Assembly: GCF_002706425.1 (NCBI RefSeq)
Contig: NZ_CP017713.1
Location: forward strand, 1,240,001-1,304,000
Origin: Loigolactobacillus coryniformis subsp. coryniformis KCTC 3167 = DSM 20001
Lineage (GTDB): Bacteria > Bacillota > Bacilli > Lactobacillales > Lactobacillaceae
Direction: 5' to 3'
DNA length: 64,000 nt
The notes under the pieces: model-generated
The model's input: only the letters and a program-made list of their open reading frames with translations
What the model was told of the DNA's origin: nothing
Databases searched by the model: none
Shown here: positions 1 through 64,000 of the stretch, piece by piece
Position numbering within the stretch: the stretch's first letter is position 1
Layout of the letters: the number at the start of each line of letters is the position of its first letter
Program-made: the position numbers and the translations under genes

Positions 1-2632
1 CGATCCGCATCAGGTTGAACCTGGGCGGTATGAAGAATGGCTCAAAAAAGATTTATTCAAACCAAGTGGCGATCCGGAAGCAAAACCGTATTCAATCGTG
101 ATCCCACCGCCTAATGTAACTGGTAAGCTACATTTAGGCCATGCTTGGGATACCACGTTACAGGATATGTTGATCCGTCAAAAACGGATGCAAGGGTATG
201 ACGTTTTGTGGTTACCAGGGATGGACCATGCTGGTATCGCCACTCAGGCCAAAGTTGAAGGTCACTTACGCGAAAAGGGTATTACGCGCTATGATTTAGG
301 CCGTGAAAAATTTGTTGACGAAGTATGGGATTGGGTCCATGAATATGGTGATATCATTCATCAGCAATGGGCTAAGTTAGGTATCTCAGTCGACTATTCA
401 CGTGAACGCTTCACTTTGGATGAAGGTTTGTCCAAGGCTGTCCGTAAAGTCTTTGTTGAACTATACAAAAAAGGCTTGATCTATCGCGGTGAATATATCA
501 TCAACTGGGATCCGCAAGCGCGGACGGCTTTATCTGATATCGAAGTCATTCATCAGGATGATCAAGGCGCTTTTTATCATGTTAAATACCCGTTTGTTGA
601 TCCTGATTATACGTTTGATGGTAAGAACTACATTGAAATTGCAACCACCCGGCCAGAAACGATGTTTGGGGATGTGGCTGTTGCGGTCAACCCAGATGAC
701 GAACGTTATAAAGATCTGGTTGGTCGTGAAGTTGTCTTACCATTACAAGGGCGGCATTTACCAATCATTGCCGATCCGTACGTTGATAAGGAGTTTGGAA
801 CGGGGATGGTTAAAATTACCCCAGCCCATGATCCTAATGATTTCCAAGTTGGTAATCGCCATAATTTAAAGCGGATCAATACAATGAATGAAGATGCATC
901 AATGAACGCCAATGCCGGCAAATATGAAGGTATGGACCGTTTTGATGCCCGTAAAGCTATGGTGGCTGATTTAGATCAGGAAGGCTACTTATTACGCACA
1001 GATCCAATCGTGCATAGTGTGGGCCATTCTGAGCGGACTGGCGTTCAAGTTGAAGCGCGCTTATCAACACAGTGGTTCGTCAAGATGAAGCCATTAGCTG
1101 AAGCGGCTTTGAAGAACCAAAATGGGGACGATCGGGTTGATTTTGTGCCTGAACGGTTTGAAAACACCTTCACGCAATGGATGGATAATGTACATGATTG
1201 GGTGATCTCACGGCAGCTTTGGTGGGGACATCGGATCCCAGCTTGGTATAACAAGGAAACTGGCGAGACGTATGTTGGTATGGAAGCGCCAGCCGATCCA
1301 GAAAATTGGGAACAAGATTCAGACGTACTTGATACGTGGTTTAGTAGTGCTTTATGGCCATTTTCAACGATGGGTTGGCCCGACACTGATGCGCCTGACT
1401 TCAAGCGCTATTTCCCAACTAACACCTTAGTAACAGGCTACGATATTATTTTCTTCTGGGTTTCCCGGATGATCTTCCAGAGCTTAGAATTTACTGGTAA
1501 ACGGCCATTTGAACACGTTTTGATCCATGGTTTGATTCGTGATGAACAGGGCCGCAAGATGAGTAAATCCTTGGGTAATGGGATTGATCCAATGGAAGTT
1601 ATCGAAAAGTATGGTGCCGACGCTTTACGCTGGTTCTTAAGCACTGGTTCAACTCCAGGGCAAGATGTACGCTTCTCTTATAGCAAAATGGACGCCGCAT
1701 GGAACTTTATTAACAAGATCTGGAACGCCAGCCGTTTTGTGATCATGAATTTAGATTCTACGACTACGTCAACAATGCCAACTGCGGATCAACGTGACTT
1801 GGCTGATCGCTGGATCTTGAGTCGTTTAAATGACACCGTCAAAGACGTGACGCGCTTATTTGAAGACTTTGAATTTGGTGAAGCGGGCCGCTTGCTTTAT
1901 AATTTCATCTGGAACGATCTTTGTGATTGGTACATTGAAATGAGTAAAGAAGTCTTGTACGGCGATGATCAGACGGCCATTGCAAACAAACAACAGGCTT
2001 TAGCTTATGTTTTCGAACAAACGTTGAAATTAATGCATCCGATCATGCCATTTGTTACTGAAGAATTATGGCAACAATTACCACATGTCGGGGATTCGAT
2101 CGTGACGGCTAGCTATCCTGTTGAACACACTGAACTGGCTGATGCTGATGCGGTGGCGCAAATGTCTAGCTTGATTGATCTGATTCGTTCAGTTCGTAAT
2201 ATTCGGGCGGAGGTCAATGCGCCATTATCCAGCCCAATTGATGTGATGATCAAAACAACGGATCAATCGACGCAGACTATCTTTGAGAACAATCGGGAAT
2301 ACATCGAGCGCTTTGTTCATCCTAAGGCCTTGACGATTGCGGCGGATGTTGCGGCGCCAGCTTTGGCGATGTCGGCAATTATTACGGGCGCCGAGATCTA
2401 TGTACCACTAGCTGAGTTGATCGATCTGAATGAAGAAATCAAAAGGATGGAAAAGGAAGCAGCTAAATTACAGAGTGAGGTTACGCGGGCTGATAAAAAA
2501 TTAGGTAATGAGCGTTTCGTGCAAAATGCACCTGAAGCGGTTGTCGCTGAACAAAAAGCTAAACGCGCTGACTATGAACAAAAATTAGCAGCTGCTAACG
2601 AACGAATTACTGAATTGAAAGCTAATTTATAG
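1..2632 (+). CDS. valS: valyl-tRNA synthetase, 5' end outside window
   Basis: Class I aminoacyl-tRNA synthetase that charges tRNA-Val in the cytoplasm. The frame is open from the first bases of the window, reading [14 protein letters not shown], so the true start lies upstream and the in-frame GTG at 98 is not the start. The HIGH-type signature appears as HLGH at 131-142, the KMSKS loop at 1556-1570, and the [14 protein letters not shown] block typical of ValRS in between. The C-terminal 70 residues are rich in E, K and A with heptad spacing, the tRNA-binding coiled coil of ValRS. A terminator follows 12 bases after the stop. The upstream part, and any T-box leader, are not visible here. Confidence 0.97.
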
Positions 2633-2643
2633 GCGGTAAAAAA

Positions 2644-2673
2644 AAGAAGTCTGAATTTCAGGCTTCTTTTTTT
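2644..2673 (+). terminator. intrinsic terminator of valS
   Basis: A 9-bp hairpin (GAAGTCTGA, loop ATT, TCAGGCTTC, one G-T pair) is followed by a run of eight T. It ends the valS transcript and lies directly in front of folC. Confidence 0.85.
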
Positions 2674-2707
2674 GTTATACTGGAAAAAAAGTGAAAGTGG
2701 CGAAATT

Positions 2708-4012
2708 ATGTACGCAGAAAATTATCAAGTTGCCTTAACTAAAATTCACAGTCGGCCTAAAATGCATAAGGAAGGCAGTTTAAGTCGTATGCAACGGGCA
2801 GTTGCTGCCTTTGGTCATCCGGAAAAACAGATAACCGCGATTCATGTTGCTGGTACCAATGGTAAAGGATCTGTGGTCAATGATCTCCGTTATTTAGCAA
2901 ATGCGCAGGGTATGACAGTAGGAACATTTACATCACCGTTTTTGACGCATTTTAATGAACGAATCAGCATTGATGGGGAACCAATCAGTGATGAAGCGTT
3001 GTTGCAGTTAGTCAACCAGGTCGGCCCACGTGTGGCCGAATTGGATGCGGCGCAACCAGAAAATCAGATCACTGAATTTGAATTTGTCACCTTGTTAATG
3101 CTTGTCTACTTTGCGCAGCAACCGATTGATTTGGCGATTATTGAGGTCGGTATCGGGGGACTGACGGATGCGACTAACGTGATCACGCCATTGGTGTCAG
3201 TGATCACTACGATTGGTTACGATCATATGGCACTGTTGGGTGACACATTGACCGAGATTGCAGCACATAAAGCGGGGATAATTAAGCCAGGTCAGCCTGT
3301 GGTCAGTGGGCGATTGCCGGCAGAAGCGCAGGCGGTAGTTAGTACTGTGGCTGAACAAAAGCACAGCCGACTGTACCGGTTAGGCGATGATTTTAAAACT
3401 TCGCGGCATCAAGCCTTGGCGACTTGGGGCGAGACTTTTGATTTCACTGGCTTAGCTCAGCACGTAAAAGGAATCGAGCTACCGATGTTAGGCGATTATC
3501 AAATTGATAATGCTGCAGTGGCCATTGCTGCCTTTGTCTTGGCGTTACAACAATTGCAGCAAAGTAGTGATGCCAAAACAATCAAGGCTGGTTTAGCACA
3601 GGCTAAGTGGCTCGGACGCTTAGAGAAGATCAACGATCAGCCGCTAATCGTTTTAGACGGGGCGCACAATGAACCGGCAATGCATGCTTTGGCGGACACG
3701 TTGAAAGCAAATTTCAGCCAACTAGAGATCTATATTATTTTTGCTGCACTGAAGGATAAGGAAACCACTAAAATGTTAGCAATTTTGGAACGGTTACCTA
3801 ATGTCCATCTCATTTTGACGCAGTTTAACGGTAATGATCGGGTGGCTGCAGCTAGTGAGTTAGAACAAGCAAGTGAGCAAGATCTGCCGTTATATACATA
3901 CTGGCAGGAAGCGCTGCAAGCGGTCTTGCAAGAAGCATCAGCAGACGATATGCTATTATTAACGGGTTCACTTTATTTTGTTTCTGAAGTGCGCCACTAT
4001 TTTGAAAGTTGA
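2708..4012 (+). CDS. folC: folylpolyglutamate synthase / dihydrofolate synthase
   Basis: Mur-ligase-family enzyme that adds glutamate to folates and, in bifunctional forms, to dihydropteroate. I chose the ATG at 2708 (434 aa, MYAENYQVALTKIHSR), the usual N-terminus of lactobacillar FolC; the upstream TTG at 2672 lies inside the valS terminator. The ATP-binding loop AGTNGKGS is at residues 48-55, followed by the TSPFLTHFNERI motif and, further on, the GHDHM-like YDHMALLG segment and DGAHN of the C-terminal domain. Position directly after valS is conserved in lactobacilli. The ribosome binding site is weak (GAAAGTGG). A TATACT box at 2676 overlaps the terminator tail and could serve as a -10, but no -35 is clear. 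Confidence 0.93.
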   Translation: MYAENYQVALTKIHSRPKMHKEGSLSRMQRAVAAFGHPEKQITAIHVAGTNGKGSVVNDLRYLANAQGMTVGTFTSPFLTHFNERISIDGEPISDEALLQLVNQVGPRVAELDAAQPENQITEFEFVTLLMLVYFAQQPIDLAIIEVGIGGLTDATNVITPLVSVITTIGYDHMALLGDTLTEIAAHKAGIIKPGQPVVSGRLPAEAQAVVSTVAEQKHSRLYRLGDDFKTSRHQALATWGETFDFTGLAQHVKGIELPMLGDYQIDNAAVAIAAFVLALQQLQQSSDAKTIKAGLAQAKWLGRLEKINDQPLIVLDGAHNEPAMHALADTLKANFSQLEIYIIFAALKDKETTKMLAILERLPNVHLILTQFNGNDRVAAASELEQASEQDLPLYTYWQEALQAVLQEASADDMLLLTGSLYFVSEVRHYFES

Positions 4013-4021
4013 GGACTGACG

Positions 4022-4678
4022 ATGAAGGTACAAGGCGTAATTTTTGATATGGATGGCTTGATGTTTGATTCCGAAAAGTTATACTATCAGGCCAATTTAG
4101 CGGCGGCAAAGCAAATGAAACTCGATTATAGTGACGACTACTATGAGCGTTTTATTGGCGCCTCTGATGAAGACTTAATGGCCTTTTTCCGTGAGGCTTT
4201 TGGTAGTGAAGCGCAAGTGCAAGAATTTATGCGGCTGACCTATCAAGCGATCGATCAGGCCATTCATCAAGGAAGATTGGAAAAAAAGCCAGGTTTGGAT
4301 GAATTGATTGCTTATCTAGAGCAACAACAAATCAGTAAGGCAATTGCTTCGAGTAATTTTAAAACTAAAATCAGTGATTTTTTGACGGCCACGCAAACGG
4401 CTAGTCATTTTCCAACGATCATTTCAATGGATGATGTCGCTAAAGGTAAGCCGGCGCCAGACTTGTTTGCAGCAGCACGGGCAGCTTTGGGGACGCCCGC
4501 GGCAGAAACCTTAGTGCTTGAGGATTCGCTGAATGGGCTTTTAGCTGCTCAGGCGGCGGGAATTCCTTGTATTATCGTACCCGATTTGATCAAGCCAACT
4601 GTTCAAATGCAGGCCCAAGCATTGACGATCGTACCTGATCTGTTGGCGGTTCGTGATTTTATCAGAAATAATCACTGA
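4022..4678 (+). CDS. HAD-superfamily hydrolase, beta-phosphoglucomutase-like
   Basis: Small-molecule phosphatase or phosphomutase of HAD subfamily IA with an alpha-helical cap (218 aa). Motif I is FDMDGLMFDSE (nucleophile Asp9, acid/base Asp11), motif II the Ser in IASSNFKT, motif III the Lys in AKGKPAPD and motif IV LEDSLNG. It starts 9 bases after folC with a GAGG site in TTGAGGACTG, so the two are probably co-transcribed. Substrate cannot be read from the sequence; sugar phosphates, as for YhcW- or PgmB-like proteins, are the likeliest. Confidence 0.88.
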   Translation: MKVQGVIFDMDGLMFDSEKLYYQANLAAAKQMKLDYSDDYYERFIGASDEDLMAFFREAFGSEAQVQEFMRLTYQAIDQAIHQGRLEKKPGLDELIAYLEQQQISKAIASSNFKTKISDFLTATQTASHFPTIISMDDVAKGKPAPDLFAAARAALGTPAAETLVLEDSLNGLLAAQAAGIPCIIVPDLIKPTVQMQAQALTIVPDLLAVRDFIRNNH

Positions 4679-4746
4679 GATTTTGCGTAGTTTAAGAATA
4701 GGCGTTAAAAGAAACGTTTAATCTTAAATCAGCAAGGGGTAATTAA

Positions 4747-5424
4747 ATGTTAAGGCTCGAGACACATAAGGAACCATTGCAACCACGGGAGCAGTTAGTT
4801 TATGCTGGGGCGGCGAGTTTGACTGATCAACAATTATTAGCAATTTTATTACGGACGGGAACAAAACAATTGCCAGTCATGACGGTAGCCGCCCAAGTTT
4901 TGCAGACTTATCCGCAATTAGCGACTTTGGCGCACGCAAAAATCAGTGAACTGCAGCAGATCACTGGTATTGGACAAACTAAAGCGATTGAATTACAAGC
5001 CGCTTTAGAGCTAGGTCGTCGCTGTCAGTTAGCTGCTCAGTTGCGTTTTGGTACCATTGCTTCCAGTCAGCAGGTCGGCGAAATGATGATCAAACGGTTT
5101 GCTGGCTGTCGTCAGGAGCATTTAATTGTGGTTTATTTGGACACTAAGAATCAGATTATTAAGGAGCAAGAATTATTCCGGGGTACGTTAAATGCTTCGA
5201 TAGCGCATCCACGGGAAATTTTTGCGTATGGGCTGCAGTTGGCGGCGGCTCGTTTTATTTTGGTGCACAACCATCCTAGTGGCCTAACCGAACCCTCGAA
5301 TTATGATCTGAAATTTACTCAGCGTGTTGCGAGTTGTGGGGAGCTTATGGGCATCGAATGCTTAGATCACTTAATCGTTGGTCAACAGCAATATAGTAGC
5401 CTAAAAGAACGTGGTGATTTATGA
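4747..5424 (+). CDS. radC: RadC family protein (JAB/MPN domain)
   Basis: 225-aa RadC/YsxA family protein, usually found just upstream of mreB in Bacilli. The N-terminal half has a UPF0758 helix-hairpin-helix region (ITGIGQTKAIELQAAL). The C-terminal JAB domain carries the metal-binding motif HNHPSG followed eight residues later by an Asp (SNYD), so the putative metallohydrolase site is intact. The earlier link to DNA repair is not well supported and the molecular function remains open. The ribosome binding site is AAGGGG, 7 bases before ATG. Confidence 0.9.
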   Translation: MLRLETHKEPLQPREQLVYAGAASLTDQQLLAILLRTGTKQLPVMTVAAQVLQTYPQLATLAHAKISELQQITGIGQTKAIELQAALELGRRCQLAAQLRFGTIASSQQVGEMMIKRFAGCRQEHLIVVYLDTKNQIIKEQELFRGTLNASIAHPREIFAYGLQLAAARFILVHNHPSGLTEPSNYDLKFTQRVASCGELMGIECLDHLIVGQQQYSSLKERGDL

Positions 5425-5434
5425 GGGTTCTGGC

Positions 5435-5463
5435 TTGTTATTAAACCGGTATCATGGTAAGAT
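5435..5463 (+). promoter_or_regulatory. candidate promoter of the cold-shock gene
   Basis: TTGTTA, 17-base spacer, TAAGAT. The implied 5' leader is over 100 bases, as is common for csp genes, whose leaders act in cold induction. The match to consensus is moderate. Confidence 0.4.
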
Positions 5464-5577
5464 TAACTTGTATTTTTGTTAGGTAGTGGATCAAAGTTTC
5501 ATAGATAAACTTTCCCCATCGTACCAATCAGAATTACAAAAAATTGTGTCAAAAAGGCACGAGGAGGATTTTTATTC

Positions 5578-5778
5578 ATGGAACAAGGTACAGTTAAATG
5601 GTTCAACCCTGAAAAAGGCTTCGGTTTTATCTCACGCGAAAATGGTAGCGATGTATTCGTTCATTTTTCAGCTATCCAAGGCGAAGGTTTTAAAACTCTT
5701 GAAGAAGGCCAAGCTGTAACATTTGACATTGAAGAAAGCGATCGCGGCCCACAAGCTGTTAACGTTAATAAAGCATAG
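5578..5778 (+). CDS. csp: cold-shock protein, CspA family
   Basis: 66-aa single OB-fold nucleic-acid chaperone. Both RNA-binding motifs are present: RNP1 as KGFGFI and RNP2 as VFVHF, with the N-terminal [10 protein letters not shown] typical of the family. It has a near-perfect GAGGAGG ribosome binding site and its own terminator, so it is a single-gene unit between radC and mreB. A second reading frame over the same bases (5486-5719) resembles no protein and is a shadow. Confidence 0.97.
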
Positions 5779-5795
5779 TCAATTATTAAAAGCAG

Positions 5796-5824
5796 ACAAC
5801 ATCGTATTCGCGATGTTGTTTTTT
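5796..5824 (+). terminator. terminator of csp
   Basis: Perfect 9-bp stem ACAACATCG/CGATGTTGT with loop TATTCG and a T tail. Confidence 0.9.
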
Positions 5825-5925
5825 GTTTGTTTTTTATTTAAAAATTGAATCTAAAATTAAGTTTATTTGATCTAGCTAATGTAAGCGCAATAGTTACTAA
5901 AAAAGGGTTAAGTTTGTAAAAGCCC

Positions 5926-6004
5926 TTATCATTCCACTGATTATTCGGTATGATAGATTAGTAGATGTTAAAGCATTTTGTATCGGAAATAAGTGTGTTA
6001 TAAT
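5926..6004 (+). promoter_or_regulatory. two candidate promoters in front of mreB
   Basis: First: TTATCA (5926-5931), 17-base spacer, TATGAT (5949-5954). Second: TATAAT at 5999-6004 preceded by TGT, an extended -10, with TTTGTA/TTGTAT 15-16 bases upstream. They are the only strong promoter-like sites in the 333-base gap between csp and mreB. The rest of that gap holds the csp terminator and the repeat pair described next. Confidence 0.5.
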
Positions 6005-6038
6005 TCCTTTATCTGCAAACGGAGATGCTAAAGCATTT
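5964..6038 (+). repeat. direct repeat pair flanking the second mreB promoter
   Basis: GATGTTAAAGCATTT at 5964 and GATGCTAAAGCATTT at 6024 differ at one base and start exactly 60 bases apart. One overlaps the -35 region and the other lies about 20 bases past the -10. The second contains ATGCT-AA-AGCAT, a small palindrome. The arrangement suggests an operator pair; the binding protein is unknown. Confidence 0.45.
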
Positions 6039-6111
6039 AATGATTAGGCGCAGCCAGTAATGGTCAGCGAATAGTCAGTAAATATCGCTGAATTTGAAGG
6101 AGAGAGACGCT

Positions 6112-7116
6112 GTGTTCGGATTAGGCACAAAGAATATTGGAATTGACCTCGGAACAGCCAATACATTGGTTTATATTGATGGTAAAGGAATCGTGCTGCG
6201 TGAGCCTTCCGTTGTTGCCAAAAATACGAAGACTGGTGAAGTGGTTGCTGTTGGTACCGAAGCACGCGATATGATTGGACGGACGCCAGGTAGCATTGTT
6301 GCTATTCGGCCGATGAAAGATGGTGTTATCGCGGATTATGATACGACAGCAGCAATGATGAAATACTTTATGGAAAAATCACAGGGGCGTGGTGCGGGTA
6401 AGCCATACGTCATGGTTTGTGTTCCAAGCGGCGTGACTGAAGTTGAAAAGCGTGCCGTTATTGATGCAACACGTGTGGCTGGTGCCCGTGACGCTTATGT
6501 GATCGAAGAACCATTTGCGGCAGCAATTGGTGCTGGTTTGCCAGTGATGGATCCTACCGGTAGCATGGTTGTTGATATTGGTGGCGGAACCACTGATGTT
6601 GCGACGATTTCCTTAGGTGGCATTGTGTCCAGTCGTTCGATTCGGATGGCTGGTGACAAATTTGACGAAGCAGTGATCTATTATATTCGGCAACATTTTA
6701 ATTTATTGATTGGGGAACGTACTGCAGAAGATGTTAAGATGCAGATTGGTTCAGCGTCATTAGAAAAAGCTGCTGAAATTGAAGGAATGACTGTGCGGGG
6801 TCGTGACTTGATCTCTGGCTTACCTAAAACCGTCGATATTGAAGCTGTTGACATTGCTAAAGCGCTACAAGAAGTTGTTAGCGAGATCATCACAGCAATC
6901 AAAGAAACACTGGAAGAAACTTCGCCAGAAATTGCTGCCGATGTAATTGATCACGGTATTGTGTTAACTGGTGGTGGAGCAATGCTAAAAAACTTGCCTG
7001 AGGTCATTGCTGATGCAACTAAAGTACCGGTTTTTGTTGCCCAAGCACCGTTGGATTGTGTGGCTATTGGCACTGGTGAATCGCTAAAAAACATCGATAT
7101 TATGAAAAAACGTTAA
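6112..7116 (+). CDS. mreB: rod shape-determining protein MreB
   Basis: Actin-like ATPase that forms membrane-associated filaments and steers the elongation machinery. GTG at 6112 is the start (334 aa, [18 protein letters not shown]): AAGGAGAG lies about 7 bases upstream, and the family begins at this residue. Phosphate loops are seen as DLGTANT and [10 protein letters not shown], and the adenosine motif as LTGGGAML. The first gene of mreB-mreC-mreD-minC-minD, the standard order in lactobacilli. Confidence 0.97.
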
Positions 7117-7241
7117 GATAAAAAGGTTAGTAAAAGCCTACATTAGTCGCTGAAGATTGGTCGAATACTCGCCATTTTCAGCGATTAATATTGTCAGCTC
7201 AAGACTTATTGCTTGCTAGGCAAATTGTTGGAGGTCGCCCT

Positions 7242-8099
7242 ATGCAGAAATTTTTCTCAAATCGAAAACTAATCATTGTTATGATCGTTATTATCATCAG
7301 TATGGGCTTGATGGCATTTTCGGTCAGTGTACGTAATAGTGAGAAGACACCACCATTAGTCCAGCGTTTCGGTAATGATGTTGTTGGCGTTGTCGATCAC
7401 GTTGTAGCTTTACCGGCTAATAGTATTAAAGGTAGTTTTGCTGCTGTTTCCAACTTGATCAATACGTATGAAGAAAACGGAAAACTCAAGGCACAATTGG
7501 ATGATCTAGCGCAGACTAGAACCCGAGCGAATACGTTACAAAGTGAAAATAAAGAACTGAAAAAGCAATTAAAACTTGATAAAACGTTAACGGACTATTC
7601 GCAGCTTAATGCAGCAGTTTTGACACGTTCTCCGGCTAATTGGCAGAATAATCTTGTTATTAATAAAGGCAGTTTAGCTGGAGTTAAGAAAAATATGCCA
7701 GTTATGGCTGGTTCAGGTCTAGTTGGTCGTGTGGTTGAAGTTAATGGGACTAACTCAAAAGTTGAATTACTCACTACTGACAATCAATCCGCTAATCGTT
7801 TCGCGGCTGAGATTATTACTGACGACGGGACGGCTAATGGGATTATTACTGGCTATAATCAAGCAACTAGTCAAATTAAAATGGGCCAACTTAATTCGGA
7901 TGCTAAAATTAAAGTTGGGGACACGGTGCAAACTTCTGGTTTAGGTGGATTGACGCCACGTGGTTTGTATATTGGCAAAGTGGCTAAAGTTAAGCATGAT
8001 GATTATGGCTTGGCTTTATCTGTATTGATCAAACCAGCTGTTGATTTAGATAATTTCTCTGTTGTGACGGTAATTGAACGACAACTGGTAGGTGATTAG
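7242..8099 (+). CDS. mreC: rod shape-determining protein MreC
   Basis: Bitopic protein (285 aa) linking MreB filaments to wall synthases outside the membrane. The ATG at 7242 follows GGAGG by 7 bases; a frame extension to 7191 has no ribosome binding site. Residues about 8-28 form a transmembrane segment, 65-110 a coiled coil (YEENGKLKAQLDD...NKELKKQL), and the rest the beta-barrel domain with the GLVGRVVEV motif. The 125-base gap after mreB contains an inverted repeat TCGCTGAA/TTCAGCGA without a T tract, so readthrough from mreB is likely. Confidence 0.95.
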   Translation: MQKFFSNRKLIIVMIVIIISMGLMAFSVSVRNSEKTPPLVQRFGNDVVGVVDHVVALPANSIKGSFAAVSNLINTYEENGKLKAQLDDLAQTRTRANTLQSENKELKKQLKLDKTLTDYSQLNAAVLTRSPANWQNNLVINKGSLAGVKKNMPVMAGSGLVGRVVEVNGTNSKVELLTTDNQSANRFAAEIITDDGTANGIITGYNQATSQIKMGQLNSDAKIKVGDTVQTSGLGGLTPRGLYIGKVAKVKHDDYGLALSVLIKPAVDLDNFSVVTVIERQLVGD

Positions 8100-8621
8100 A
8101 TGCGTTTACGCGAAAAAATTTGGATCAGTGTCTTTTTGACATGCTTGTTGCTGCTGGATGGGTCATTCAGCTATATATTTGGTAGCACCTTGCACCGGTT
8201 TCCAGATACGATGATTATTCGACTTGTGGTTTTAGGGTTGATCTTAGTCTATTTCTTTGCGCCGGATTTTCCACATTTGATTTGGGTCGCATTAGTTCTT
8301 GGTCTGTTTTATGATAGTTTTTACACTGGTGTTTTAGGTGTGTACATGTTTTTATTTCCGATGGTTATTTTTCTAACTCGGTGGATCGCACAATTCTTTA
8401 CGCCAGCACCGCTGGTGATCGGCGCGATTTATTTAATTGATTTGACGGTCTTGGAAAGTTTTGTGTATGGCATGAATACGTTTATGGGTCAGACGACGAT
8501 GTCATTGAATGATTTCATTCCCAATATCTTAGGACCGACCTTGGCACTAAATTTAGTTTTGTTTATTTTTCTGTATTTCCCGTTACGTCAGTTGATCGTA
8601 AGATTAGATTCGACGTACTAA
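8100..8621 (+). CDS. mreD: rod shape-determining protein MreD
   Basis: Polytopic membrane protein of 173 aa with five hydrophobic segments, a partner of MreC in the elongasome. It is poorly conserved in sequence, so the call rests on length, hydropathy, the LGLFYDSFYTGVLG-like segment typical of the family and position. Its ATG touches the mreC stop (TAGATG), implying translational coupling. Confidence 0.92.
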   Translation: MRLREKIWISVFLTCLLLLDGSFSYIFGSTLHRFPDTMIIRLVVLGLILVYFFAPDFPHLIWVALVLGLFYDSFYTGVLGVYMFLFPMVIFLTRWIAQFFTPAPLVIGAIYLIDLTVLESFVYGMNTFMGQTTMSLNDFIPNILGPTLALNLVLFIFLYFPLRQLIVRLDSTY

Positions 8622-8696
8622 TAAGGTTTTACAAGGGGAACTTATTTATAATAATGGGTCGTGCCAAATAGTAACGAGACACAGGCCTAATAAGTA

Positions 8697-8705
8697 TGCT
8701 AAAAT
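8697..8705 (+). promoter_or_regulatory. extended -10 upstream of minC
   Basis: TGC-TAAAAT within TATGCTAAAAT, 34 bases before minC. No good -35 is present. It could give minCD a start independent of mreBCD. Confidence 0.35.
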
Positions 8706-8738
8706 TTAAATAATCGTGTCAACTAGGGAGTGGCAATC

Positions 8739-9413
8739 ATGCATAATGTGGTTTTAAAGGGACATCAAGGCGGCTATCAACTAACCTTAAAACAAAACGG
8801 CGCTTTTACAGCAATTATTGGCGAGCTTGGTGAGCTATTTGCTAAGTTAAGTCGTGAGCGCTCGGGTCAAGATGATGAGCAAATCGTTGGCTTTAAAATT
8901 AATACTGAGAATCGTTTACTGACCGATCGTGAGAAGCAACAAATTCAAGAACTGATCGAACAATACCCGCAATTTCGGGTCGAAAAAATTGAGTCCGGCG
9001 TCATGACGAAAGCGGCAGCGAAGGCTTGGAAAGAGCAAGATAGTATTCACATAAGCCGTTTGGTTATTCGCAGTGGGCAAGAAATTCAGATCGATGGTGA
9101 TGTCTTGTTTATTGGCGCGGTCCATCGTGGCGGTATTTTACGTGCAACCGGCAGTGTTTACGTGGTTGGTAAAATCGAAGGTGTGGTTCAAGCTGGTTTT
9201 CCTGATCGCGAAGAAGCAATTGTGGTTGGTGATCTTAGCCAGGCAATTCAGGTACGGATCGCCGATAACGTTGATATTTTGGCCGATAGTGACCAAACAT
9301 TTACACCACGCTCAGTTACATATATTAATGATTTACACATGCTTGATTATGGCAACCTGGATGAACTTAAAGCGATTCGTCCAAAGTTATATAACAAGAT
9401 TGGGGAGGCATAA
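8739..9413 (+). CDS. minC: septum site-determining protein MinC
   Basis: Inhibitor of FtsZ assembly (224 aa). The ATG at 8739 (MHNVVLKGHQGGYQLTL) is preferred because AGGGAG lies 8 bases before it; the GTG at 8730 is too close to that site. The N-terminal domain is degenerate as usual. The C-terminal beta-helix shows the family motifs HRGGILRATGSVYVVG and GVVQAGF. The gene ends 3 bases before minD. No MinE is present, as expected in Firmicutes. Confidence 0.93.
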   Translation: MHNVVLKGHQGGYQLTLKQNGAFTAIIGELGELFAKLSRERSGQDDEQIVGFKINTENRLLTDREKQQIQELIEQYPQFRVEKIESGVMTKAAAKAWKEQDSIHISRLVIRSGQEIQIDGDVLFIGAVHRGGILRATGSVYVVGKIEGVVQAGFPDREEAIVVGDLSQAIQVRIADNVDILADSDQTFTPRSVTYINDLHMLDYGNLDELKAIRPKLYNKIGEA

Positions 9414-9416
9414 CTC

Positions 9417-10214
9417 ATGGGAACGGCAATCGTAGTAACATCCGGTAAAGGCGGCGTTGGTAAGACGACCACTAGTGCCAATTTAGGGACTGCATTGGCT
9501 TTACAAAATAAAAAAGTTTGTTTGATGGATCTAGATATTGGCTTGCGTAATTTAGATGTGGTTTTAGGTCTAGAAAATCGCATTATTTATGATATTGTTG
9601 ATGTCGCGCAAGGTCGAGCTAAATTACATCAGGCTTTAGTCAAAGACAAGCGTTTTGAGGATAACTTATACTTATTACCTGCAGCACAGAATACGGATAA
9701 GGATGCTTTAATGCCTGACGAAGTTAAAGCAATTGTCGATGAATTGAAGGAAGACTATGACTTCGTTATTTTGGATTGTCCTGCAGGAATCGAACAAGGT
9801 TTCCAGAATGCAATTGCTGGTGCAGATTGTGCGATTGTGGTCACTACACCGGAGATTTCGGCTGTTCGTGATGCTGATCGAGTAGTTGGCTTATTGGAAC
9901 AAGCTGAAATGGCCCAAGAACCACGTTTGATCATCAATCGCATTCGTCAGCATATGATGAATGAAGGGGACGTGATGGATATTGACGAGATCACGCGCCA
10001 TTTATCGATCGCATTATTAGGTATTGTGTTAGATGATGATGGTGTGATTATGTCATCTAATCATGGCGATCCCATTGTGCTGGATCCTAAGAATCCAGCT
10101 AGTCAAGGTTACCGTAATATTGCGCGGCGTATTTTGGGTGAAACGGTACCGTTAATGTCGATCAAGGAAGAGAAGGTTGGTTTCTGGAAACGTCTTTTCG
10201 GTAATCGCAACTAA
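9417..10214 (+). CDS. minD: septum site-determining ATPase MinD
   Basis: Membrane-associated P-loop ATPase (265 aa) that recruits MinC to poles. A deviant Walker A GKGGVGKTT is at residues 10-18, switch I DLDIGLRNLD, and Walker B VILDCPAG. The C-terminal KVGFWKRLFG forms the amphipathic membrane-targeting helix. Downstream no terminator is visible before the next promoter. Confidence 0.96.
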   Translation: MGTAIVVTSGKGGVGKTTTSANLGTALALQNKKVCLMDLDIGLRNLDVVLGLENRIIYDIVDVAQGRAKLHQALVKDKRFEDNLYLLPAAQNTDKDALMPDEVKAIVDELKEDYDFVILDCPAGIEQGFQNAIAGADCAIVVTTPEISAVRDADRVVGLLEQAEMAQEPRLIINRIRQHMMNEGDVMDIDEITRHLSIALLGIVLDDDGVIMSSNHGDPIVLDPKNPASQGYRNIARRILGETVPLMSIKEEKVGFWKRLFGNRN

Positions 10215-10256
10215 GTACTGTATTAAATCGGGACTAATTTTAAATTATGAGTGCGT

Positions 10257-10285
10257 TTGACAGTAAAGTTAAAATGTGCTAATCT
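10257..10285 (+). promoter_or_regulatory. promoter of the T-box transporter operon
   Basis: Perfect -35 TTGACA, 17-base spacer, TAATCT with an upstream TGC (extended -10). It lies about 20 bases before T-box stem I. Confidence 0.65.
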
Positions 10286-10302
10286 TATTCTCATAATAAA
10301 TA

Positions 10303-10557
10303 ACGTTGAACAGAAGAGTAAATGGACTTAAATTATCAGAGAGTTTCTGGATGGTGTGAAGAAACAATTGAGTGTATTGAAACACATCTGCGAGTATTGT
10401 ACGCTGAACAAATTAGGTGTACACGGGAAAGCCCGTTACTGCTGTAGTTCATTGAACTACCTGAGGTATTGCTTGTGAAAGTGATACAAATTAGAGGTGG
10501 AATCACGAAATCAATCGTCCTCTTGAAGTTATTTAATAACTTCAAGAGGCTTTTTTA
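10303..10557 (+). promoter_or_regulatory. T-box leader, CAC (histidine) specifier
   Basis: tRNA-sensing leader. Stem I includes GAACAGAAGAGTAA, the AG bulge CAGAGAG and the distal GGATGGTGTGAAG. Base pairing CAGA/TCTG closes the specifier loop, whose 3' strand reads AA-CAC-A. The same alignment in the ileS T-box of this window gives GG-ATC-A, so CAC (His) is the likely codon. The T-box GAGGTGGAATCACG is at 10494-10507, followed by a perfect 14-bp terminator (10519-10549) and six T. The bulge base A after TGG does not pair with the C73 usual in bacterial tRNA-His, which is unexplained. Confidence 0.88.
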
Positions 10558-10562
10558 TTTGG

Positions 10563-10661
10563 CGAATGAACTACTTGAGGTGTTGATCGTAAGGTTAGCA
10601 CGAATTGAGGTGGAACCACGCGCTGCGTCCTCGAAAACGATTTGTTTTCGGGGACTTTTTT
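10563..10661 (+). promoter_or_regulatory. duplicated T-box antiterminator/terminator unit without stem I
   Basis: A second copy of the 3' half of the leader follows the first terminator. It repeats ATGAACTAC-TTGAGGT, then GAGGTGGAACCACG (10607-10620) and a GTCC-CGAAAAC/GTTTTCG-GGAC terminator with T tail (10627-10656). It aligns along its length with 10450-10557, starting at the GAACTACCTGAGGT region. Only about 50 bases separate it from the first terminator, too few for another stem I. Transcription must therefore pass two terminators before reaching the transporter genes. Confidence 0.75.
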
Positions 10662-10691
10662 ATTGGCTAATTTTTAAAAGGAGATGTTGGC

Positions 10692-11354
10692 ATGAATATC
10701 TTAGCAACACAATGGCATTATGCATGGCAGATTATGCCGTCTTTATTTGATGGTATCAAAATGACATTATCATTATTTTTCTTCACGTTGATCGGTTCGA
10801 TTCCGCTGGGGATTATTGTTGGACTGGGACGCGCCTCAAAGTTTAAGCTGATTCGTAATATTCTTGGAATTTATGTCTGGATCATGCGTGGGACGCCGCT
10901 ATTATTACAATTGATTTTTGTTTTTTATGGATTACCAATTGTCGGAATCGTGTTCCAACGTTATGATGCGGCGTTATTCGCTTTTATCATCAATTACGGG
11001 GCTTATTTTGCAGAAATTTTCCGTGGTGGCTTACAATCGATCGATCATGGTCAGTATGAAAGTGCTAAGGTATTGCGCTTAACTTATTGGCAAACCGTTC
11101 AAAAAATTATCTTACCGCAAGTCATGAAAATTGTTTTACCGTCGATTGGGAATGAGGTCATTAATTTAGTTAAGGATTCATCCTTGGTTTACGTCATCGG
11201 CTTAGGCGATTTGTTGCGTGCTGGTAATGTCGCAACAGCGCGAGATGTAACTCTGCTGCCGCTAGTTTTAGTGGGTATCGGTTACTTATTATTGACGGCC
11301 ATTTTGACACTGGCGCAACGCAAGATCGAGCAGCATTACAGTTATTATAAATAG
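10692..11354 (+). CDS. polar amino-acid ABC transporter permease
   Basis: HisM/GlnP-type membrane subunit (220 aa) with about five transmembrane segments. The EAA loop that contacts the ATPase is seen near residues 118-150 (YESAKVLRLTYWQTVQKIILPQ). An N-terminal IKMTLSLFFFTLIGSIPLG segment fits the family. The ribosome binding site AAGGAGATG lies 7 bases from ATG. Together with the CAC T-box, this gene and its two neighbours fit the T-box-controlled histidine uptake operons (hisXYZ) predicted in Lactobacillales; substrate is inferred from the leader only. Confidence 0.9.
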   Translation: MNILATQWHYAWQIMPSLFDGIKMTLSLFFFTLIGSIPLGIIVGLGRASKFKLIRNILGIYVWIMRGTPLLLQLIFVFYGLPIVGIVFQRYDAALFAFIINYGAYFAEIFRGGLQSIDHGQYESAKVLRLTYWQTVQKIILPQVMKIVLPSIGNEVINLVKDSSLVYVIGLGDLLRAGNVATARDVTLLPLVLVGIGYLLLTAILTLAQRKIEQHYSYYK

Positions 11355-11366
11355 GAGGGATTTCCG

Positions 11367-12008
11367 ATGTTAGAATTAAAAGCAATTAGCAAATATTACG
11401 GTCGGCGTTTAATTTTGGATCAGCTTGATCTAACCGTGAATGATGGTGAAGTTTTAGCAATCGTTGGCCCTTCTGGTGCTGGTAAGACAACGCTATTGCG
11501 CTGTATCAGTGGTTTGGAACGAATTGATAGTGGTCAGATTCTATTAGACGGACAAGCGTTCGATCCATTTGATAATCAGGATAAAGATAGCGTCATCGGG
11601 GTCGTTTTCCAGGATTTCCAATTGTTCCCGAACCTTAGTGTATTAGACAACATTACGTTAGCACCAATGCTGGCTTTAAAGCAGACAAAAGACGCAGCAG
11701 AAAAGCAAGCACGCGCCTTGTTAGAGCGATTAGCTTTGACTGGAAAAGAAACCCTTTATCCCTATCAACTCTCTGGCGGGCAGAAACAACGGGTTGCTTT
11801 AGCACGAGCATTAGCAATGAAGCCGAAAATTCTCTGTTATGACGAACCAACTAGTGCCCTTGATCCTGACTTACGACAAGAAGTTGAAAAATTGATCCTC
11901 GGCTTAAAAGCTGACGGTATGACGCAAATCGTGGTCACCCATGATTTAGAATTCGCGGAAAACATTGCCGATGCAGTTAAACGAGTCGAGGCATTGCCAG
12001 AAAAATAG
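11367..12008 (+). CDS. polar amino-acid ABC transporter ATPase
   Basis: 213-aa nucleotide-binding subunit. Walker A is GPSGAGKTT, the Q-loop FQDFQLFP, the signature LSGGQKQR, Walker B ILCYDEPTSALD and the switch His in VVTHDLEFA. It follows the permease by 12 bases with AGGAGGG. It is somewhat shorter at the C-terminus than HisP/GlnQ (about 240 aa), but all catalytic motifs are present. Confidence 0.93.
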   Translation: MLELKAISKYYGRRLILDQLDLTVNDGEVLAIVGPSGAGKTTLLRCISGLERIDSGQILLDGQAFDPFDNQDKDSVIGVVFQDFQLFPNLSVLDNITLAPMLALKQTKDAAEKQARALLERLALTGKETLYPYQLSGGQKQRVALARALAMKPKILCYDEPTSALDPDLRQEVEKLILGLKADGMTQIVVTHDLEFAENIADAVKRVEALPEK

Positions 12009-12026
12009 GGCTGATTATAAAACATA

Positions 12027-12093
12027 CCATGCGTAAAATTGGGCTAGCGATTCAACGTTGCCCAAGATATTAACCACTATTGTGGAGTAGAGG
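12027..12093 (+). repeat. short relative of the structured leader element, before the substrate-binding gene
   Basis: The sequence has CCATG at its 5' end, a TTGGGC/GCCCAA hairpin, and then CCAC-TATT-GTGG followed by AGTAGAGGAGG. The 3' part is almost the same as the element before the DUF1831 gene (CCAC-GATT-GTGG-AGTAGAGGAG at 44502). The conserved core seen in other copies is missing, so kinship is tentative. Confidence 0.3.
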
Positions 12094-12103
12094 AGGCCAA
12101 ATA

Positions 12104-12934
12104 ATGCGCAAAAAAATACTGGGAGCTTTACTGGCGATCTTAATGCTTTTTAGTACAATCAGCCTAACTGGTTGCTCACGGCAAAGTGCTAATGCTGATT
12201 CTTGGTCGACAATCCAAAAACGGAAAACGGTTATTGTCGGTTTAGATGACAGCTTTGTACCGATGGGATTTCGTGCTAAAAGTGGACAATTAAAGGGCTT
12301 TGACATTGATTTAGCGCGGGCCGTTTTTAAAAAGTACAATATTAAAGTTGATTTTCAAACGATCGATTGGTCGATGAATGCAACTGAATTACGTAATCAC
12401 ACGATTGATTTAATTTGGAACGGCTATACGATCACACCGCAACGTAAAAAGGTTGTTCGTTTCAGCGCACCTTACTTGGAAAATAAGCAAATTTTAGTAA
12501 CGATGAAGAAAGATAAAATTAACAGCTTTGCCGGTATGAAGGGTAAAGTACTGGGGGTACAAACGGGTTCATCTGGCTACTCAAGTTTAGAAGCAGAGCC
12601 CAATTTATTGAAGAATTATATTAAGAATCAAACTCCCGTGTTATATAGTACGTTCAACGATGCGTTTATTGATCTAAACGCCAATCGGATCCAAGGGTTA
12701 CTGATCGATCGAGTATACGCAAATTATTATATCGATCATCAATCTAATCGTGCGGACTATCAAGTTACTCAAGGCAAGTTTGCTTCTGAGGATTTTGCGG
12801 TTGGGATGCGTAAATCAGATAAAACTTTGCAGCGCAAGATCAATCAAGCGATGAAGGAATTATATCGTGATGGTACGATGAAGAAGATCAGTTATAAATG
12901 GTTTGGGGAAGATGACACAATTCCGCAGAAATAA
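12104..12934 (+). CDS. amino-acid ABC transporter substrate-binding lipoprotein
   Basis: Extracellular solute receptor (276 aa) anchored by a lipid. ATG at 12104 follows AGGAGG by 6 bases. The signal peptide MRKKILGALLAILMLF ends in the lipobox SLTGC, giving Cys at about residue 24. The mature part has the SBP_bac_3 motifs VGLDDSFVPMGF, GFDIDLARAV and the GYTIT segment near the ligand site. The gene ends at the inverted repeat of the adjacent insertion element, which supplies the nearest terminator. Confidence 0.93.
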   Translation: MRKKILGALLAILMLFSTISLTGCSRQSANADSWSTIQKRKTVIVGLDDSFVPMGFRAKSGQLKGFDIDLARAVFKKYNIKVDFQTIDWSMNATELRNHTIDLIWNGYTITPQRKKVVRFSAPYLENKQILVTMKKDKINSFAGMKGKVLGVQTGSSGYSSLEAEPNLLKNYIKNQTPVLYSTFNDAFIDLNANRIQGLLIDRVYANYYIDHQSNRADYQVTQGKFASEDFAVGMRKSDKTLQRKINQAMKELYRDGTMKKISYKWFGEDDTIPQK

Positions 12935-12997
12935 ATAAAACCGTCACTGGAAAATTTTCCAATGTCATTAAGTTAAGCTATTGACAAAAAAGAATAG

Positions 12998-13040
12998 GGC
13001 TTCAGCTACATCATTTATGTAGCTGAAGCCTTATTTTTTA
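12998..13040 (+). terminator. terminator inside the left end of the insertion sequence
   Basis: Perfect 13-bp stem GGCTTCAGCTACA/TGTAGCTGAAGCC with loop TCATTTA followed by TTATTTTTT. The opposite strand also has a T-rich tail, so it may work both ways, ending the transporter operon and shielding the transposase. Confidence 0.85.
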
Positions 13041-13135
13041 CTTTAAACTTGGTAAACTAAAAGGGGAAGGCACTAAACCTTCTCCTCCACAGGTCTAATT
13101 GTAACAATCCAATACCGATAAGGAGTGTGTCACTA

Positions 13136-14333
13136 ATGTTAAACCCAACTAATAGTTTAAGCGTTCTGGACCAAATTATCAATGAAACAGTTAGCCATAT
13201 TCATGATTACACTCATTCACCACAGGATTTTACGCGTAAACGGAAATTAACTGCTGGTACGATGATTAAAACGATGCTTAATATGCAGGGTAACAGCCTT
13301 AACATTGAGTTATTCAATGCTTTTCCTGGCGATCGATGGCTCGGACTTTGATCTGCCTTGGAATCCTACTTCAAAGTACGTTTGTGATTTTTCAAAAAAT
13401 AAGCCTTATTGTCAAATGCATGTTAATACTTTATACGACTTGTTAAATAAAAGCTATCAAGACTGTATTAGCCAACCCAAAACGGCAATGGACGAACGCG
13501 GCAGTGTTTTAGCCATGCTTGATCACCTACCAGACGATTCGATCGTGATGATGGACCGTGGCTACCCAAGCTTTAATCTAATTGAAAATCTAAACCGGCA
13601 CCAGGGGTTGCATTATCTTATTCGAGCCAAGTTAGGCGGCAGTATCAAAGAAATTCAAAATTTGCCAGATGGTGAGTGTGATCAAGCAATCGCGTGCCGC
13701 GTGACCACTTCTAATCATTATTACGTTACGCATAAAAGTAGTGAAAATATTCATTGTATTCAACATTATTGGCACCAGTACCAACCATTTCGTTCCAAAA
13801 ATACCAAAGATCGGCGGTGGGATTTTGGCGTCTTTTGTACCGTTAAATTCCGGGCTTGTAAATTTCAAATTGGGACAACAGCTGACGGTAAGCCAGCGTG
13901 GGAAGTCTTGATCACTAATCTTCCGGCAAAGCAGTTTCCATTACCACGAATGAAACGGTTATATCATTTGCGCTGGGGCATCGAAACCGCTTTTTCTAAG
14001 CTAAAATATGATCTTGGCGCCATTCAATTTCATTCCAAAAAAGACCAGTTTATTGAAATGGAACTTTACGCCAACTTAATCATGTACAATGTGGTTAGTG
14101 CAGCCGTTAATCAAGCTTACGTCGCGCAGACCAATCACCATCATTGGGACACCATTAATTTTAAACTGGCCACTAGGATCGTGCGGTATTATTACCGCAA
14201 TAACCAGCAGGCAAAGTTTCAAGCGTTATTGATTCAGCTTGGCACCTACTTAGTCCCGATTCGCCCCGGGCGTAAAAATAAGCGGCGACTAAAACCTAAG
14301 CGTGCGGTTAGTTTTGTTTATCGAGTCGCGTAA
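13136..14333 (+). pseudogene. IS4-family transposase with internal deletion and frameshift
   Basis: Frame 1 (13136-13351) encodes the N-terminal domain up to NSLNIELFNAF. Frame 2, shifted by +1, runs from about 13305 and encodes the DDE core from FLAIDGSDFDLPWNP. All three catalytic acids are present (Asp in IDGSDF, Asp in MMDRGYPS, Glu in YHLRWGIE with the following AFSKLK). Family members have roughly 80 more residues between these two parts, so a deletion rather than programmed frameshifting explains the break, and no slippery run is seen. Ribosome binding site AAGGAG precedes ATG 13136. Activity is not expected. Confidence 0.82.
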
Positions 14334-14389
14334 ACTGACAACCTAATCTTGCGTCGCCCTTATTTTAGTGCGCTTTAAATTAGCTTTAA

Positions 14390-14441
14390 ATTATAAAAAC
14401 CACCCAATTAGCAATCATGAAATGACTAATCAGGTGGTTTT
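14390..14441 (-). terminator. terminator of aspartate kinase, inside the right end of the insertion sequence
   Basis: Read on the minus strand: AAAACCACCTG, inner ATTAG/CTAAT arms, then GGGTGGTTTTTATAATT. The stem is interrupted, but the outer eight or nine pairs and the T tail are clear. Confidence 0.65.
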
Positions 14442-14541
14442 AAAATTAGCCGAGCGATTTCCTCAGGGACTAATAATTGTCAAGTCACTAACTTAATGAC
14501 ATTGGAAAATTTTCCGGTGACGGTTATTTATTAACTGTAAA

Positions 14542-15906
14542 TTAAGCTGTTTCAGTGTTAAAGAAGGCTTTGTAGAGGCCGCGAACCGCGTTATATTCAT
14601 CTTTTTCGCGTACGCCAAACATGATTGATACTGGTGAAGCGCCGTGATCTAGAGTGACGATTGAAACCCCAGCCTGGGCAATGCTGTTGGTGGCTTTAGC
14701 CATCATTCCGATGTGATCTTGGATACCCTCACCAACGATCATCACGAGCGCGTAATGATGGATCACGCGAATATCATCAGGGTGGATAGCTTCCTTGATT
14801 GCTTTGATAACTTTTGGTTCTAGCTCTGGTGTTAATTCGCGTTCACGGATCACGATCGTGATGTCATCGATCCCCGAAGGAATATGCTCAAAACTGATGC
14901 CATATTCGGCGAGAATTTGCAATACCTTGAAGACGAAGCCGACTTGTTTATTCATCAAGTACTTGCGAATGTAAATTCCTAAAAAGCCGGTATCACTAGC
15001 AATACCGGAAATTGGCCGCTTGGGATCATAGATCTTACGAGCTGAAATTAATGTTCCGGGTTTTAACGGATGGTTAGTGTTTTTAACGCGAACAGAAACA
15101 CCGCCTTCGATGGCTGGAATCAACGCTTCATCATGGAAAACAGAAAAACCAGCATACGATAGTTCACGCATTTCCCGGAAAGTTAGATGTTCAATTGCCG
15201 CTGGATGTGCCACAATATTCGGGTTAGCTGCATAAATTGCGTCAACGTCGGTGAAGTTTTCATATAGCTCTGCCTTAAACGCACGGGCAAAGATGGCACC
15301 AGTAATATCGGAGCCACCACGTGAGAAAGTACAAATCTGACCATCCTTAGTGTAGCCAAAAAAACCGGGGATAATCAATAACGTTTTGCTCTTTTTAAAA
15401 GCAGCTAATTGTGCATAACTTTCAGGTAAAACCTGTGCATCTCCTGGAGTAGCACTAACCAGCAGACCAGCTTCACGTGGACTAAGATAATGACTAGGCA
15501 TCCCTAGATGATTGAGGATCGCGGCAATCAATTTCGCATTATTATCCTCGCCGGCAGCTTTAAACGCATCCAGCAGATAGTCCGCAGAAGGGTAGTCGTG
15601 ATCAGGTAATTGCATAATATGATCATGGATCGGTTGAAATTCACTTGCTGGTAAATTAAAGCCAGTGGCGATTTCTTGGTAGCGTGCCAAAATGGCATGT
15701 TGAATAGCAACTGGATTCGCTTTTTTTAAAACAACATTAGCGTAGTCGATCAATAAGTCCGTCACTTTACGGTCATCCGCAAAACGTTTACCTGGAGCAG
15801 AGACGACGACTGCACGTCGTTTACTATCACCGCGAATAATATCAATTACTTTTTGGAGTTGGTTGCTGGAAGCTAATGAACTTCCGCCGAACTTAGCCAC
15901 TTTCAA
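14542..15906 (-). CDS. yclM: aspartate kinase with ACT domains
   Basis: First enzyme of the aspartate family pathway (lysine, DAP, threonine, methionine). The 454-aa product has the kinase signature KFGGSS at residues 5-10, VVVSAPGKR, the FSRGGSDITG catalytic block and two C-terminal ACT domains (VGFVFKVLQILAEYGIS and VGEGIQDHIGMMAKA). Length and the start MKVAKFGGSSLAS match the monofunctional type of B. subtilis YclM. The start codon is TTG at 15906. Just upstream GTGGCTAAGTT occurs twice in tandem, making the ribosome binding site hard to define (AGAAAGAAG). It may feed DAP to the wall with dapF at 36.9 kb. Confidence 0.93.
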   Translation of the reverse strand: MKVAKFGGSSLASSNQLQKVIDIIRGDSKRRAVVVSAPGKRFADDRKVTDLLIDYANVVLKKANPVAIQHAILARYQEIATGFNLPASEFQPIHDHIMQLPDHDYPSADYLLDAFKAAGEDNNAKLIAAILNHLGMPSHYLSPREAGLLVSATPGDAQVLPESYAQLAAFKKSKTLLIIPGFFGYTKDGQICTFSRGGSDITGAIFARAFKAELYENFTDVDAIYAANPNIVAHPAAIEHLTFREMRELSYAGFSVFHDEALIPAIEGGVSVRVKNTNHPLKPGTLISARKIYDPKRPISGIASDTGFLGIYIRKYLMNKQVGFVFKVLQILAEYGISFEHIPSGIDDITIVIRERELTPELEPKVIKAIKEAIHPDDIRVIHHYALVMIVGEGIQDHIGMMAKATNSIAQAGVSIVTLDHGASPVSIMFGVREKDEYNAVRGLYKAFFNTETA

Positions 15907-15949
15907 ACTTAGCCACTTCTTTCTGGATTATTAAAAATAAATTAGTATT

Positions 15950-15978
15950 AGCATAGCAAATTCACATCTAAAAGGCAA
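15950..15978 (-). promoter_or_regulatory. promoter of aspartate kinase
   Basis: On the minus strand TTGCCT, 17-base spacer, TATGCT. It faces away from the thiT promoter 25 bases further on. No lysine riboswitch or T-box fits in the about 40-base leader. Confidence 0.55.
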
Positions 15979-16002
15979 TTTTTGTTGGAAATTATAATGT
16001 TA

Positions 16003-16031
16003 TTGACACCGATTGCAAACAGGCTTATGCT
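16003..16031 (+). promoter_or_regulatory. promoter of thiT
   Basis: Perfect -35 TTGACA, 17-base spacer, TATGCT, placed about 22 bases upstream of the TPP aptamer. Confidence 0.75.
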
Positions 16032-16052
16032 AAAAACAACAATTAAATAATT

Positions 16053-16138
16053 AACTGCAAAGGGGAGCCTTTTTGGCTGAGAGTGATTAAGTTCAGACCC
16101 TTGAACCTGTTGTGTTAACGCACGCGTAGGAATTGTAG
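16053..16138 (+). promoter_or_regulatory. TPP riboswitch (THI element)
   Basis: The aptamer blocks are all visible: GGGGAGCC, GGCTGAGAGTGA, ACCCTTGAACCTG, and CGCGTAGGAATTG before a closing arm. It senses thiamine pyrophosphate and represses downstream expression. No hairpin with a T run follows. A CAACCTC segment at 16158-16164 could pair with the GGGAGG ribosome binding site at 16188-16193, so control of translation is more likely than of termination. Confidence 0.95.
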
Positions 16139-16199
16139 TTGGCGCCAAGCCAAATTTGCAACCTCTTTGTAGTCGATTGATCTATAGGGAGGATTTTTT

Positions 16200-16781
16200 A
16201 TGTCTAATCGACATCTATTAGTTTGGATCGAAGGAACCGTGATTGCTGCCTTGGCAATGGCGTTGGAGTATTTACCACATGCGGTGGGCCCATTGAATGT
16301 TTCTTACGGAATTATTCCATTGGCAGTCTATAGTTTGCGCCGAGGTTGGAAGGCTGGCTTAAGTTCAGGTTTAGTTTGGGGCTTACTGGATCTCTTTTTA
16401 CGTGGTTTTGGCAGTGGCGGCTTTCTTAACCCGCTGCAAGGTCTGATCGAATACCCGCTGGCTTTTGCAGTAGTAGGTTTGATCGGTTTTGGTGCTAGCC
16501 CAGTGCAACATGCGCTCAGTCGGCAGCAACGTGGACGAGTACTTGGTTATGCAATCAGTACGACATTTTTTGGTGTTTTGTGTAAATATTTCCTTCATTT
16601 CGTTGCTGGTGTTTTTTACTGGGGTTCTTATGCACCCAAAGGAATGAGTCCGGTTATTTATTCCTTAGTCGCTAATGGTGGTAGTGCCATTTTAAATTTA
16701 GTTTTAGTCAGTTTGGTAGTTGGGTTGTTATTGGTTAGTGCCCCACATCTATTTATGCCTAAAAACGTTCAAACTGCCTAA
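16200..16781 (+). CDS. thiT: thiamine transporter S-component ThiT (ECF type)
   Basis: Membrane-embedded substrate-binding subunit (193 aa) that works with the shared ECF energizing module encoded elsewhere. It has six hydrophobic segments. Family motifs include the first-helix AALAMALEYLP, GWKAGLSSGLVWGLLD and the aromatic-rich WGSYAPKGMSPVIYSLVANG region near the thiamine pocket. The TPP riboswitch directly upstream supports the substrate assignment. Ribosome binding site GGGAGG. Confidence 0.96.
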   Translation: MSNRHLLVWIEGTVIAALAMALEYLPHAVGPLNVSYGIIPLAVYSLRRGWKAGLSSGLVWGLLDLFLRGFGSGGFLNPLQGLIEYPLAFAVVGLIGFGASPVQHALSRQQRGRVLGYAISTTFFGVLCKYFLHFVAGVFYWGSYAPKGMSPVIYSLVANGGSAILNLVLVSLVVGLLLVSAPHLFMPKNVQTA

Positions 16782-16791
16782 TTATTAATTA

Positions 16792-16828
16792 TAAAAAAAG
16801 ATCCGGCCAGCGCCGAATCTTTTTTTAT
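16792..16828. terminator. bidirectional terminator between thiT and a small convergent gene
   Basis: AAAAAAAGATCCGGC, loop CAGC, GCCGAATCT and seven T; one mismatch in a 9-bp stem. A-tract and T-tract on both sides allow use in both directions. Confidence 0.85.
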
Positions 16829-16836
16829 TTAACCGA

Positions 16837-16950
16837 TTATTGAAAAGCTGCGACGGCAGTTATGACCATGCCACCAAGCGTTGCAATCAACATGATCCAA
16901 ACAACGATTTTAGTTAATTTTGCGAAACCGCTAGTTTTTTCTTTTTTCAT
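16837..16950 (-). CDS. DUF4044-type small membrane protein (37 aa)
   Basis: Reading on the minus strand gives MKKEKTSGFAKLTKIVVWIM followed by LIATLGGMVITAVAAFQ. A basic N-terminus leads into a single transmembrane helix. Sequence and length match the small DUF4044 proteins common in lactobacilli, whose role is unknown. A GAGGTGG ribosome binding site lies 12 bases before ATG. It ends at the shared terminator, so it is a real, independently bounded gene despite its size. Confidence 0.75.
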   Translation of the reverse strand: MKKEKTSGFAKLTKIVVWIMLIATLGGMVITAVAAFQ

Positions 16951-17029
16951 TGCGCTTTATTGCCACCTCATTGATTGGTTTAATTTAGGACAAGTTTAAC
17001 GTGTTTCTTAATAGATTGCAATTATTGTT

Positions 17030-17977
17030 TCAGAAAAAATTGCGGCGGCGTAACCACCAAGCAGCTAGCCAAGAGACGACGATTGTTCCCAAAATGATAA
17101 AGGTGAAGGCCCGCGCACTACTAGCACCTGGCAAGTGTACATTCATCCCGTAAATCCCACCGATGATCGTTGGAATGGTCAAAATGATGGTGATCGAAGT
17201 TAACACTTTCATAATGATATTTAGATTATTAGAAACGATTGCACTGACCGTGGTATTGTACTCATCAATGATTTGTTTCTGCTGGGCAGTCATGGTGGCC
17301 GCTTGCTCACTTTCAATTAAAATATCACTAAGTAATTCGCTAAAAGGTGCAGTCTCAAAGTAAAATTCACTGGCTTGCAATTGGGTCAGCAGCTGACGGT
17401 TTTTACGCAGTGCCCATTGAAAGTGGATCAAGCTTTTTTGCATGGCAGTCAGCTGAAAAAGGTCGTTATTTTCGGTAGCAATGGTTAAGTTTTTTTCCAT
17501 GGTATCCATTGTATGACTATTTTCATCTAAACAATTAAGATAGCTTTTATGAATAAACCAGACTAGTTTTAACGTGAAGCGTTCGTGGTTGTTGATGTTT
17601 AATTGGGGTTGATGAAACAGAAAGTCTTGGATAAACACTGCTGGATGATTGCAAACCGTAATCAATACTTCTGCGGTCAGAATAATGGCGAAAGGATAAG
17701 TTGTGTATTCGTTATAACCTAAGGGACTAACCGATTCATGTGGAAAACGAACCAGGATCAATGCTGGTCGTTCGATAATCGATTGTTCGGTTCCTTCAGT
17801 CCGTGGATTCTCTTTATCATCTAGCGCTGCAGTTAAATAAGTAACCGGTAAATTAAAGCGAGTTTGTAGGTGTTTGATTTCAGCAGCACTTGGTCGCTCG
17901 ACATTGACCCAGCAATTGCGTTGATAAGCGGGAATCGGTGTTATTTGTCCATCAGTAGTATTGAAATAATTGATCAC
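17030..17977 (-). CDS. CorA-family divalent cation transporter
   Basis: Magnesium or other divalent cation channel of the CorA superfamily. GTG at 17977 is preferred (315 aa, MINYFNTTDGQI): the GTG seven codons earlier contains the AAGGAAG ribosome binding site within its own coding sequence. The cytoplasmic funnel (residues 1-250) ends in two transmembrane helices with the signature YGMNVHLPG between them. The C-terminus is very basic (WWLRRRNFF). Not preceded by an M-box that I can see. Ion specificity is not deducible. Confidence 0.9.
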   Translation of the reverse strand: MINYFNTTDGQITPIPAYQRNCWVNVERPSAAEIKHLQTRFNLPVTYLTAALDDKENPRTEGTEQSIIERPALILVRFPHESVSPLGYNEYTTYPFAIILTAEVLITVCNHPAVFIQDFLFHQPQLNINNHERFTLKLVWFIHKSYLNCLDENSHTMDTMEKNLTIATENNDLFQLTAMQKSLIHFQWALRKNRQLLTQLQASEFYFETAPFSELLSDILIESEQAATMTAQQKQIIDEYNTTVSAIVSNNLNIIMKVLTSITIILTIPTIIGGIYGMNVHLPGASSARAFTFIILGTIVVSWLAAWWLRRRNFF

Positions 17978-18104
17978 GTTAGCCGCTTCCTTTCGCACAT
18001 TCGGTTTATTAATCTGCTCTTGTCATTTTACCACTTTTCCCGTAGGCTAAAATAGGAATAAGAATGAACGGGTAGTGGAAACAAAAGAAGGTAGGTTAGA
18101 GTGA

Positions 18105-18437
18105 ATGCTTGTACTGGGACTATTGATGCCAGTGATAGGTTTGATTATTGGTGGTGTATTGCACAAAACACATATTAAATGGCGCATGACGCCAATCGAT
18201 TGGTTGACGCTTAGTTTACTGATTGCCAGTGATATTTTAATTTTGGTTCGTTATCATTATCAAGCAATTAGTTTGTTGATCATGATCCTAGCGTCTGTAG
18301 CAATCTGTGTTGCCATTGGTTTAGCCTGGCGGCGGGGAGAGATTCTTTACCACACCTTTTTTAAACTATGGTGGCGGTTGCTATTCATACCAAGTGTCAT
18401 TGCATATTTAGTGCTAATCGTATTGCAATGGTGTTAA
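18105..18437 (+). CDS. DUF3397-type membrane protein upstream of mraZ
   Basis: 110-aa protein with four hydrophobic segments and little else. Size, topology and position immediately before the dcw cluster match the DUF3397 family of lactobacilli, whose function is unknown. The ribosome binding site is GAAGGTAGG. A large terminator separates it from mraZ, so it is a separate unit. Confidence 0.75.
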   Translation: MLVLGLLMPVIGLIIGGVLHKTHIKWRMTPIDWLTLSLLIASDILILVRYHYQAISLLIMILASVAICVAIGLAWRRGEILYHTFFKLWWRLLFIPSVIAYLVLIVLQWC

Positions 18438-18447
18438 ATAAATATAG

Positions 18448-18527
18448 CGTCAAAATCAGGGCGATGATCGTATGGTGAGATAAGGGCTTACATACAGATC
18501 AGAATGACTGATTTTGGCGTTTTTTTT
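18448..18527 (+). terminator. long branched terminator insulating the dcw cluster
   Basis: Outer arms GCGTCAAAATCAG (18448-18460) and CTGATTTTGGCGT (18508-18520) are followed by seven T. The 47-base interior can form its own stem (TGATC-GTATG with CATAC-A-GATCA). Confidence 0.75.
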
Positions 18528-18587
18528 ATCGAGTATCAACTTTAGAAAAGTTTAAGCAGTTATTTTACTAGTTTTTGAGGGAAACTA

Positions 18588-18616
18588 TGGTAGAAAGTGG
18601 GGGGATGTGGTAGACT
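18588..18616 (+). promoter_or_regulatory. MraZ operator overlapping the dcw promoter
   Basis: Three TGG boxes at 18588, 18598 and 18608 are spaced exactly 10 bases apart: TGGTA, TGGGG, TGGTA, each separated by five bases. This matches the known MraZ target of TGGGN repeats with five-base gaps. The third box forms the TGN of an extended -10, TGG-TAGACT, so bound MraZ would cover the promoter. The mraZ start is 30 bases downstream. This fits MraZ autoregulation. Confidence 0.7.
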
Positions 18617-18645
18617 GAAAATGTGCATTTGCGGGGGTGTTGTCA

Positions 18646-19077
18646 ATGTTCATGGGTGAATTTCGTCATTCGATCGATCAAAAGGGTCGCTTGATCATTC
18701 CGGCCAAGTTTCGGGATGCATTAGGTGCGAAATTTATTGTGACCCGCGGCATGGACGGCTGCCTATTTGGCTACCCCCAAGCAGAGTGGCAAGCGTTAGA
18801 GGAAAAGTTGCGCCAATTACCGCTAACTAAGAAGGATGCACGGGCGTTTGTACGTTTCTTCTACTCAGCTGCAACTGAGTGTACGTTGGATAAGCAGGGA
18901 CGGATCAATTTACCGCAATCACTGATCACCCACGCCGGTTTAACTAAAGCGTGTGTGTTGATCGGGGTTTCATCGCGAATTGAAATTTGGGATGCTGAGC
19001 GTTGGGCTACTTCTAGTGCGGAGATTGCGGAAAACTTTGATTCAATTGCAGAGAATATGTTAGATTTTGATTTTTAG
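18646..19077 (+). CDS. mraZ: transcriptional regulator MraZ
   Basis: 143-aa AbrB-like protein with two SpoVT/AbrB half-repeats that forms rings and represses its own dcw promoter. ATG at 18646 ([23 protein letters not shown]) follows GGGGGTG; the family starts here. The DxKGR motif appears twice, as DQKGRLIIP and DKQGRINLP. First gene of the dcw cluster. The operator described just upstream is its likely target. Confidence 0.96.
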
Positions 19078-19101
19078 AGATGAATGGATGGGTGAATAGC
19101 A

Positions 19102-20046
19102 GTGTTTAAGCATCAAACTGTATTATTAAATGAGACCGTTGACAGCTTGCAAGTCAAGCCAGATGGAGTTTATGTTGATGCAACACTGGGTGGTGGTGGC
19201 CATAGTGAGCTACTGTTAAGCCGCTTGAGTTCTGCTGGACATCTGTATGCATTTGATCAAGATCAAACTGCGATCGATAATGGCAAACGACGATTACAAG
19301 CTGAAGTTGCTGCCGGTAAAGTGACTTTTATTAAAGCTAACTTCCGTGATCTCGCTGCTGAATTAGCCCAACGTGGTGTTGATCAGATCGACGGAATTCT
19401 GTATGACCTGGGGGTTTCTTCACCCCAATTTGATGAAGCTGCACGTGGGTTTAGTTACAAGCTTGATGCGCCGCTAGATATGCGGATGGATCGTACCAAG
19501 CCATTGACAGCACATGTCATCGTCAATCAATGGCCGTACGCCGATCTCGAACGAATTCTTTACCGCTATGGGGAAGATAAGTTTGCAAAACGAGTGGCAC
19601 GTGCGATTGAACGGGCGCGAGCTGAAGCACCCATTGATACGACCCTGCAATTAGCTGAGATCATTAAATCAGCGATTCCAGCAGCAGCAAGGCGTAAAGG
19701 TGGCCATCCAGCTAAGCGCTCGTTTCAAGCGTTACGAATCGCAGTTAATGACGAACTAGGTGCTGAGGAAACGTCACTAGAAGCGGCAATTAGTTTGTTG
19801 GCTTTAGGTGGTCGGATCAGTGTGATCAGTTTTCATTCATTAGAAGATCGAATCGTCAAAACCATTTATCGCGAGCACGCGCGTGTTGCGGAAGTGCCAC
19901 GCGGCTTGCCAATCGTAGGTGATGGGGAACAACCTGAATTGAAAATTATAACTAAAAAACCAATTGAACCAACAGCAGCAGAGGTTGCTGAAAACCGGCG
20001 GTCGCGGAGTGCCCAACTTCGGGTCGCTGAAAAACAAAAGCTTTAA
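19102..20046 (+). CDS. rsmH: 16S rRNA (cytosine1402-N4)-methyltransferase RsmH
   Basis: SAM-dependent methyltransferase (314 aa) acting on the ribosomal P site. The SAM-binding loop [14 protein letters not shown] is at residues 30-43, with [12 protein letters not shown] and [14 protein letters not shown] further on, and the C-terminal RRSRSAQLR typical of the family. Start is GTG at 19102, with a weak GGATGGG site. It follows mraZ by 24 bases. Confidence 0.96.
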
Positions 20047-20060
20047 GGATGTGGTGAAGT

Positions 20061-20474
20061 ATGGCAGATGAAAGTGCAGCAAGAGATTATTCTTTATTGG
20101 CTGAGCCGCTTGCGCCCAGCACGCCCCAACCAGAAATACATATTAAGGCGCCATTAGAGACAACGCCAGCAGCAAGACCGCAAGCTATTCCAGCTGGTCG
20201 GGTTGCAGTATCCGCTTTTGAAAAAATTTTACTTATGGTAACTGGTGTCATAACAGTTGCTTTAGCAACCGTTATCGTGGCAACACAGATCTCAGTTGCT
20301 GATGCACAACGTGATCTACAGGATGTTGAGCAGACGATTGCGACAGTGCAAGCAAAAAATAGTGATGCAAAGCAAACAATCAATGAGATCATGCAGTCTA
20401 GTCATTTAGATGCGGTTGCAGCTAAAGATGGCTTAACTTTTAACGAAGCAAATATAAGGAATGTTAGTAAATGA
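20061..20474 (+). CDS. ftsL: cell division protein FtsL
   Basis: Small bitopic divisome protein (137 aa). Cytoplasmic part of about 50 residues, transmembrane helix about 55-77 (ILLMVTGVITVALATVIVAT), then an extracellular coiled coil (DAQRDLQDVEQTIATVQ). Low sequence conservation is normal; the call rests on topology and position between rsmH and pbpB. The stop overlaps the next start by 4 bases (ATGA). Confidence 0.9.
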   Translation: MADESAARDYSLLAEPLAPSTPQPEIHIKAPLETTPAARPQAIPAGRVAVSAFEKILLMVTGVITVALATVIVATQISVADAQRDLQDVEQTIATVQAKNSDAKQTINEIMQSSHLDAVAAKDGLTFNEANIRNVSK

Positions 20475-22645
20475 AGGTACCACGTAATAAACGATTGATG
20501 GGCAAGAGAAATCCACGACGGAACCGCCAAAGATTTGGCGGGTTCTTTCTTTTCATTTTAGTGGGCGTTTTTCTTTTGTTCGTCTTTCGTTTTTCTTATA
20601 TCGTGATCAGTGGCCATGTAAACGATGAGAATTTAACCAAAAAGGCTAGCGCGCTATATGAAAGTAGTACGGTGCTACGTGCTAAACGGGGCACGATATA
20701 TGATGCCAATGGCACTGCGATTGCTGAAGATTCGACAACATATTCGGTTTATGCGGTTTTAGATAAGAACTATACCGGCATTAATCATAAGAAACTTTAT
20801 GTGACTGATAAAGCAAAAGTGGCCAAGGTATTAAGTCAATACTTACCACTAGATCGTGCAGCTATTTTAAAACGGCTGAATCCTGCTAACGATAAAACTT
20901 TCCAAGTCGAATTTGGTTCGGCGGGTAAGGGGTTATCATTAACGATCAAACAAGCAATCGAGAAAGCCAATTTAAACGGGATCTATTTCACAGAGACACC
21001 GGCACGCTTATATCCGAATGGTATTTTTGCATCACACCAAATTGGGTTAGCGCAAGCGAATACTAAAGCAACCAAAGTGGCGAATGCACAAAATTTAGTT
21101 GGCATTATGGGCTTGGAAAAAACGTTAAATAGTACCTTGGCTGGAACTAACGGAGTCAAGGAGGTCAAGGAAGATTCTTACGGCTATCAATTACCTAATA
21201 CCAAAGCCAAGAAAAAGGCCGCTAAAAACGGTAAAAACGTTTATTTGACCTTAGATTCACGGCTACAGACTTATTTGGAAACGTTGATGACTAATGTACA
21301 AACGAAGTACCAACCGGAACAACTTAACGCTGTTTTAATGAATCCGAAAACTGGACAGATTTTAGCTGCTTCACAGCGACCAACGTTTAATCCGGAAACT
21401 GGTTCTGGTTTAGGCAGTTTTTGGCGGGACACGTTAGTTGGTGATTCCTATGAACCTGGTTCAGTTATGAAGACTTTTACATTGGCTGCGGCAATCGATA
21501 AAGGCAAGTATCAACCGAACACAAATTATCAGTCAGGTCAGATCACAATCGGTGGGACAACAATCCATGATTGGAACCAAACTGGTTGGGGCTCAATTCC
21601 TTTAAGCAAGGCTTTTCCGCTTTCAAGTAACGTTGGTTTTGTTCATATTGAACAAGCTTTAGGTAAGGATAATTGGTTGAATTACATTAAGAAGTTCCAA
21701 TTTTTGAGTAAAACTAATTCATTGTTATCCGGTGAGGTGAATGGCAGCATTCAATATGAGCATACGTCGGATCAAGCTGTAACCTCATTTGGTCAAGGGA
21801 TTAACGTAACGGTAATGCAAATGATGCAGGGCTTTTCCGCCATTGCTAACGATGGTAAAGAAATGCAACCACAGATCGTTTCGAAGGTAGTTGATCCGGT
21901 GACGGGTAAAACGACTAAGTATAAGCCGCATCAAGTGGCAACACCGATTAGTAAGTCAACTGCTAGTCAGGTGTTGTCGGCGATGGAAGATGTGACTTAT
22001 AAAGATTATGGGACGGGGACAGCTTACCAGATCCCTGGTTATAAGATCGCAACGAAAACGGGGACGGCGCAGATCAGCAATGCTAACGGAGCTGGTTATA
22101 TGACTGGTGATAACAATTATATTTTTTCCGTAGTCGGGATGGCACCGGCAAGTGATCCGAAGTATGTTTTGTATATTACAATGAAGCAACCGCAAGACAT
22201 GTCGCAATCGGCGACCGAAATTTTATCGGAAATCTTTAATCCATTAATGAAACGGGCTTTAGATTATGATGCTGGTGATACCACAACAGAATCTAAAACG
22301 ATGATGCCAAATATTACGGGTAAATCAGTTAGTGCTGCGACAGCCGCGCTTAAGAAAGAAAACTTACAGACCGTGCAGATCGGGACTGGGGACACTGTCG
22401 TTCAGCAAATGCCGTTGGCCAATGAAGTGATTCTAGATGATCAACGTGCATTGATCCTAACCAACGGTGCGATGACAATGCCGGATGTAACTGGCTGGTC
22501 GAAGAGTGATGTTTTGAAACTGGCTGAGTTGACTGGTAAGCAGATCACAATCAAGGGAACTGGTTACGTGACTAAGCAGAGTTTGTCAGCTAAAAGTTTA
22601 TTGAATTCGGCTAAGACGATTACCGTCACTTTAAGTAAGCCATAG
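20471..22645 (+). CDS. pbpB: septal transpeptidase PBP2B with two PASTA domains
   Basis: Class B penicillin-binding protein (724 aa) cross-linking septal peptidoglycan. A basic N-terminus and one transmembrane helix (about 24-46) lead to the dimerisation domain and transpeptidase. Active-site motifs are SVMK (in YEPGSVMKTF), SSN (in PLSSNVGFV) and KTGT (in ATKTGTAQIS). Two C-terminal PASTA repeats follow (from MMPNITGKSV and MPDVTGWSKSD). It is orthologous to FtsI. The stop codon TAG already forms part of the first downstream repeat (TAGAGCCATG). Confidence 0.96.
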   Translation: MKVPRNKRLMGKRNPRRNRQRFGGFFLFILVGVFLLFVFRFSYIVISGHVNDENLTKKASALYESSTVLRAKRGTIYDANGTAIAEDSTTYSVYAVLDKNYTGINHKKLYVTDKAKVAKVLSQYLPLDRAAILKRLNPANDKTFQVEFGSAGKGLSLTIKQAIEKANLNGIYFTETPARLYPNGIFASHQIGLAQANTKATKVANAQNLVGIMGLEKTLNSTLAGTNGVKEVKEDSYGYQLPNTKAKKKAAKNGKNVYLTLDSRLQTYLETLMTNVQTKYQPEQLNAVLMNPKTGQILAASQRPTFNPETGSGLGSFWRDTLVGDSYEPGSVMKTFTLAAAIDKGKYQPNTNYQSGQITIGGTTIHDWNQTGWGSIPLSKAFPLSSNVGFVHIEQALGKDNWLNYIKKFQFLSKTNSLLSGEVNGSIQYEHTSDQAVTSFGQGINVTVMQMMQGFSAIANDGKEMQPQIVSKVVDPVTGKTTKYKPHQVATPISKSTASQVLSAMEDVTYKDYGTGTAYQIPGYKIATKTGTAQISNANGAGYMTGDNNYIFSVVGMAPASDPKYVLYITMKQPQDMSQSATEILSEIFNPLMKRALDYDAGDTTTESKTMMPNITGKSVSAATAALKKENLQTVQIGTGDTVVQQMPLANEVILDDQRALILTNGAMTMPDVTGWSKSDVLKLAELTGKQITIKGTGYVTKQSLSAKSLLNSAKTITVTLSKP

Positions 22646-22960
22646 AGCCATGCTTCTTGCGGCATGAACTTAGCCACAAGAATGGTCATTATCCGTAACA
22701 TCAAAGCTAATTAGTGTGTTCTGCTAATTAGCTACCTTAAAAGTGAAGTAGAGCCATGTTTCTTGCGGCACGAACTTTGCCACAAGAATGGTCATCGTCC
22801 GTAACATCAAAGCTAATTAGTGTGTTCTGCTAATTAGTTACCTTAAAAGTGGAGCCATGCTTCTTGCGGTATGAACTTTGCCACAAGAATGGTCATCGTC
22901 CGTAACATCAAAGCTAATTAGTGTACTTTACTAATTTAGCTACCTTAAAAGTGAAGTAGA
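22645..22960 (+). repeat. three tandem copies of a structured leader element before mraY
   Basis: Copies begin with GAGCCATG at 22645, 22751 and 22852 (about 106, 101 and 109 bases). Each has hairpin 1 (TTCTTG-c-GGCA...TGCC-a-CAAGAA), a conserved unpaired block (ATGGTCATCGTCCGTAACATC), hairpin 2 (GCTAATTAG/CTAATTAGC with a loop starting TG) and ends in CTTAAAAGTGAAGTAGA; the copy 2-3 junction has lost AAGTA. The array fills the pbpB-mraY gap except the ribosome binding site. No open reading frame, promoter or T-run terminator is evident inside. The same family occurs before the DUF1831 gene and typA. Confidence 0.85.
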
Positions 22961-22984
22961 ATAAGAATGGGGAGTAAGAGAGTT

Positions 22985-23950
22985 ATGCAATTTACGCAGA
23001 TGTTGATTCCGATCGTTAGTAGCTTTGCCATCACATTTATTGTGTTGCCACTGTTTATTGGCTATTTTCGGATGAAAAAAGAGGGTCAAGTGATCCGCGA
23101 AGAAGGACCTAAATGGCACGAAAAAAAATCGGGTACGCCCACAATGGGTGGGTTAATTTTTCTGATTGCAAGCGTCATTTCAACAATTTGGGTTGGCTAT
23201 TGGCAACATCAAATGACCGTTCAAGCTTGGATCACTTTGTTTATCCTGGTACTCTACGGTGTGTTAGGGTTTATGGATGATTCGATCAAATTATTTGAAA
23301 AACGTAATCTAGGATTACGTGCTTGGCAGAAATTGCTTGGTCAAATTATTGGTGGTTTGATCTTCACTGCGGTGTATATTTATGAAGGTTTACCACTGGC
23401 TATTGACTTACCGGTCGTCGGGCAAGTTCATTTAAGTGTATTATATGTGATTTTCATTTTGATCTGGTTAGTTGGTTTTTCCAATGCAGTCAATTTGACT
23501 GATGGTTTAGATGGTTTAGTTGCCGGAACTGCAACGATTGCTTTTGCAACCTACGCTGTAATTGCGTATAAAGAAGGACGCACGGACATTTTGATTTTCT
23601 GTTTGACTGTGATCGGTGGTTTGATCGCGTTCTTCTGGTTTAACCACAAACCAGCCAAGATTTTTATGGGCGATGTTGGTTCATTGGCATTAGGTGGCGC
23701 GTTAGCTGCAATTTCAATCCTGCTGCATCGTGAGCTATCATTATTATTGATCGGTTTGGTTTTTGTTATCGAGACTGCTAGTGTAATGATCCAAGTTTCG
23801 GTCTTTAAATTAACTGGCAAGCGCGTGTTTAAAATGAGTCCGATTCATCATCATTTTGAAATGGTCGGTTGGTCTGAATGGCGTGTTGTTCTGACTTTCT
23901 GGGGCTTTGGTTTGTTGTGTTCGATCATTTACTTGATCGCATTTCTTTAA
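22985..23950 (+). CDS. mraY: phospho-N-acetylmuramoyl-pentapeptide transferase
   Basis: Integral membrane enzyme (321 aa, about ten helices) that makes lipid I from UDP-MurNAc-pentapeptide and undecaprenyl phosphate. ATG at 22985 is used because GGGGAG lies 11 bases before it. Catalytic and Mg-binding motifs are seen: [29 protein letters not shown], and the HHHFE loop. It begins 25 bases after the repeat array, so its mRNA leader contains the array unless transcription starts within it. Confidence 0.96.
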
Positions 23951-23996
23951 TAATTAATATATTTTTTAACCATAAAGAGGAAAAGGGCGAATATTC

Positions 23997-25376
23997 TTGA
24001 ATTTAGTAACGGATTATCAGAATCAAAAAGTATTGGTGTTAGGCTTAGCTAAAAGCGGTTTTCATGCCGCTAAACTACTGGCCAAATTAGGTGCGTTGGT
24101 AACGGTCAACGATAAAAAGGATTTTGATCAAAATCCGGATGCGCAGTCATTGTTGGCTGAGGGGATCCGCGTGATCACAGGCAGTCATCCGTTGGCATTA
24201 TTGGATGAGGACTTTAAATTAATGGTCAAAAATCCAGGCATTCCGTACACTAATCCTTTAGTACAAAAAGCACAGGCAAAGGGTATTCCGATTATTACTG
24301 AACCTGAATTAGCCTATGAAATTTCTGAAGCACCATTGATCGGGGTAACCGGAACGAATGGTAAAACCACTACCACGACTTTGATTACGCAAATGCTTAA
24401 TCAACAGCGTTCAGCAGGTAAAGCCTATGTGGCTGGTAATATTGGTGTTCCAGCCACCGAAGTTGCTCAAAAAGTAACACCGGAAGATGTGATGGTGACT
24501 GAGCTTTCCAGCTTTATGTTAATGGGCATCACCAAGTTACGGCCACATATCGCTGTGTTGACCAACATCTATACTGCACATATCGACTATCATGGTAGTC
24601 GGGCTAATTATGTTAAAGCCAAGATGCGGATCACGATGAATCAGACTAAGGACGATTACTTCGTGGTCAACTGGGATCAGCCAGAATGGCGTGAATTAAG
24701 TCAGCAATCTAAGGCCCAAGTAATACCATTTTCCCGGCAAGGCTTAAGCACAGTTGGGGCTTACGTCAAGGATGGTCAATTCTGTTATCGGGATGAGGTT
24801 TTGATGCCGGTTAGTGAATTAAATATTCCTGGTGATCATAACGTGGAAAATGCGTTGGCAGCAATTGCGGTTGCTAAGTTAGAAGGACAAAACAATGAAG
24901 CTATTTGCGAAGTTTTGCGGACCTTTACTGGGGTCAAACATCGGTTGCAATTTGTAACTGAATGGCAAGGTCGGCGCTTTTATAATGATTCTAAAGCGAC
25001 CGATATTGAAGCCACTGAGATGGCCTTAAAGGGATTTAAAGCTCCAGTGATCTTACTGGCTGGCGGTTTGGATCGTGGCTTTACCTTTGAACGTTTAGTA
25101 CCGGCGTTACAAGAACACGTTAAAAGTTTGTTATTATTTGGTGAGACGGCTAAATTATTAGCTCAAGCTGGTGAAGCAGCAGGAATCAAAGACATTCAAA
25201 TCGTTGAAAATGTAGCAACTGCCTTACCGATCGCTTACCAAAAGAGTCAGCCAGGCGACATTATTTTATTATCACCAGCTAATGCTAGTTGGGATCAATA
25301 CCCGAATTTTGAAGTCCGGGGCCAGATCTTTATCGATGGTGTAGCTGATTTGATCAAAGGAAATGGAGCGAACTAA
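23997..25376 (+). CDS. murD: UDP-N-acetylmuramoylalanine--D-glutamate ligase
   Basis: Cytoplasmic Mur ligase (459 aa) adding D-Glu to UDP-MurNAc-Ala. Starts at TTG 23997 behind GAGGAAAAGGG. N-terminal nucleotide-binding-like fold (VLVLGLAKSG), ATP loop GVTGTNGKTTTTT near residues 115-127, and C-terminal motifs KATDIEAT and ILLSPANASWDQY. Between mraY and murG as in all dcw clusters of this type. Confidence 0.96.
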   Translation: MNLVTDYQNQKVLVLGLAKSGFHAAKLLAKLGALVTVNDKKDFDQNPDAQSLLAEGIRVITGSHPLALLDEDFKLMVKNPGIPYTNPLVQKAQAKGIPIITEPELAYEISEAPLIGVTGTNGKTTTTTLITQMLNQQRSAGKAYVAGNIGVPATEVAQKVTPEDVMVTELSSFMLMGITKLRPHIAVLTNIYTAHIDYHGSRANYVKAKMRITMNQTKDDYFVVNWDQPEWRELSQQSKAQVIPFSRQGLSTVGAYVKDGQFCYRDEVLMPVSELNIPGDHNVENALAAIAVAKLEGQNNEAICEVLRTFTGVKHRLQFVTEWQGRRFYNDSKATDIEATEMALKGFKAPVILLAGGLDRGFTFERLVPALQEHVKSLLLFGETAKLLAQAGEAAGIKDIQIVENVATALPIAYQKSQPGDIILLSPANASWDQYPNFEVRGQIFIDGVADLIKGNGAN

Positions 25377-25381
25377 ACGTT

Positions 25382-26473
25382 ATGCGTGTAATCTTTTCAG
25401 GTGGTGGCACAGGAGGTCACATTTATCCAGCTTTAGCGGTATTGGAACGACTAAAGGAACGTGATTTATTAGATGAAGTTCTATATATCGGTACCGAAAA
25501 AGGCTTAGAGAGTCGGATCATTCGCCAAAAACAAATTCCGTTTGAAGCCATTGAGTTGCAAGGTTTCAAGCGTTCGTTATCATTGGAAAATTTAAAAACA
25601 ATCAAGTTATTCTTGCAAAGTACACGGCGAGCTAAGCAAATTTTGCGTGATTTTAAACCGGATGTTGTTGTTGGAACTGGTGGTTATGTATCTAGTGCCG
25701 TTTTGTTTGCGGCGGCGCGACTACATATTCCGACGGTGATCAATGAACAAAATAGTGTAGCTGGGATCACCAATCGCTTTTTAGGTCGTTATGTGGATCG
25801 AATTTCGATTGCTTTTCCCGAAGTGGCGGAACAATTTCCTAAGGCCAAGGTGGTGTTGACTGGTAATCCGCGGGCACAACAAGTTGCGGGGATTAAGCCA
25901 AATCAGCGCTTAACTGATTTTAAGTTGCAACCAACGATACCAACACTTTTAATTTTTGGCGGTAGTCGTGGTGCGGAACGGATCAACGCTGCATTTTTAG
26001 AAGCTTTGCCGGAGTTGAATCAAAAAGATTATCAAGTGTTATTTGTCTCTGGACGCGTACATTATGCTAAAATTCAGAAAGCACTTGCTGAGCAGACGGT
26101 GGCAGCTAACGTGGCTGTTGTACCTTACATCAATGATATGCAGACAGTTTTACCTGATATTGCGGTGATCTTGGGTCGTGCTGGGGCGACTTCGCTAGCA
26201 GAAATCACAGCCTTGGGGATTCCCTCAATCCTGGTACCTAGTCCATACGTAACTAATGACCACCAGACTAAAAATGCGCAAAGCTTGGTTTCACATCAAG
26301 CTGCGGAGATGATCACCGAAAACGAATTGACTGGGACTTCGTTACTTAAAGTCACTGACCACTTGATGCAGGATCAAAGCTTGCGTCAAGCAATGGGCGA
26401 GCAAGCCCGGCAGTTAGGTGTTCCTGATGCTGCTGATCGATTTATTAAGGTTATGCAGGATTTGATCCATTAA
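25382..26473 (+). CDS. murG: lipid II synthase MurG
   Basis: Peripheral GT-B glycosyltransferase (363 aa) converting lipid I to lipid II. The N-terminal FSGGGTGGHIYPALA motif binds lipid I diphosphate. The UDP-GlcNAc side has GGSRGAERIN and GRAGATSLAEITALGIPSIL. It starts 5 bases after murD. Confidence 0.97.
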   Translation: MRVIFSGGGTGGHIYPALAVLERLKERDLLDEVLYIGTEKGLESRIIRQKQIPFEAIELQGFKRSLSLENLKTIKLFLQSTRRAKQILRDFKPDVVVGTGGYVSSAVLFAAARLHIPTVINEQNSVAGITNRFLGRYVDRISIAFPEVAEQFPKAKVVLTGNPRAQQVAGIKPNQRLTDFKLQPTIPTLLIFGGSRGAERINAAFLEALPELNQKDYQVLFVSGRVHYAKIQKALAEQTVAANVAVVPYINDMQTVLPDIAVILGRAGATSLAEITALGIPSILVPSPYVTNDHQTKNAQSLVSHQAAEMITENELTGTSLLKVTDHLMQDQSLRQAMGEQARQLGVPDAADRFIKVMQDLIH

Positions 26474-26548
26474 TATACTTATACGGTTGGCAATGCTGTT
26501 TAAATGGGCAGCTATTGCTAGTGATAAAAATAGTGAGGAGGTGTGCGG

Positions 26549-27412
26549 ATGGCGAAAAAAAAGCTTAAGCGGTCAAAAAAAGCGACTTCGGCAGAAGATC
26601 CGGCGTCCGCGCTGACCCCTTGGGAAGCTTACCAGCAACAACAGCAACAATCACAGAAAAAGCAAAAGGCACGATCAAAACCGACGATTGAACATAAACT
26701 ACCACGTTTACGTGAATTGCGGCATAAACATTTAGTTCGCCGCTTAGCGTTATTACTTACTGTTTTAGTTATGATTTTAGTGGTTGCCGGCTATTTTGTT
26801 TCTCCCTTAAGTCAAATCAATTTGATCAGTGTTAGCAGCAATCAACAAAGTCCGTTAAGCGAACAAACGGTGATCGATGCTAGTGGGATTCAAACTAAAG
26901 ATTCTGTGGTAGACGTGTTGTTACACCGGCATTCAATTGCTAAAAAGATGACGACCCGGGAACCCAAGATCAAATCGGCTACGATCTCGATTCGACATTT
27001 ACGTAATGTTGAGCTCAAGATCAAGACTTATAAAACAGTTGGTTTAATGGTGCGCGGCTCTCGGTACTACCCAATTTTGGAAAACGGGATGATCGCCAAG
27101 GATAGTACAGCCCAACCAACTAGTAATCATTCGGTTTATAGCCACTTTAAGTCTGGTAAAAAATTACAATTGATGATCAAGCAGTATAATAAATTACCAG
27201 CAACAGTTCGTAATAGTATTTCTGAAATTCGGTTTACACCGACTAAATTGAATCCAGAACGGATACATTTATATATGAATGATGGTAATCAGGTTTACGC
27301 AACAATCTCAACATTTGCAAAAAAAATGCAATATTATCCAAGTATTGCTAAAGAAATGCAAAAAAAAGGGACGGTTAATTTAGAAGTTGGGGCCTACTCT
27401 TACCCATTTTAA
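26549..27412 (+). CDS. divIB: cell division protein DivIB/FtsQ
   Basis: Bitopic divisome protein (287 aa). ATG at 26549 is 7 bases after GAGGAGG. The long cytoplasmic head is highly charged and includes a glutamine run (AYQQQQQQSQKKQK). One transmembrane helix spans about 75-98. The POTRA domain (INLISVSSNQQSPLSEQTVI) and beta domain follow. The C-terminal tail is short. Regulatory partner of FtsL and PBP2B. Confidence 0.93.
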   Translation: MAKKKLKRSKKATSAEDPASALTPWEAYQQQQQQSQKKQKARSKPTIEHKLPRLRELRHKHLVRRLALLLTVLVMILVVAGYFVSPLSQINLISVSSNQQSPLSEQTVIDASGIQTKDSVVDVLLHRHSIAKKMTTREPKIKSATISIRHLRNVELKIKTYKTVGLMVRGSRYYPILENGMIAKDSTAQPTSNHSVYSHFKSGKKLQLMIKQYNKLPATVRNSISEIRFTPTKLNPERIHLYMNDGNQVYATISTFAKKMQYYPSIAKEMQKKGTVNLEVGAYSYPF

Positions 27413-27479
27413 GCTTAAAATTTCTTGAAGTTATGTGAAAACGTGTTAAACCGTAATGATAAGGCTTTTAAAACCAACT

Positions 27480-27508
27480 TTGAGTGTGTTAAAATCTAGG
27501 CATATAGT
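27480..27508 (+). promoter_or_regulatory. promoter of ftsA-ftsZ
   Basis: TTGAGT, 17-base spacer, TATAGT in the 145-base gap between divIB and ftsA, 49 bases before the ftsA start. It would allow FtsA and FtsZ levels to be set apart from the upstream dcw genes. Confidence 0.55.
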
Positions 27509-27557
27509 ATATTTAAAAAATTAAACTGAAAATTGTTTCAAGGAGGTTCCACCGCTT

Positions 27558-28883
27558 ATGGGAAACACAGGCATATACGTTGGGCTTGATATTGGAACCA
27601 CCTCAATAAAGGTTATTGTCGCGGAATACGTTAAAGGACAAATGAATGTTATTGGAGTGGGTAGCGAGCGTTCCGAAGGCTTGAGCCGCGGTGTTGTTGT
27701 TGACATCGACAAGGCAGTCGCTGCGATCCAAAATGCAGTTCGTCAAGCTGAACAACGTGCTGAGATTGAGATCCATGAAGTAACTGCAGGAATTCCAGCT
27801 AATCTGCTCGAAATTGAGCCATGTCAAGGGATGATTGCAGTTGCTGATGAGTCCAAAGAAATTAATGACAGTGATGTTAGGAACGTAGCTGCAGCAGCTT
27901 TAGTACGTAACTTACCACCGGAACGTGAAATTCTGACAATCATTCCTGATGAATTTATCGTTGACGGTTTTGATGGTATCAAAGATCCACGCGGAATGAT
28001 TGGTGTTCGTTTGGAGATGCATGGTATTTTACTGACAGCACCAAAAACGGTCATTCATAATATGCAAAAATGTATCGAACGTGCTGGTCTCGTTTTAAAT
28101 GAATTAGTTGTTAATCCATTGAGCTTAGGTAAATTAGCCTTAGCCGATGGTGAACAAGATTTTGGGACTGTCTTGATCGATCTCGGTGGTGGTCAGAGCA
28201 CTGCTGCTGTTATCCATGATCATAAATTAAAATATACTTATGTGGACCAAGAAGGCGGCGACTATATCACAAAAGATATTTCCGTTGTGTTAAATACATC
28301 CTTTGACAGTGCTGAAAAAGTAAAACGTGATTATGGTTATGCTGATTCGTTACAAGCATCTTCAGAAGAAGATTTTCCAGTTGAGGTCGTGGGCAAGGAT
28401 GCGCCAATTACAGTTAATGAGAAATACCTTGCCGAAATTATTGAAGCTCGATTGACGCAAATCTTCGAAAAAATGAATCAAGCTTTACGTAAAGTTGGTG
28501 CGTTGGATCTACCTGGCGGCATTGTAATGACTGGTGGTGTCACGGCTTTACCAGGAATCGTTGAATTAGCTAGTGACATCTTTGATCATAATGTCAAGCT
28601 ATATATTCCTGATGAGATGGGATTGCGCCATCCTTCTTTTGCCCAAGCATTAAGTTTGATCAGCTATACGGCTAATTTAAGTGAGATCGATTTAATCGTT
28701 CAAAGTACGCTTAAAGGTACAAATACAACAAAAGGTAACTATACTTCGAGAAAAGTTGTTAAAACTGATAGTGAGCAATTCCGACCCGCAAACAATCAGA
28801 CCACAACCCAAAATGAAGCGTCGGAACCAAAGAAAGAGCGTTTCGCCAGCATCAAGAAGTTTATTAGTAATTTCTTTGAATAA
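27558..28883 (+). CDS. ftsA: cell division protein FtsA
   Basis: Actin-like protein (441 aa) that tethers FtsZ to the membrane. The phosphate loop is GLDIGTTSIKV and the second LIDLGGGQST; the 1C subdomain follows residue 80. A flexible linker leads to the C-terminal amphipathic helix FASIKKFISNFF, the membrane anchor. Strong AAGGAGG site. Confidence 0.96.
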   Translation: MGNTGIYVGLDIGTTSIKVIVAEYVKGQMNVIGVGSERSEGLSRGVVVDIDKAVAAIQNAVRQAEQRAEIEIHEVTAGIPANLLEIEPCQGMIAVADESKEINDSDVRNVAAAALVRNLPPEREILTIIPDEFIVDGFDGIKDPRGMIGVRLEMHGILLTAPKTVIHNMQKCIERAGLVLNELVVNPLSLGKLALADGEQDFGTVLIDLGGGQSTAAVIHDHKLKYTYVDQEGGDYITKDISVVLNTSFDSAEKVKRDYGYADSLQASSEEDFPVEVVGKDAPITVNEKYLAEIIEARLTQIFEKMNQALRKVGALDLPGGIVMTGGVTALPGIVELASDIFDHNVKLYIPDEMGLRHPSFAQALSLISYTANLSEIDLIVQSTLKGTNTTKGNYTSRKVVKTDSEQFRPANNQTTTQNEASEPKKERFASIKKFISNFFE

Positions 28884-28916
28884 TGGCACTATCAGATTAT
28901 TAGGAGGATACAAGTT

Positions 28917-30218
28917 ATGGAATTTTCTTTAGACTCAACACAAAACACTGGGGCTGTTATCAAAGTGATCGGTGTCGGTGGTGCTGGCGGTAACGCCGTT
29001 AATCGAATGATTGCCGAAGATGTAAAAGGGGTCGAATTTATCACTGCCAACACTGATGTGCAGGCTTTAGATAACTCAGATGCAGAGACCAAGATCCAAT
29101 TAGGGGCCAAATTGACCCGTGGTTTAGGTGCTGGTGCAACACCAGAAATCGGTCAAAAAGCGGCTGAAGAAAGTGAAGAAGCGATCGCTGAAGCACTTAA
29201 AGGTGCGGATATGATCTTTGTTACTGCTGGAATGGGTGGCGGTACTGGTACTGGTGCTGCACCAATCATTGCTAAAACGGCTAAAGACTTAGGTGCTTTA
29301 ACGGTTGGTGTTGTGACCCGACCATTTAGTTTCGAAGGGCCTAGACGTGCTAAAAATGCTGCTGAAGGTATCTCAGAAATGAAACAGCATGTAGACACAC
29401 TAGTTATTATTTCTAACAATCGTTTGTTAGAAGTCGTCGATAAGAAGACGCCAATGCTAGAGGCTTTCCAAGAAGCTGATAATGTTTTACGTCAAGGGGT
29501 ACAAGGTATCTCTGACTTGATCACTTCACCTGGTTATGTCAACTTGGATTTTGCTGATGTTAAAACAGTAATGCAAAATCAAGGTTCAGCATTGATGGGT
29601 ATCGGTTCCGCTACTGGTGAAAATCGTACCGGTGAAGCAACCAAAAAAGCAATTTCGTCACCATTATTAGAAACTTCGATCGATGGTGCCGAACAAGTCT
29701 TACTAAATATTACCGGTGGCCCTGATTTGTCCTTGTTTGAAGCACAAGATGCATCGGACATTGTTTCACAAGCTGCAACCAGCGATGTTAATATTATCTT
29801 TGGGACTTCGATCAATGAGAGCCTAGGTGATGAAGTGGTTGTGACAGTTATTGCAACTGGGATCGATGATGATAAAAAGACACAGCCAGCACGGCGTAAT
29901 TTAAATTCACAAACAAATGCTGGTCGTGCCAATGCTGGTCGTAATTTTGATACGCAGCGGGCTAACGAGTCAGAAGCAAACTCTGCAGCCCCAAGTACAC
30001 CACGGACTGCAGGCAATAAGCAACGTAATGATGATCCATTTGGCAATTGGGATATTCGGCAAGAACCAAGTCAGCGTAAAAATCCCGAAAATAATGATAA
30101 TTTTACCAAGACAGAAAAACCTGATTTTGATATTTTCCGGCGAACGGATACAGATAACAGCGACGACAATGATGGCGGCCTAGATAAGCCACCATTCTTC
30201 CGGCGCCGGCGTAACTAA
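28917..30218 (+). CDS. ftsZ: cell division protein FtsZ
   Basis: Tubulin-like GTPase (433 aa) forming the Z-ring. GTP-binding signature [11 protein letters not shown]-terminal [13 protein letters not shown], and the T7 region NLDFADV. A roughly 100-residue unstructured linker ends in the conserved peptide [10 protein letters not shown] that binds FtsA and SepF. Confidence 0.98.
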
Positions 30219-30244
30219 TTTTTAAATGAAATGGGGGCGGCGCA

Positions 30245-30913
30245 ATGACAATTGCAGAAAATGTGCAACACGTTCAGCAAACAATTGCGGCCGCACGCGC
30301 TGAAGCAGGGCGGACTGATACGGTGACTTTAGTTGCAGTAACTAAGTACCACACGATTGCGGAAGCTCAAGCAGTGGCTGCGACTGGCTTAGTTGATTTG
30401 GCAGAGAATCGGCCAGATGGTTTGGCAGAAAAGCAGGCTGCTTTGACCGCACCAGAACTCAAGTGGCATTTCATCGGTAACTTACAAAAACGCAAGGTCA
30501 AGCAAGTGATCAATAAAATCGCCTACTTACATTCACTTGATCGTTTAAGCCTAGCTGAAGAGATTGAAAAGCGTGCTGAACGGCCGATTGATTGTTTTAT
30601 CGAAGTAAACGTGTCTGGTGAGGCTTCTAAGTCGGGAATCACCTTAGCTGAGGTTGAACCCTTTATTAAGTCATTAGCAGATTTTAAAAAGATCCGCGTG
30701 ATCGGGTTGATGACCATGGCGCCAATCGATGCGGATGAGGCGACTCTACATGTGTTATTCAAAAAGTTGCGATTAAAGCGAGATGCAGTTGCTCAGTTGA
30801 ATTTGGCTTATGCACCTTGTCATGAACTTAGTATGGGCATGTCGCGTGATTATCGCATTGCGGTATTAGAAGGCGCTACTTTTGTTCGTGTCGGGACTGC
30901 CTTGTTTCAATAA
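30245..30913 (+). CDS. yggS: PLP homeostasis protein YggS/YlmE
   Basis: Fold-type III PLP-binding protein (222 aa) involved in PLP and amino-acid balance. The PLP lysine is Lys34 in VAVTKYHT; later motifs are WHFIGNLQKRK, EVNVSGEASKSG and LSMGMSRDY. First of the ylmEFGH block after ftsZ. Confidence 0.94.
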   Translation: MTIAENVQHVQQTIAAARAEAGRTDTVTLVAVTKYHTIAEAQAVAATGLVDLAENRPDGLAEKQAALTAPELKWHFIGNLQKRKVKQVINKIAYLHSLDRLSLAEEIEKRAERPIDCFIEVNVSGEASKSGITLAEVEPFIKSLADFKKIRVIGLMTMAPIDADEATLHVLFKKLRLKRDAVAQLNLAYAPCHELSMGMSRDYRIAVLEGATFVRVGTALFQ

Positions 30914-30986
30914 AGCAGTTGACAACTAGAGAGAAAACCTTACTGAGGTAACAATTATCTTCATGAAGTCAAAGGGAGGTCAGAAA

Positions 30987-31463
30987 ATGGCATTTGGTAA
31001 ATTGAATTTGAGCAAGTTTTTTGGCATGAGCGATGATGACGATGAATTTTACACAGAGCCGGTCTCACAAGAGAAAAAGGTAAGTGAACCCCAGCCATCG
31101 CGGCCAACAAGCTCAGTTAAAGCACCACAGTATCGTGCATCAACAACGGCAAATAGTCAGAAGGTGGTTTCAATGAATGCTGCGCCAACTAAAGCCAGTA
31201 AAATCGTTATTTTTGAACCACGGCTCTATTCTGATGTGAAAGAAGCTGCTTCACATTTGTTAAATAGTCGAGCAGTCGTTTTAAGTTTTAATCGGATTGA
31301 TCAAGCCCAGGCTAAGCGGATCGTTGATTTCTTGACTGGTACTGTTTTTGCAATCAATGGTGATATTGAACGCATCGGGGATGATATTTTCCTGTGTACA
31401 CCCGCTAACTTTGAAATTGATGGTAACCTTTCGGATATCTTACGCCAGGATGGCTTAGGATAA
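30987..31463 (+). CDS. sepF: cell division protein SepF
   Basis: FtsZ-bundling protein and alternative membrane anchor (158 aa). ATG at 30987 follows GGGAGG by 8 bases. The N-terminal amphipathic helix is FGKLNLSKFFG. An acidic and Ser/Thr-rich linker precedes the globular domain from about residue 70 (IVIFEPRLYSDVKEAASHLL and DFLTGTVFAING). Confidence 0.95.
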   Translation: MAFGKLNLSKFFGMSDDDDEFYTEPVSQEKKVSEPQPSRPTSSVKAPQYRASTTANSQKVVSMNAAPTKASKIVIFEPRLYSDVKEAASHLLNSRAVVLSFNRIDQAQAKRIVDFLTGTVFAINGDIERIGDDIFLCTPANFEIDGNLSDILRQDGLG

Positions 31464-31676
31464 ATTAGTTCCAGTACAGTTGGTAAGCGGGTAGCTATTA
31501 GGACACACCGCTAGCATGGATATTGGTTATCTTGATGGCTGCACTTATGTTTGCCAAAAATATGGTAGGCCCAAGTCGTATTGAAACGATTTGAGTTAAG
31601 GAAACGCAGTTGCTGATTTTGCACCTACGCACCTTAAAATCACCACAAGATTATGTACGCTAAAGGAGGTTATGCG

Positions 31677-31955
31677 GTGCTCGCTTTTGTCGGTATTATT
31701 TTCAGCATTTTAAGTCGTTTGATTGACGTTTATATGTTTATTATTGTGATTTACGTGTTGATGTCGTGGTTCCCTAATGCCTATCAGACCAAACTTGGTC
31801 AATGGTTGGGTCGAATCAGTGAACCTTATTTAAATATTTTTTATCGTATCATTCCGCCAATTGCTGGATTAAGTTTTGCACCCTTGGTGGCATTACTAGT
31901 CTTAAGTATGGCACAGTACGGGCTGGGTGCTTTGTACAATATAATTGTTTTTTAA
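31677..31955 (+). CDS. yggT: YggT family membrane protein (YlmG)
   Basis: 92-aa protein with two transmembrane segments. GTG at 31677 is 7 bases after AAGGAGG; an upstream extension to 31653 would include the ribosome binding site. The typical YVLMSWFPN and EPYLNIFYRIIPP motifs are present. A role in membrane-linked division or osmotic functions is proposed for homologues. The 213 bases between sepF and this gene hold no recognisable feature. Confidence 0.93.
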   Translation: MLAFVGIIFSILSRLIDVYMFIIVIYVLMSWFPNAYQTKLGQWLGRISEPYLNIFYRIIPPIAGLSFAPLVALLVLSMAQYGLGALYNIIVF

Positions 31956-31990
31956 ATTGACTTAGATTCAAAATAAGGAGGATAGTAAGT

Positions 31991-32773
31991 ATGGACGCGA
32001 ATATTTACCAACATTTTCGGAAAGCGGAAGCCCCGTTTATCGATCAGGTGGCCGGTTGGCTGCAGGAAGTTAGTGATCAGTATCGCCCATATTTAACCGA
32101 CTTTTTGGATCCACGGCAACAATATATTGTTGAAGCAATTGTTGGTGAAAAGGGTGAACAGCATTATCAGTTTGATGGCGGGTATCTCGCTGCTGAACGT
32201 AAACGGGCGCTGATTTATCCTGAATATTTTGTACCAACCCAAGAAGATTTTGATATTCAATTATTTGAGATCCACTATCCCACTAAATTTGCGACGTTAT
32301 CCCATGGTAAAGTTCTGGGCACACTGGTTAACGCAGGGATCAAACGTGAAGTGTTTGGTGATATCATGACCGACGGTGACCGTTGGCAATTTTTTGTAAC
32401 GGCAAGTATGGCTGATTATATTCAAACCCAAATCACACAGATTGGTCGAATTGGTGTCCGTTTGGAACCTAAAGATTATACTGAATTATTAGTGCCAAAG
32501 GATGCTTGGAGTCTTGAACATACGACAGCGAGCTCACTGCGGATCGATGGCTTGATTTCTGCTGTGTATAATATTTCACGGCAACGTTCGAAAGAATTAG
32601 TGGAAAATGGTAAAATAAAATTGAACTGGCAAGTTTTCGAGCGGCCCGATTTTGAATTAGGTTTACGCGATATCATCTCTGTGCGCGGTTTCGGCCGAAT
32701 ACAGTTACGTGAGATCGAAGGCAAGTCCAAGAAAGACAAGTACCGCTTGTTACTTGGTGTTTTAAGAAAATAG
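31991..32773 (+). CDS. ylmH: S4-domain RNA-binding protein YlmH
   Basis: 260-aa protein with a YlmH N-terminal domain and a C-terminal S4 domain (LRIDGLISAVYNISRQRSKELVENGKIKLNW). In Firmicutes YlmH acts in ribosome quality control on stalled 50S subunits. Conserved in the ylm block of the dcw cluster. Confidence 0.94.
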   Translation: MDANIYQHFRKAEAPFIDQVAGWLQEVSDQYRPYLTDFLDPRQQYIVEAIVGEKGEQHYQFDGGYLAAERKRALIYPEYFVPTQEDFDIQLFEIHYPTKFATLSHGKVLGTLVNAGIKREVFGDIMTDGDRWQFFVTASMADYIQTQITQIGRIGVRLEPKDYTELLVPKDAWSLEHTTASSLRIDGLISAVYNISRQRSKELVENGKIKLNWQVFERPDFELGLRDIISVRGFGRIQLREIEGKSKKDKYRLLLGVLRK

Positions 32774-32791
32774 TTTTTTGGAGGGATTCAT

Positions 32792-33556
32792 ATGGCATTA
32801 ACCCCGTTGGATATTCATAACAAGGAATTTAACGTTAAAATGCGTGGTTACGATCAAGATCAGGTCAACGATTTTCTTGATCAAATTATTAAGGATTATG
32901 AAGCGGTTTTAAAGCAAAAAGATGATCTGCAAACTGCTTTGAAGGCAAGCGAAGAAAAAGTCACTTACTTTAATCAATTGAAGGATGCACTTAATCAGTC
33001 GATCATCGTGGCGCAAGAAGCAGCTGATAAAGTTAAGACGAATGCGCAAAAAGAAGCCGAGATCATTAGTCAAGAAGCACAGAAGAATACGCAAAATCTG
33101 TTAAATGAAGCGACTGATAAGTCCAACCGGATTTTGGCCGACGCCTCACAAAAGGCTAAACAAATTACGATTGAAACTGAAGACTTGAAGAAACAAACTC
33201 GTGTCTTCCGTCAACGGCTACAAGTAATGTTGGAATCACAATTAGAAATTGTGCGTAGTAAGGATTGGGATGAATTGTTGGCTCATGATGATGGCGCACA
33301 AGATGAAGCGATTCAACAAATCTTGCAACAACGGCTTGACAATACGGAAGCAAGTGGCGTAAACTCAAATCAATCAGAAGCTGCACCAGCAAATAGTCAA
33401 GTAAGTGCTGAAGCGGCAGCCGATACTGCAGCAGCGCAAGTTGAGAGTGAAGCACCAGGGGAGACGATGATTATTTTCCCTGATAATACAAGCGAGGCTG
33501 CTGGTATTGGTGATCAACCAGCAATTGAACCTGATTCACAAAATTCCGATAAATAA
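32792..33556 (+). CDS. divIVA: cell division initiation protein DivIVA
   Basis: Coiled-coil protein recognising curved membrane (254 aa). The N-terminal domain MALTPLDIHNKEFNVKMRGY has the membrane-inserting loop, followed by long coiled-coil regions to about residue 165 and an acidic, Ala/Glu-rich tail. Last gene before the ileS leader. Likely partner of MinCD in this organism. Confidence 0.96.
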   Translation: MALTPLDIHNKEFNVKMRGYDQDQVNDFLDQIIKDYEAVLKQKDDLQTALKASEEKVTYFNQLKDALNQSIIVAQEAADKVKTNAQKEAEIISQEAQKNTQNLLNEATDKSNRILADASQKAKQITIETEDLKKQTRVFRQRLQVMLESQLEIVRSKDWDELLAHDDGAQDEAIQQILQQRLDNTEASGVNSNQSEAAPANSQVSAEAAADTAAAQVESEAPGETMIIFPDNTSEAAGIGDQPAIEPDSQNSDK

Positions 33557-33560
33557 ATCA

Positions 33561-33791
33561 CAAAGAACAGTAAGCTGATCGTTATCACAACAGCGAGTCA
33601 ACAGTTGGTGGGAGGTTGACAGTGCGCTAACGAGCAGTGGATCATCTTTGATTTGATGCAACAGTGAATAATGAGTAAGTGTTGCCGGCTTTGTAGTCGT
33701 TATAACTACAGTTGAGGGAGTGCCTGAGGTGCTCTAAATCTGGGTGGTAACACGACGACTTCGTCCCAATTAGGGATGGAGTCTTTTTTTA
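33561..33791 (+). promoter_or_regulatory. T-box leader of ileS, ATC specifier
   Basis: The base stem AAAGA/TCTTT closes a specifier loop with ACAGTAA on the 5' strand and GG-ATC-A on the 3' strand. The T-box TGGGTGGTAACACG is at 33741-33754, its TGGT bulge fitting A73 of tRNA-Ile. The terminator GACTTCGTCCC/GGGATGGAGTC (33757-33783) has two G-T pairs and seven T. Readthrough needs uncharged tRNA-Ile. Confidence 0.93.
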
Positions 33792-33854
33792 TTTGTATCA
33801 GGAATGCTGTGTGATAGCTGATAAAAATGTAACTTAAATAAGGGAGAGATGTTG

Positions 33855-36647
33855 ATGCGTGTTAAAGACACTTTAAACTTAGGTAAAACTAAGTTCCCAA
33901 TGCGCGGTAATTTGCCTGTTCGTGAAGCTGAATGGCAAAAAGCATGGGAAGAAAATAACTTATACCAACAACGCCAAAAATTAAATGAGGGTAAGCCAAC
34001 TTTTGTCTTGCACGATGGCCCTCCATACGCTAATGGGAATATCCATATCGGTCATGCGTTGAACAAGATCAGTAAAGATATTATTGTGCGTTTCAAGTCT
34101 ATGTCCGGCTTCCGTGCCCCATATGTTCCCGGTTGGGATACTCATGGTTTACCAATTGAGCAACAGTTGACTAAGCAAGGCTATGATCGCAAAAAAATGT
34201 CAATTTCAGAATTCCGTGCCCTTTGTCATAAATATGCATTAGAACAAGTTGACAAACAACGTACTGATTTTAAACGCTTAGGTGTTTCTGCAGATTGGGA
34301 TCGTCCTTACTTAACTTTAGCACCAGAATTTGAAGCACATGAAGTCCGTGTTTTTGGTGAAATGGCTAAAAAAGGTTATATTTATCGTGGGAACAAGCCA
34401 ATCCACTGGTCACCATCTTCTGAGTCAGCTTTAGCCGAAGCAGAACTTGAATATAAGGATATTGAATCACCATCCGCTTATTATGGTGAACAAGTCAAAG
34501 ATGGTAAAGGTATCCTAGATACTGATACTTACTTTGTTGTTTGGACGACTACACCATGGACCATTCCAGCCAGTGAAGGGATCGTCGTTGAAGCCGAATA
34601 CGATTATTCCGTTGTGCAACCAGCTGGCGAAGATCGTAAATTCGTAGTGGCTTCTGAATTGATCAATACTTTGGCCGAAAAAGCTGGCTGGCAAGATGTT
34701 AAGGTGCTGAAGACACTTAAAGGTCAAGATATGGAATATATGACGGCTCAACATCCGTTCTACCAAGAACGAGAATTATTAGTGATGTTAGGTGATTACG
34801 TCACGCTTGATTCAGGTACTGGTTTAGTCCATACTGCACCTGGTTTAGGTGACGATGACTTTAAAGTTGGTAAAAAATACGGCTTGGATATTCTATCACC
34901 AGTGGATGATCAAGGTCGTTTAACTGATGAGGCGCCTGGCTTCGAAGGTTTGTTCTACGAGGATGCCAATAAATTATCCATCAAAAAAGTCGAAGATGCT
35001 GGCTTGATGTTGAAGCAGGAACCATATCTGCATAGTTACCCAATGGATTGGCGGACAAAGAAACCAGTTATTTTCCGGTCAACACCACAATGGTTTGCGT
35101 CAGTTGATGCTTTCCGTGATCAAATTTTGGCCGCTATTGAAAAAGTTTCCTTTACACCAGATTGGGGTAAGACTCGGCTTTACAATATGATTCGTGATCG
35201 TGGCGATTGGGTTATCTCTCGTCAGCGGGTCTGGGGTGTGCCATTACCAATTTTCTACGGTGAAGATGGTGAAGCCATCATTACACCAGAAACGATTGAT
35301 CATGTCGCTGATTTGTTTGCCAAACATGGTTCCAGTGTTTGGTTTGATCGTGAAGCTAAGGACTTATTGCCAGAAGGTTTCACTAGTGAACATTCACCAA
35401 ATGGTCAGTTTACTAAAGAAACAGATATCATGGATGTCTGGTTTGATTCCGGTTCATCTCATCAAGGTGTTTTAGCTGAACGTGATTACCTAACTTATCC
35501 AGCTGACCTTTATCTAGAAGGTTCTGATCAATATCGTGGTTGGTTCAACTCTAGTTTGATCACTAGTGTAGCGGTTTCTGGTGAAGCACCATACAAACAG
35601 ATCTTATCCCAAGGTTTCACAATGGATAAAGATGGTCATAAGATGAGTAAGTCATTGGGCAATACGATTGCACCAAGTAAGATCATCAAGCAAATGGGCG
35701 CTGAGATTCTGCGCTTGTGGGTCGCAACGGTTGATTCTTCTGCTGATGTGCGGGTTTCAATGGAAGGCTTCAAGCAAGTTTCTGATAGCTATCGTAAGAT
35801 CCGTAATACCTTACGCTTCTTGTTAGCTAATACAACTGACTTTGATCCCGCAACGGATGCACTTGATTATAGTGAACTACAGTCAGTGGATAAATATTTA
35901 ATGATTCGCTTGAATCAAGTCAAAGCAGCATCCTTAGCAGCTTATAATAAATATGATTTTGCAACGGTTTATAAACAGATCAGTAACTTCATTACTGTTG
36001 ATCTGTCGGCTTTCTATTTAGACTTTGCTAAGGATATTGTTTATATTGAAGCAGCTGATGATCCAAAACGGCGGGCAATGCAGACTGTGATGTACAATGT
36101 TTTAGTTGATTTGACTAAATTATTGACACCAATTTTACCGCATACCACTGAAGAAGTTTGGGGCTTCTTACACGAACCAGAAGATTACGTGCAATTAGCT
36201 GAAATGCCGGTAGTCGATCATTTTGCTGACGAAGCTGAATTACAGGAATTATGGACCAACTTTATGGATCTGCGTTCTGATGTTTTGAAGGCATTAGAAG
36301 AAGCGCGGGACGCTAAAGTGATCGGTAAGTCCTTGGAAGCTAAAGTGACTTTGTATCCTAACGAAACAGTTAAAACGTTGTTAAATGCGTTGGATGCTAA
36401 TGTGATGCAGATCCTGATCGTTTCTGATCTTGAAGTAGCAGACGCAGCTAGCGCACCAGCTGATGCCGCTGACTTTGGTGACGTTAAAGTTGTTGTTGAA
36501 CATGCTGCCGGTGAAGTCTGCCCACGCTGTCGGATGACACGGACCGATGTCGGCGTTGATCCTAAACTTCCTGCTTTCTGTGGCCGCTGTGCTAAAATTG
36601 TTGAAGAACATTTCCCTGAAGCAGTGACTGAAGGATTTGAAGATTAA
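33855..36647 (+). CDS. ileS: isoleucyl-tRNA synthetase
   Basis: Class I synthetase (930 aa). ATG at 33855 ([20 protein letters not shown]) is used since AGGGAGAG ends 6 bases before it; the ATG at 33849 touches that site. HIGH motif as [12 protein letters not shown] as [10 protein letters not shown], editing domain between, and a C-terminal zinc finger with CPRC and CGRC pairs. Bacterial-type IleRS, regulated by the T-box upstream and ended by its own terminator. Confidence 0.98.
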
Positions 36648-36652
36648 TCTTA

Positions 36653-36689
36653 AAAGAGTCAATGACTATTTTAGTCGTTGACTCTTTTT
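36653..36689 (+). terminator. terminator of ileS
   Basis: AGAGTCAATGACTA, short T loop, TAGTCGTTGACTCT and TTTTT; 14-bp stem with one G-T pair. Confidence 0.92.
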
Positions 36690-36883
36690 CTGACTAAAAA
36701 TAAGTAGCTGCGTAGTTTTTTTTTCTCATCTGTGCTACACTAGATTTTAATTTCAATAATGAACCGTGTTGTGATGCGCAAGATTAGTAGGTATCAGAAG
36801 TGCGGTATAAAATTATTCATGATTGTGTTGTGTTACATTTTTGTGGTAGCTATTCATGATTGTGAGGTAGAGGTGGAATGGTA

Positions 36884-37861
36884 ATGGACGTCACATTGAT
36901 AAAAGTACACGGATCAGAGAATGACTTTTTTATTCTTGATCAAACAAAATTAGCCCATCGTTTAAGTGAGGCTGAACTAAAACAGGCCACGCAACAGGTG
37001 ACTGATCGTAAATCTGGCTTAGCCGGTGGTGCCGATGGCGTTTTGTACGTTGACGACTCCAGTCATCCGCAAGTCAGTGGTAAAATGCGGGTCATCAATG
37101 CTGACGGAAGTGAAGCTTCAATGTGTGGTAATGGGATTCGTACTGTAGCACGCTATCTTTCTGAACAGAAACAGCAAACTGATTTTAAAATCGAAACGAT
37201 GTATGCTGATCTTAATGTAAAGCAAGCCGCTGATCTCGCACCAGAAGTTAAGACTTTTCAAGCTGAGATCTCACCGGTTAGTTTTCAAGCAACTGACTTG
37301 GGTATGCACGTGGCTGATTTAACTGAACTACATCATGTTAAGCTGCCCGCATTATCGAAGTCATTGTTCTTTACCGCGGTGGCGGTACCGAATCCACATT
37401 TGATCAGTTTTGTTGATCATGCCACGTTATTAGGACCAGAATTAGGCCGTATTGCCGGTTACTTAAATGACGGCCAAAATCCTTATTTCCCTGATGGCGT
37501 TAATGTTAGTTTTGTTGAAGTGCTGGGACAAAATCATATCTTTGTACGCACGTTTGAACGTGGGGTTGGCTTTACGAATGCGTGTGGTACCGGTATGTCA
37601 GCGGCTAGTTTGATCTATGTTTTAGAGCAGGGTGGCGATTTCGAACAATTGATTACCGTACGCAATCCTGGTGGTATGGTCAAAACTTTAGTTCACCAGA
37701 CAGATACTGGTTATTGGATGGAATTGATCGGTAATGCCACTTTTGTTGGTACCGCAACGCTTAGTCTTGATGACTTATTGGCCGGCAATTTTAGTCAAAC
37801 TAAATTCAAGGTCAGTGGTGAACAACCAGCTTATCAAGCATTTGTTAACAATTTAAAATAA
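36884..37861 (+). CDS. dapF: diaminopimelate epimerase
   Basis: Converts LL-DAP to meso-DAP for peptidoglycan and lysine (325 aa). The second ATG, 36884, is 7 bases from AGGTGG; the first (36878) is only 1 base from it. The catalytic cysteines lie in SMCGNGIRT and NACGTGMSAA. It is about 45 residues longer than E. coli DapF, with additions around residues 110-140. The 190-base leader after the ileS terminator holds ATTCATGATTGTG twice (36812 and 36851) and a GTGAGGTAGAGG end resembling other leaders in this window. Confidence 0.95.
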   Translation: MDVTLIKVHGSENDFFILDQTKLAHRLSEAELKQATQQVTDRKSGLAGGADGVLYVDDSSHPQVSGKMRVINADGSEASMCGNGIRTVARYLSEQKQQTDFKIETMYADLNVKQAADLAPEVKTFQAEISPVSFQATDLGMHVADLTELHHVKLPALSKSLFFTAVAVPNPHLISFVDHATLLGPELGRIAGYLNDGQNPYFPDGVNVSFVEVLGQNHIFVRTFERGVGFTNACGTGMSAASLIYVLEQGGDFEQLITVRNPGGMVKTLVHQTDTGYWMELIGNATFVGTATLSLDDLLAGNFSQTKFKVSGEQPAYQAFVNNLK

Positions 37862-37905
37862 AGATAGGCTTGTCGTTATTTTATTAGCGACAAGCCTATC
37901 TTTAT
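37861..37905. terminator. long hairpin terminator after dapF
   Basis: A 19-bp stem (AAAGATAGGCTTGTCGTTA with its complement, one G-T pair) begins at the last base of the dapF stop. The T tract is short. Confidence 0.8.
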
Positions 37906-37930
37906 GACTAAATAAGAATGAGGAATTAAT

Positions 37931-39373
37931 ATGGCAACTGAAGTCAAACAAGCTTCTTTTCAAACGGATCCGAATGTTCAAAAAAATCGTTGGTGGATCT
38001 TAGTCGCAGTCGGTCTATTCACGTTTATGTCAACCTTAGATGGTAGCATCGTTAATATCGCTTTACCAGTGATGAGTCGTGATTTTCATATTCCAATGAA
38101 TCAAGCGGAGTGGGTCGTTTCAATTTACTTGATCGTTGTTTGTGCACTATTATTGTTATTTGGTAAGTTAGGTGATGCCTTTGGTAAAATCCGTATTTTT
38201 CGCTTAGGCACGTTTTTCTTTGTATTGGGCTCACTATTATGCGGGTTTAATCAAAGCTTAACGTTTTTATTGTTGGCACGTAGCTTGCAAGCCTTTGGTG
38301 CTAGTATGACGATGAGTACAAATAATGGGATCATCACCGAAATTTTTCCTATACAGGAGCGAGGTAAAGCGTTAGGCTTCATCGGCTCGTTTGTCTCTTT
38401 AGGTTCGATCGCTGGGCCGGGTATTGGCGGTTTGATCTTAGCGGTATTGCCGTGGGGCTACATTTTCTGGCTGAATGTACCAATCGGTATTTTGACTATG
38501 ATTCTAGGTCATAAAATTTTGCCGCATGATTTGTTAGCCAATCGTAAACCAATTGATTTCGGTGGCTTTATGCTATTCATGATCACAATTGTGAGTCTAT
38601 TTGTCGGCGTTTTTCTAGGCCAACAAATTGGGTTTACTCAGCCAATCATTTTAGGTTTATTCTTATTGGCTATATTGATGTTTAGTGCCTTTCTTTGGTA
38701 TGAACAACGCCAAAAAGAACCGTTGATCGCATTTAAATTATTCCGTAATTCTGCGTTTACATTAAGTTTGATCGCTGGTTTTCTGATTTTTGTGACCAAC
38801 TTTTTCTTCAACGTGATCTCGCCGTTTTATTTAGAAAATGCGCGGGCAATTTCACCGACGATTGCTGGTTATATTCTAATGATGTTTCCGATTGTTCAGG
38901 TGATTGCATCACCACTGGCTGGTAGTATCTCTGATCGGATCGGACCAGAATTATTGACGTTTATTGGTTTGGTTTTAATTTCCCTAAGTCAGATTGGTTA
39001 TTTATTAACTGATTTAAGTACGCCACTTTGGCTATTTATGGCTTTTGTCGGCTTAGTTGGGCTCGGCAATGGGATTTTTCAAGCACCGAATAATACAATG
39101 GTGATGAGTTCGGTTACTGCTAAAGATCTAGGCATTGCTGGTGGGATCAACGCACTAGCACGTAATTTAGGGATGGTTTTTGGTATTTCCATTGCAACAA
39201 CAGTGTTGTATGGGGCAATGAGTCATAACTATGGTCAACATGTGACAACCTATTTAGCGAAGCGACCAGATGTGTTTATTTACGGGATGCATGCTTCCTT
39301 TGCGGTGGCACTGGTTATTTGTTTAATTGCGACGATGCTGACAGGGGTTCGTTTATTACGTAAACGCCGTTAA
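37931..39373 (+). CDS. MFS drug exporter, DHA2 (14-helix) type
   Basis: 480-aa proton-coupled exporter of the EmrB/QacA family. Motif D1 LDGSIVNIALP sits in helix 1, motif A GKLGDAFGKIRIF after helix 2, and motif C GSIAGPGIGGLI in helix 5. About 14 transmembrane helices. Single-gene unit bounded by hairpins, no adjacent regulator. Substrate unknown; broad drug or solute efflux is likely. Confidence 0.9.
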   Translation: MATEVKQASFQTDPNVQKNRWWILVAVGLFTFMSTLDGSIVNIALPVMSRDFHIPMNQAEWVVSIYLIVVCALLLLFGKLGDAFGKIRIFRLGTFFFVLGSLLCGFNQSLTFLLLARSLQAFGASMTMSTNNGIITEIFPIQERGKALGFIGSFVSLGSIAGPGIGGLILAVLPWGYIFWLNVPIGILTMILGHKILPHDLLANRKPIDFGGFMLFMITIVSLFVGVFLGQQIGFTQPIILGLFLLAILMFSAFLWYEQRQKEPLIAFKLFRNSAFTLSLIAGFLIFVTNFFFNVISPFYLENARAISPTIAGYILMMFPIVQVIASPLAGSISDRIGPELLTFIGLVLISLSQIGYLLTDLSTPLWLFMAFVGLVGLGNGIFQAPNNTMVMSSVTAKDLGIAGGINALARNLGMVFGISIATTVLYGAMSHNYGQHVTTYLAKRPDVFIYGMHASFAVALVICLIATMLTGVRLLRKRR

Positions 39374-39375
39374 TA

Positions 39376-39413
39376 AAAAGCGCTAGACCGTTAATTCTGG
39401 TCTGGCGCTTTTG
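39376..39413. terminator. shared terminator between convergent exporter and telA
   Basis: AAAAGCGCTAGACC, loop, GGTCTGGCGCTTTT, with A and T tracts on both sides. Confidence 0.85.
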
Positions 39414-39418
39414 CATTG

Positions 39419-40606
39419 CTATTTATTATGGCCCTGGGTTAGAGCTAATAATTGATCACGGAGATTATTTTCCATATGACTCAGTTCTAATTCGGCACTT
39501 TGACGTTTTTCGCGGCCTTCTTGTTGGATCTTCAAAGTTTCCTGCAAAGTTTCAACGAGATCACTTTGCGTTTTCTGTAGCGTTTCAATATCGACGACAC
39601 CACGTTCGTTTTCCTTAGCCGTTTCAATGGAGGAGATTTTCAGCATTTCACTGTTTTTCTTCAATAGGTCATTAGTGGTTTCGGACACTTGACGCTGTGC
39701 CGTGACTGCTTCTTTTTGGCGTAGCAAGGTGAGGGCGATTGCCACTTGATTTTTCCATAGTGGAATTGCAGTGTTGATCGATGCCTGAATTTTTTCAGCT
39801 AAAACCTGATTGGTATTTTGAATCAGCCGTATTTGCGGGGCTTGTTGGATCGTGATCTCACGAGCTAATTTAAGGTCATAAACGCGTTTGTCTAGCCGCT
39901 CCTCAAATTGGTTCAAATCGTTAACGGTTTGTAGATCCATTTGGCTGCCGCTAGCTTGCGCTTTTTGATTAGCTTCAGGAATTAATTTGGTTTGTAATTC
40001 GGTGCGTTTTAGTTCGCCAGCGGCAATAAAAATATTCAAGGCGTCGAAGTAGTCCTTATTTTTTTGATAAAGTTGTTCCAGTAGCCGGTTGTCGTTGAGT
40101 AAGTTATTTTTTTCTTTATCTAATTTAACGGCAATCGTATCGATCTGGGCACCAATTTTTTGGTATTTAGCCTGGATCTCATAGATCGATTTGCGCACTT
40201 TGCCAAACATGCGTTTAAAGAAATTACTGTCGCCAGCTTGTAAGTCTTCGGGACTAGCTTCGTTTAAGCGAAACATCAACCCGGAAAGGGCATCGCCGAT
40301 CGCACCCGTATCTTGGCTCTGTACTTTACTTAACATACCTTGTGAAAATTCACTAAGTTTAGTTTGCGCTTGAGCACCATAAGTCATCACTGATTGCGTA
40401 TCACTGACATCGATTTGTTGGGCCAACTTTTCTGCATCGGCTCGTTGCTCGGGATTTAGCCGATCAATCATCTGCTCAGGCTGTCCTGTCTGAGTCACTT
40501 GCTGATCATTGACGACTGGGGCATTAGGGGTGCTAAAAGGATCTTTTAAGAGATCATCTAAAACTGCGTTATCAGGGGTAACATCTTTTTTTTCGTTATT
40601 GCTCAT
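39419..40606 (-). CDS. telA: toxic anion resistance family protein TelA
   Basis: 395-aa cytoplasmic protein of the TelA family, linked in some species to tellurite and envelope-stress tolerance. It is mostly helical, with long coiled-coil stretches and the family blocks [33 protein letters not shown] and [15 protein letters not shown]. Ribosome binding site GGAG, 10 bases before ATG. It overlaps xpaC by 11 bases, indicating coupled translation. Confidence 0.9.
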
Positions 40607-41303
40607 CGTTATTGGACTCCTTTGCTGCCGTTTGGGATTTTTTAAGTGCTGCTTGTGCCAAGGTCATGTCGACATCGATATCACTTAAGTCATCAGCAAC
40701 TAAGGCCTCATAATCGTCACGGAATTGCTGGGCTAGATCACTAATGACCGTCGCACTTTTATCCAGTACGGTGTAGGTATCTTTATCTTTAACTTCGTGC
40801 TTATTGATTGCGATATGCTTTTTCGTTAAATCGACCATTGTGGGTAAATGCCGGTATAAAAAGTCACTGGCAGCGTGTAACTTTTGTGGTTCGGCAACGA
40901 TCGTTTTAAAAATTGCTCGACTGACTTTAACTGGTTCCGAATGTAACTCGATTGCACGTAATTTAGGTACGCTTTGCATATTCTGATTTAATTGATCGAT
41001 TTGATCTTTGGCGGTACTCATGGTTTCGCGGAAAAACTGAATGTCTTCGTCGGACATACCTGCTTTACGATAGTGCGTCAACATGGTCTGATCAACATTT
41101 TTTAAATTTTTCGCCGCTTGTGGTTGCCGTTGTTGCCACCAGAAAATAATTCCCGTGACGATCACAGCACCACCAAGTGCCAAAGTATTGTTAAAATTAC
41201 CATTCATGCAGCCATCAAAAACTAAACGGAACGCGTAGAAGCTGGCAATAAAAATAATCGCATTGATCAGCCAGCTACGGCGCTTAGAAATTCTTTTTTG
41301 CAT
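40596..41303 (-). CDS. xpaC: XpaC-like membrane protein upstream of telA
   Basis: 235-aa protein with two N-terminal transmembrane segments (about 10-28 and 35-52) and a helical cytoplasmic part. This matches the family annotated for 5-bromo-4-chloroindolyl phosphate hydrolysis (XpaC), which usually pairs with TelA. ATG at 41303 is used because GGAG lies 9 bases before it. True biochemical function is unknown. Confidence 0.82.
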
Positions 41304-41425
41304 TATTGTCAACTCCATTCCTTAACGATCTATTGTAGCTTCATTTTACCACAGACAAATTACGAGCAGCTAAGTCTAAAGATTGATTTTCTGCTAAATC
41401 GAACTACTGATTCTTACAAATGTAT

Positions 41426-41454
41426 TTGAATTTCTAAATTATTACCGGTATCAT
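41426..41454 (+). promoter_or_regulatory. promoter of nudF
   Basis: TTGAAT, 17-base spacer, TATCAT, 46 bases before the nudF start. Confidence 0.5.
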
Positions 41455-41499
41455 GAAAATATCAATGCAAAAGTATTGCGGAAAGATGAAGGAATGACC

Positions 41500-42039
41500 A
41501 TGGAATTTGCGGAAAAGCGATTGACGAATCAGCGCTTGTATCATGGTGCGGTGATTGATTTAGATTTAGAGACCGTTGCACTACCTAATGGTAAAACGGC
41601 TAAACGTGAGATCGTACGTCACCCTGGTGCAGCGGCAATTATGGCGTTGACTGCCGATCAGCGGATGATTTTTGTTGAGCAGTGGCGAGAACCATTACAA
41701 CAGGTTACGTTAGAAGTGCCAGCTGGCAAAATTGATGCGCGGGATGTAGATGCTGAAGCAGCAGCTTGGCGTGAATTAAATGAGGAAGCTGGTTATACAG
41801 CAGATAAATTAACCTTACAGGCCCGATTTTATTCATCGCCTGGTTTTGCTGATGAGCGCATGTCACTTTATCTAGCAACTGATATTCGGTCGGTGACCAC
41901 GCGTTTGGCCTTAGATGATGATGAGTTTTTACGATTGCATTTGTTAACTTTGGCACAGGCCCAAGAACAGATCGAAGCTGGGGTGATCTGCGATGCTAAA
42001 ACTTTGATTGCCGTCCAATATTGGCAAGCAATGAGTTGA
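41500..42039 (+). CDS. nudF: ADP-ribose pyrophosphatase (Nudix)
   Basis: 179-aa Nudix hydrolase clearing ADP-ribose. ATG at 41500 is 7 bases after AAGGA. The Nudix box reads GKIDARDVDAEAAAWRELNEEAGY, with one extra residue between the Gly and the REL helix compared with the canonical spacing; the metal-binding RELNEE core is intact. The SPGFADERM segment is typical of the ADP-ribose subfamily. Confidence 0.92.
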   Translation: MEFAEKRLTNQRLYHGAVIDLDLETVALPNGKTAKREIVRHPGAAAIMALTADQRMIFVEQWREPLQQVTLEVPAGKIDARDVDAEAAAWRELNEEAGYTADKLTLQARFYSSPGFADERMSLYLATDIRSVTTRLALDDDEFLRLHLLTLAQAQEQIEAGVICDAKTLIAVQYWQAMS

Positions 42040-42136
42040 CTCATTGCTCAACAATCGTAACAGTCGCGGCAGGTTATCTGGCACGGGTTGGTGGCTGTTC
42101 AGTTATCCTCGTTTTGAAGTAAAGGATCGTGATTAA

Positions 42137-42391
42137 ATGTCAAATGAAGAAAAACCACTAAGTCGGGCAGCGTACCGTAAGCAACAGGAACAACACGAGC
42201 AGCAGACGGAACCAGCTAAAGAACCGCCATTACGGCGCGAAGATAAGCGGCGGGGCAATAAACGGTCACATACTAGCAGTGATTTGGATGAACCCGCGGC
42301 TAGTCCCAAGCTTAAAAAACGTTTAAATTGGGCGATTGGAATCGTTGCTGTGTTGATCGTCTTGGTTTATCTGGTTTTATTTTTTGTCTAG
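42137..42391 (+). CDS. small basic protein with one C-terminal membrane helix
   Basis: 84 aa: a very hydrophilic, Gln/Glu/Arg-rich N-terminus (about 60 residues, probably disordered) followed by one transmembrane helix at the extreme C-terminus (LNWAIGIVAVLIVLVYLVLF). Such tail-anchored-like proteins are found between nudF and mtnN in lactobacilli; no function is known. The ribosome binding site is AAAGGAT. Confidence 0.8.
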   Translation: MSNEEKPLSRAAYRKQQEQHEQQTEPAKEPPLRREDKRRGNKRSHTSSDLDEPAASPKLKKRLNWAIGIVAVLIVLVYLVLFFV

Positions 42392-42403
42392 ATTAACCAT
42401 GAA

Positions 42404-42448
42404 TGTCGTTTTTTATCCTAACTGGTGATCGTGATAAGAAAAACGACA
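42404..42448 (+). other. long hairpin before mtnN
   Basis: TGTCGTTTTT and AAAAACGACA form a 10-bp stem, extended by TATC/GATA, around a 15-base loop. There is no T tract on the 3' side on either strand, so it is not a canonical terminator. It lies 13 bases after the preceding gene and 41 bases before mtnN. Confidence 0.5.
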
Positions 42449-42488
42449 GGTGATAGAAGTAATATTAATATATAAGGAGTGTTTTGAT

Positions 42489-43181
42489 TTGAAAATCGGT
42501 ATTGTCGGCGCTATGGAAGAAGAAATTCGTTTATTACAGGAAAAGATGAGCAATTTAACCCAAGAAAAAATTGCTGGAGTAGATTTTTATCAAGGAACGA
42601 TCAGTGGTCAAACCGTTATTTTAGTTCGTTCAGGGATTGGTAAGGTCCAAGCAGGGATGACAACTGGTTTATTGCTATCCCGTTATACACCTGACGTCGT
42701 ACTAAATACAGGCTCAGCTGGTGGCATTGGTAGTGGCTTAAAAATTGGTGACGTTGTGGTTTCCAGTGAAGTTGCTTACCATGATGTTGATGCGACTGCC
42801 TTTGGTTATGCGTTAGGCCAATTACCGCAGCAACCAGCACGCTTTAAAGCGGATGCTAACTGGGTTGCACGGGTGCAGCGGGCTTCGGCGGCGGTTAATT
42901 TAGCTTCACGGACAGGCTTAATCGTTTCTGGCGATCAATTTATTTCTAGTCATGCAGCTAGTGCTAAAATCTTAGCCAACTTTCCCGATGCCTTGGCCAG
43001 TGAAATGGAAGGCGCTGCAATTGGTCAAGTAGCTGCTCAATTTAAGGTCCCGTTTGTTGTGATTCGTGCCATGAGTGATGTTGGCGATGAAGACGCTGGT
43101 GTGATCTTCGATGATTTTGTGGTTGAAGCTGGTCAACATTCAGCAGCCATGATTTTAGCGTTATTAGCTGACTTAGCATAG
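42489..43181 (+). CDS. mtnN: 5'-methylthioadenosine/S-adenosylhomocysteine nucleosidase
   Basis: 230-aa enzyme (Pfs) recycling MTA and SAH, the first step of AI-2 formation. TTG at 42489 is the start (MKIGIVGAMEEEIRLL) after AAGGAGTG. Catalytic residues are in ASEMEGAAIGQVA and the Asp of IRAMSDVGDED. Family length is kept. Confidence 0.95.
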   Translation: MKIGIVGAMEEEIRLLQEKMSNLTQEKIAGVDFYQGTISGQTVILVRSGIGKVQAGMTTGLLLSRYTPDVVLNTGSAGGIGSGLKIGDVVVSSEVAYHDVDATAFGYALGQLPQQPARFKADANWVARVQRASAAVNLASRTGLIVSGDQFISSHAASAKILANFPDALASEMEGAAIGQVAAQFKVPFVVIRAMSDVGDEDAGVIFDDFVVEAGQHSAAMILALLADLA

Positions 43182-43193
43182 CTAAACGGTTGC

Positions 43194-43222
43194 TTGACTT
43201 GTAAACTGTGCTAAACTATTAT
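43194..43222 (+). promoter_or_regulatory. promoter of the cysteine desulfurase operon
   Basis: TTGACT, 17-base spacer, TATTAT, 31 bases before the start codon. Confidence 0.7.
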
Positions 43223-43252
43223 TGCTTACTTTTTACAAGGGGAGAACAAATA

Positions 43253-44413
43253 ATGACACATACCTATTTAGATAATGCAGCGACAACACCAATGGATCCG
43301 GCGGTTATTGCGGTGATGACGGAGCAAATGCAGCAGAACTTCGGTAATGCTTCAAACATCCACTATTTTGGCCGGCAAGCGCGGCAAGTGCTTGATGCCA
43401 GTCGCAAAACACTGGCTCAAAGTATCAATGCTAAGGAAGCGGAGATCGTTTTTACTAGTGGCGGTACTGAAGGGGACAATACCGCGATCATGCAGACGGC
43501 ATTGCAACGACAGAAACTAGGACGGCATATTATCACCACGGCCATTGAGCATGAAGCAGTCTTAAAGCCATTACATTTTTTGGAAACACAAGGCTTTGAA
43601 GTAACTTATTTACCTGTTGATGAGCGCGGTCTGATTTCATTAGCCGATTTTAAAGCAGCTTTGCGTGACGATACGATTTTGGTCTCGATCATGATGGGCA
43701 ATAATGAAGTTGGTAGTCACATGCCAATTCATGAAATTGGTGAATTATTGAAGGACCACCAAGCTTGGTTCCATACAGATGCGGTGCAGGCTTACGGTTT
43801 GTTGGATATTGATGTCCAGCGTGATCATATTGATTTATTATCAGTTTCTGCGCATAAGCTGAATGGACCTAAATTTTTAGGTTTCCTCTATCGGCGTCAG
43901 GGAATTAATTTTCCCAGCTTTATCAAAGGCGGCGATCAAGAAGATAAGCGGCGGGCAGGAACAGAAAATATTCCCGCAATTGCTGGTTTCGCTAAAGCGG
44001 TCGAATTAGATACGCCAGCAGAAAAAGCCGCACGGCAGCAGAAATATGCTGGCTTTAAGCATCAGTTATTGGCTGGGTTAACGGCTAATGGGATTGACTT
44101 TGCGGTCAATGGTGAGCTGAATCCAGATAATTTACAACATGTTTTGAATATTTGGATCAAAGGAATTTCCACCTATGTCTTACAAATGAATCTCGATCTG
44201 GCTGGTTTTGCGATTTCTGGCGGCTCAGCATGTACTGCGGGCAGCTTAGAGCCCTCACATGTATTGACGGCCATGTATGGTAAAGATAGTCCGCGGATCG
44301 AGGAGTCGATTCGGATCAGTTTTGGTAAAGATAATACGGCTGCAGAGATTGATAATTTTGTGGCAGCTTTGACAAAAATCGTACAACGAGTTAAAAAGAC
44401 AGTCAAAATTTAA
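43253..44413 (+). CDS. iscS: cysteine desulfurase for tRNA thiolation
   Basis: PLP enzyme of the NifS/IscS class (386 aa) mobilising sulfur from cysteine. ATG at 43253 follows AAGGGGAG by 6 bases. The PLP lysine is in SVSAHKLNGPKFLG; the persulfide cysteine is in GGSACTAGS. With mnmA about 0.8 kb downstream, it is the likely sulfur donor for 2-thiouridine in tRNA. Its stop codon TAA lies 3 bases before the leader element of the next gene. Confidence 0.93.
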   Translation: MTHTYLDNAATTPMDPAVIAVMTEQMQQNFGNASNIHYFGRQARQVLDASRKTLAQSINAKEAEIVFTSGGTEGDNTAIMQTALQRQKLGRHIITTAIEHEAVLKPLHFLETQGFEVTYLPVDERGLISLADFKAALRDDTILVSIMMGNNEVGSHMPIHEIGELLKDHQAWFHTDAVQAYGLLDIDVQRDHIDLLSVSAHKLNGPKFLGFLYRRQGINFPSFIKGGDQEDKRRAGTENIPAIAGFAKAVELDTPAEKAARQQKYAGFKHQLLAGLTANGIDFAVNGELNPDNLQHVLNIWIKGISTYVLQMNLDLAGFAISGGSACTAGSLEPSHVLTAMYGKDSPRIEESIRISFGKDNTAAEIDNFVAALTKIVQRVKKTVKI

Positions 44414-44415
44414 AC

Positions 44416-44520
44416 AGTAGAGCCATGTTTCTTGCGGCATGATTTTAGCTACAAGAATGGACATCGACCATAACATCGGAAATTTCTGGTACAAAAATTA
44501 TCCACGATTGTGGAGTAGAG
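44416..44520 (+). repeat. single copy of the structured leader element before the DUF1831 gene
   Basis: AGTAGAGCCATG, hairpin 1 (TTCTTG-c-GGC...GC-ta-CAAGAA), the conserved block ATGGACATCGACCATAACATC, a second imperfect hairpin with different arms, CCAC-GATT-GTGG, then AGTAGAGGAG, which doubles as ribosome binding site. It fills the whole gap between the cysteine desulfurase and DUF1831 genes. Confidence 0.75.
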
Positions 44521-44531
44521 GAGTGAGCGGA

Positions 44532-44873
44532 ATGGCATTTGCAGCAACAGCGGCAGTTAAAGGGAGCACAACAACTTACGCGCTTAGCCCTAATGTTAAA
44601 AAATATACATTAAAGGATGTCGGTTTTGTTGAAACGCGTGGTGGTAATTTTCAATTAGAACGACCACTTGATCCTAATTCGCCATACAATCAGGCGTTCA
44701 AGCTAAAAATTACTGTTGCCAAAGATTTAAAGAACCTGAAGATGTCGATTACAACAGCCAATGGGTTACAAGCAGTTGACATTTTTAAACAGCCGGCTAA
44801 AACCGAAGAAATTACGCAATTTAACTTTTTAGTGGACAATCTGATTGACCGTGAGATTTTAATTAAAAAATAA
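44532..44873 (+). CDS. DUF1831 family protein (Lp2179-like)
   Basis: 113-aa protein starting MAFAATAAVKGSTTTYALSP. It matches the DUF1831 family (PF08866), known from a Lactobacillus plantarum crystal structure with a proposed ligand-binding role and no proven function. Its constant place between a cysteine desulfurase and mnmA suggests a part in sulfur transfer or tRNA thiolation. This is inference from context; no cysteine is present, so it cannot itself be a persulfide carrier. Confidence 0.85.
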   Translation: MAFAATAAVKGSTTTYALSPNVKKYTLKDVGFVETRGGNFQLERPLDPNSPYNQAFKLKITVAKDLKNLKMSITTANGLQAVDIFKQPAKTEEITQFNFLVDNLIDREILIKK

Positions 44874-44944
44874 TTAGTAAATTCACTTGATTTTATCATA
44901 TTAAGTTTTAAACTAAAACTTAGATAAATAAGGGTGGGTTAAAT

Positions 44945-45086
44945 ATGAAAAAATTGGTTTGGTTGATCGTTACTAGCTATCATGATCTTCAGTGGGTTTA
45001 TCAACATAATGAAGTTGCTTGGAAGATCAATTAAAGTTGCAAGTAAGACTACTCAGAAATGGGTGGCCTTTTTTACTTATGATTAG
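44945..45086 (+). pseudogene. small membrane-protein gene, apparently frameshifted
   Basis: After a good TAAGGGTGGG ribosome binding site, ATG 44945 opens a 29-codon frame beginning MKKLVWLIVTS, a membrane-like start that then turns hydrophilic. A second frame from 44982 continues with MIFSGFINIMKLLGRSIKVA and ends at 45086. Joined, they would give a roughly 45-residue single-span membrane protein. The second part runs through a terminator-like hairpin, which makes its last third doubtful. Confidence 0.35.
45047..45075 (+). terminator. terminator before mnmA
   Basis: CTACTC, loop AGAAAT, GGGTGG (two G-T pairs) followed by CC and six T. Confidence 0.55.
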
Positions 45087-45091
45087 TTAGC

Positions 45092-45119
45092 TTGCTTTCT
45101 ATCTGTGGCTTGTTATAAT
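45092..45119 (+). promoter_or_regulatory. promoter of mnmA
   Basis: TTGCTT, 16-base spacer, TATAAT with TGT before it (extended -10). The leader then contains a hairpin TTCAAAT...ATTTGAA (45143-45174) with inner GATT/AATC, ending just before the ribosome binding site. Confidence 0.7.
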
Positions 45120-45173
45120 GGTAATTACTGAATTACGCGACCTTCAAATCGTGGATTTTCAGAATCTATTTGA

Positions 45174-46313
<1,140 letters not shown>

Positions 46314-46318
46314 TTGAG

Positions 46319-46346
46319 AAAAGTTGGCTGCGGCCAACTTTTTTGT
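46319..46346 (+). terminator. terminator of mnmA
   Basis: AAAAGTTGGC, loop TGCG, GCCAACTT and six T in total. Confidence 0.9.
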
Positions 46347-46422
46347 TTGCGATGGTTGCTTGAATTTCCGCGCACTTTTCCGCATAATAGTAGGAAAGGT
46401 ATTGGAAAGAGGATCAGTTCTG

Positions 46423-47082
46423 GTGACTAAATTATTTTTTGTACGACACGGTAAAACGAAATGGAATTTAGAAGGACGTTATCAAGGCGCTAATGGTGAT
46501 TCACCGTTATTAACTGAAAGTTATACGGAAATCGATGACTTGGCTAATTTTTTACGGCCATTACAGTTTAATCGAATCTATAGCAGTCCGTTAAACCGCG
46601 CTAAAACGACTGCTTTAGCGTTAGAAGATCGGTTACCCGGTAATATTCCGGTTGTGATTGACGAGCGTCTACGCGAGTTTAATCTAGGTAAAATGGAAGG
46701 CATGAAATTCACTGAGGTGGCTAAACGTTATCCGAAAGAACTATATGCATTCCGACACGCACCGGCACAATATGATCCGACTGTGATCAACGGCGAATCC
46801 TTTCCACAGCTGATTGCGCGGATGCAACCAGCAATCAAAGAAATAGTTGCTCAAGACACTGGTAAAGGACAGTACATCATTGTCAGTCATGGGGCTGCGT
46901 TGACCGCACTGATCCAATCATTATTGGGCACACCGATCGCTGATATCCGTAAACGTGGCGGGTTATCAAATACAAATGTGACCACGATTGAAACTACAGA
47001 TAGTGGCGCAACTTATCAATTGATCAAATGGAACGATACTCATTTTCTAAGTAAAACATTAGACGAGACTGATACGATTTAG
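46423..47082 (+). CDS. histidine phosphatase family protein
   Basis: 219-aa phosphoglycerate-mutase-like phosphatase. GTG at 46423 (MTKLFFVRHGKTKWN) has AGAGGA upstream; longer forms begin inside the mnmA terminator. The RHG motif has the catalytic His, and the second His is in IIVSHGAALTAL. A substrate cannot be named; it is too divergent to call a glycolytic mutase. Confidence 0.9.
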   Translation: MTKLFFVRHGKTKWNLEGRYQGANGDSPLLTESYTEIDDLANFLRPLQFNRIYSSPLNRAKTTALALEDRLPGNIPVVIDERLREFNLGKMEGMKFTEVAKRYPKELYAFRHAPAQYDPTVINGESFPQLIARMQPAIKEIVAQDTGKGQYIIVSHGAALTALIQSLLGTPIADIRKRGGLSNTNVTTIETTDSGATYQLIKWNDTHFLSKTLDETDTI

Positions 47083-47090
47083 GTGATTTT

Positions 47091-47747
47091 TTGCAGAATA
47101 AAAGTAAAGCTTTATGGGCAAAGGGCGATAAACAAGGTGCAGTCAAAGCCTTAGTTAAAGCTATTGAACAGGCACCGCTACAATTAGATAATTATTTAGA
47201 ATTAGCGGCTTATTTAAATGCACTTAAGGATACTGATCAGGCAGAAAAGTTATTGCATAGCGCTTTAGTGCGTTTTCCAGATAATCAAGATCTGCTTTAT
47301 AGTTTAGGCACAACTTATTACGCGGCAGGCAATTATCCACAAGCGCTGGCGCAGTTTCAGCAGATCACCGCTACCCGTTTAGAAAATGATAAATTATACA
47401 TGCTGGCGTCAACTTATTATGCGCAACAAGATTACGCTCATGCATTAGCATTTGCGTTGACAGCGCAGCAAAATGAACCACAGCGTAGCGATGTTGATCT
47501 GCTAGTCGGTGATTTATTTCTAGCGTTAGGGGACTTTGGCCATGCTGAAACATATTATGCACAAGTCTTGACGCAAGAGCCTGACAGCGCGGCCGCCAAT
47601 TTTAAAGTTGGTTTAGCCCGATTAGCACAAGGAACTGCTAACGAGGCTTATTTTGAAAAGGCTAAGCAGTTAGATGCAGCCTATTTTGAACGTGAGAAAC
47701 ACCGTTTAAGCGATATTGAACGTTACTTAAAAGCACAACAAAAATGA
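47091..47747 (+). CDS. tetratricopeptide-repeat protein
   Basis: 218 aa, almost entirely helical, with about five TPR units (for example LLYSLGTTYYAAGNYPQALAQ and LYMLASTYYAQQDYAHALAF). Start is TTG 47091 after AGGTGA. It sits between the phosphatase and recD2 with gaps of only 8 and 9 bases, so the three are an operon. Homologues occupy the same spot in lactobacilli. Partner proteins are unknown. Confidence 0.9.
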   Translation: MQNKSKALWAKGDKQGAVKALVKAIEQAPLQLDNYLELAAYLNALKDTDQAEKLLHSALVRFPDNQDLLYSLGTTYYAAGNYPQALAQFQQITATRLENDKLYMLASTYYAQQDYAHALAFALTAQQNEPQRSDVDLLVGDLFLALGDFGHAETYYAQVLTQEPDSAAANFKVGLARLAQGTANEAYFEKAKQLDAAYFEREKHRLSDIERYLKAQQK

Positions 47748-47756
47748 GGTACCACT

Positions 47757-50258
47757 ATGTCAGAACAAGAACTACCATTATTTACAGAGGATGAACAACC
47801 GCCATATTTGATTGGTAAAGTTAGTGCGGTCTTTTTTCATAATCCAACTAATTTTTATCAAGTTGTGCTAATCAAGGTTAGTGAAACTAGTTTCGAATGG
47901 CACGAGGATGAAATCGTGGTTACTGGCAGTTTTGGTGAACTCAAAGAAGAAGAAACTTATCAGTTTTTTGGCAAGTTAGTGACTCATCCCAAATATGGCA
48001 TGCAATTTCAAGCGACTAATTACCAACTAAATAAACCAACGACGACTGCTGGTTTGGTGGCTTATTTGTCGGGCGATAATTTTAAAGGCATCGGTAAGCG
48101 CACTGCGGAAAAAATCGTGGCTGAATTGGGAACTGATGCGATCGATAAAATTCTCGCTGATTCAAGTGTGCTGGCGCCATTAGGGTTACCAGCAACTAAG
48201 ATTCAAGCGTTAGTTGACACACTGACGGCTAATAATGGGCTGGATCAAATTATTATTGGTCTTAACGGTTATGGCTTTGGTAGTCAGTTAGCTTATACCA
48301 TCTATGAACGGTACCAACAAGATACCTTAAAAGTGATCACAGAGAATCCCTATCAATTAGTTTATGATATTGCCGGTGTTGGCTTTAAAAAAGCCGATAA
48401 CATTGCCTTGCAACAGGGTTTAGCGGCTGACGCACCAGAGCGGATCCAAGCGGCAATTTTACAGGTGATCACTGAGTTGACTCAGGCCGAAGGCGACACT
48501 TATACGACTGCTCAGCCATTATTGAATGGGAGTTTAAAGTTGTTACAAGAAAGCCGTAACGTCGCAATCGATCCGGATAAAGTGGCACAGCAGTTTATCG
48601 AGTTAGCTAATCAAGGCAAATTGGTCGGTGACGAGGATCGAATTTATTTGCGGTCGCTTTATCGGGCCGAATGGCAAATTGCTGAACATCTCTACCGTTT
48701 GGAAAATGACGAGGATGCGATCACTTATCCAGGACGTGATTTGGATAAAGAGATTCGCCGTCTAGAGAAGCTTTTTGGGATGAGTTATGGCGATTCACAA
48801 GTTACCACGATCAAAGAAGCTATGACGCACCGCGTGTTCTTATTGACTGGCGGACCTGGCACTGGGAAAACCACGATCATCAATGCAATTGTTAGTTTAT
48901 TTGCTGAACTAAATGGACTATCACTTGATCCAAACGATTACAAAGATCAAGATAAAACTTTTCCGGTTTTGTTGGCTGCACCAACAGGTCGTGCGGCTAA
49001 GCGGATGAGTGAAGTTACCGATATTCCAGCCAGTACGATCCATCGCTTATTAGGCCTAACCGGCCGTGAAAGTAGTCCTGATGTGGCTACTAAAGATCTA
49101 GAAGGTGGCTTATTGATCATTGATGAAATGTCGATGGTTGATACGTATTTATTTAAAATGCTGATCCGTGCGGTGCCTAGTTCAATGCAAGTTGTCCTAG
49201 TAGGGGATAAAGATCAATTACCGTCAGTCGGTCCAGGACAGGTTTTTCACGATCTTTTGAGCAGTCATGTGTTGCCTGGTCATGAATTGACTGAAATATA
49301 TCGACAAGATGGTGAATCATCGATCATTCCGTTAGCACACGCAATCAAGGAAGGACAATTACCGGCTGATTTTAATCAAAATAAAGTCGATCGTTCTTTC
49401 ATTGCTTGTAATGCTTATCAAGTTGAGTCGGTGATCCAGCAGGTAGTCACTAAGGCTAAAACAAAAGGTTTTACGGCACAAGATATTCAGGTGCTGGCAC
49501 CAATGTATCGTGGTGCTGCGGGTATCGACCGACTGAATGTTGAGGTTCAACAGATTTTGAACCCACCGAAATCAGCGAAAACGAAAGCAATCGAATTTCG
49601 TAACCAAACGTTTCGAATTGGTGATAAGGTGTTGCATTTAGTTAATAGTCCGGAACAAAATGTTTTTAATGGCGATATTGGTGAGATTGTTAGTATTCAG
49701 TTGGCTAAAGATAAAGGTAACGAGGATCGTGCCGACAAAATGACAATTCGTTTTGATGCTACCGAAGTAACCTATGGACGTACAGATTGGGCCAAGATCA
49801 CTTTAGCTTTCTGTACCTCGATCCATAAGGCGCAAGGGAGCGAATTTAAGCTGGTTATTTTACCAATGGTTCATCAGTATCAACGCATGCTGCAGCGAAA
49901 CCTACTGTATACGGCAGTGACCCGTGCCGAAAAGTTATTGATTCTGATTGGTGAAAAACAAGCCTTTATCGATAGTGTTCAACATGAATCCGTTAATCGG
50001 AAAACAACTTTAATGCAGCGCGTGCAGGCTACTTTTGCACCTGACGAACAACCTGCTAAAATTGAAGACAAACCAGCAACTTACGCAAAGTCAACTGATG
50101 ATAAAGCGCCAACTGCGACCACCTCAGTTGAAGTTACAGCACCTGAGCAACCGGCAGATTTTATTTTGACTACCGCACTGATTACACAAGGCAAAATTGA
50201 TCCGTTGATCGGCATGAAGGGAATCAAGCCCCGCGATTTTGTGACCGCAAATAAATAA
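47757..50258 (+). CDS. recD2: ATP-dependent RecD2-type DNA helicase
   Basis: 833-aa SF1B 5'-3' helicase, found in bacteria without RecBCD. The N-terminal extension includes an OB fold and helix-hairpin-helix motifs (FKGIGKRTAEKIVAELG and IAGVGFKKADNIAL). Walker A is GGPGTGKTT, motif II IIDEMSMVD, motif III VGDKDQLPSVGPG, and the C-terminal motif VI TAVTRAEKLLILIG. The last about 90 residues are low-complexity followed by IDPLIGMKGIKPRDF, common in the family. Confidence 0.96.
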   Translation: MSEQELPLFTEDEQPPYLIGKVSAVFFHNPTNFYQVVLIKVSETSFEWHEDEIVVTGSFGELKEEETYQFFGKLVTHPKYGMQFQATNYQLNKPTTTAGLVAYLSGDNFKGIGKRTAEKIVAELGTDAIDKILADSSVLAPLGLPATKIQALVDTLTANNGLDQIIIGLNGYGFGSQLAYTIYERYQQDTLKVITENPYQLVYDIAGVGFKKADNIALQQGLAADAPERIQAAILQVITELTQAEGDTYTTAQPLLNGSLKLLQESRNVAIDPDKVAQQFIELANQGKLVGDEDRIYLRSLYRAEWQIAEHLYRLENDEDAITYPGRDLDKEIRRLEKLFGMSYGDSQVTTIKEAMTHRVFLLTGGPGTGKTTIINAIVSLFAELNGLSLDPNDYKDQDKTFPVLLAAPTGRAAKRMSEVTDIPASTIHRLLGLTGRESSPDVATKDLEGGLLIIDEMSMVDTYLFKMLIRAVPSSMQVVLVGDKDQLPSVGPGQVFHDLLSSHVLPGHELTEIYRQDGESSIIPLAHAIKEGQLPADFNQNKVDRSFIACNAYQVESVIQQVVTKAKTKGFTAQDIQVLAPMYRGAAGIDRLNVEVQQILNPPKSAKTKAIEFRNQTFRIGDKVLHLVNSPEQNVFNGDIGEIVSIQLAKDKGNEDRADKMTIRFDATEVTYGRTDWAKITLAFCTSIHKAQGSEFKLVILPMVHQYQRMLQRNLLYTAVTRAEKLLILIGEKQAFIDSVQHESVNRKTTLMQRVQATFAPDEQPAKIEDKPATYAKSTDDKAPTATTSVEVTAPEQPADFILTTALITQGKIDPLIGMKGIKPRDFVTANK

Positions 50259-50290
50259 GCAGGTTTCCCATTTAGGGAACCTGCTTATTT
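50253..50290. terminator. shared terminator overlapping both stop codons of recD2 and the lipid kinase
   Basis: AAATAAGCAGGTT-CCC with a complementary GGG-AACCTGCTTATTT arm, loop ATTTA. The palindrome contains the TAA codons of both convergent genes. Confidence 0.85.
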
Positions 50291-51256
50291 ATTAGGTACG
50301 AACCAGAAGTCTTGGTGTGCCACACTAAATTCTAAATCAAAGCGGCGCTTGCCTAAATCTTCGCCGTCGGCTTGTCCGTATTCAGCCGCGGAGGTTTGCA
50401 CATGTAATTTACGAACGTGGAAATGATGGACCGGCGGCATTTTAGTATGCCATTGACGAAACATCATGGCGAATAATAGGATGAAGTAAAAAACGTTGAC
50501 GCGTTCCATAATGACTAAGTCTAAATGGTGATTGTAGACTGAAGCACTGGCTAGTAGAGGAACGCCGCCGCCAAAATAGGGATGGTTAGTTGTAGTGACC
50601 ACAAATCCTCGCTTAAACTGACGCTGTTGCCCATCGGCAGTTACCGTTACCGGGAAGGCTTTTTGACTGAAAAAAGCTTTAACTAATGAAGCCAAATAGG
50701 CCAACGAGCCCGCGTGATATTTATTGAGATATTTTTTAGTGACCGAGCGGTTGGTAATGTGGACAACGTTAGCGTCAAAACCGATTCCGATATTATTGCT
50801 AAAGTAGCTAACTGTGTGCTGCTGTAAATCATTGCAGCGACCAATATCTAAGGTTAAGGGCTTTTGTGCAGCTAAGATCTGTGCTAAAGCTTGTTGTGGA
50901 TCAGTGGTGATACCGACACCACGTGCAAAATCATTGCCGGAACCACAGGGAATATAAGCTAATGGTATTGGATTATCCGGCACTTGTTGTAAGCCGTTTA
51001 GCGCTTCATGTAAGGTACCATCGCCACCGAGGACAAGTAATATTGGCGACTCGGCGGTTGTTGTATGATATTTTGTAGCCAGATCGTAAGCCAACTTGGT
51101 GGCATGACCGGGTGCCTGTGTAAAATTCTCTGTATAAGAAAGGTGACGTTGTTGTAGGATCGGCACGAGTTGTAACCAAGTTTGACGAGTACGACCACCA
51201 CCAGCAAAATTATTGATGATGACATAAAAAGGGCGTTGTTGAGACACAGCCGGCAC
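50285..51256 (-). CDS. diacylglycerol/lipid kinase family protein (YegS/DgkB type)
   Basis: Up to 323 aa. The catalytic-domain motif LVLGGDGTLHEALNGL and PCGSGNDFARG define the family, and a C-terminal beta-sandwich follows. Likely phosphorylates diacylglycerol or a related lipid in the phospholipid cycle. The start is GTG, either 51256 or 51247; AGAAAGAAG fits the latter better. It is not adjacent to gatCAB or rumA as DgkB often is, so the exact substrate is open. Confidence 0.87.
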   Translation of the reverse strand: MPAVSQQRPFYVIINNFAGGGRTRQTWLQLVPILQQRHLSYTENFTQAPGHATKLAYDLATKYHTTTAESPILLVLGGDGTLHEALNGLQQVPDNPIPLAYIPCGSGNDFARGVGITTDPQQALAQILAAQKPLTLDIGRCNDLQQHTVSYFSNNIGIGFDANVVHITNRSVTKKYLNKYHAGSLAYLASLVKAFFSQKAFPVTVTADGQQRQFKRGFVVTTTNHPYFGGGVPLLASASVYNHHLDLVIMERVNVFYFILLFAMMFRQWHTKMPPVHHFHVRKLHVQTSAAEYGQADGEDLGKRRFDLEFSVAHQDFWFVPNK

Positions 51257-51277
51257 TTCTTTCTAAATTGGAAATTT

Positions 51278-51316
51278 AATGGCCCAAAAGACGCTTACTG
51301 CGTCTTTTGGGCCATT
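51278..51316 (-). terminator. terminator of rnjA
   Basis: Perfect 14-bp stem GGCCCAAAAGACGC/GCGTCTTTTGGGCC, flanked by AAT/ATT. T tract short. Confidence 0.8.
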
Positions 51317-51331
51317 ATTGGTTGCACGGTG

Positions 51332-53014
51332 CTAAACCGTGACCAGCATTGGTAAGATCATTGGGTGGCGTTCAGTTTGATCAAATAAGAATTCTTGCAG
51401 ATCATCGATGATTGCATCACGTAACATTGACTCAGTCACTTGTTCGTTCGTTTTGAAAATATTACGCATGATTCGATAAATTCGTTTTTGACCTTTACTG
51501 ATTAGTTCGCCAGATTCACGCATGTAGACAAAGCCACGTGAGAGAATATCAGGGCCAGCTAAAACTTGCTTGGTTTTAAGGTTAATTGTTGCTACCACGA
51601 TGACAATACCTTCTTCAGAAAGTACTTGGCGATCGTGAAGTACCACATTACCAATATCACCGATACCACTACCATCAACGTAAACGTCACCGGCAGTGAA
51701 GTGACCGGCGATCCGTGCGGAGTCGCTGGTTAGGGCTAAAACATCACCATTTTCCATGATAAAGGTGTTTTCTTCAGGAACATGGGTCTGTTCGGCTAAT
51801 TCAGTGTGTAATTGCAACATCCGGTATTCACCATGAATTGGCATGAAGAATTTAGGCTTCATCAAGCGGAGCATTAATTTTTGTTCTTCTTGGCCACCGT
51901 GACCTGAAGTATGCACATTATTCACTTTACCGTGAATGACTTCGGCACCAGCCTCAGATAATTCGTTGATCACATGGTTAACACTGGTTGTGTTACCTGG
52001 AATCGGATTACTAGAAAAGACGACTGTGTCACCAGGTTGAATGGAAATCTGCCGGTGAGTACCATTAGCGATACGGCTTAATGCTGCCATTGGTTCACCT
52101 TGTGAGCCAGTACAGAGGATCATGATCTTGTTGGCTGGTAAATGATTTAGTTCATTGCCTTCAACTAGACTTTCTTCAGGAATATTTAAGTAGCCTAATT
52201 CAGTACCATTAACGATCGCATTTTGCATACTACGACCAAAAACAGCAATTTTACGGCCAGCGGCTAACGCGGCATCACTAGCTTCCTTGATCCGAGAGAT
52301 ATTGGATGCAAAGGTAGCAAAGATGATCCGGCCTTCGATTTTGTCGATAATATGTTTCAATGATTGTTCGACAAAACGTTCTGACTTCGTAAAACTTGGT
52401 ACTTCAGCGTTGGTACTGTCAGACATTAAACAAAGGACGCCTTCTTCACCAAGGCGAGCCATCTTTTGAAAGTTTGGTGCAGGTTGGTCGCCCACTGGTG
52501 TTAAGTCAAATTTATAGTCACCAGTTTCAACAATGGTTCCTTGTGGTGTTTTGACGGCAACGCCTAACGTATCGGGAATAGAATGGGTTGTTCGGAAAAA
52601 CGATACGCTAGTTTTACGGAATTTTAAGACGGTATCTTCGTTGATTTCATGTAACTCAGCGTCTTTTAATAAACCACGTTCCTCTAATTTACCGCGGATC
52701 AATGCTAAAGCTAAAGGCCCAGCATAAATCGGAACATTCATTTGTTGCAACAGGAAGGGGATACCACCAATATGGTCTTCGTGTCCGTGAGTGATCACTA
52801 AGGCCTTGATTTTGGACAAATTAGTCATTGCGTAAGCATAATCAGGAATGACGTAATCGATCCCTAGTAGTTCATCCTCTGGAAATTTGATCCCACAATC
52901 GATCAAGATGATTTCATCTTGAAATTGAATGCCATACATATTTTTACCGATTTCGCCTAAGCCCCCCATGGCAAAAACGGCAGTTTCGTTATTCTTGACG
53001 TTCAGTTTCTTCAT
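51332..53014 (-). CDS. rnjA: ribonuclease J1
   Basis: Metallo-beta-lactamase-fold RNase with endo- and 5'-exonuclease activity (560 aa). Zinc ligands lie in [10 protein letters not shown] and TTHSIPD; beta-CASP motifs include SDSTNAE and IHGEYRML. Of two adjacent ATGs the second (53014) is 7 bases from GGAG. It overlaps rpoY by 26 bases, the ykzG-rnjA arrangement of Bacilli. Confidence 0.96.
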
Positions 53015-53228
53015 CATTGAACTCCGTTAGTTTAAAATTGGGACTCTTTTGTTCATATTCGAGATGATTACCGATCAGTTCTTGAATAAATTCAACATTA
53101 TAGGGGGTTTGTGTTTCGATGATTGACCGAGCAGCTACTGCATCAGTAGCGTCCATGTAGAGTGTTTTAGTGCTTTCACGCCGTGGTGCCATAGATTTAT
53201 TTTCTTGATAAAGTACTTTAAAGATCAT
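52989..53228 (-). CDS. rpoY: RNA polymerase epsilon subunit
   Basis: 79-aa small RNA polymerase subunit (DUF1447/YkzG). The family motif [20 protein letters not shown] is at the N-terminus and [11 protein letters not shown] in the middle. AAGGAGCG precedes the ATG by 11 bases. The acidic C-terminus is encoded by bases that also contain the rnjA start region, so the two are translationally coupled. Confidence 0.93.
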
Positions 53229-53278
53229 AAGAAATAGATCGCTCCTTTGAAAAAATAAGATAAAATATAGTTACACTA

Positions 53279-53307
53279 CTAAAAAGCCCACCTGATTACG
53301 TGGGACT
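53279..53307 (-). terminator. terminator-like hairpin in the rpoY-rnjA leader
   Basis: On the minus strand: AGTCCCAC, loop GTAATCAG, GTGGGCTTTTTAG, lying between the likely promoter and rpoY, about 50 bases before the rpoY start. An upstream TTGTTTT/AAAACAA pairing lies between the promoter and this hairpin. It may be an attenuator. The rest of the 338-base gap to the transposase holds no other feature I can identify. Confidence 0.55.
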
Positions 53308-53369
53308 TTCAGCGTGCAATTAAATTGTTTTCTTCCGAACAAGTGGTTGTAAAAACAACGTATGCCTAA

Positions 53370-53378
53370 ATTTTAGCA
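53370..53378 (-). promoter_or_regulatory. candidate extended -10 of rpoY-rnjA
   Basis: TGC-TAAAAT on the minus strand within TTATGCTAAAATTTAGG. No good -35. It would give a leader of about 135 bases. Confidence 0.4.
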
Positions 53379-53566
53379 TAAAACGATTAATAAGTATACT
53401 CACTACCATCTTGAATTTACCCATTTTACCTTGTTCGGCGGGCAAAAGTTATGTCTTTGTCGGTCATTAATCGTTTTGGTACCAGTCAACTGGATCAAAC
53501 TCATTTAGATGTATCCTAAATAAACGTCCCTTGACAGCACGTTTGAAAAACTTATCGAACTAACAC

Positions 53567-54805
53567 TTAAATCGCCAAGCACAACTGCCTAGGGTCATGC
53601 CGTTGCTCGATACATTTGAAGTGCCTAATACCACTGACATCGAATTTCAGGATCGCCGCTAAGCCACGAATATAGCGATAAAACTTAAACCTTACCGCTT
53701 GCCGTAAACACTGTGCTTTGCGGTATAAGATTTCATTAAATGATAGCCCGGCTTCGATCTTGATCGCGTGATGACCTAATAAATACGTGATCAATCGGTG
53801 AATCAGCTGCAGTGAATTTAGCGAAAGTGTGCGGATTTTTTCCAAGTGATATTCCTGCTTCTGTACCCGGAATAGTTCTTCGATCCGCCAGCGGGTAAGA
53901 TAGCTTTTGACGATCCGGAGCACGTCTGCTTTACTCGTAATTACCTTATTGGTCAGGAGTCTCATTGGCTTTTCACCATATCCATAAACGACCACCATAA
54001 AAAACGCTCGACCTTTAAACGCGGGTAAAGTCACTTTGATATGACTGATCTTTAAATGATAGTCTTTGCCTTTGATCTGACTATCAAAGGCGATCTTGCC
54101 CTTGCGTCGCTGCGCCAATTCAGGGACTTTATAAGCCTTATCCTGGTAGTGGACCCAGCGTTTGTCGGTTAAGCGCATAATGAAATCAGTTTGCTTTTGC
54201 ATCAAAAAGTTAATGATATCATTCGCATCATAACCGCGATCCATCACGACGGTATATTTTTTATCACCAAAGAGTTGATCAACGCGATTTAAGCCGCGAT
54301 AGGTTTCAACGTTAGTACTGATAAAGTCAGTTTCCTCAGCTGAAAATAAATGCGAGTATAGCGGTAGTGGCTGCTTTGTTTTTGATGTTGCGACCGTAAT
54401 ATTGGTTGTGAGGTAGCCTTTTTCGGTGACACCTTTTGAACCGTCGTGTACCCGGCCTAAAGCTTCAAATTTCTCACCATAAGGCTTGGTAATATCAGAA
54501 TTATCAACGATGACTAGCATATCGTCCTTAAGCTGCGGTTGTACCGCGGCCAAATAATTTTGATCCAACTTGGCATAATCATGAAAATTCGTGGCGTTGC
54601 GGCTCAAACGTTTGAGCGTACCCAAAAGCGTAATATCCTCATTCAACGCACGGCTGATTTCCGCTAGTAATGGTGAACGTCCTTTCGCTAGTCCATAAAG
54701 CATGTCCATAACGAAATTAGTCGTAGGTTTAGACATGCCGAGCGTGAGCTTTTTGGCATAATTAATAATTTCTCGTTTTGCTTGATATATTTCCGTTGAT
54801 TCCAT
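53567..54805 (-). CDS. IS4-superfamily transposase
   Basis: Intact 412-aa DDE transposase, unrelated in detail to the broken one at 13-14 kb. The acids lie in VIVDNSDI, VVMDRGYDAND and YLTRWRIEELFRVQKQ (the Y-x2-R-x3-E signature). The C-terminus ends in a helical domain. The insertion's ends could not be set: I found no convincing inverted repeats within about 100 bases on either side. It separates the rpoY-rnjA promoter region from the def region and is likely recent, since the frame is undamaged. Confidence 0.9.
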   Translation of the reverse strand: MESTEIYQAKREIINYAKKLTLGMSKPTTNFVMDMLYGLAKGRSPLLAEISRALNEDITLLGTLKRLSRNATNFHDYAKLDQNYLAAVQPQLKDDMLVIVDNSDITKPYGEKFEALGRVHDGSKGVTEKGYLTTNITVATSKTKQPLPLYSHLFSAEETDFISTNVETYRGLNRVDQLFGDKKYTVVMDRGYDANDIINFLMQKQTDFIMRLTDKRWVHYQDKAYKVPELAQRRKGKIAFDSQIKGKDYHLKISHIKVTLPAFKGRAFFMVVVYGYGEKPMRLLTNKVITSKADVLRIVKSYLTRWRIEELFRVQKQEYHLEKIRTLSLNSLQLIHRLITYLLGHHAIKIEAGLSFNEILYRKAQCLRQAVRFKFYRYIRGLAAILKFDVSGIRHFKCIEQRHDPRQLCLAI

Positions 54806-54847
54806 GTTAAAATAACCTTGGTCCTTTCTTTTGTTAGCTTTGTTTTT

Positions 54848-54884
54848 GCCAACTCAACTTTAACATAAGTTGGGGCTTTTTTTT
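54848..54884 (+). terminator. terminator upstream of the transposase
   Basis: GCCAACT...AGTTGG-GGC with eight T, read on the plus strand, opposing transposase transcription. It may shield the element from outside transcripts. Confidence 0.55.
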
Positions 54885-54905
54885 CGGAAAATTTTGAACC
54901 AAAAT

Positions 54906-54952
54906 AGCGCGCCAATCACGATTTTAGATCGTAATTGGCGCGCTTGCTTTTT
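54906..54952 (+). terminator. second strong hairpin beside the transposase
   Basis: GCGCGCCAATCACGAT, loop TTTAG, ATCGTAATTGGCGCGC: 16 positions with one mismatch, followed by TTGCTTTTT. Confidence 0.65.
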
Positions 54953-55079
54953 CAGTTAGCTTTGTTCTCGTTATTTTGGGTAAACTCAAAACTACCATGC
55001 CTGGGTAAGTTCAATAACTGAGCATGATAGTATGTCTCTTTTCGTTAGGTGATCAATTATGGTACAGTAAAGTCAGTAC

Positions 55080-55310
55080 AAGGCTTATTTAAAATCGCTT
55101 TTAGTACTGTTTCTTGTGGGAACTGCCGCTTGTTTTGGGTCATACTTTTAGCAAGGAATTAGTTACTGAAATTACTGATAAAACGTTTGCTCACCAGTTG
55201 CAGTTGAACTGCTGCCACAGACGAGGTGGACTTTTACTAATAGCTTTCGGGTTTCTGTGTTGTTCATTTTGTTGGCCGTAACTGTGCTTGGCAAAAACCT
55301 AGCAAGATAA
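55080..55310 (+). pseudogene. decayed gene for a small membrane or secreted protein
   Basis: In the 594 bases between the transposase and the next gene, three frame pieces look protein-like. 55080-55151 reads KAYLKSLLVLFLVGTAACFG, a signal or membrane segment, and ends at a stop. Another frame continues SKELVTEITDKTFAHQLQ from 55150. The first frame then resumes with SPVAVELLPQTRWTFTNSFR and the hydrophobic tail VLFILLAVTVLGKNLAR, stop 55310. Two frameshifts in an originally about 77-residue protein explain this. No start codon remains. Family not recognised. Confidence 0.35.
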
Positions 55311-55399
55311 AGAGTTGTATTGAATATGAACGGTAAAAATTACTTAACATTTTTTACTAAGCAACGATCATTCTATATGAGATAGAGGAAGGTAAAACA

Positions 55400-55906
55400 A
55401 TGAATACATTATTTGTGAGCTTAGTTGTACTAGGCGTCATTATTTTGGTCGTTGTGTTAGTACTTACACAGCGTCTACGCCGTAATCACGCTTTACGTTT
55501 ACTGCAACTAACTAGTCAAAAAGCGAGTGATGCTGCTGCAGCAACTGCACTGCAACAATTAAGTCAGCAAAAATTGTTGCCTGCATTGACGGCGCCGTTA
55601 GTTTCACAAGTTGCCGCCGATATTTGGGGCCATGGTGTTTTAGTTTTTGAGTATCAGGTCGCTGCAGGTGAGCTGACATCGCCGCAGTTAAATATGTTAG
55701 CCCATCAGTTAGAACAGGCTTTGGCACAAGCCGCAAAACAACAAGAATTGACGGCGTTTAAGCCGGACGTACCGGTATTTATCGTTTCTGATATTTGGCT
55801 GTTGACTGGAAATTTACATTTTGATGTTGCCTATTTACGTAATCAAGCAACTTTTGATTATGTGGCCGATATGCGTAAACTCAGTGTTGAAAAAGGAACT
55901 AATTAA
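55400..55906 (+). CDS. hypothetical membrane-anchored protein
   Basis: 168 aa with one N-terminal transmembrane helix (about 4-24, LFVSLVVLGVIILVVVLVLT) and a soluble C-terminal part rich in Ala, Gln and Leu. The middle has heptad-like Gln/Leu spacing; the C-terminal part (VPVFIVSDIWLLTGNLHFDV) looks like a small alpha/beta fold. I do not recognise the family. AGGAAGG ribosome binding site, own terminator, convergent with def. Confidence 0.8.
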   Translation: MNTLFVSLVVLGVIILVVVLVLTQRLRRNHALRLLQLTSQKASDAAAATALQQLSQQKLLPALTAPLVSQVAADIWGHGVLVFEYQVAAGELTSPQLNMLAHQLEQALAQAAKQQELTAFKPDVPVFIVSDIWLLTGNLHFDVAYLRNQATFDYVADMRKLSVEKGTN

Positions 55907-55940
55907 AAAAGTGAGCTGCAATTTTGCAGCTCACTTTTTG
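55904..55940. terminator. shared terminator between the hypothetical gene and def
   Basis: Perfect 16-bp palindrome AAAAAGTGAGCTGCAA/TTGCAGCTCACTTTTT with a TT loop. Confidence 0.93.
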
Positions 55941-55953
55941 TAATCGGGGAAGT

Positions 55954-56511
55954 TTATTCGATGACCAAATCTTCGTTTTCCATTGTAAATGGATGTTCGT
56001 GGTCAATATGATCATAAAATAAGATGCCATGTAAATGATCGATTTCGTGTTGGCAAACGATTGCTGGATAGTTTTTTAGGCGAATCTTATGTTGGTTGCC
56101 GTCAATATCATAGTAACGTAAGGTGATCCGATCGTGGCGAACGACGTAGCCAGGAACATCACGATCAACGGATAAGCAGCCTTCGCCTTCAGACAAGGCC
56201 GCCCCTTGAACGGAGTGACTGATAATTACCGGATTGACGATCGTATCTTTAAATAATGGGGCTTCACCTTCAGGCCCAGGAACTAAAACTGATGCCATCT
56301 GTAAAGAAACGTCAACTTGTGGTGCTGCCAGACCAACGCCAGCACGTAGATGATATTTTTCCGCAATTTTAGGATCTTGACTATTTTCAAGAAATTCCAT
56401 CATATCATGTGCGAGTTGCAGTTGTTCATCCGTTAATGGGAAGGTTGCTTTTTTTGCTTCCGCTCGTAGCGTATCGTTACCTTCACGAATAATATTTTTC
56501 ATTGTAATCAA
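55954..56511 (-). CDS. def: peptide deformylase
   Basis: Removes the formyl group from nascent proteins (185 aa, type 2). Motifs are GVGLAAPQ, EGCLSV and the metal-binding QHEIDHLHG. The start is TTG at 56511 (MITMKNIIREGN): GGAGG is 9 bases away, and homologues share the MITM start; the ATG three codons later is too far from the site. A likely promoter faces it (TGC-TAAACT on the minus strand near 56550). Confidence 0.96.
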   Translation of the reverse strand: MITMKNIIREGNDTLRAEAKKATFPLTDEQLQLAHDMMEFLENSQDPKIAEKYHLRAGVGLAAPQVDVSLQMASVLVPGPEGEAPLFKDTIVNPVIISHSVQGAALSEGEGCLSVDRDVPGYVVRHDRITLRYYDIDGNQHKIRLKNYPAIVCQHEIDHLHGILFYDHIDHEHPFTMENEDLVIE

Positions 56512-56675
56512 CTTCTATTACCTCCGCTTTATTACCATTTATGAGAATAGTTTAGCATAATTATTCGTTAAATTAAAAGCTTGTTCTGATGTGCACTCGG
56601 TTTCTAAATGCCCAGCAGAGGAAATGAAGTGAAAGCTAACTAAAGCTTTAGAAAAAAGTTGGAAAAAATAAATTT

Positions 56676-56703
56676 TTGAATTTTAGTCAATCTAGCTTAA
56701 AAT
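56676..56703 (+). promoter_or_regulatory. promoter of the LDH-like operon
   Basis: TTGAAT, 16-base spacer, TAAAAT, about 105 bases before the first gene. Confidence 0.5.
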
Positions 56704-56808
56704 AGAGATAGTTTATCTGGTTTTTGGGGAAGGGGTTGAATAAGTATAGTCAAGGATAGCCACTAGATTTTAATTGCACGACGATTAGTTTGTGGGGGTT
56801 ACTTTAAA

Positions 56809-57753
56809 TTGGGTATACTTGGATCAATGAAAAAGAATATCGTAATTTGCGGTAATGCGGACCGCGTTTATGCAGCAACACTTGCCTGTTTGCTGGTTGA
56901 TTTTCCATTAACGATCAATTTACTAAGTGATGATGGCTTAAGTTCAGAACGATTACAAGAATTAGTTAATGCAGCGGACTTACAGAATAATATTGATGTT
57001 CAGCTAGCAACGCCAGCAATTTTTAAAACAGCCGATTTATTACTGATCACCGATTTACAAGCGGTACCAGCTGATATCTCAGCATTAGATTACGCTACGG
57101 CGATTTTACCTGAATTTCGTAAATTGATTGCCAGCGCGATGGCTAATGGATTTACTGGTAAGATTTGTTTGCTGCAAAAATACGACGAACTGTTTACCTA
57201 TTTTGCGTGGCGCTTTTCTGGCTTACCACAGAGCGATATTGTTGGTTTTGGCACGTTCCCAGCAACGTTGCTGTTAGAACGTTTGCTACAAAAACAATTG
57301 CGGGTTGGACGGCACGATGTGCGGGCCTACGTTGTTGGTACGGCGCAACAGCCGATTGTTGTCTGGAGTCGAGCCTATGTTGGTGTGGCCCCGGTGTTGA
57401 CTTTAGTTGCCAGTGAAACAACGGATTTTGACGCTGATAAAATGATGCAATTGGAACAGCGGGTACAACAGGAAAGTGGTGTGGAGCAATTCGCTTTACA
57501 AGCAATTTGTTTACAAACTGTTTTACGGGCATTGCTATTTGAAGCAGGCTTGTTATCGACCTTTACAACGTTGCATCCATATACTGATGATCAATTAGTT
57601 GCATATAGCGCACCAATTTATCTAAGTGGTTCGGGAACGCGTCAAGTTACTGAATTGTCTTTGACTAAGGAAGAACAAGCTGAATTGGCAGCATCATTAG
57701 CAGTCACTCGTGATATGATCACACAAATCGAACAAGGAGGATTAGGTGTTTGA
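56809..57753 (+). CDS. lactate/malate dehydrogenase-fold protein lacking the catalytic residues
   Basis: 314 aa; TTG 56809 is 10 bases after GGGGG (ATG 56827 is the alternative). The central part aligns with L-LDH throughout: ADLLLITDLQ to ADLVVITAG, DELFTYFAWRFSGLPQSDIVGFGT to [23 protein letters not shown], and VRAYVVGTAQQPIVVWSRA to [20 protein letters not shown]. Yet the catalytic His (EHGD) is replaced by TAQQ, Asp168 and Arg171 (LDTAR) by PATLL, the NP of NPVD by QK, and the substrate-loop Arg is absent. The dinucleotide loop reads CGNADRV instead of GxGxVG. A regulatory or structural role is likelier than dehydrogenase activity. First gene of a three-gene operon with UPF0223 and suhB. 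Confidence 0.8.
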   Translation: MGILGSMKKNIVICGNADRVYAATLACLLVDFPLTINLLSDDGLSSERLQELVNAADLQNNIDVQLATPAIFKTADLLLITDLQAVPADISALDYATAILPEFRKLIASAMANGFTGKICLLQKYDELFTYFAWRFSGLPQSDIVGFGTFPATLLLERLLQKQLRVGRHDVRAYVVGTAQQPIVVWSRAYVGVAPVLTLVASETTDFDADKMMQLEQRVQQESGVEQFALQAICLQTVLRALLFEAGLLSTFTTLHPYTDDQLVAYSAPIYLSGSGTRQVTELSLTKEEQAELAASLAVTRDMITQIEQGGLGV

Positions 57754-58028
57754 ATAATCAAAATTATCAGTATCCAATGGATGCGGATTGGTCTAAAACC
57801 GAATTGGTGACGGTGATCACCTTTTATCAGGCAGTTGAACAAGCCTATGAACAAGGTTGCCTCGTAGCTAAATTTTTAACCGCTTATCAGGCTTTTAAGG
57901 TCGTAGTGCCAGGTAAAGCTGATGAAAAACGGTTAGATCGTGAGTTTAAACAAGCTTCCGGCTATTCGATTTATCGCGCTGTGCAGGCGGCTAAAAAAGC
58001 GACTAAAAAGCAATTTAGAATGGAATGA
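57750..58028 (+). CDS. UPF0223 family protein
   Basis: 92-aa helical protein of the YktA family. It starts at TTG 57750 and overlaps the previous stop by 4 bases (TTGA), with AAGGAGGA upstream. The YPMDADWSKTELVTVITFYQAVE motif is typical. Function unknown; in Bacilli it is commonly next to the inositol monophosphatase gene, as here. Confidence 0.92.
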   Translation: MNNQNYQYPMDADWSKTELVTVITFYQAVEQAYEQGCLVAKFLTAYQAFKVVVPGKADEKRLDREFKQASGYSIYRAVQAAKKATKKQFRME

Positions 58029-58037
58029 GGTGTGGGT

Positions 58038-58817
58038 ATGGATCTATTGGAAATTAAAGCAGTTAATACAGATGTTCAACGTTGGTTAGCTACTGCAGCA
58101 ACCAATTTACGGCAACATTTAACCGCACATTTTCAAGTACAAACTAAATCTGGACGTAATGATTTAGTCACTAACTTTGACAAAGAAACTGAACATTTTT
58201 TGGTTGATCAAATTCGGCATAGCTTCCCGAATGATCAGATCGTAAGTGAAGAGGGTTTTGGCGATCAAGTTCAGCAAATGAGTGGTCGTGTCTGGTTTGT
58301 TGATCCGATCGATGGGACATTAAATTTCGTTAAACAGCGGAATGATTTTGCGATGATGATCGGCTTATACGAAGATGGCCGCAACGTTTTAGGTTATATT
58401 CTAGACGTTATGGACAACAAGTTATTGTGGGGTGGTCCTAGTGTCGGCTTACATTTAAATGAAGAGGCAATCAGTGGCCCGGCAAATGAGCCCTTAGCTG
58501 CTGGTTTGTTTGGCGTTAACGGCCCGATGTTTGCAACGAATCGCGAGTCCGTTCGTGATATTGCGTTTGCCAGTTCTGGCGCACGCATTCTGGGTAGCGC
58601 TGGTTTAGAATTTCAACATGTGATCTTAGGCCGCCAGGTGGGATACATCTCACGTTTGATGCCATGGGACTTTGCGGCGGGAAAAATTTTAGCAGAAACT
58701 GCAGGTTTATCGGTCACAACGATTGACGGCGACCCTATAAATATGCTAAAATCGCAAACTGTATTAGTAACAACGCATCATGCGCTGCCAGAGATTCAAA
58801 GAATCCGACAGTCTTAA
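58038..58817 (+). CDS. suhB: inositol monophosphatase family protein
   Basis: 259-aa Mg- and Li-sensitive phosphatase family. ATG 58038 is 7 bases after GAGG. Metal-binding motifs VSEEG, DPIDGTLNF and MPWDFAAGKILAETAG are complete. In Firmicutes the substrate may be inositol phosphates, NADP or other small phosphates; sequence does not decide. Confidence 0.92.
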   Translation: MDLLEIKAVNTDVQRWLATAATNLRQHLTAHFQVQTKSGRNDLVTNFDKETEHFLVDQIRHSFPNDQIVSEEGFGDQVQQMSGRVWFVDPIDGTLNFVKQRNDFAMMIGLYEDGRNVLGYILDVMDNKLLWGGPSVGLHLNEEAISGPANEPLAAGLFGVNGPMFATNRESVRDIAFASSGARILGSAGLEFQHVILGRQVGYISRLMPWDFAAGKILAETAGLSVTTIDGDPINMLKSQTVLVTTHHALPEIQRIRQS

Positions 58818-58844
58818 AGGTAGTTTATGAATAAAAAACGCAGG

Positions 58845-58871
58845 ACTGTGGCAATGGTCACAGTTTTTTTA
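58845..58871 (+). terminator. terminator of the suhB operon
   Basis: ACTGTG, 8-base loop, CACAGT and seven T. Confidence 0.8.
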
Positions 58872-58923
58872 TGGCGTTGGGGCGGATGTTTTCTGAAAAA
58901 AACTGCGCATCAGCAATATTTTC

Positions 58924-58932
58924 TGGTATAAT
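58924..58932 (+). promoter_or_regulatory. promoter of typA
   Basis: TGG-TATAAT, an extended -10 with perfect hexamer; TGCGCA lies 17 bases upstream. Transcription from it would give a leader of about 475 bases containing the repeat array. Confidence 0.7.
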
Positions 58933-58967
58933 ATGCTGTTGAGTGTGAATTTCGCCTGAAATTTATG

Positions 58968-59400
58968 GTTTCGGGCTTGGTTTTAACTAAGCAAATAGCG
59001 CACAGTTAAAGAAGGCCAACCGAAATAACCGGATCTATTAGTGATTTGAGCTAATAAATCATCATTTTTGTGAAGTAGAGCCATGTTTCAACTAGGTGAA
59101 TTGAGCCGTAGTTGAATGGACATCGCCCGAAACATCAAGATTTATTAGTGGTTTGAACTAATAAATCATCATTTTTGTGAAGTAGAGCCATGTTTCAACT
59201 AGGCGAATTGAGCCGTAGTTGAATGGACATCGCCCGAAACATCAAGATTTATTAGTGGTTCGAGCTAATAAATCATCATTTTTGTGAAGTAGAGCCATGT
59301 TTCAACTAGGCGAATTGAGCCGTAGTTGAATGGACATCGCCCGAAACATCAAGATTTATTAGTGGTTCGAGCTAATAAATCATCATTTTTGTGAAGTAGA
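58968..59400 (+). repeat. tandem structured leader elements before typA (three exact 107-bp copies plus a diverged one)
   Basis: GAGCCATG starts at 59078, 59185 and 59292, a period of exactly 107 bases; the copies differ at only a few positions. Each has hairpin 1 (TTCAACTA-GGC...GCC-g-TAGTTGAA), the block ATGGACATCGCCCGAAACATC, hairpin 2 (GATTTATTAG/CTAATAAATC) and TTTTTGTGAAGTAGA. A diverged fourth copy (about 58968-59077) keeps the fold with changed arms: TTAACT/AGTTAA and GATCTATTAG/CTAATAAATC. The array ends 14 bases before typA, leaving only the AAGGA site. There is no coding potential. Confidence 0.88.
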
Positions 59401-59414
59401 AAGGATAGAGTAAA

Positions 59415-61262
59415 GTGAAGCGTAGAGAAGATATTCGCAATATTGCAATTATTGCGCACGTCGATCATGGTAAGACGACCCTAGTTAATGAAATGCTAAA
59501 ACAATCTGATACTTTAGATGAACATATCCATTTAGAGGATCGGGCCATGGATACTAACCCGATTGAAAAAGAACGTGGGATCACGATCTTATCAAAGAAT
59601 ACTGCAGTTGACTATGCAGGTAAGAAAATTAACATTTTGGATACACCAGGCCATGCGGATTTTGGTGGCGAAGTTGAACGAATCATGAAAATGGTTGATG
59701 GTGTTTTGTTAGTCGTAGATGCCTTTGAAGGAACAATGCCACAAACACGGTTTGTTTTGAAAAAAGCCTTGGAACAACATTTAACACCAATCGTCGTGAT
59801 TAATAAAATTGACCGTCCTGGTGCTCGTCCTGAAGAAGTTGTGGATGAAGTTTTGGACTTGTTCATTGAATTAGGTGCCGATGATGACCAATTAGAATTC
59901 CCAGTTGTTTACGCAAGTGCAATTAATGGGACTTCTAGCTTGGAATCAGATCCAGCAGCACAAAAACATACAATGAATCCTTTGTTTGATACAATTATTA
60001 AGACTATTCCAGCACCAATTGACAACTCAGATGAACCATTACAATTCCAAGTTGCCTTGTTGGACTACAATGAATATGTCGGTCGTATCGGTATTGGTCG
60101 TATTTTCCGTGGTAAGATCAAAGTCGGTGATCAAGTTTCCGTTTTGAAACTTGATGGCTCAGCTAAGAACTTCCGCGTAACGAAACTATTTGGTTTCTTC
60201 GGTTTGAAACGAGTTGAGATCAATGAAGCCAAAGCTGGCGATTTGATTGCTGTATCTGGGATGGAAGATATTTTCGTCGGTGAAACAGTGACACCAGTTG
60301 ATCATCAAGAAGCTTTACCAGTCTTGCGGATCGATGAACCAACTTTGCAGATGCAATTTGTTGCTAATGATTCACCATTTGCGGGTCAAGAAGGCGAATT
60401 TGTTACTGCACGCAAATTGGAAGAACGGCTAAAGACACAATTGCATACTGATGTTTCTTTGCGCGTAGAAGATACTGATTCAAGTAGTTCTTGGTTAGTT
60501 TCTGGTCGTGGCGAATTGCATTTGTCGATCTTGGTTGAACAATTGCGTCGTGAAGGCTATGAGTTACAACTCTCACGGCCCCAAGTTATTTACCGGACAG
60601 TTGATGGTGCATTAAGTGAACCATTTGAACAAGTGGTTATCGACACTCCTGAACAATATACTGGTACGATCATTGATTCATTGTCACAACGTAAAGGTGA
60701 AATGCAAAATATGGAAAGCGAAGGCAATGGCCAAACACGCTTGACTTTCATCGCACCTTCACGTGGTTTGATTGGTTATTCTTCAGAATTCCTTTCACAA
60801 ACCGCTGGTTACGGGATTATGAACCATACTTTCTCCAAATATATGCCAGTGATCAAAAACTGGGAACCAGGTCGTCGTAATGGCGCGCTGGTTTCAATTA
60901 ATGCTGGTAAGACAACCACTTATAGCCTAGAAGGTATCGAAAGCCGCGGCCAATTATTCTTGGGTGCTGCCGTTGATATTTATGAAGGCGAAATTGTTGG
61001 TCAAAGTAATCGTGAAACTGATATTTCGGTTAACGTTACTAAGGGTAAGAAACAGACTAACACGCGTGCTTCTGGTAAGGATCACTCTGCAGCTATTGCA
61101 GTCCCACGTAAGATGTCACTTGAAGAGTCAATTGAATTCTTAAACGAGGATGAATACTGTGAAGTTACACCTAAGAGCATTCGTCTACGTAAAAAGATTT
61201 TGAATACCAGCGAACGCGAACGTGTTTCGAAGCGGCGCAAAATTGCTGCTAAAAAAGCCTAA
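59415..61262 (+). CDS. typA: ribosome-associated GTPase TypA/BipA
   Basis: 615-aa translational GTPase related to EF-G, involved in 50S assembly and growth at low temperature or under stress. GTG start 59415 after AAGGA. G1 is [10 protein letters not shown]3 [15 protein letters not shown]4 [10 protein letters not shown]. The C-terminal BipA-specific domain contains [20 protein letters not shown]. It has a dedicated promoter, the repeat-filled leader and its own terminator. Confidence 0.97.
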
Positions 61263-61273
61263 ATTTTAAAATT

Positions 61274-61307
61274 AACAAGTCAGATTATTTTCTGGCTTGT
61301 TTTTTTA
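61274..61307 (+). terminator. terminator of typA
   Basis: ACAAGTCAGA and TCTGGCTTGT arms with one G-T pair, then seven T. Confidence 0.88.
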
Positions 61308-61408
61308 TATAAATTTAAGTTAAATCGCTTTCTTTTGCCCATAAAACAATTTTTCGTTACTCACTTAATAGACTTTTCTAGAACTCAGTGCGTTTTCAAA
61401 ACTCGCTA

Positions 61409-61417
61409 TGGTATAAT
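61409..61417 (+). promoter_or_regulatory. promoter of ylaN-ftsW
   Basis: TGG-TATAAT, extended -10, about 105 bases before ylaN. -35 is weak. Confidence 0.6.
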
Positions 61418-61521
61418 ATTGTTTTATAAAGGTAAGCATAATTTTGGATAACGATCCAAAATTAGCATCAATTGACGTGATTCATTTGGCTTACGCAATT
61501 AAATTAGTAAAGGAGGTCGCG

Positions 61522-61809
61522 ATGATGACTGATGATCAACAGGCAATTACAGCAGATATGGTGTTGCAAGATGATGCAGATAAGATCGAAGAATTAGTCA
61601 ATAAACAACGCGTTTCACTTTGTTTAAGCCAATGTCCTGCTTTTGAAGAAGTGGTCGATACACAAGTCTTTGGTTACTCTAAAGAAGTCATGTTAGCTGT
61701 TCGTTTAAATTTGATTCCTGAGGAACAGGGTCATAACTTGGTACGCGACTTAGAACAGCGGCTAAACGCCATCTACGCGGATAGTTTTGATAAACAAAAA
61801 CAGAAATAG
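61522..61809 (+). CDS. ylaN: YlaN family protein (DUF1507)
   Basis: 95 aa from ATG 61522 (or 94 from the next ATG, 61525), both behind AGGAGG. A frame extension to 61444 is not needed by the family. Conserved DADKIEELVNKQR, QCPAFEEVVDTQVFGYSKE and FAVRL-like LAVRLNL motifs. Work in staphylococci and Bacillus connects YlaN with iron(II) and relief of Fur repression; whether this holds here is not known. Conserved next to ftsW. Confidence 0.93.
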   Translation: MMTDDQQAITADMVLQDDADKIEELVNKQRVSLCLSQCPAFEEVVDTQVFGYSKEVMLAVRLNLIPEEQGHNLVRDLEQRLNAIYADSFDKQKQK

Positions 61810-61811
61810 AA

Positions 61812-61826
61812 GGAGGCTGTTCCTCC
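61812..61826 (+). promoter_or_regulatory. hairpin that sequesters the ftsW ribosome binding site
   Basis: GGAGG, loop CTGTT, CCTCC lies two bases before the TTG start. The stem pairs the whole Shine-Dalgarno core with a sequence just upstream of the start codon. Confidence 0.55.
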
Positions 61827-61827
61827 A

Positions 61828-63048
61828 TTGCAACAGAAAATAGTTAGTTGGCTGCGGCGTAACTTACAATACCGTGATTACCTACCTAATCTAGATTGGT
61901 TTATTTTAGTTCCGTACTTACTTCTTTCTGGAATTGGAATCGTCATGGTTTTTAGCTCTAGTTCCGATTACGTGATCATGCGCAATGTCAGTCCGGTCAG
62001 TTATTTGATGAAGCAGGCATTCTTCGTTATTTTAGGGTTGTTCATTGTAGCTGCTTTTTACATTATTAAATTGGATGTTCTCAAAAGTATGCAAAAGATC
62101 TTGATTTGCATTGTTGTTTTGATCATTGCGTTGCTCTATTTGTTGTTTGCCGGGCATTCGGTTAATGGGGCCTCCGCGTGGATCAATGTTGGTTTCTTCA
62201 ACATTCAACCAGTAGAATTTGCCAAATTTATTCTAATTTGGTACTTAGCTTATTTTTTCAGTCATCGTGAACATGAGATCGCCCAAGCTGATCTAAAGAA
62301 TCTCGGGCGGAATTTAGTTAGACCAGGAATTATCGTTGGTTTGATCATGTTTTTAGCGATTCTACAACCGGATATTGGGGGAACGTCGATTCTAGCGGCA
62401 ATTACGTTAGTACTAGTTTTTACCAGTGGGGCACGGTTTCTCTATGGTTTCAGTTTTAGTGCAATCGGGTTTGCTTTAGTTGGCGCCGGCTTCATGTATT
62501 TACAAAAGTTACCGATCCATGCTAGCAGTGGTTACCAGTATCGGCGTTTGATGGCGTTTGTCCACCCATTCGCTTTGGCTGGTACGGATGGTAAACAATT
62601 GGTTAATTCGTATTATGCGATCAATAATGGTGGTTGGTTTGGTGTTGGTTTAGGTAATAGTATCCAAAAACGCGGTTACCTGCCAGCGCCCTATACCGAC
62701 TTTATTATATCGATCACTGCGGAAGAATTAGGCTTGATCGCCGTTATTATTATTTTAGCGTTAGTCTATTTCTTAGCTGCACGGATCATCTTAGTTGGTA
62801 TGCGTGCGCGTGATTCCTTTAGTGCTTTATTTTGCATTGGGGTTGGAGCGATGATCATGGTCCAAACAACGATCAATATTGGTGGTATTTCAGGCATTTT
62901 GCCAATTACAGGGGTTACATTTCCCTTTGTGAGCTACGGGGGCTCCTCAATACTGGTTTTGGTGATGTCAATCGGTGTTGCGTTAAATGTTAGTGCAACT
63001 GAGAAAGGCATTCAGAAACAGCGTAAACAAAAAATGAACAAAGGTTAA
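61828..63048 (+). CDS. ftsW: lipid II polymerase FtsW
   Basis: SEDS-family peptidoglycan glycosyltransferase (406 aa, ten helices) acting with PBP2B at the septum. TTG start 61828. Typical blocks: GHSVNGASAWINVGFFNIQP, the catalytic Asp in LQPDIGGTS, and PITGVTFPFVSYGGSS near the C-terminus. The ylaN-ftsW-pyc order marks it as FtsW rather than RodA. Confidence 0.94.
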   Translation: MQQKIVSWLRRNLQYRDYLPNLDWFILVPYLLLSGIGIVMVFSSSSDYVIMRNVSPVSYLMKQAFFVILGLFIVAAFYIIKLDVLKSMQKILICIVVLIIALLYLLFAGHSVNGASAWINVGFFNIQPVEFAKFILIWYLAYFFSHREHEIAQADLKNLGRNLVRPGIIVGLIMFLAILQPDIGGTSILAAITLVLVFTSGARFLYGFSFSAIGFALVGAGFMYLQKLPIHASSGYQYRRLMAFVHPFALAGTDGKQLVNSYYAINNGGWFGVGLGNSIQKRGYLPAPYTDFIISITAEELGLIAVIIILALVYFLAARIILVGMRARDSFSALFCIGVGAMIMVQTTINIGGISGILPITGVTFPFVSYGGSSILVLVMSIGVALNVSATEKGIQKQRKQKMNKG

Positions 63049-63074
63049 TTGATAATGAAAGGGTGATAGTTAGT

Positions 63075-64000
63075 ATGAAAAAAGTACTGATCGCGAACCG
63101 GGGAGAGATTGCGGTACGTATCATTCGTGCATGTGAGGAACTTGGCTTAGAAACTGTAGGTATTTATGCTAAAGAGGATGAATATTCCTTACATCGTTTC
63201 AAGGCCGATGAAGCTTATTTAGTTGGTGCCGGCAAACAGCCGATTGCGGCTTATCTGGATATTGAAGATATTATTCGGATTGCTAAAATGAGCGGTGCCG
63301 ATGCCATTCATCCTGGTTACGGTTTTTTGTCTGAAAACGCCCAATTAGCACGGCGTTGTCAAGAAGAAGGTATTACTTTTGTTGGACCAACTGCTGAATT
63401 GCTAGAAATGTTTGGTGATAAAGTCGCAGCTAAGCGTGCAGCGCATGAAGCTAACGTGCAAACCATCCCAGGTAAAGATGAGCCGGTTACTGATCTAGCC
63501 GAGATCGAAGAGTTTGCGGCGACCTATGGTTATCCGATCATGATCAAAGCAGCAATGGGCGGTGGCGGCCGTGGTATGCGGATCGTACATAGTGCTGCGG
63601 AATTAGCTGATAGTTACGCTCGTGCTAAAAGTGAAGCACTACAATCATTTGGTAGCGATGAGATTTACGTTGAACGCTTTATTAAATCAGCTAAACATAT
63701 TGAAGTACAGATCCTAGCTGATCAACATGGGAATGTGCTGCATTTATTTGAACGCGATTGTTCAGTTCAACGGCGGAACCAAAAGGTGATTGAAGTTGCT
63801 CCTTGTGTCATGTTGACTGACGAACAACGTGAACGGGTTACTAGTGCTGCAGTCCGTTTTATGGAACATGTTCACTATCAAAATGCGGCAACAATTGAGT
63901 TCTTATTTGAACCGGCCAAGGATCAATTCTATTTTATTGAAGTTAACCCGCGGGTTCAGGTTGAGCATACGATCACCGAAATGATCACTGGTGTTGATAT
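63075..64000 (+). CDS. pyc: pyruvate carboxylase, N-terminal part (runs off window)
   Basis: Biotin-dependent enzyme making oxaloacetate from pyruvate. 308 codons of the biotin carboxylase domain are visible: MKKVLIANRGEIAVRI, HPGYGFLSENA, the ATP loop KAAMGGGGRGMRIV, ERDCSVQRRNQKVIEVAPC and VNPRVQVEHTITEM. The QVEHTITEMITGVD wording and location after ftsW favour PycA over AccC. The gene is open at the window end. It would feed aspartate synthesis and thus the aspartate kinase branch. Confidence 0.9.
   Translation, partial: MKKVLIANRGEIAVRIIRACEELGLETVGIYAKEDEYSLHRFKADEAYLVGAGKQPIAAYLDIEDIIRIAKMSGADAIHPGYGFLSENAQLARRCQEEGITFVGPTAELLEMFGDKVAAKRAAHEANVQTIPGKDEPVTDLAEIEEFAATYGYPIMIKAAMGGGGRGMRIVHSAAELADSYARAKSEALQSFGSDEIYVERFIKSAKHIEVQILADQHGNVLHLFERDCSVQRRNQKVIEVAPCVMLTDEQRERVTSAAVRFMEHVHYQNAATIEFLFEPAKDQFYFIEVNPRVQVEHTITEMITGVD

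Follow-up and report, generated by a model that had tools for sequence, protein, structure and literature searches.

Folded repeat units of Loigolactobacillus, single or in tandem arrays, in front of ribosome-binding sites

The tandem units in front of typA in Loigolactobacillus coryniformis are members of a non-coding interspersed repeat family of the genus Loigolactobacillus. In our reading, to which we give a probability of about 0.6, this is a dispersing, structure-constrained repeat that was inserted or selectively retained on the 5′ side of ribosome-binding sites and locally duplicated there. The window from which the analysis started comprises 64,000 nucleotides, bases 1240001-1304000 of the 2.95 Mb single-contig genome of L. 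coryniformis.

Anatomy, fold and abundance of the units

The units are about 95-114 nt long and consist, in this order, of hairpin 1, a single-stranded block, hairpin 2 and a tail. Each starts with GCCATG and continues into hairpin 1, where CCA/TGG is followed by TTCTTG/CAAGAA, TTCAACT/AGTTGAA or other arms and then by GGC/GCC. The conserved single-stranded block is CATCGyCCGnAACATC (pattern CATCG.CC..AACATC). The arms of hairpin 2 are variable, either long (TTATTAG..CTAATAA) or short (ATTTTTG..CAAAAAT), and the tail is GTGnnnTAGA/G.

The typA array (58974-59400, plus strand) comprises four units that follow one another without spacers, as the initial annotation had described. Its 5′-most unit is the diverged one that had been reported (58974..59079, 106 bp, 34.8 bits), and units 2 to 4 are 107 bp each (59080..59186, 79.1 bits; 59187..59293, 76 bits; 59294..59400, 76 bits). 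Calling these three copies exact was slightly overstated: units 3 and 4 are identical, and unit 2 differs from both at 3 positions. Unit 4 ends with GTGAAGTAGA at the Shine-Dalgarno sequence AAAGGA (59400..59405, plus strand), which was found in the other seven species too. It precedes a GTG-started gene of 615 amino acids (59415..61262, plus strand), which we take to be typA, following the initial annotation. The typA promoter is probably located at 58924..58932 (plus strand), where an extended −10-like element, TGGTATAAT, was recognized by eye in the sequence; a consensus promoter scan did not list it. Between this likely promoter and unit 1, a terminator-like hairpin is followed by TTGGTTTTAA (window 58954-58976).

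The related copies reported at mraY and DUF1831 are also present, both on the plus strand. The mraY array (22647-22960) has three units. The first (22647..22752, 106 bp) is preceded by a TAGA that shares bases with the upstream gene's stop codon. In the second (22753..22853, 101 bp) only GTGGA is left of the 3′ tail, and the third (22854..22960) has 107 bp. The mraY Shine-Dalgarno sequence GGGGAG (22969..22974, plus strand) lies about 9 nt past the array and does not abut it. In front of the DUF1831 gene (44532..44870, plus strand, Pfam PF08866) there is a single unit with the short type of hairpin 2 (44422..44519), and the Shine-Dalgarno sequence AGGAG (44519..44523, plus strand) is immediately 3′ of it.

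The two-hairpin fold being kept by compensatory change is strongly supported, as the initial annotation had suspected from hairpin arms that change on both sides together. In the own genome, 96.2% of the alignment cells were paired (139 matches, 129 distinct rows). Double changes occurred at 20 of 22 pairs, in 374 cells compared with 93.4 after shuffling and at most 44 when the pairing was slid. The best 150 of 173 matches in other genomes (106 distinct rows) gave 97.4% paired cells and double changes at 21 of 22 pairs, in 400 cells compared with 98.0 shuffled and at most 53 slid. These alignments were fitted to a covariance model and thus favor the structure, although the slid controls were much lower. 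In both sets, compensatory changes exceeded the shuffled and the slid controls. The third pairing that the initial annotation had considered, in which ATGTT/AACAT would be replaced by GGTT/AACC, received no support from covariation: there were 5 double-change cells against 3.7 shuffled in the own genome and 1 against 3.9 in the other genomes.

Two further ideas about the tail were dropped. A complementarity of ACCTT to AAGG is missing from the typA units when inspected by eye. Each of the six letters of GTG-nnn-TAG (e.g. 59391-59399) is present in at least 94% of the own-genome units. Reading this motif as a one-codon ORF was rejected; no upstream Shine-Dalgarno sequence was seen and the spacing is lost in genome G005.

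The family is apparently unnamed, and its units had no Rfam match. At gathering thresholds the whole window gave only a T-box leader (RF00230, 122.8 bits, window 10297-10525), which is unrelated to the units. The region 58900-59450 had no match at E ≤ 5. When eight other loci were searched at E ≤ 0.1, the sole matches were a lysine riboswitch and a tRNA, both outside the units. A description of the family was not found in the open-licence literature searched.

The copy number of the family is far beyond chance. Allowing at most 3 mismatches, the core pattern GAATGGNCATCGNCCNNAACATC had 61 + 45 = 106 sites in the own genome, compared with 1 for the reversed pattern. A covariance model (R1) built from 13 sequences, with 150 candidates scored, gave at least 146 matches at E ≤ 0.1 in the same genome, at 90 loci; the eight copies counted initially were far too few. 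With the same tolerance, genome G005 had 1 site of the core pattern and the remaining six Loigolactobacillus genomes had 13-58 each, whereas 52 genomes outside the genus had 0-3 each, like the reversed control. The covariance model matched all eight Loigolactobacillus genomes 20-141 times each at E ≤ 0.01. The 102 matches of genome G005 at this threshold were weaker (best E 1.9e-9). The taxonomy comprises eight named Loigolactobacillus species.

Beyond the genus, few genomes matched. In a sample of 151 Lactobacillaceae genomes, searched with stricter filters and with 26 candidates per genome scored, ten had matches at E ≤ 0.001; six of these were Loigolactobacillus and four were others with 1-5 copies. 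The exact core pattern occurred in 22 stretches across a collection of 84,980 species: 16 in Loigolactobacillus, one in Pediococcus parvulus and five in unrelated organisms outside Lactobacillaceae (L038, L039, L049, L050 and L051). The P. parvulus stretch contained one unit (L036, 3553-3658, minus strand, 95.2 bits) in a non-leader setting, possibly obtained by horizontal transfer. No unit was matched in plasmids and phages.

Placement in mRNA leaders and possible effects

We examined the flanking genes of 84 of the 90 own-genome loci. A locus was counted as lying at a start if its 3′ end was followed, 5-25 nt on, by a start codon that had a Shine-Dalgarno-like core and opened an ORF of 60 codons or longer. 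In sense orientation, 66 of the 84 loci were so placed, at observed distances of 7-24 nt past the last unit. By the same criterion none of the 84 was placed in antisense, and 700 of 20,000 random positions in the same loci qualified. The initial description of a structured, tandemly arrayed element in leaders, beside the ribosome-binding site, is supported. Splitting the loci by eye, with the flanks already seen, gave 72 leader-type loci, of which 66 lie at starts, and 12 class-B (MITE-like) loci, none of which does.

Among the 66 leaders, which had been chosen for lying at starts, the distance between the element and the nearest upstream ORF, a proxy for the upstream gene, was at least 80 nt in 32; had placement been uniform, about 3.4 of these 32 would be expected so close to the start. 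The 3′ tail GNGnnnTAGR was present in 57 of the 66. Their 5′ starts were degraded in 27, complete and preceded by a unit tail in the left flank in 25, and complete without such a tail in 14.

In the other genomes the analysis covered 72 loci, most of them taken for having the best scores and hence not a random sample, with the search window extended by 8 nt upstream. Starts followed in 6 of 7 loci of L. binensis (typA included), 5 of 7 of L. zhaoyuanensis, 2 of 7 of L. jiayinensis and 16 of 27 of genome G005. Among the best-scoring copies of L. backii (0/7), L. iwatensis (0/7) and genome G001 (0/4), and among six loci outside the genus, no start followed, and none of the 72 loci was placed in antisense. 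The species counts, which run from 6/7 down to 0/7, implied that the leader habit belongs to part of the genus. Scatter without regard to gene starts had been named as the mark of a simple mobile repeat. It is contradicted in the own genome by the 66 of 84 loci at starts, whereas L. backii, L. iwatensis and G001 do show it in the best-scoring copies that were examined (0/18).

Two loci deserve mention on their own. In L. jiayinensis, at one of the loci not counted as lying at a start (L069, 1372-1957), a unit array is followed by AGGAGG and, 13 nt on, by an ATG that opens an ORF of just 24 codons. The sequence downstream resembles release factor 1 (45%), and the gene may be prfB with its programmed frameshift. 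In genome G005 (L195, 1778-1960, minus strand), a lysine riboswitch is located upstream of the element, and a 481-codon ORF starts 9 nt past it.

Sense-only placement at Shine-Dalgarno sequences, together with a fold kept through compensatory change, is what a cis-regulatory RNA regulon would lead us to expect. In such a regulon the single-stranded block would bind a genus-specific protein or ligand and tune the translation of many genes together, and arrays would raise the cooperativity. The downstream genes do not fit this explanation well. Of the 66 proteins encoded downstream, 60 were scanned with Pfam and 58 matched; their functions are mixed, many of them housekeeping, with no pathway common to them. 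Going by the Pfam matches, they presumably include release factor 1, Ffh, RNase III, Era, RbfA and YidC.

The balance of G-U and A-C at paired positions, with each pair of a locus counted a single time, bears on the same question. In leader copies, the G-U:A-C ratio was 103:32 in the own genome and 24:11 in the other genomes; in non-leader copies it was 10:8 and 5:8 (pooled Fisher P = 0.005). An excess confined to leaders suggests selection on the sense RNA and thus speaks for a regulon. However, when loop-closing pairs were left out, it fell to 60:32 and 12:11 in leaders, with 5:5 and 3:7 in non-leader copies (P = 0.08). We regard this as modest support for a role of the sense RNA in leader copies. 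A block similar to the proposed binding site is also found in the MITE-like copies, which speaks against a regulatory role. Taken together with the species comparison below, the regulon appears a doubtful explanation.

We also predicted the openness of the Shine-Dalgarno sequence in the 66 leaders. It was 0.483 with the native last unit, 0.406 when that unit was dinucleotide-shuffled (40 shuffles per leader) and 0.579 when only its last 10 nt were kept. Native openness exceeded the shuffled value in 46 of the 66 leaders (Wilcoxon P = 8e-5). Being above the shuffled and below the element-free value, it indicates that the unit folds on itself more than its composition predicts and is not free of cost. 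The idea that the element is a lid on the Shine-Dalgarno sequence was rejected, as openness exceeds that of shuffled units, though it is lower than without the element. The element may affect translation or the stability of the mRNA.

Empty sites, arrays and signs of dispersal

Five loci (typA, mraY, DUF1831, ricT and yabA) were compared across eight species. In the seven species other than L. coryniformis, the only clear unit at these loci was that of typA in L. binensis. The mraY, DUF1831, ricT and yabA sites are thus filled in L. coryniformis alone. The typA site is filled in L. coryniformis and L. binensis and empty in four species; by eye, it carries a decayed unit in L. zhaoyuanensis and L. 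jiayinensis. Unit presence is lineage-specific at the five compared loci. A regulon would hardly be expected to have four of five compared leaders filled in one species only and its typA copy decayed in two relatives.

The junctions were examined where relatives lack the unit. At typA, genome G001 has ATGCG|AAAGGA where L. coryniformis has TTTCG|array|AAAGGA. At DUF1831, L. binensis has AAACA|AGGAGTG and L. coryniformis has AAACA|GTAGAGCC...GTGGAGTAG|AGGAGTG. The DUF1831 leaders of L. backii and L. iwatensis hold what looks by eye like a diverged relative, which the model did not score at E ≤ 0.01. At ricT and yabA, the unit directly precedes AAAGGTAGGGG and AGGTGA, respectively. The Shine-Dalgarno sequence is thus directly 3′ of the tail, with counterparts in relatives, at four of the five loci (AAAGGA, AGGAGTG, AAAGGTAGGGG and AGGTGA), the exception being mraY with its gap of about 9 nt. 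Insertion in L. coryniformis and loss elsewhere are not distinguishable at every locus. In a tblastn comparison of the genes downstream of the 72 other-genome loci with those of the 66 leaders, the same gene lay directly behind the element in three cases: typA in L. binensis, the gene at 1705123 in L. jiayinensis and that at 2356855 in L. zhaoyuanensis. In the yabA and ricT leaders of L. jiayinensis and L. zhaoyuanensis (L246, L247), we saw by eye palindromic MITE-like inserts near the starts, which contain no unit.

The 90 own-genome loci include 32 arrays of 2-5 units, and among the best-scored matches (at least 146) the gap between neighbors was zero in 54 of 56 pairs. The lowest-scoring unit of an array was the 5′-most in 25 cases, the 3′-most in 4 and a middle one in 1, with 2 ties, as scored by a model that was made from canonical units. 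Hairpin arms and tails are locus-specific and common to the units of one array, which implied that arrays grow or homogenize locally.

Several observations point to dispersal of copies: modules nested in units, copies inside palindromes, dispersed tail subfamilies and a constant 3′ end beside a variable 5′ end. A strict pattern found four copies of module M1, which is nested in the hairpin-1 loop. Module M2 (about 120 bp, CTRTCGCTCG...CCAAGTCG) is nested in the conserved block at CA/TG. By a strict pattern it has five copies (L082, L002, L091, L170 and L017), one of them inverted (89044); others were recognized by eye in L162, L163 and L164, and a second inverted copy was likewise recognized by eye near 2380985. 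The tail AGATAG occurs at eight dispersed loci; seven of these were parsed, and six carry the block CACGA. Units with the tail AAGTAG have the block CCGTA in 12 of 16 cases.

At the 12 class-B loci (L104, L089, L152 and nine others), all away from starts, the unit was seen by eye inside a larger imperfect palindrome, either GTGTGACATAAGGC...GCCTTATGTCACAC or a second type. Inverted ends flank these 12 copies by eye, and the longest exact inverted matches are 6-10 nt, some of them off the ends. The flank of L104 matches the Latilactobacillus curvatus plasmid NZ_CP031004.1 at 46841-46936 (L243, 3001-3120) over 95 nt with 87.5% identity. The plasmid carries the palindrome without the unit (TTCAAA|AGCTGACC, compared with CTCAAA|unit|AGCTGGGC in L. 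coryniformis). The difference may reflect insertion of the unit or its loss from the plasmid copy. The flank of the second palindrome type had no match in plasmids or phages.

These palindromes and their inverted ends, and the occurrence of M2 in both orientations, would suit a MITE or recombination unit that acts purely as DNA. Its target would resemble a Shine-Dalgarno sequence and set both position and orientation, and the RNA fold would have no role. Consistent with this, leader units are directly followed by AAAGG, AGGAG or AGGTG, and the unit in the palindrome by AGCTG. However, no terminal inverted repeats and no clear target-site duplications were seen on the leader units, the G-U excess in leaders argues for a constraint at the RNA level, and the sequence shared within each array means that local duplication matters too. 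We therefore consider such a DNA unit unlikely.

Still less probable, and largely refuted, is an element of the REP kind, with conserved GTAG or GGAG next to a bulged hairpin and a RAYT (Y1 HUH) transposase as its mobilizer. One of these tetranucleotides often immediately precedes hairpin 1; they are also part of the tail or the Shine-Dalgarno sequence. Against such an element, neighboring units of the own genome were never oppositely oriented among the matches listed, and Y1_Tnp (PF01797) had no match in the L. coryniformis genome, so that no mobilizer was found in the transposase family searched. Among eight Loigolactobacillus genomes, Y1_Tnp was found only in L. binensis (1) and genome G005 (2, one with internal stops). 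Direct repeats of at least 10 nt flanked 7 of 27 loci in genome G005, compared with 4% of cross-locus pairs, and may be remnants of a preceding unit. As the long repeats look like such remnants, a duplication of the Shine-Dalgarno sequence as a target-site duplication was rejected there.

The constant 3′ end, the frayed 5′ end, the sense-only placement and the predominance of G-U over A-C in leaders could also indicate a selfish element of mRNA leaders, which would use its folded sense RNA to move and would insert precisely on the 5′ side of ribosome-binding sites. We consider this quite unlikely. If it were true, the element would spare host genes and colonize operons of essential genes, and with gene-side duplication each array would be an age-ordered record.

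The initial annotation had offered two alternatives, a cis-acting RNA used in arrays like tandem riboswitches and a spreading RNA-encoding repeat. The second fits better, in view of the empty orthologous sites, the dispersed subfamilies, the nested inserts, the palindrome copies and the lack of a functional theme. In the dispersing repeat that we prefer, copies would spread by a mobilizer or by recombination, and either insert immediately before ribosome-binding sites or be kept at such places, where local duplication would add new units on the gene side. Each unit would fold on itself in the mRNA and leave the Shine-Dalgarno sequence fairly open, and this self-folding may be why the element is tolerated within operons of essential genes.

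Relation to known repeats and leader RNAs

Tandem riboswitches and T-box leaders are structured leader RNAs that can be arranged in tandem. The Loigolactobacillus unit differs from them in having no Rfam match and no common pathway, and in being species-specific at the compared loci. REP/BIME elements with RAYT have a high copy number, a hairpin and a GTAG or GGAG tetranucleotide alongside. The unit shares the first two features and often has one of the tetranucleotides before it, whereas L. coryniformis has no Y1 transposase match and the orientation of units to genes is uniform at leaders. As in mobile repeats, there are both filled and empty orthologous sites (five loci in eight species).

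Bacterial MITEs are described as small non-autonomous repeats with inverted repeats (PMC10969869; PMC3049150). The class-B copies resemble them; the leader units differ in that no terminal inverted repeats were seen on them. The TAACTGA direct repeats of marine Beggiatoaceae are start-codon heptamers that overlap the expected ribosome-binding site; they have no particular predicted structure, and only about 10% of the regions also have a Shine-Dalgarno sequence (PMC4679880). The heptamer differs from the Loigolactobacillus unit in its lack of a particular structure and in its few Shine-Dalgarno sequences.

BOX elements of Streptococcus pneumoniae are interspersed and built of boxA, tandem boxB and boxC; they are predicted to form stem-loops if transcribed, sometimes lie in 5′ leaders and are inferred to be mobile (PMC3049150). 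Compared by architecture and placement only, both families are Firmicute interspersed repeats that have predicted stem-loops, have a modular build with a tandemly variable part, occur in leaders and are inferred to be mobile. However, Loigolactobacillus repeats whole units head-to-tail instead of the boxA-boxB(n)-boxC arrangement. Pneumococcal repeats are reported to be overrepresented between convergent genes (PMC3049150). Such regions are among those in which an insertion costs little and small repeats of bacteria would be expected. Most examined L. coryniformis loci are instead sense-oriented at Shine-Dalgarno sequences. A sense-oriented family at the ribosome-binding sites of genes such as those named above would amount to a natural experiment on the load of structured RNA that a translation start tolerates. 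It would also show how leaders acquire RNA modules, and it may point to an insertion mechanism that recognizes the Shine-Dalgarno sequence. We class the units as a new family in the broad group of small interspersed repeats of bacteria, one whose placement follows an unusual rule, and the BOX elements and TAACTGA repeats are its nearest known counterparts.
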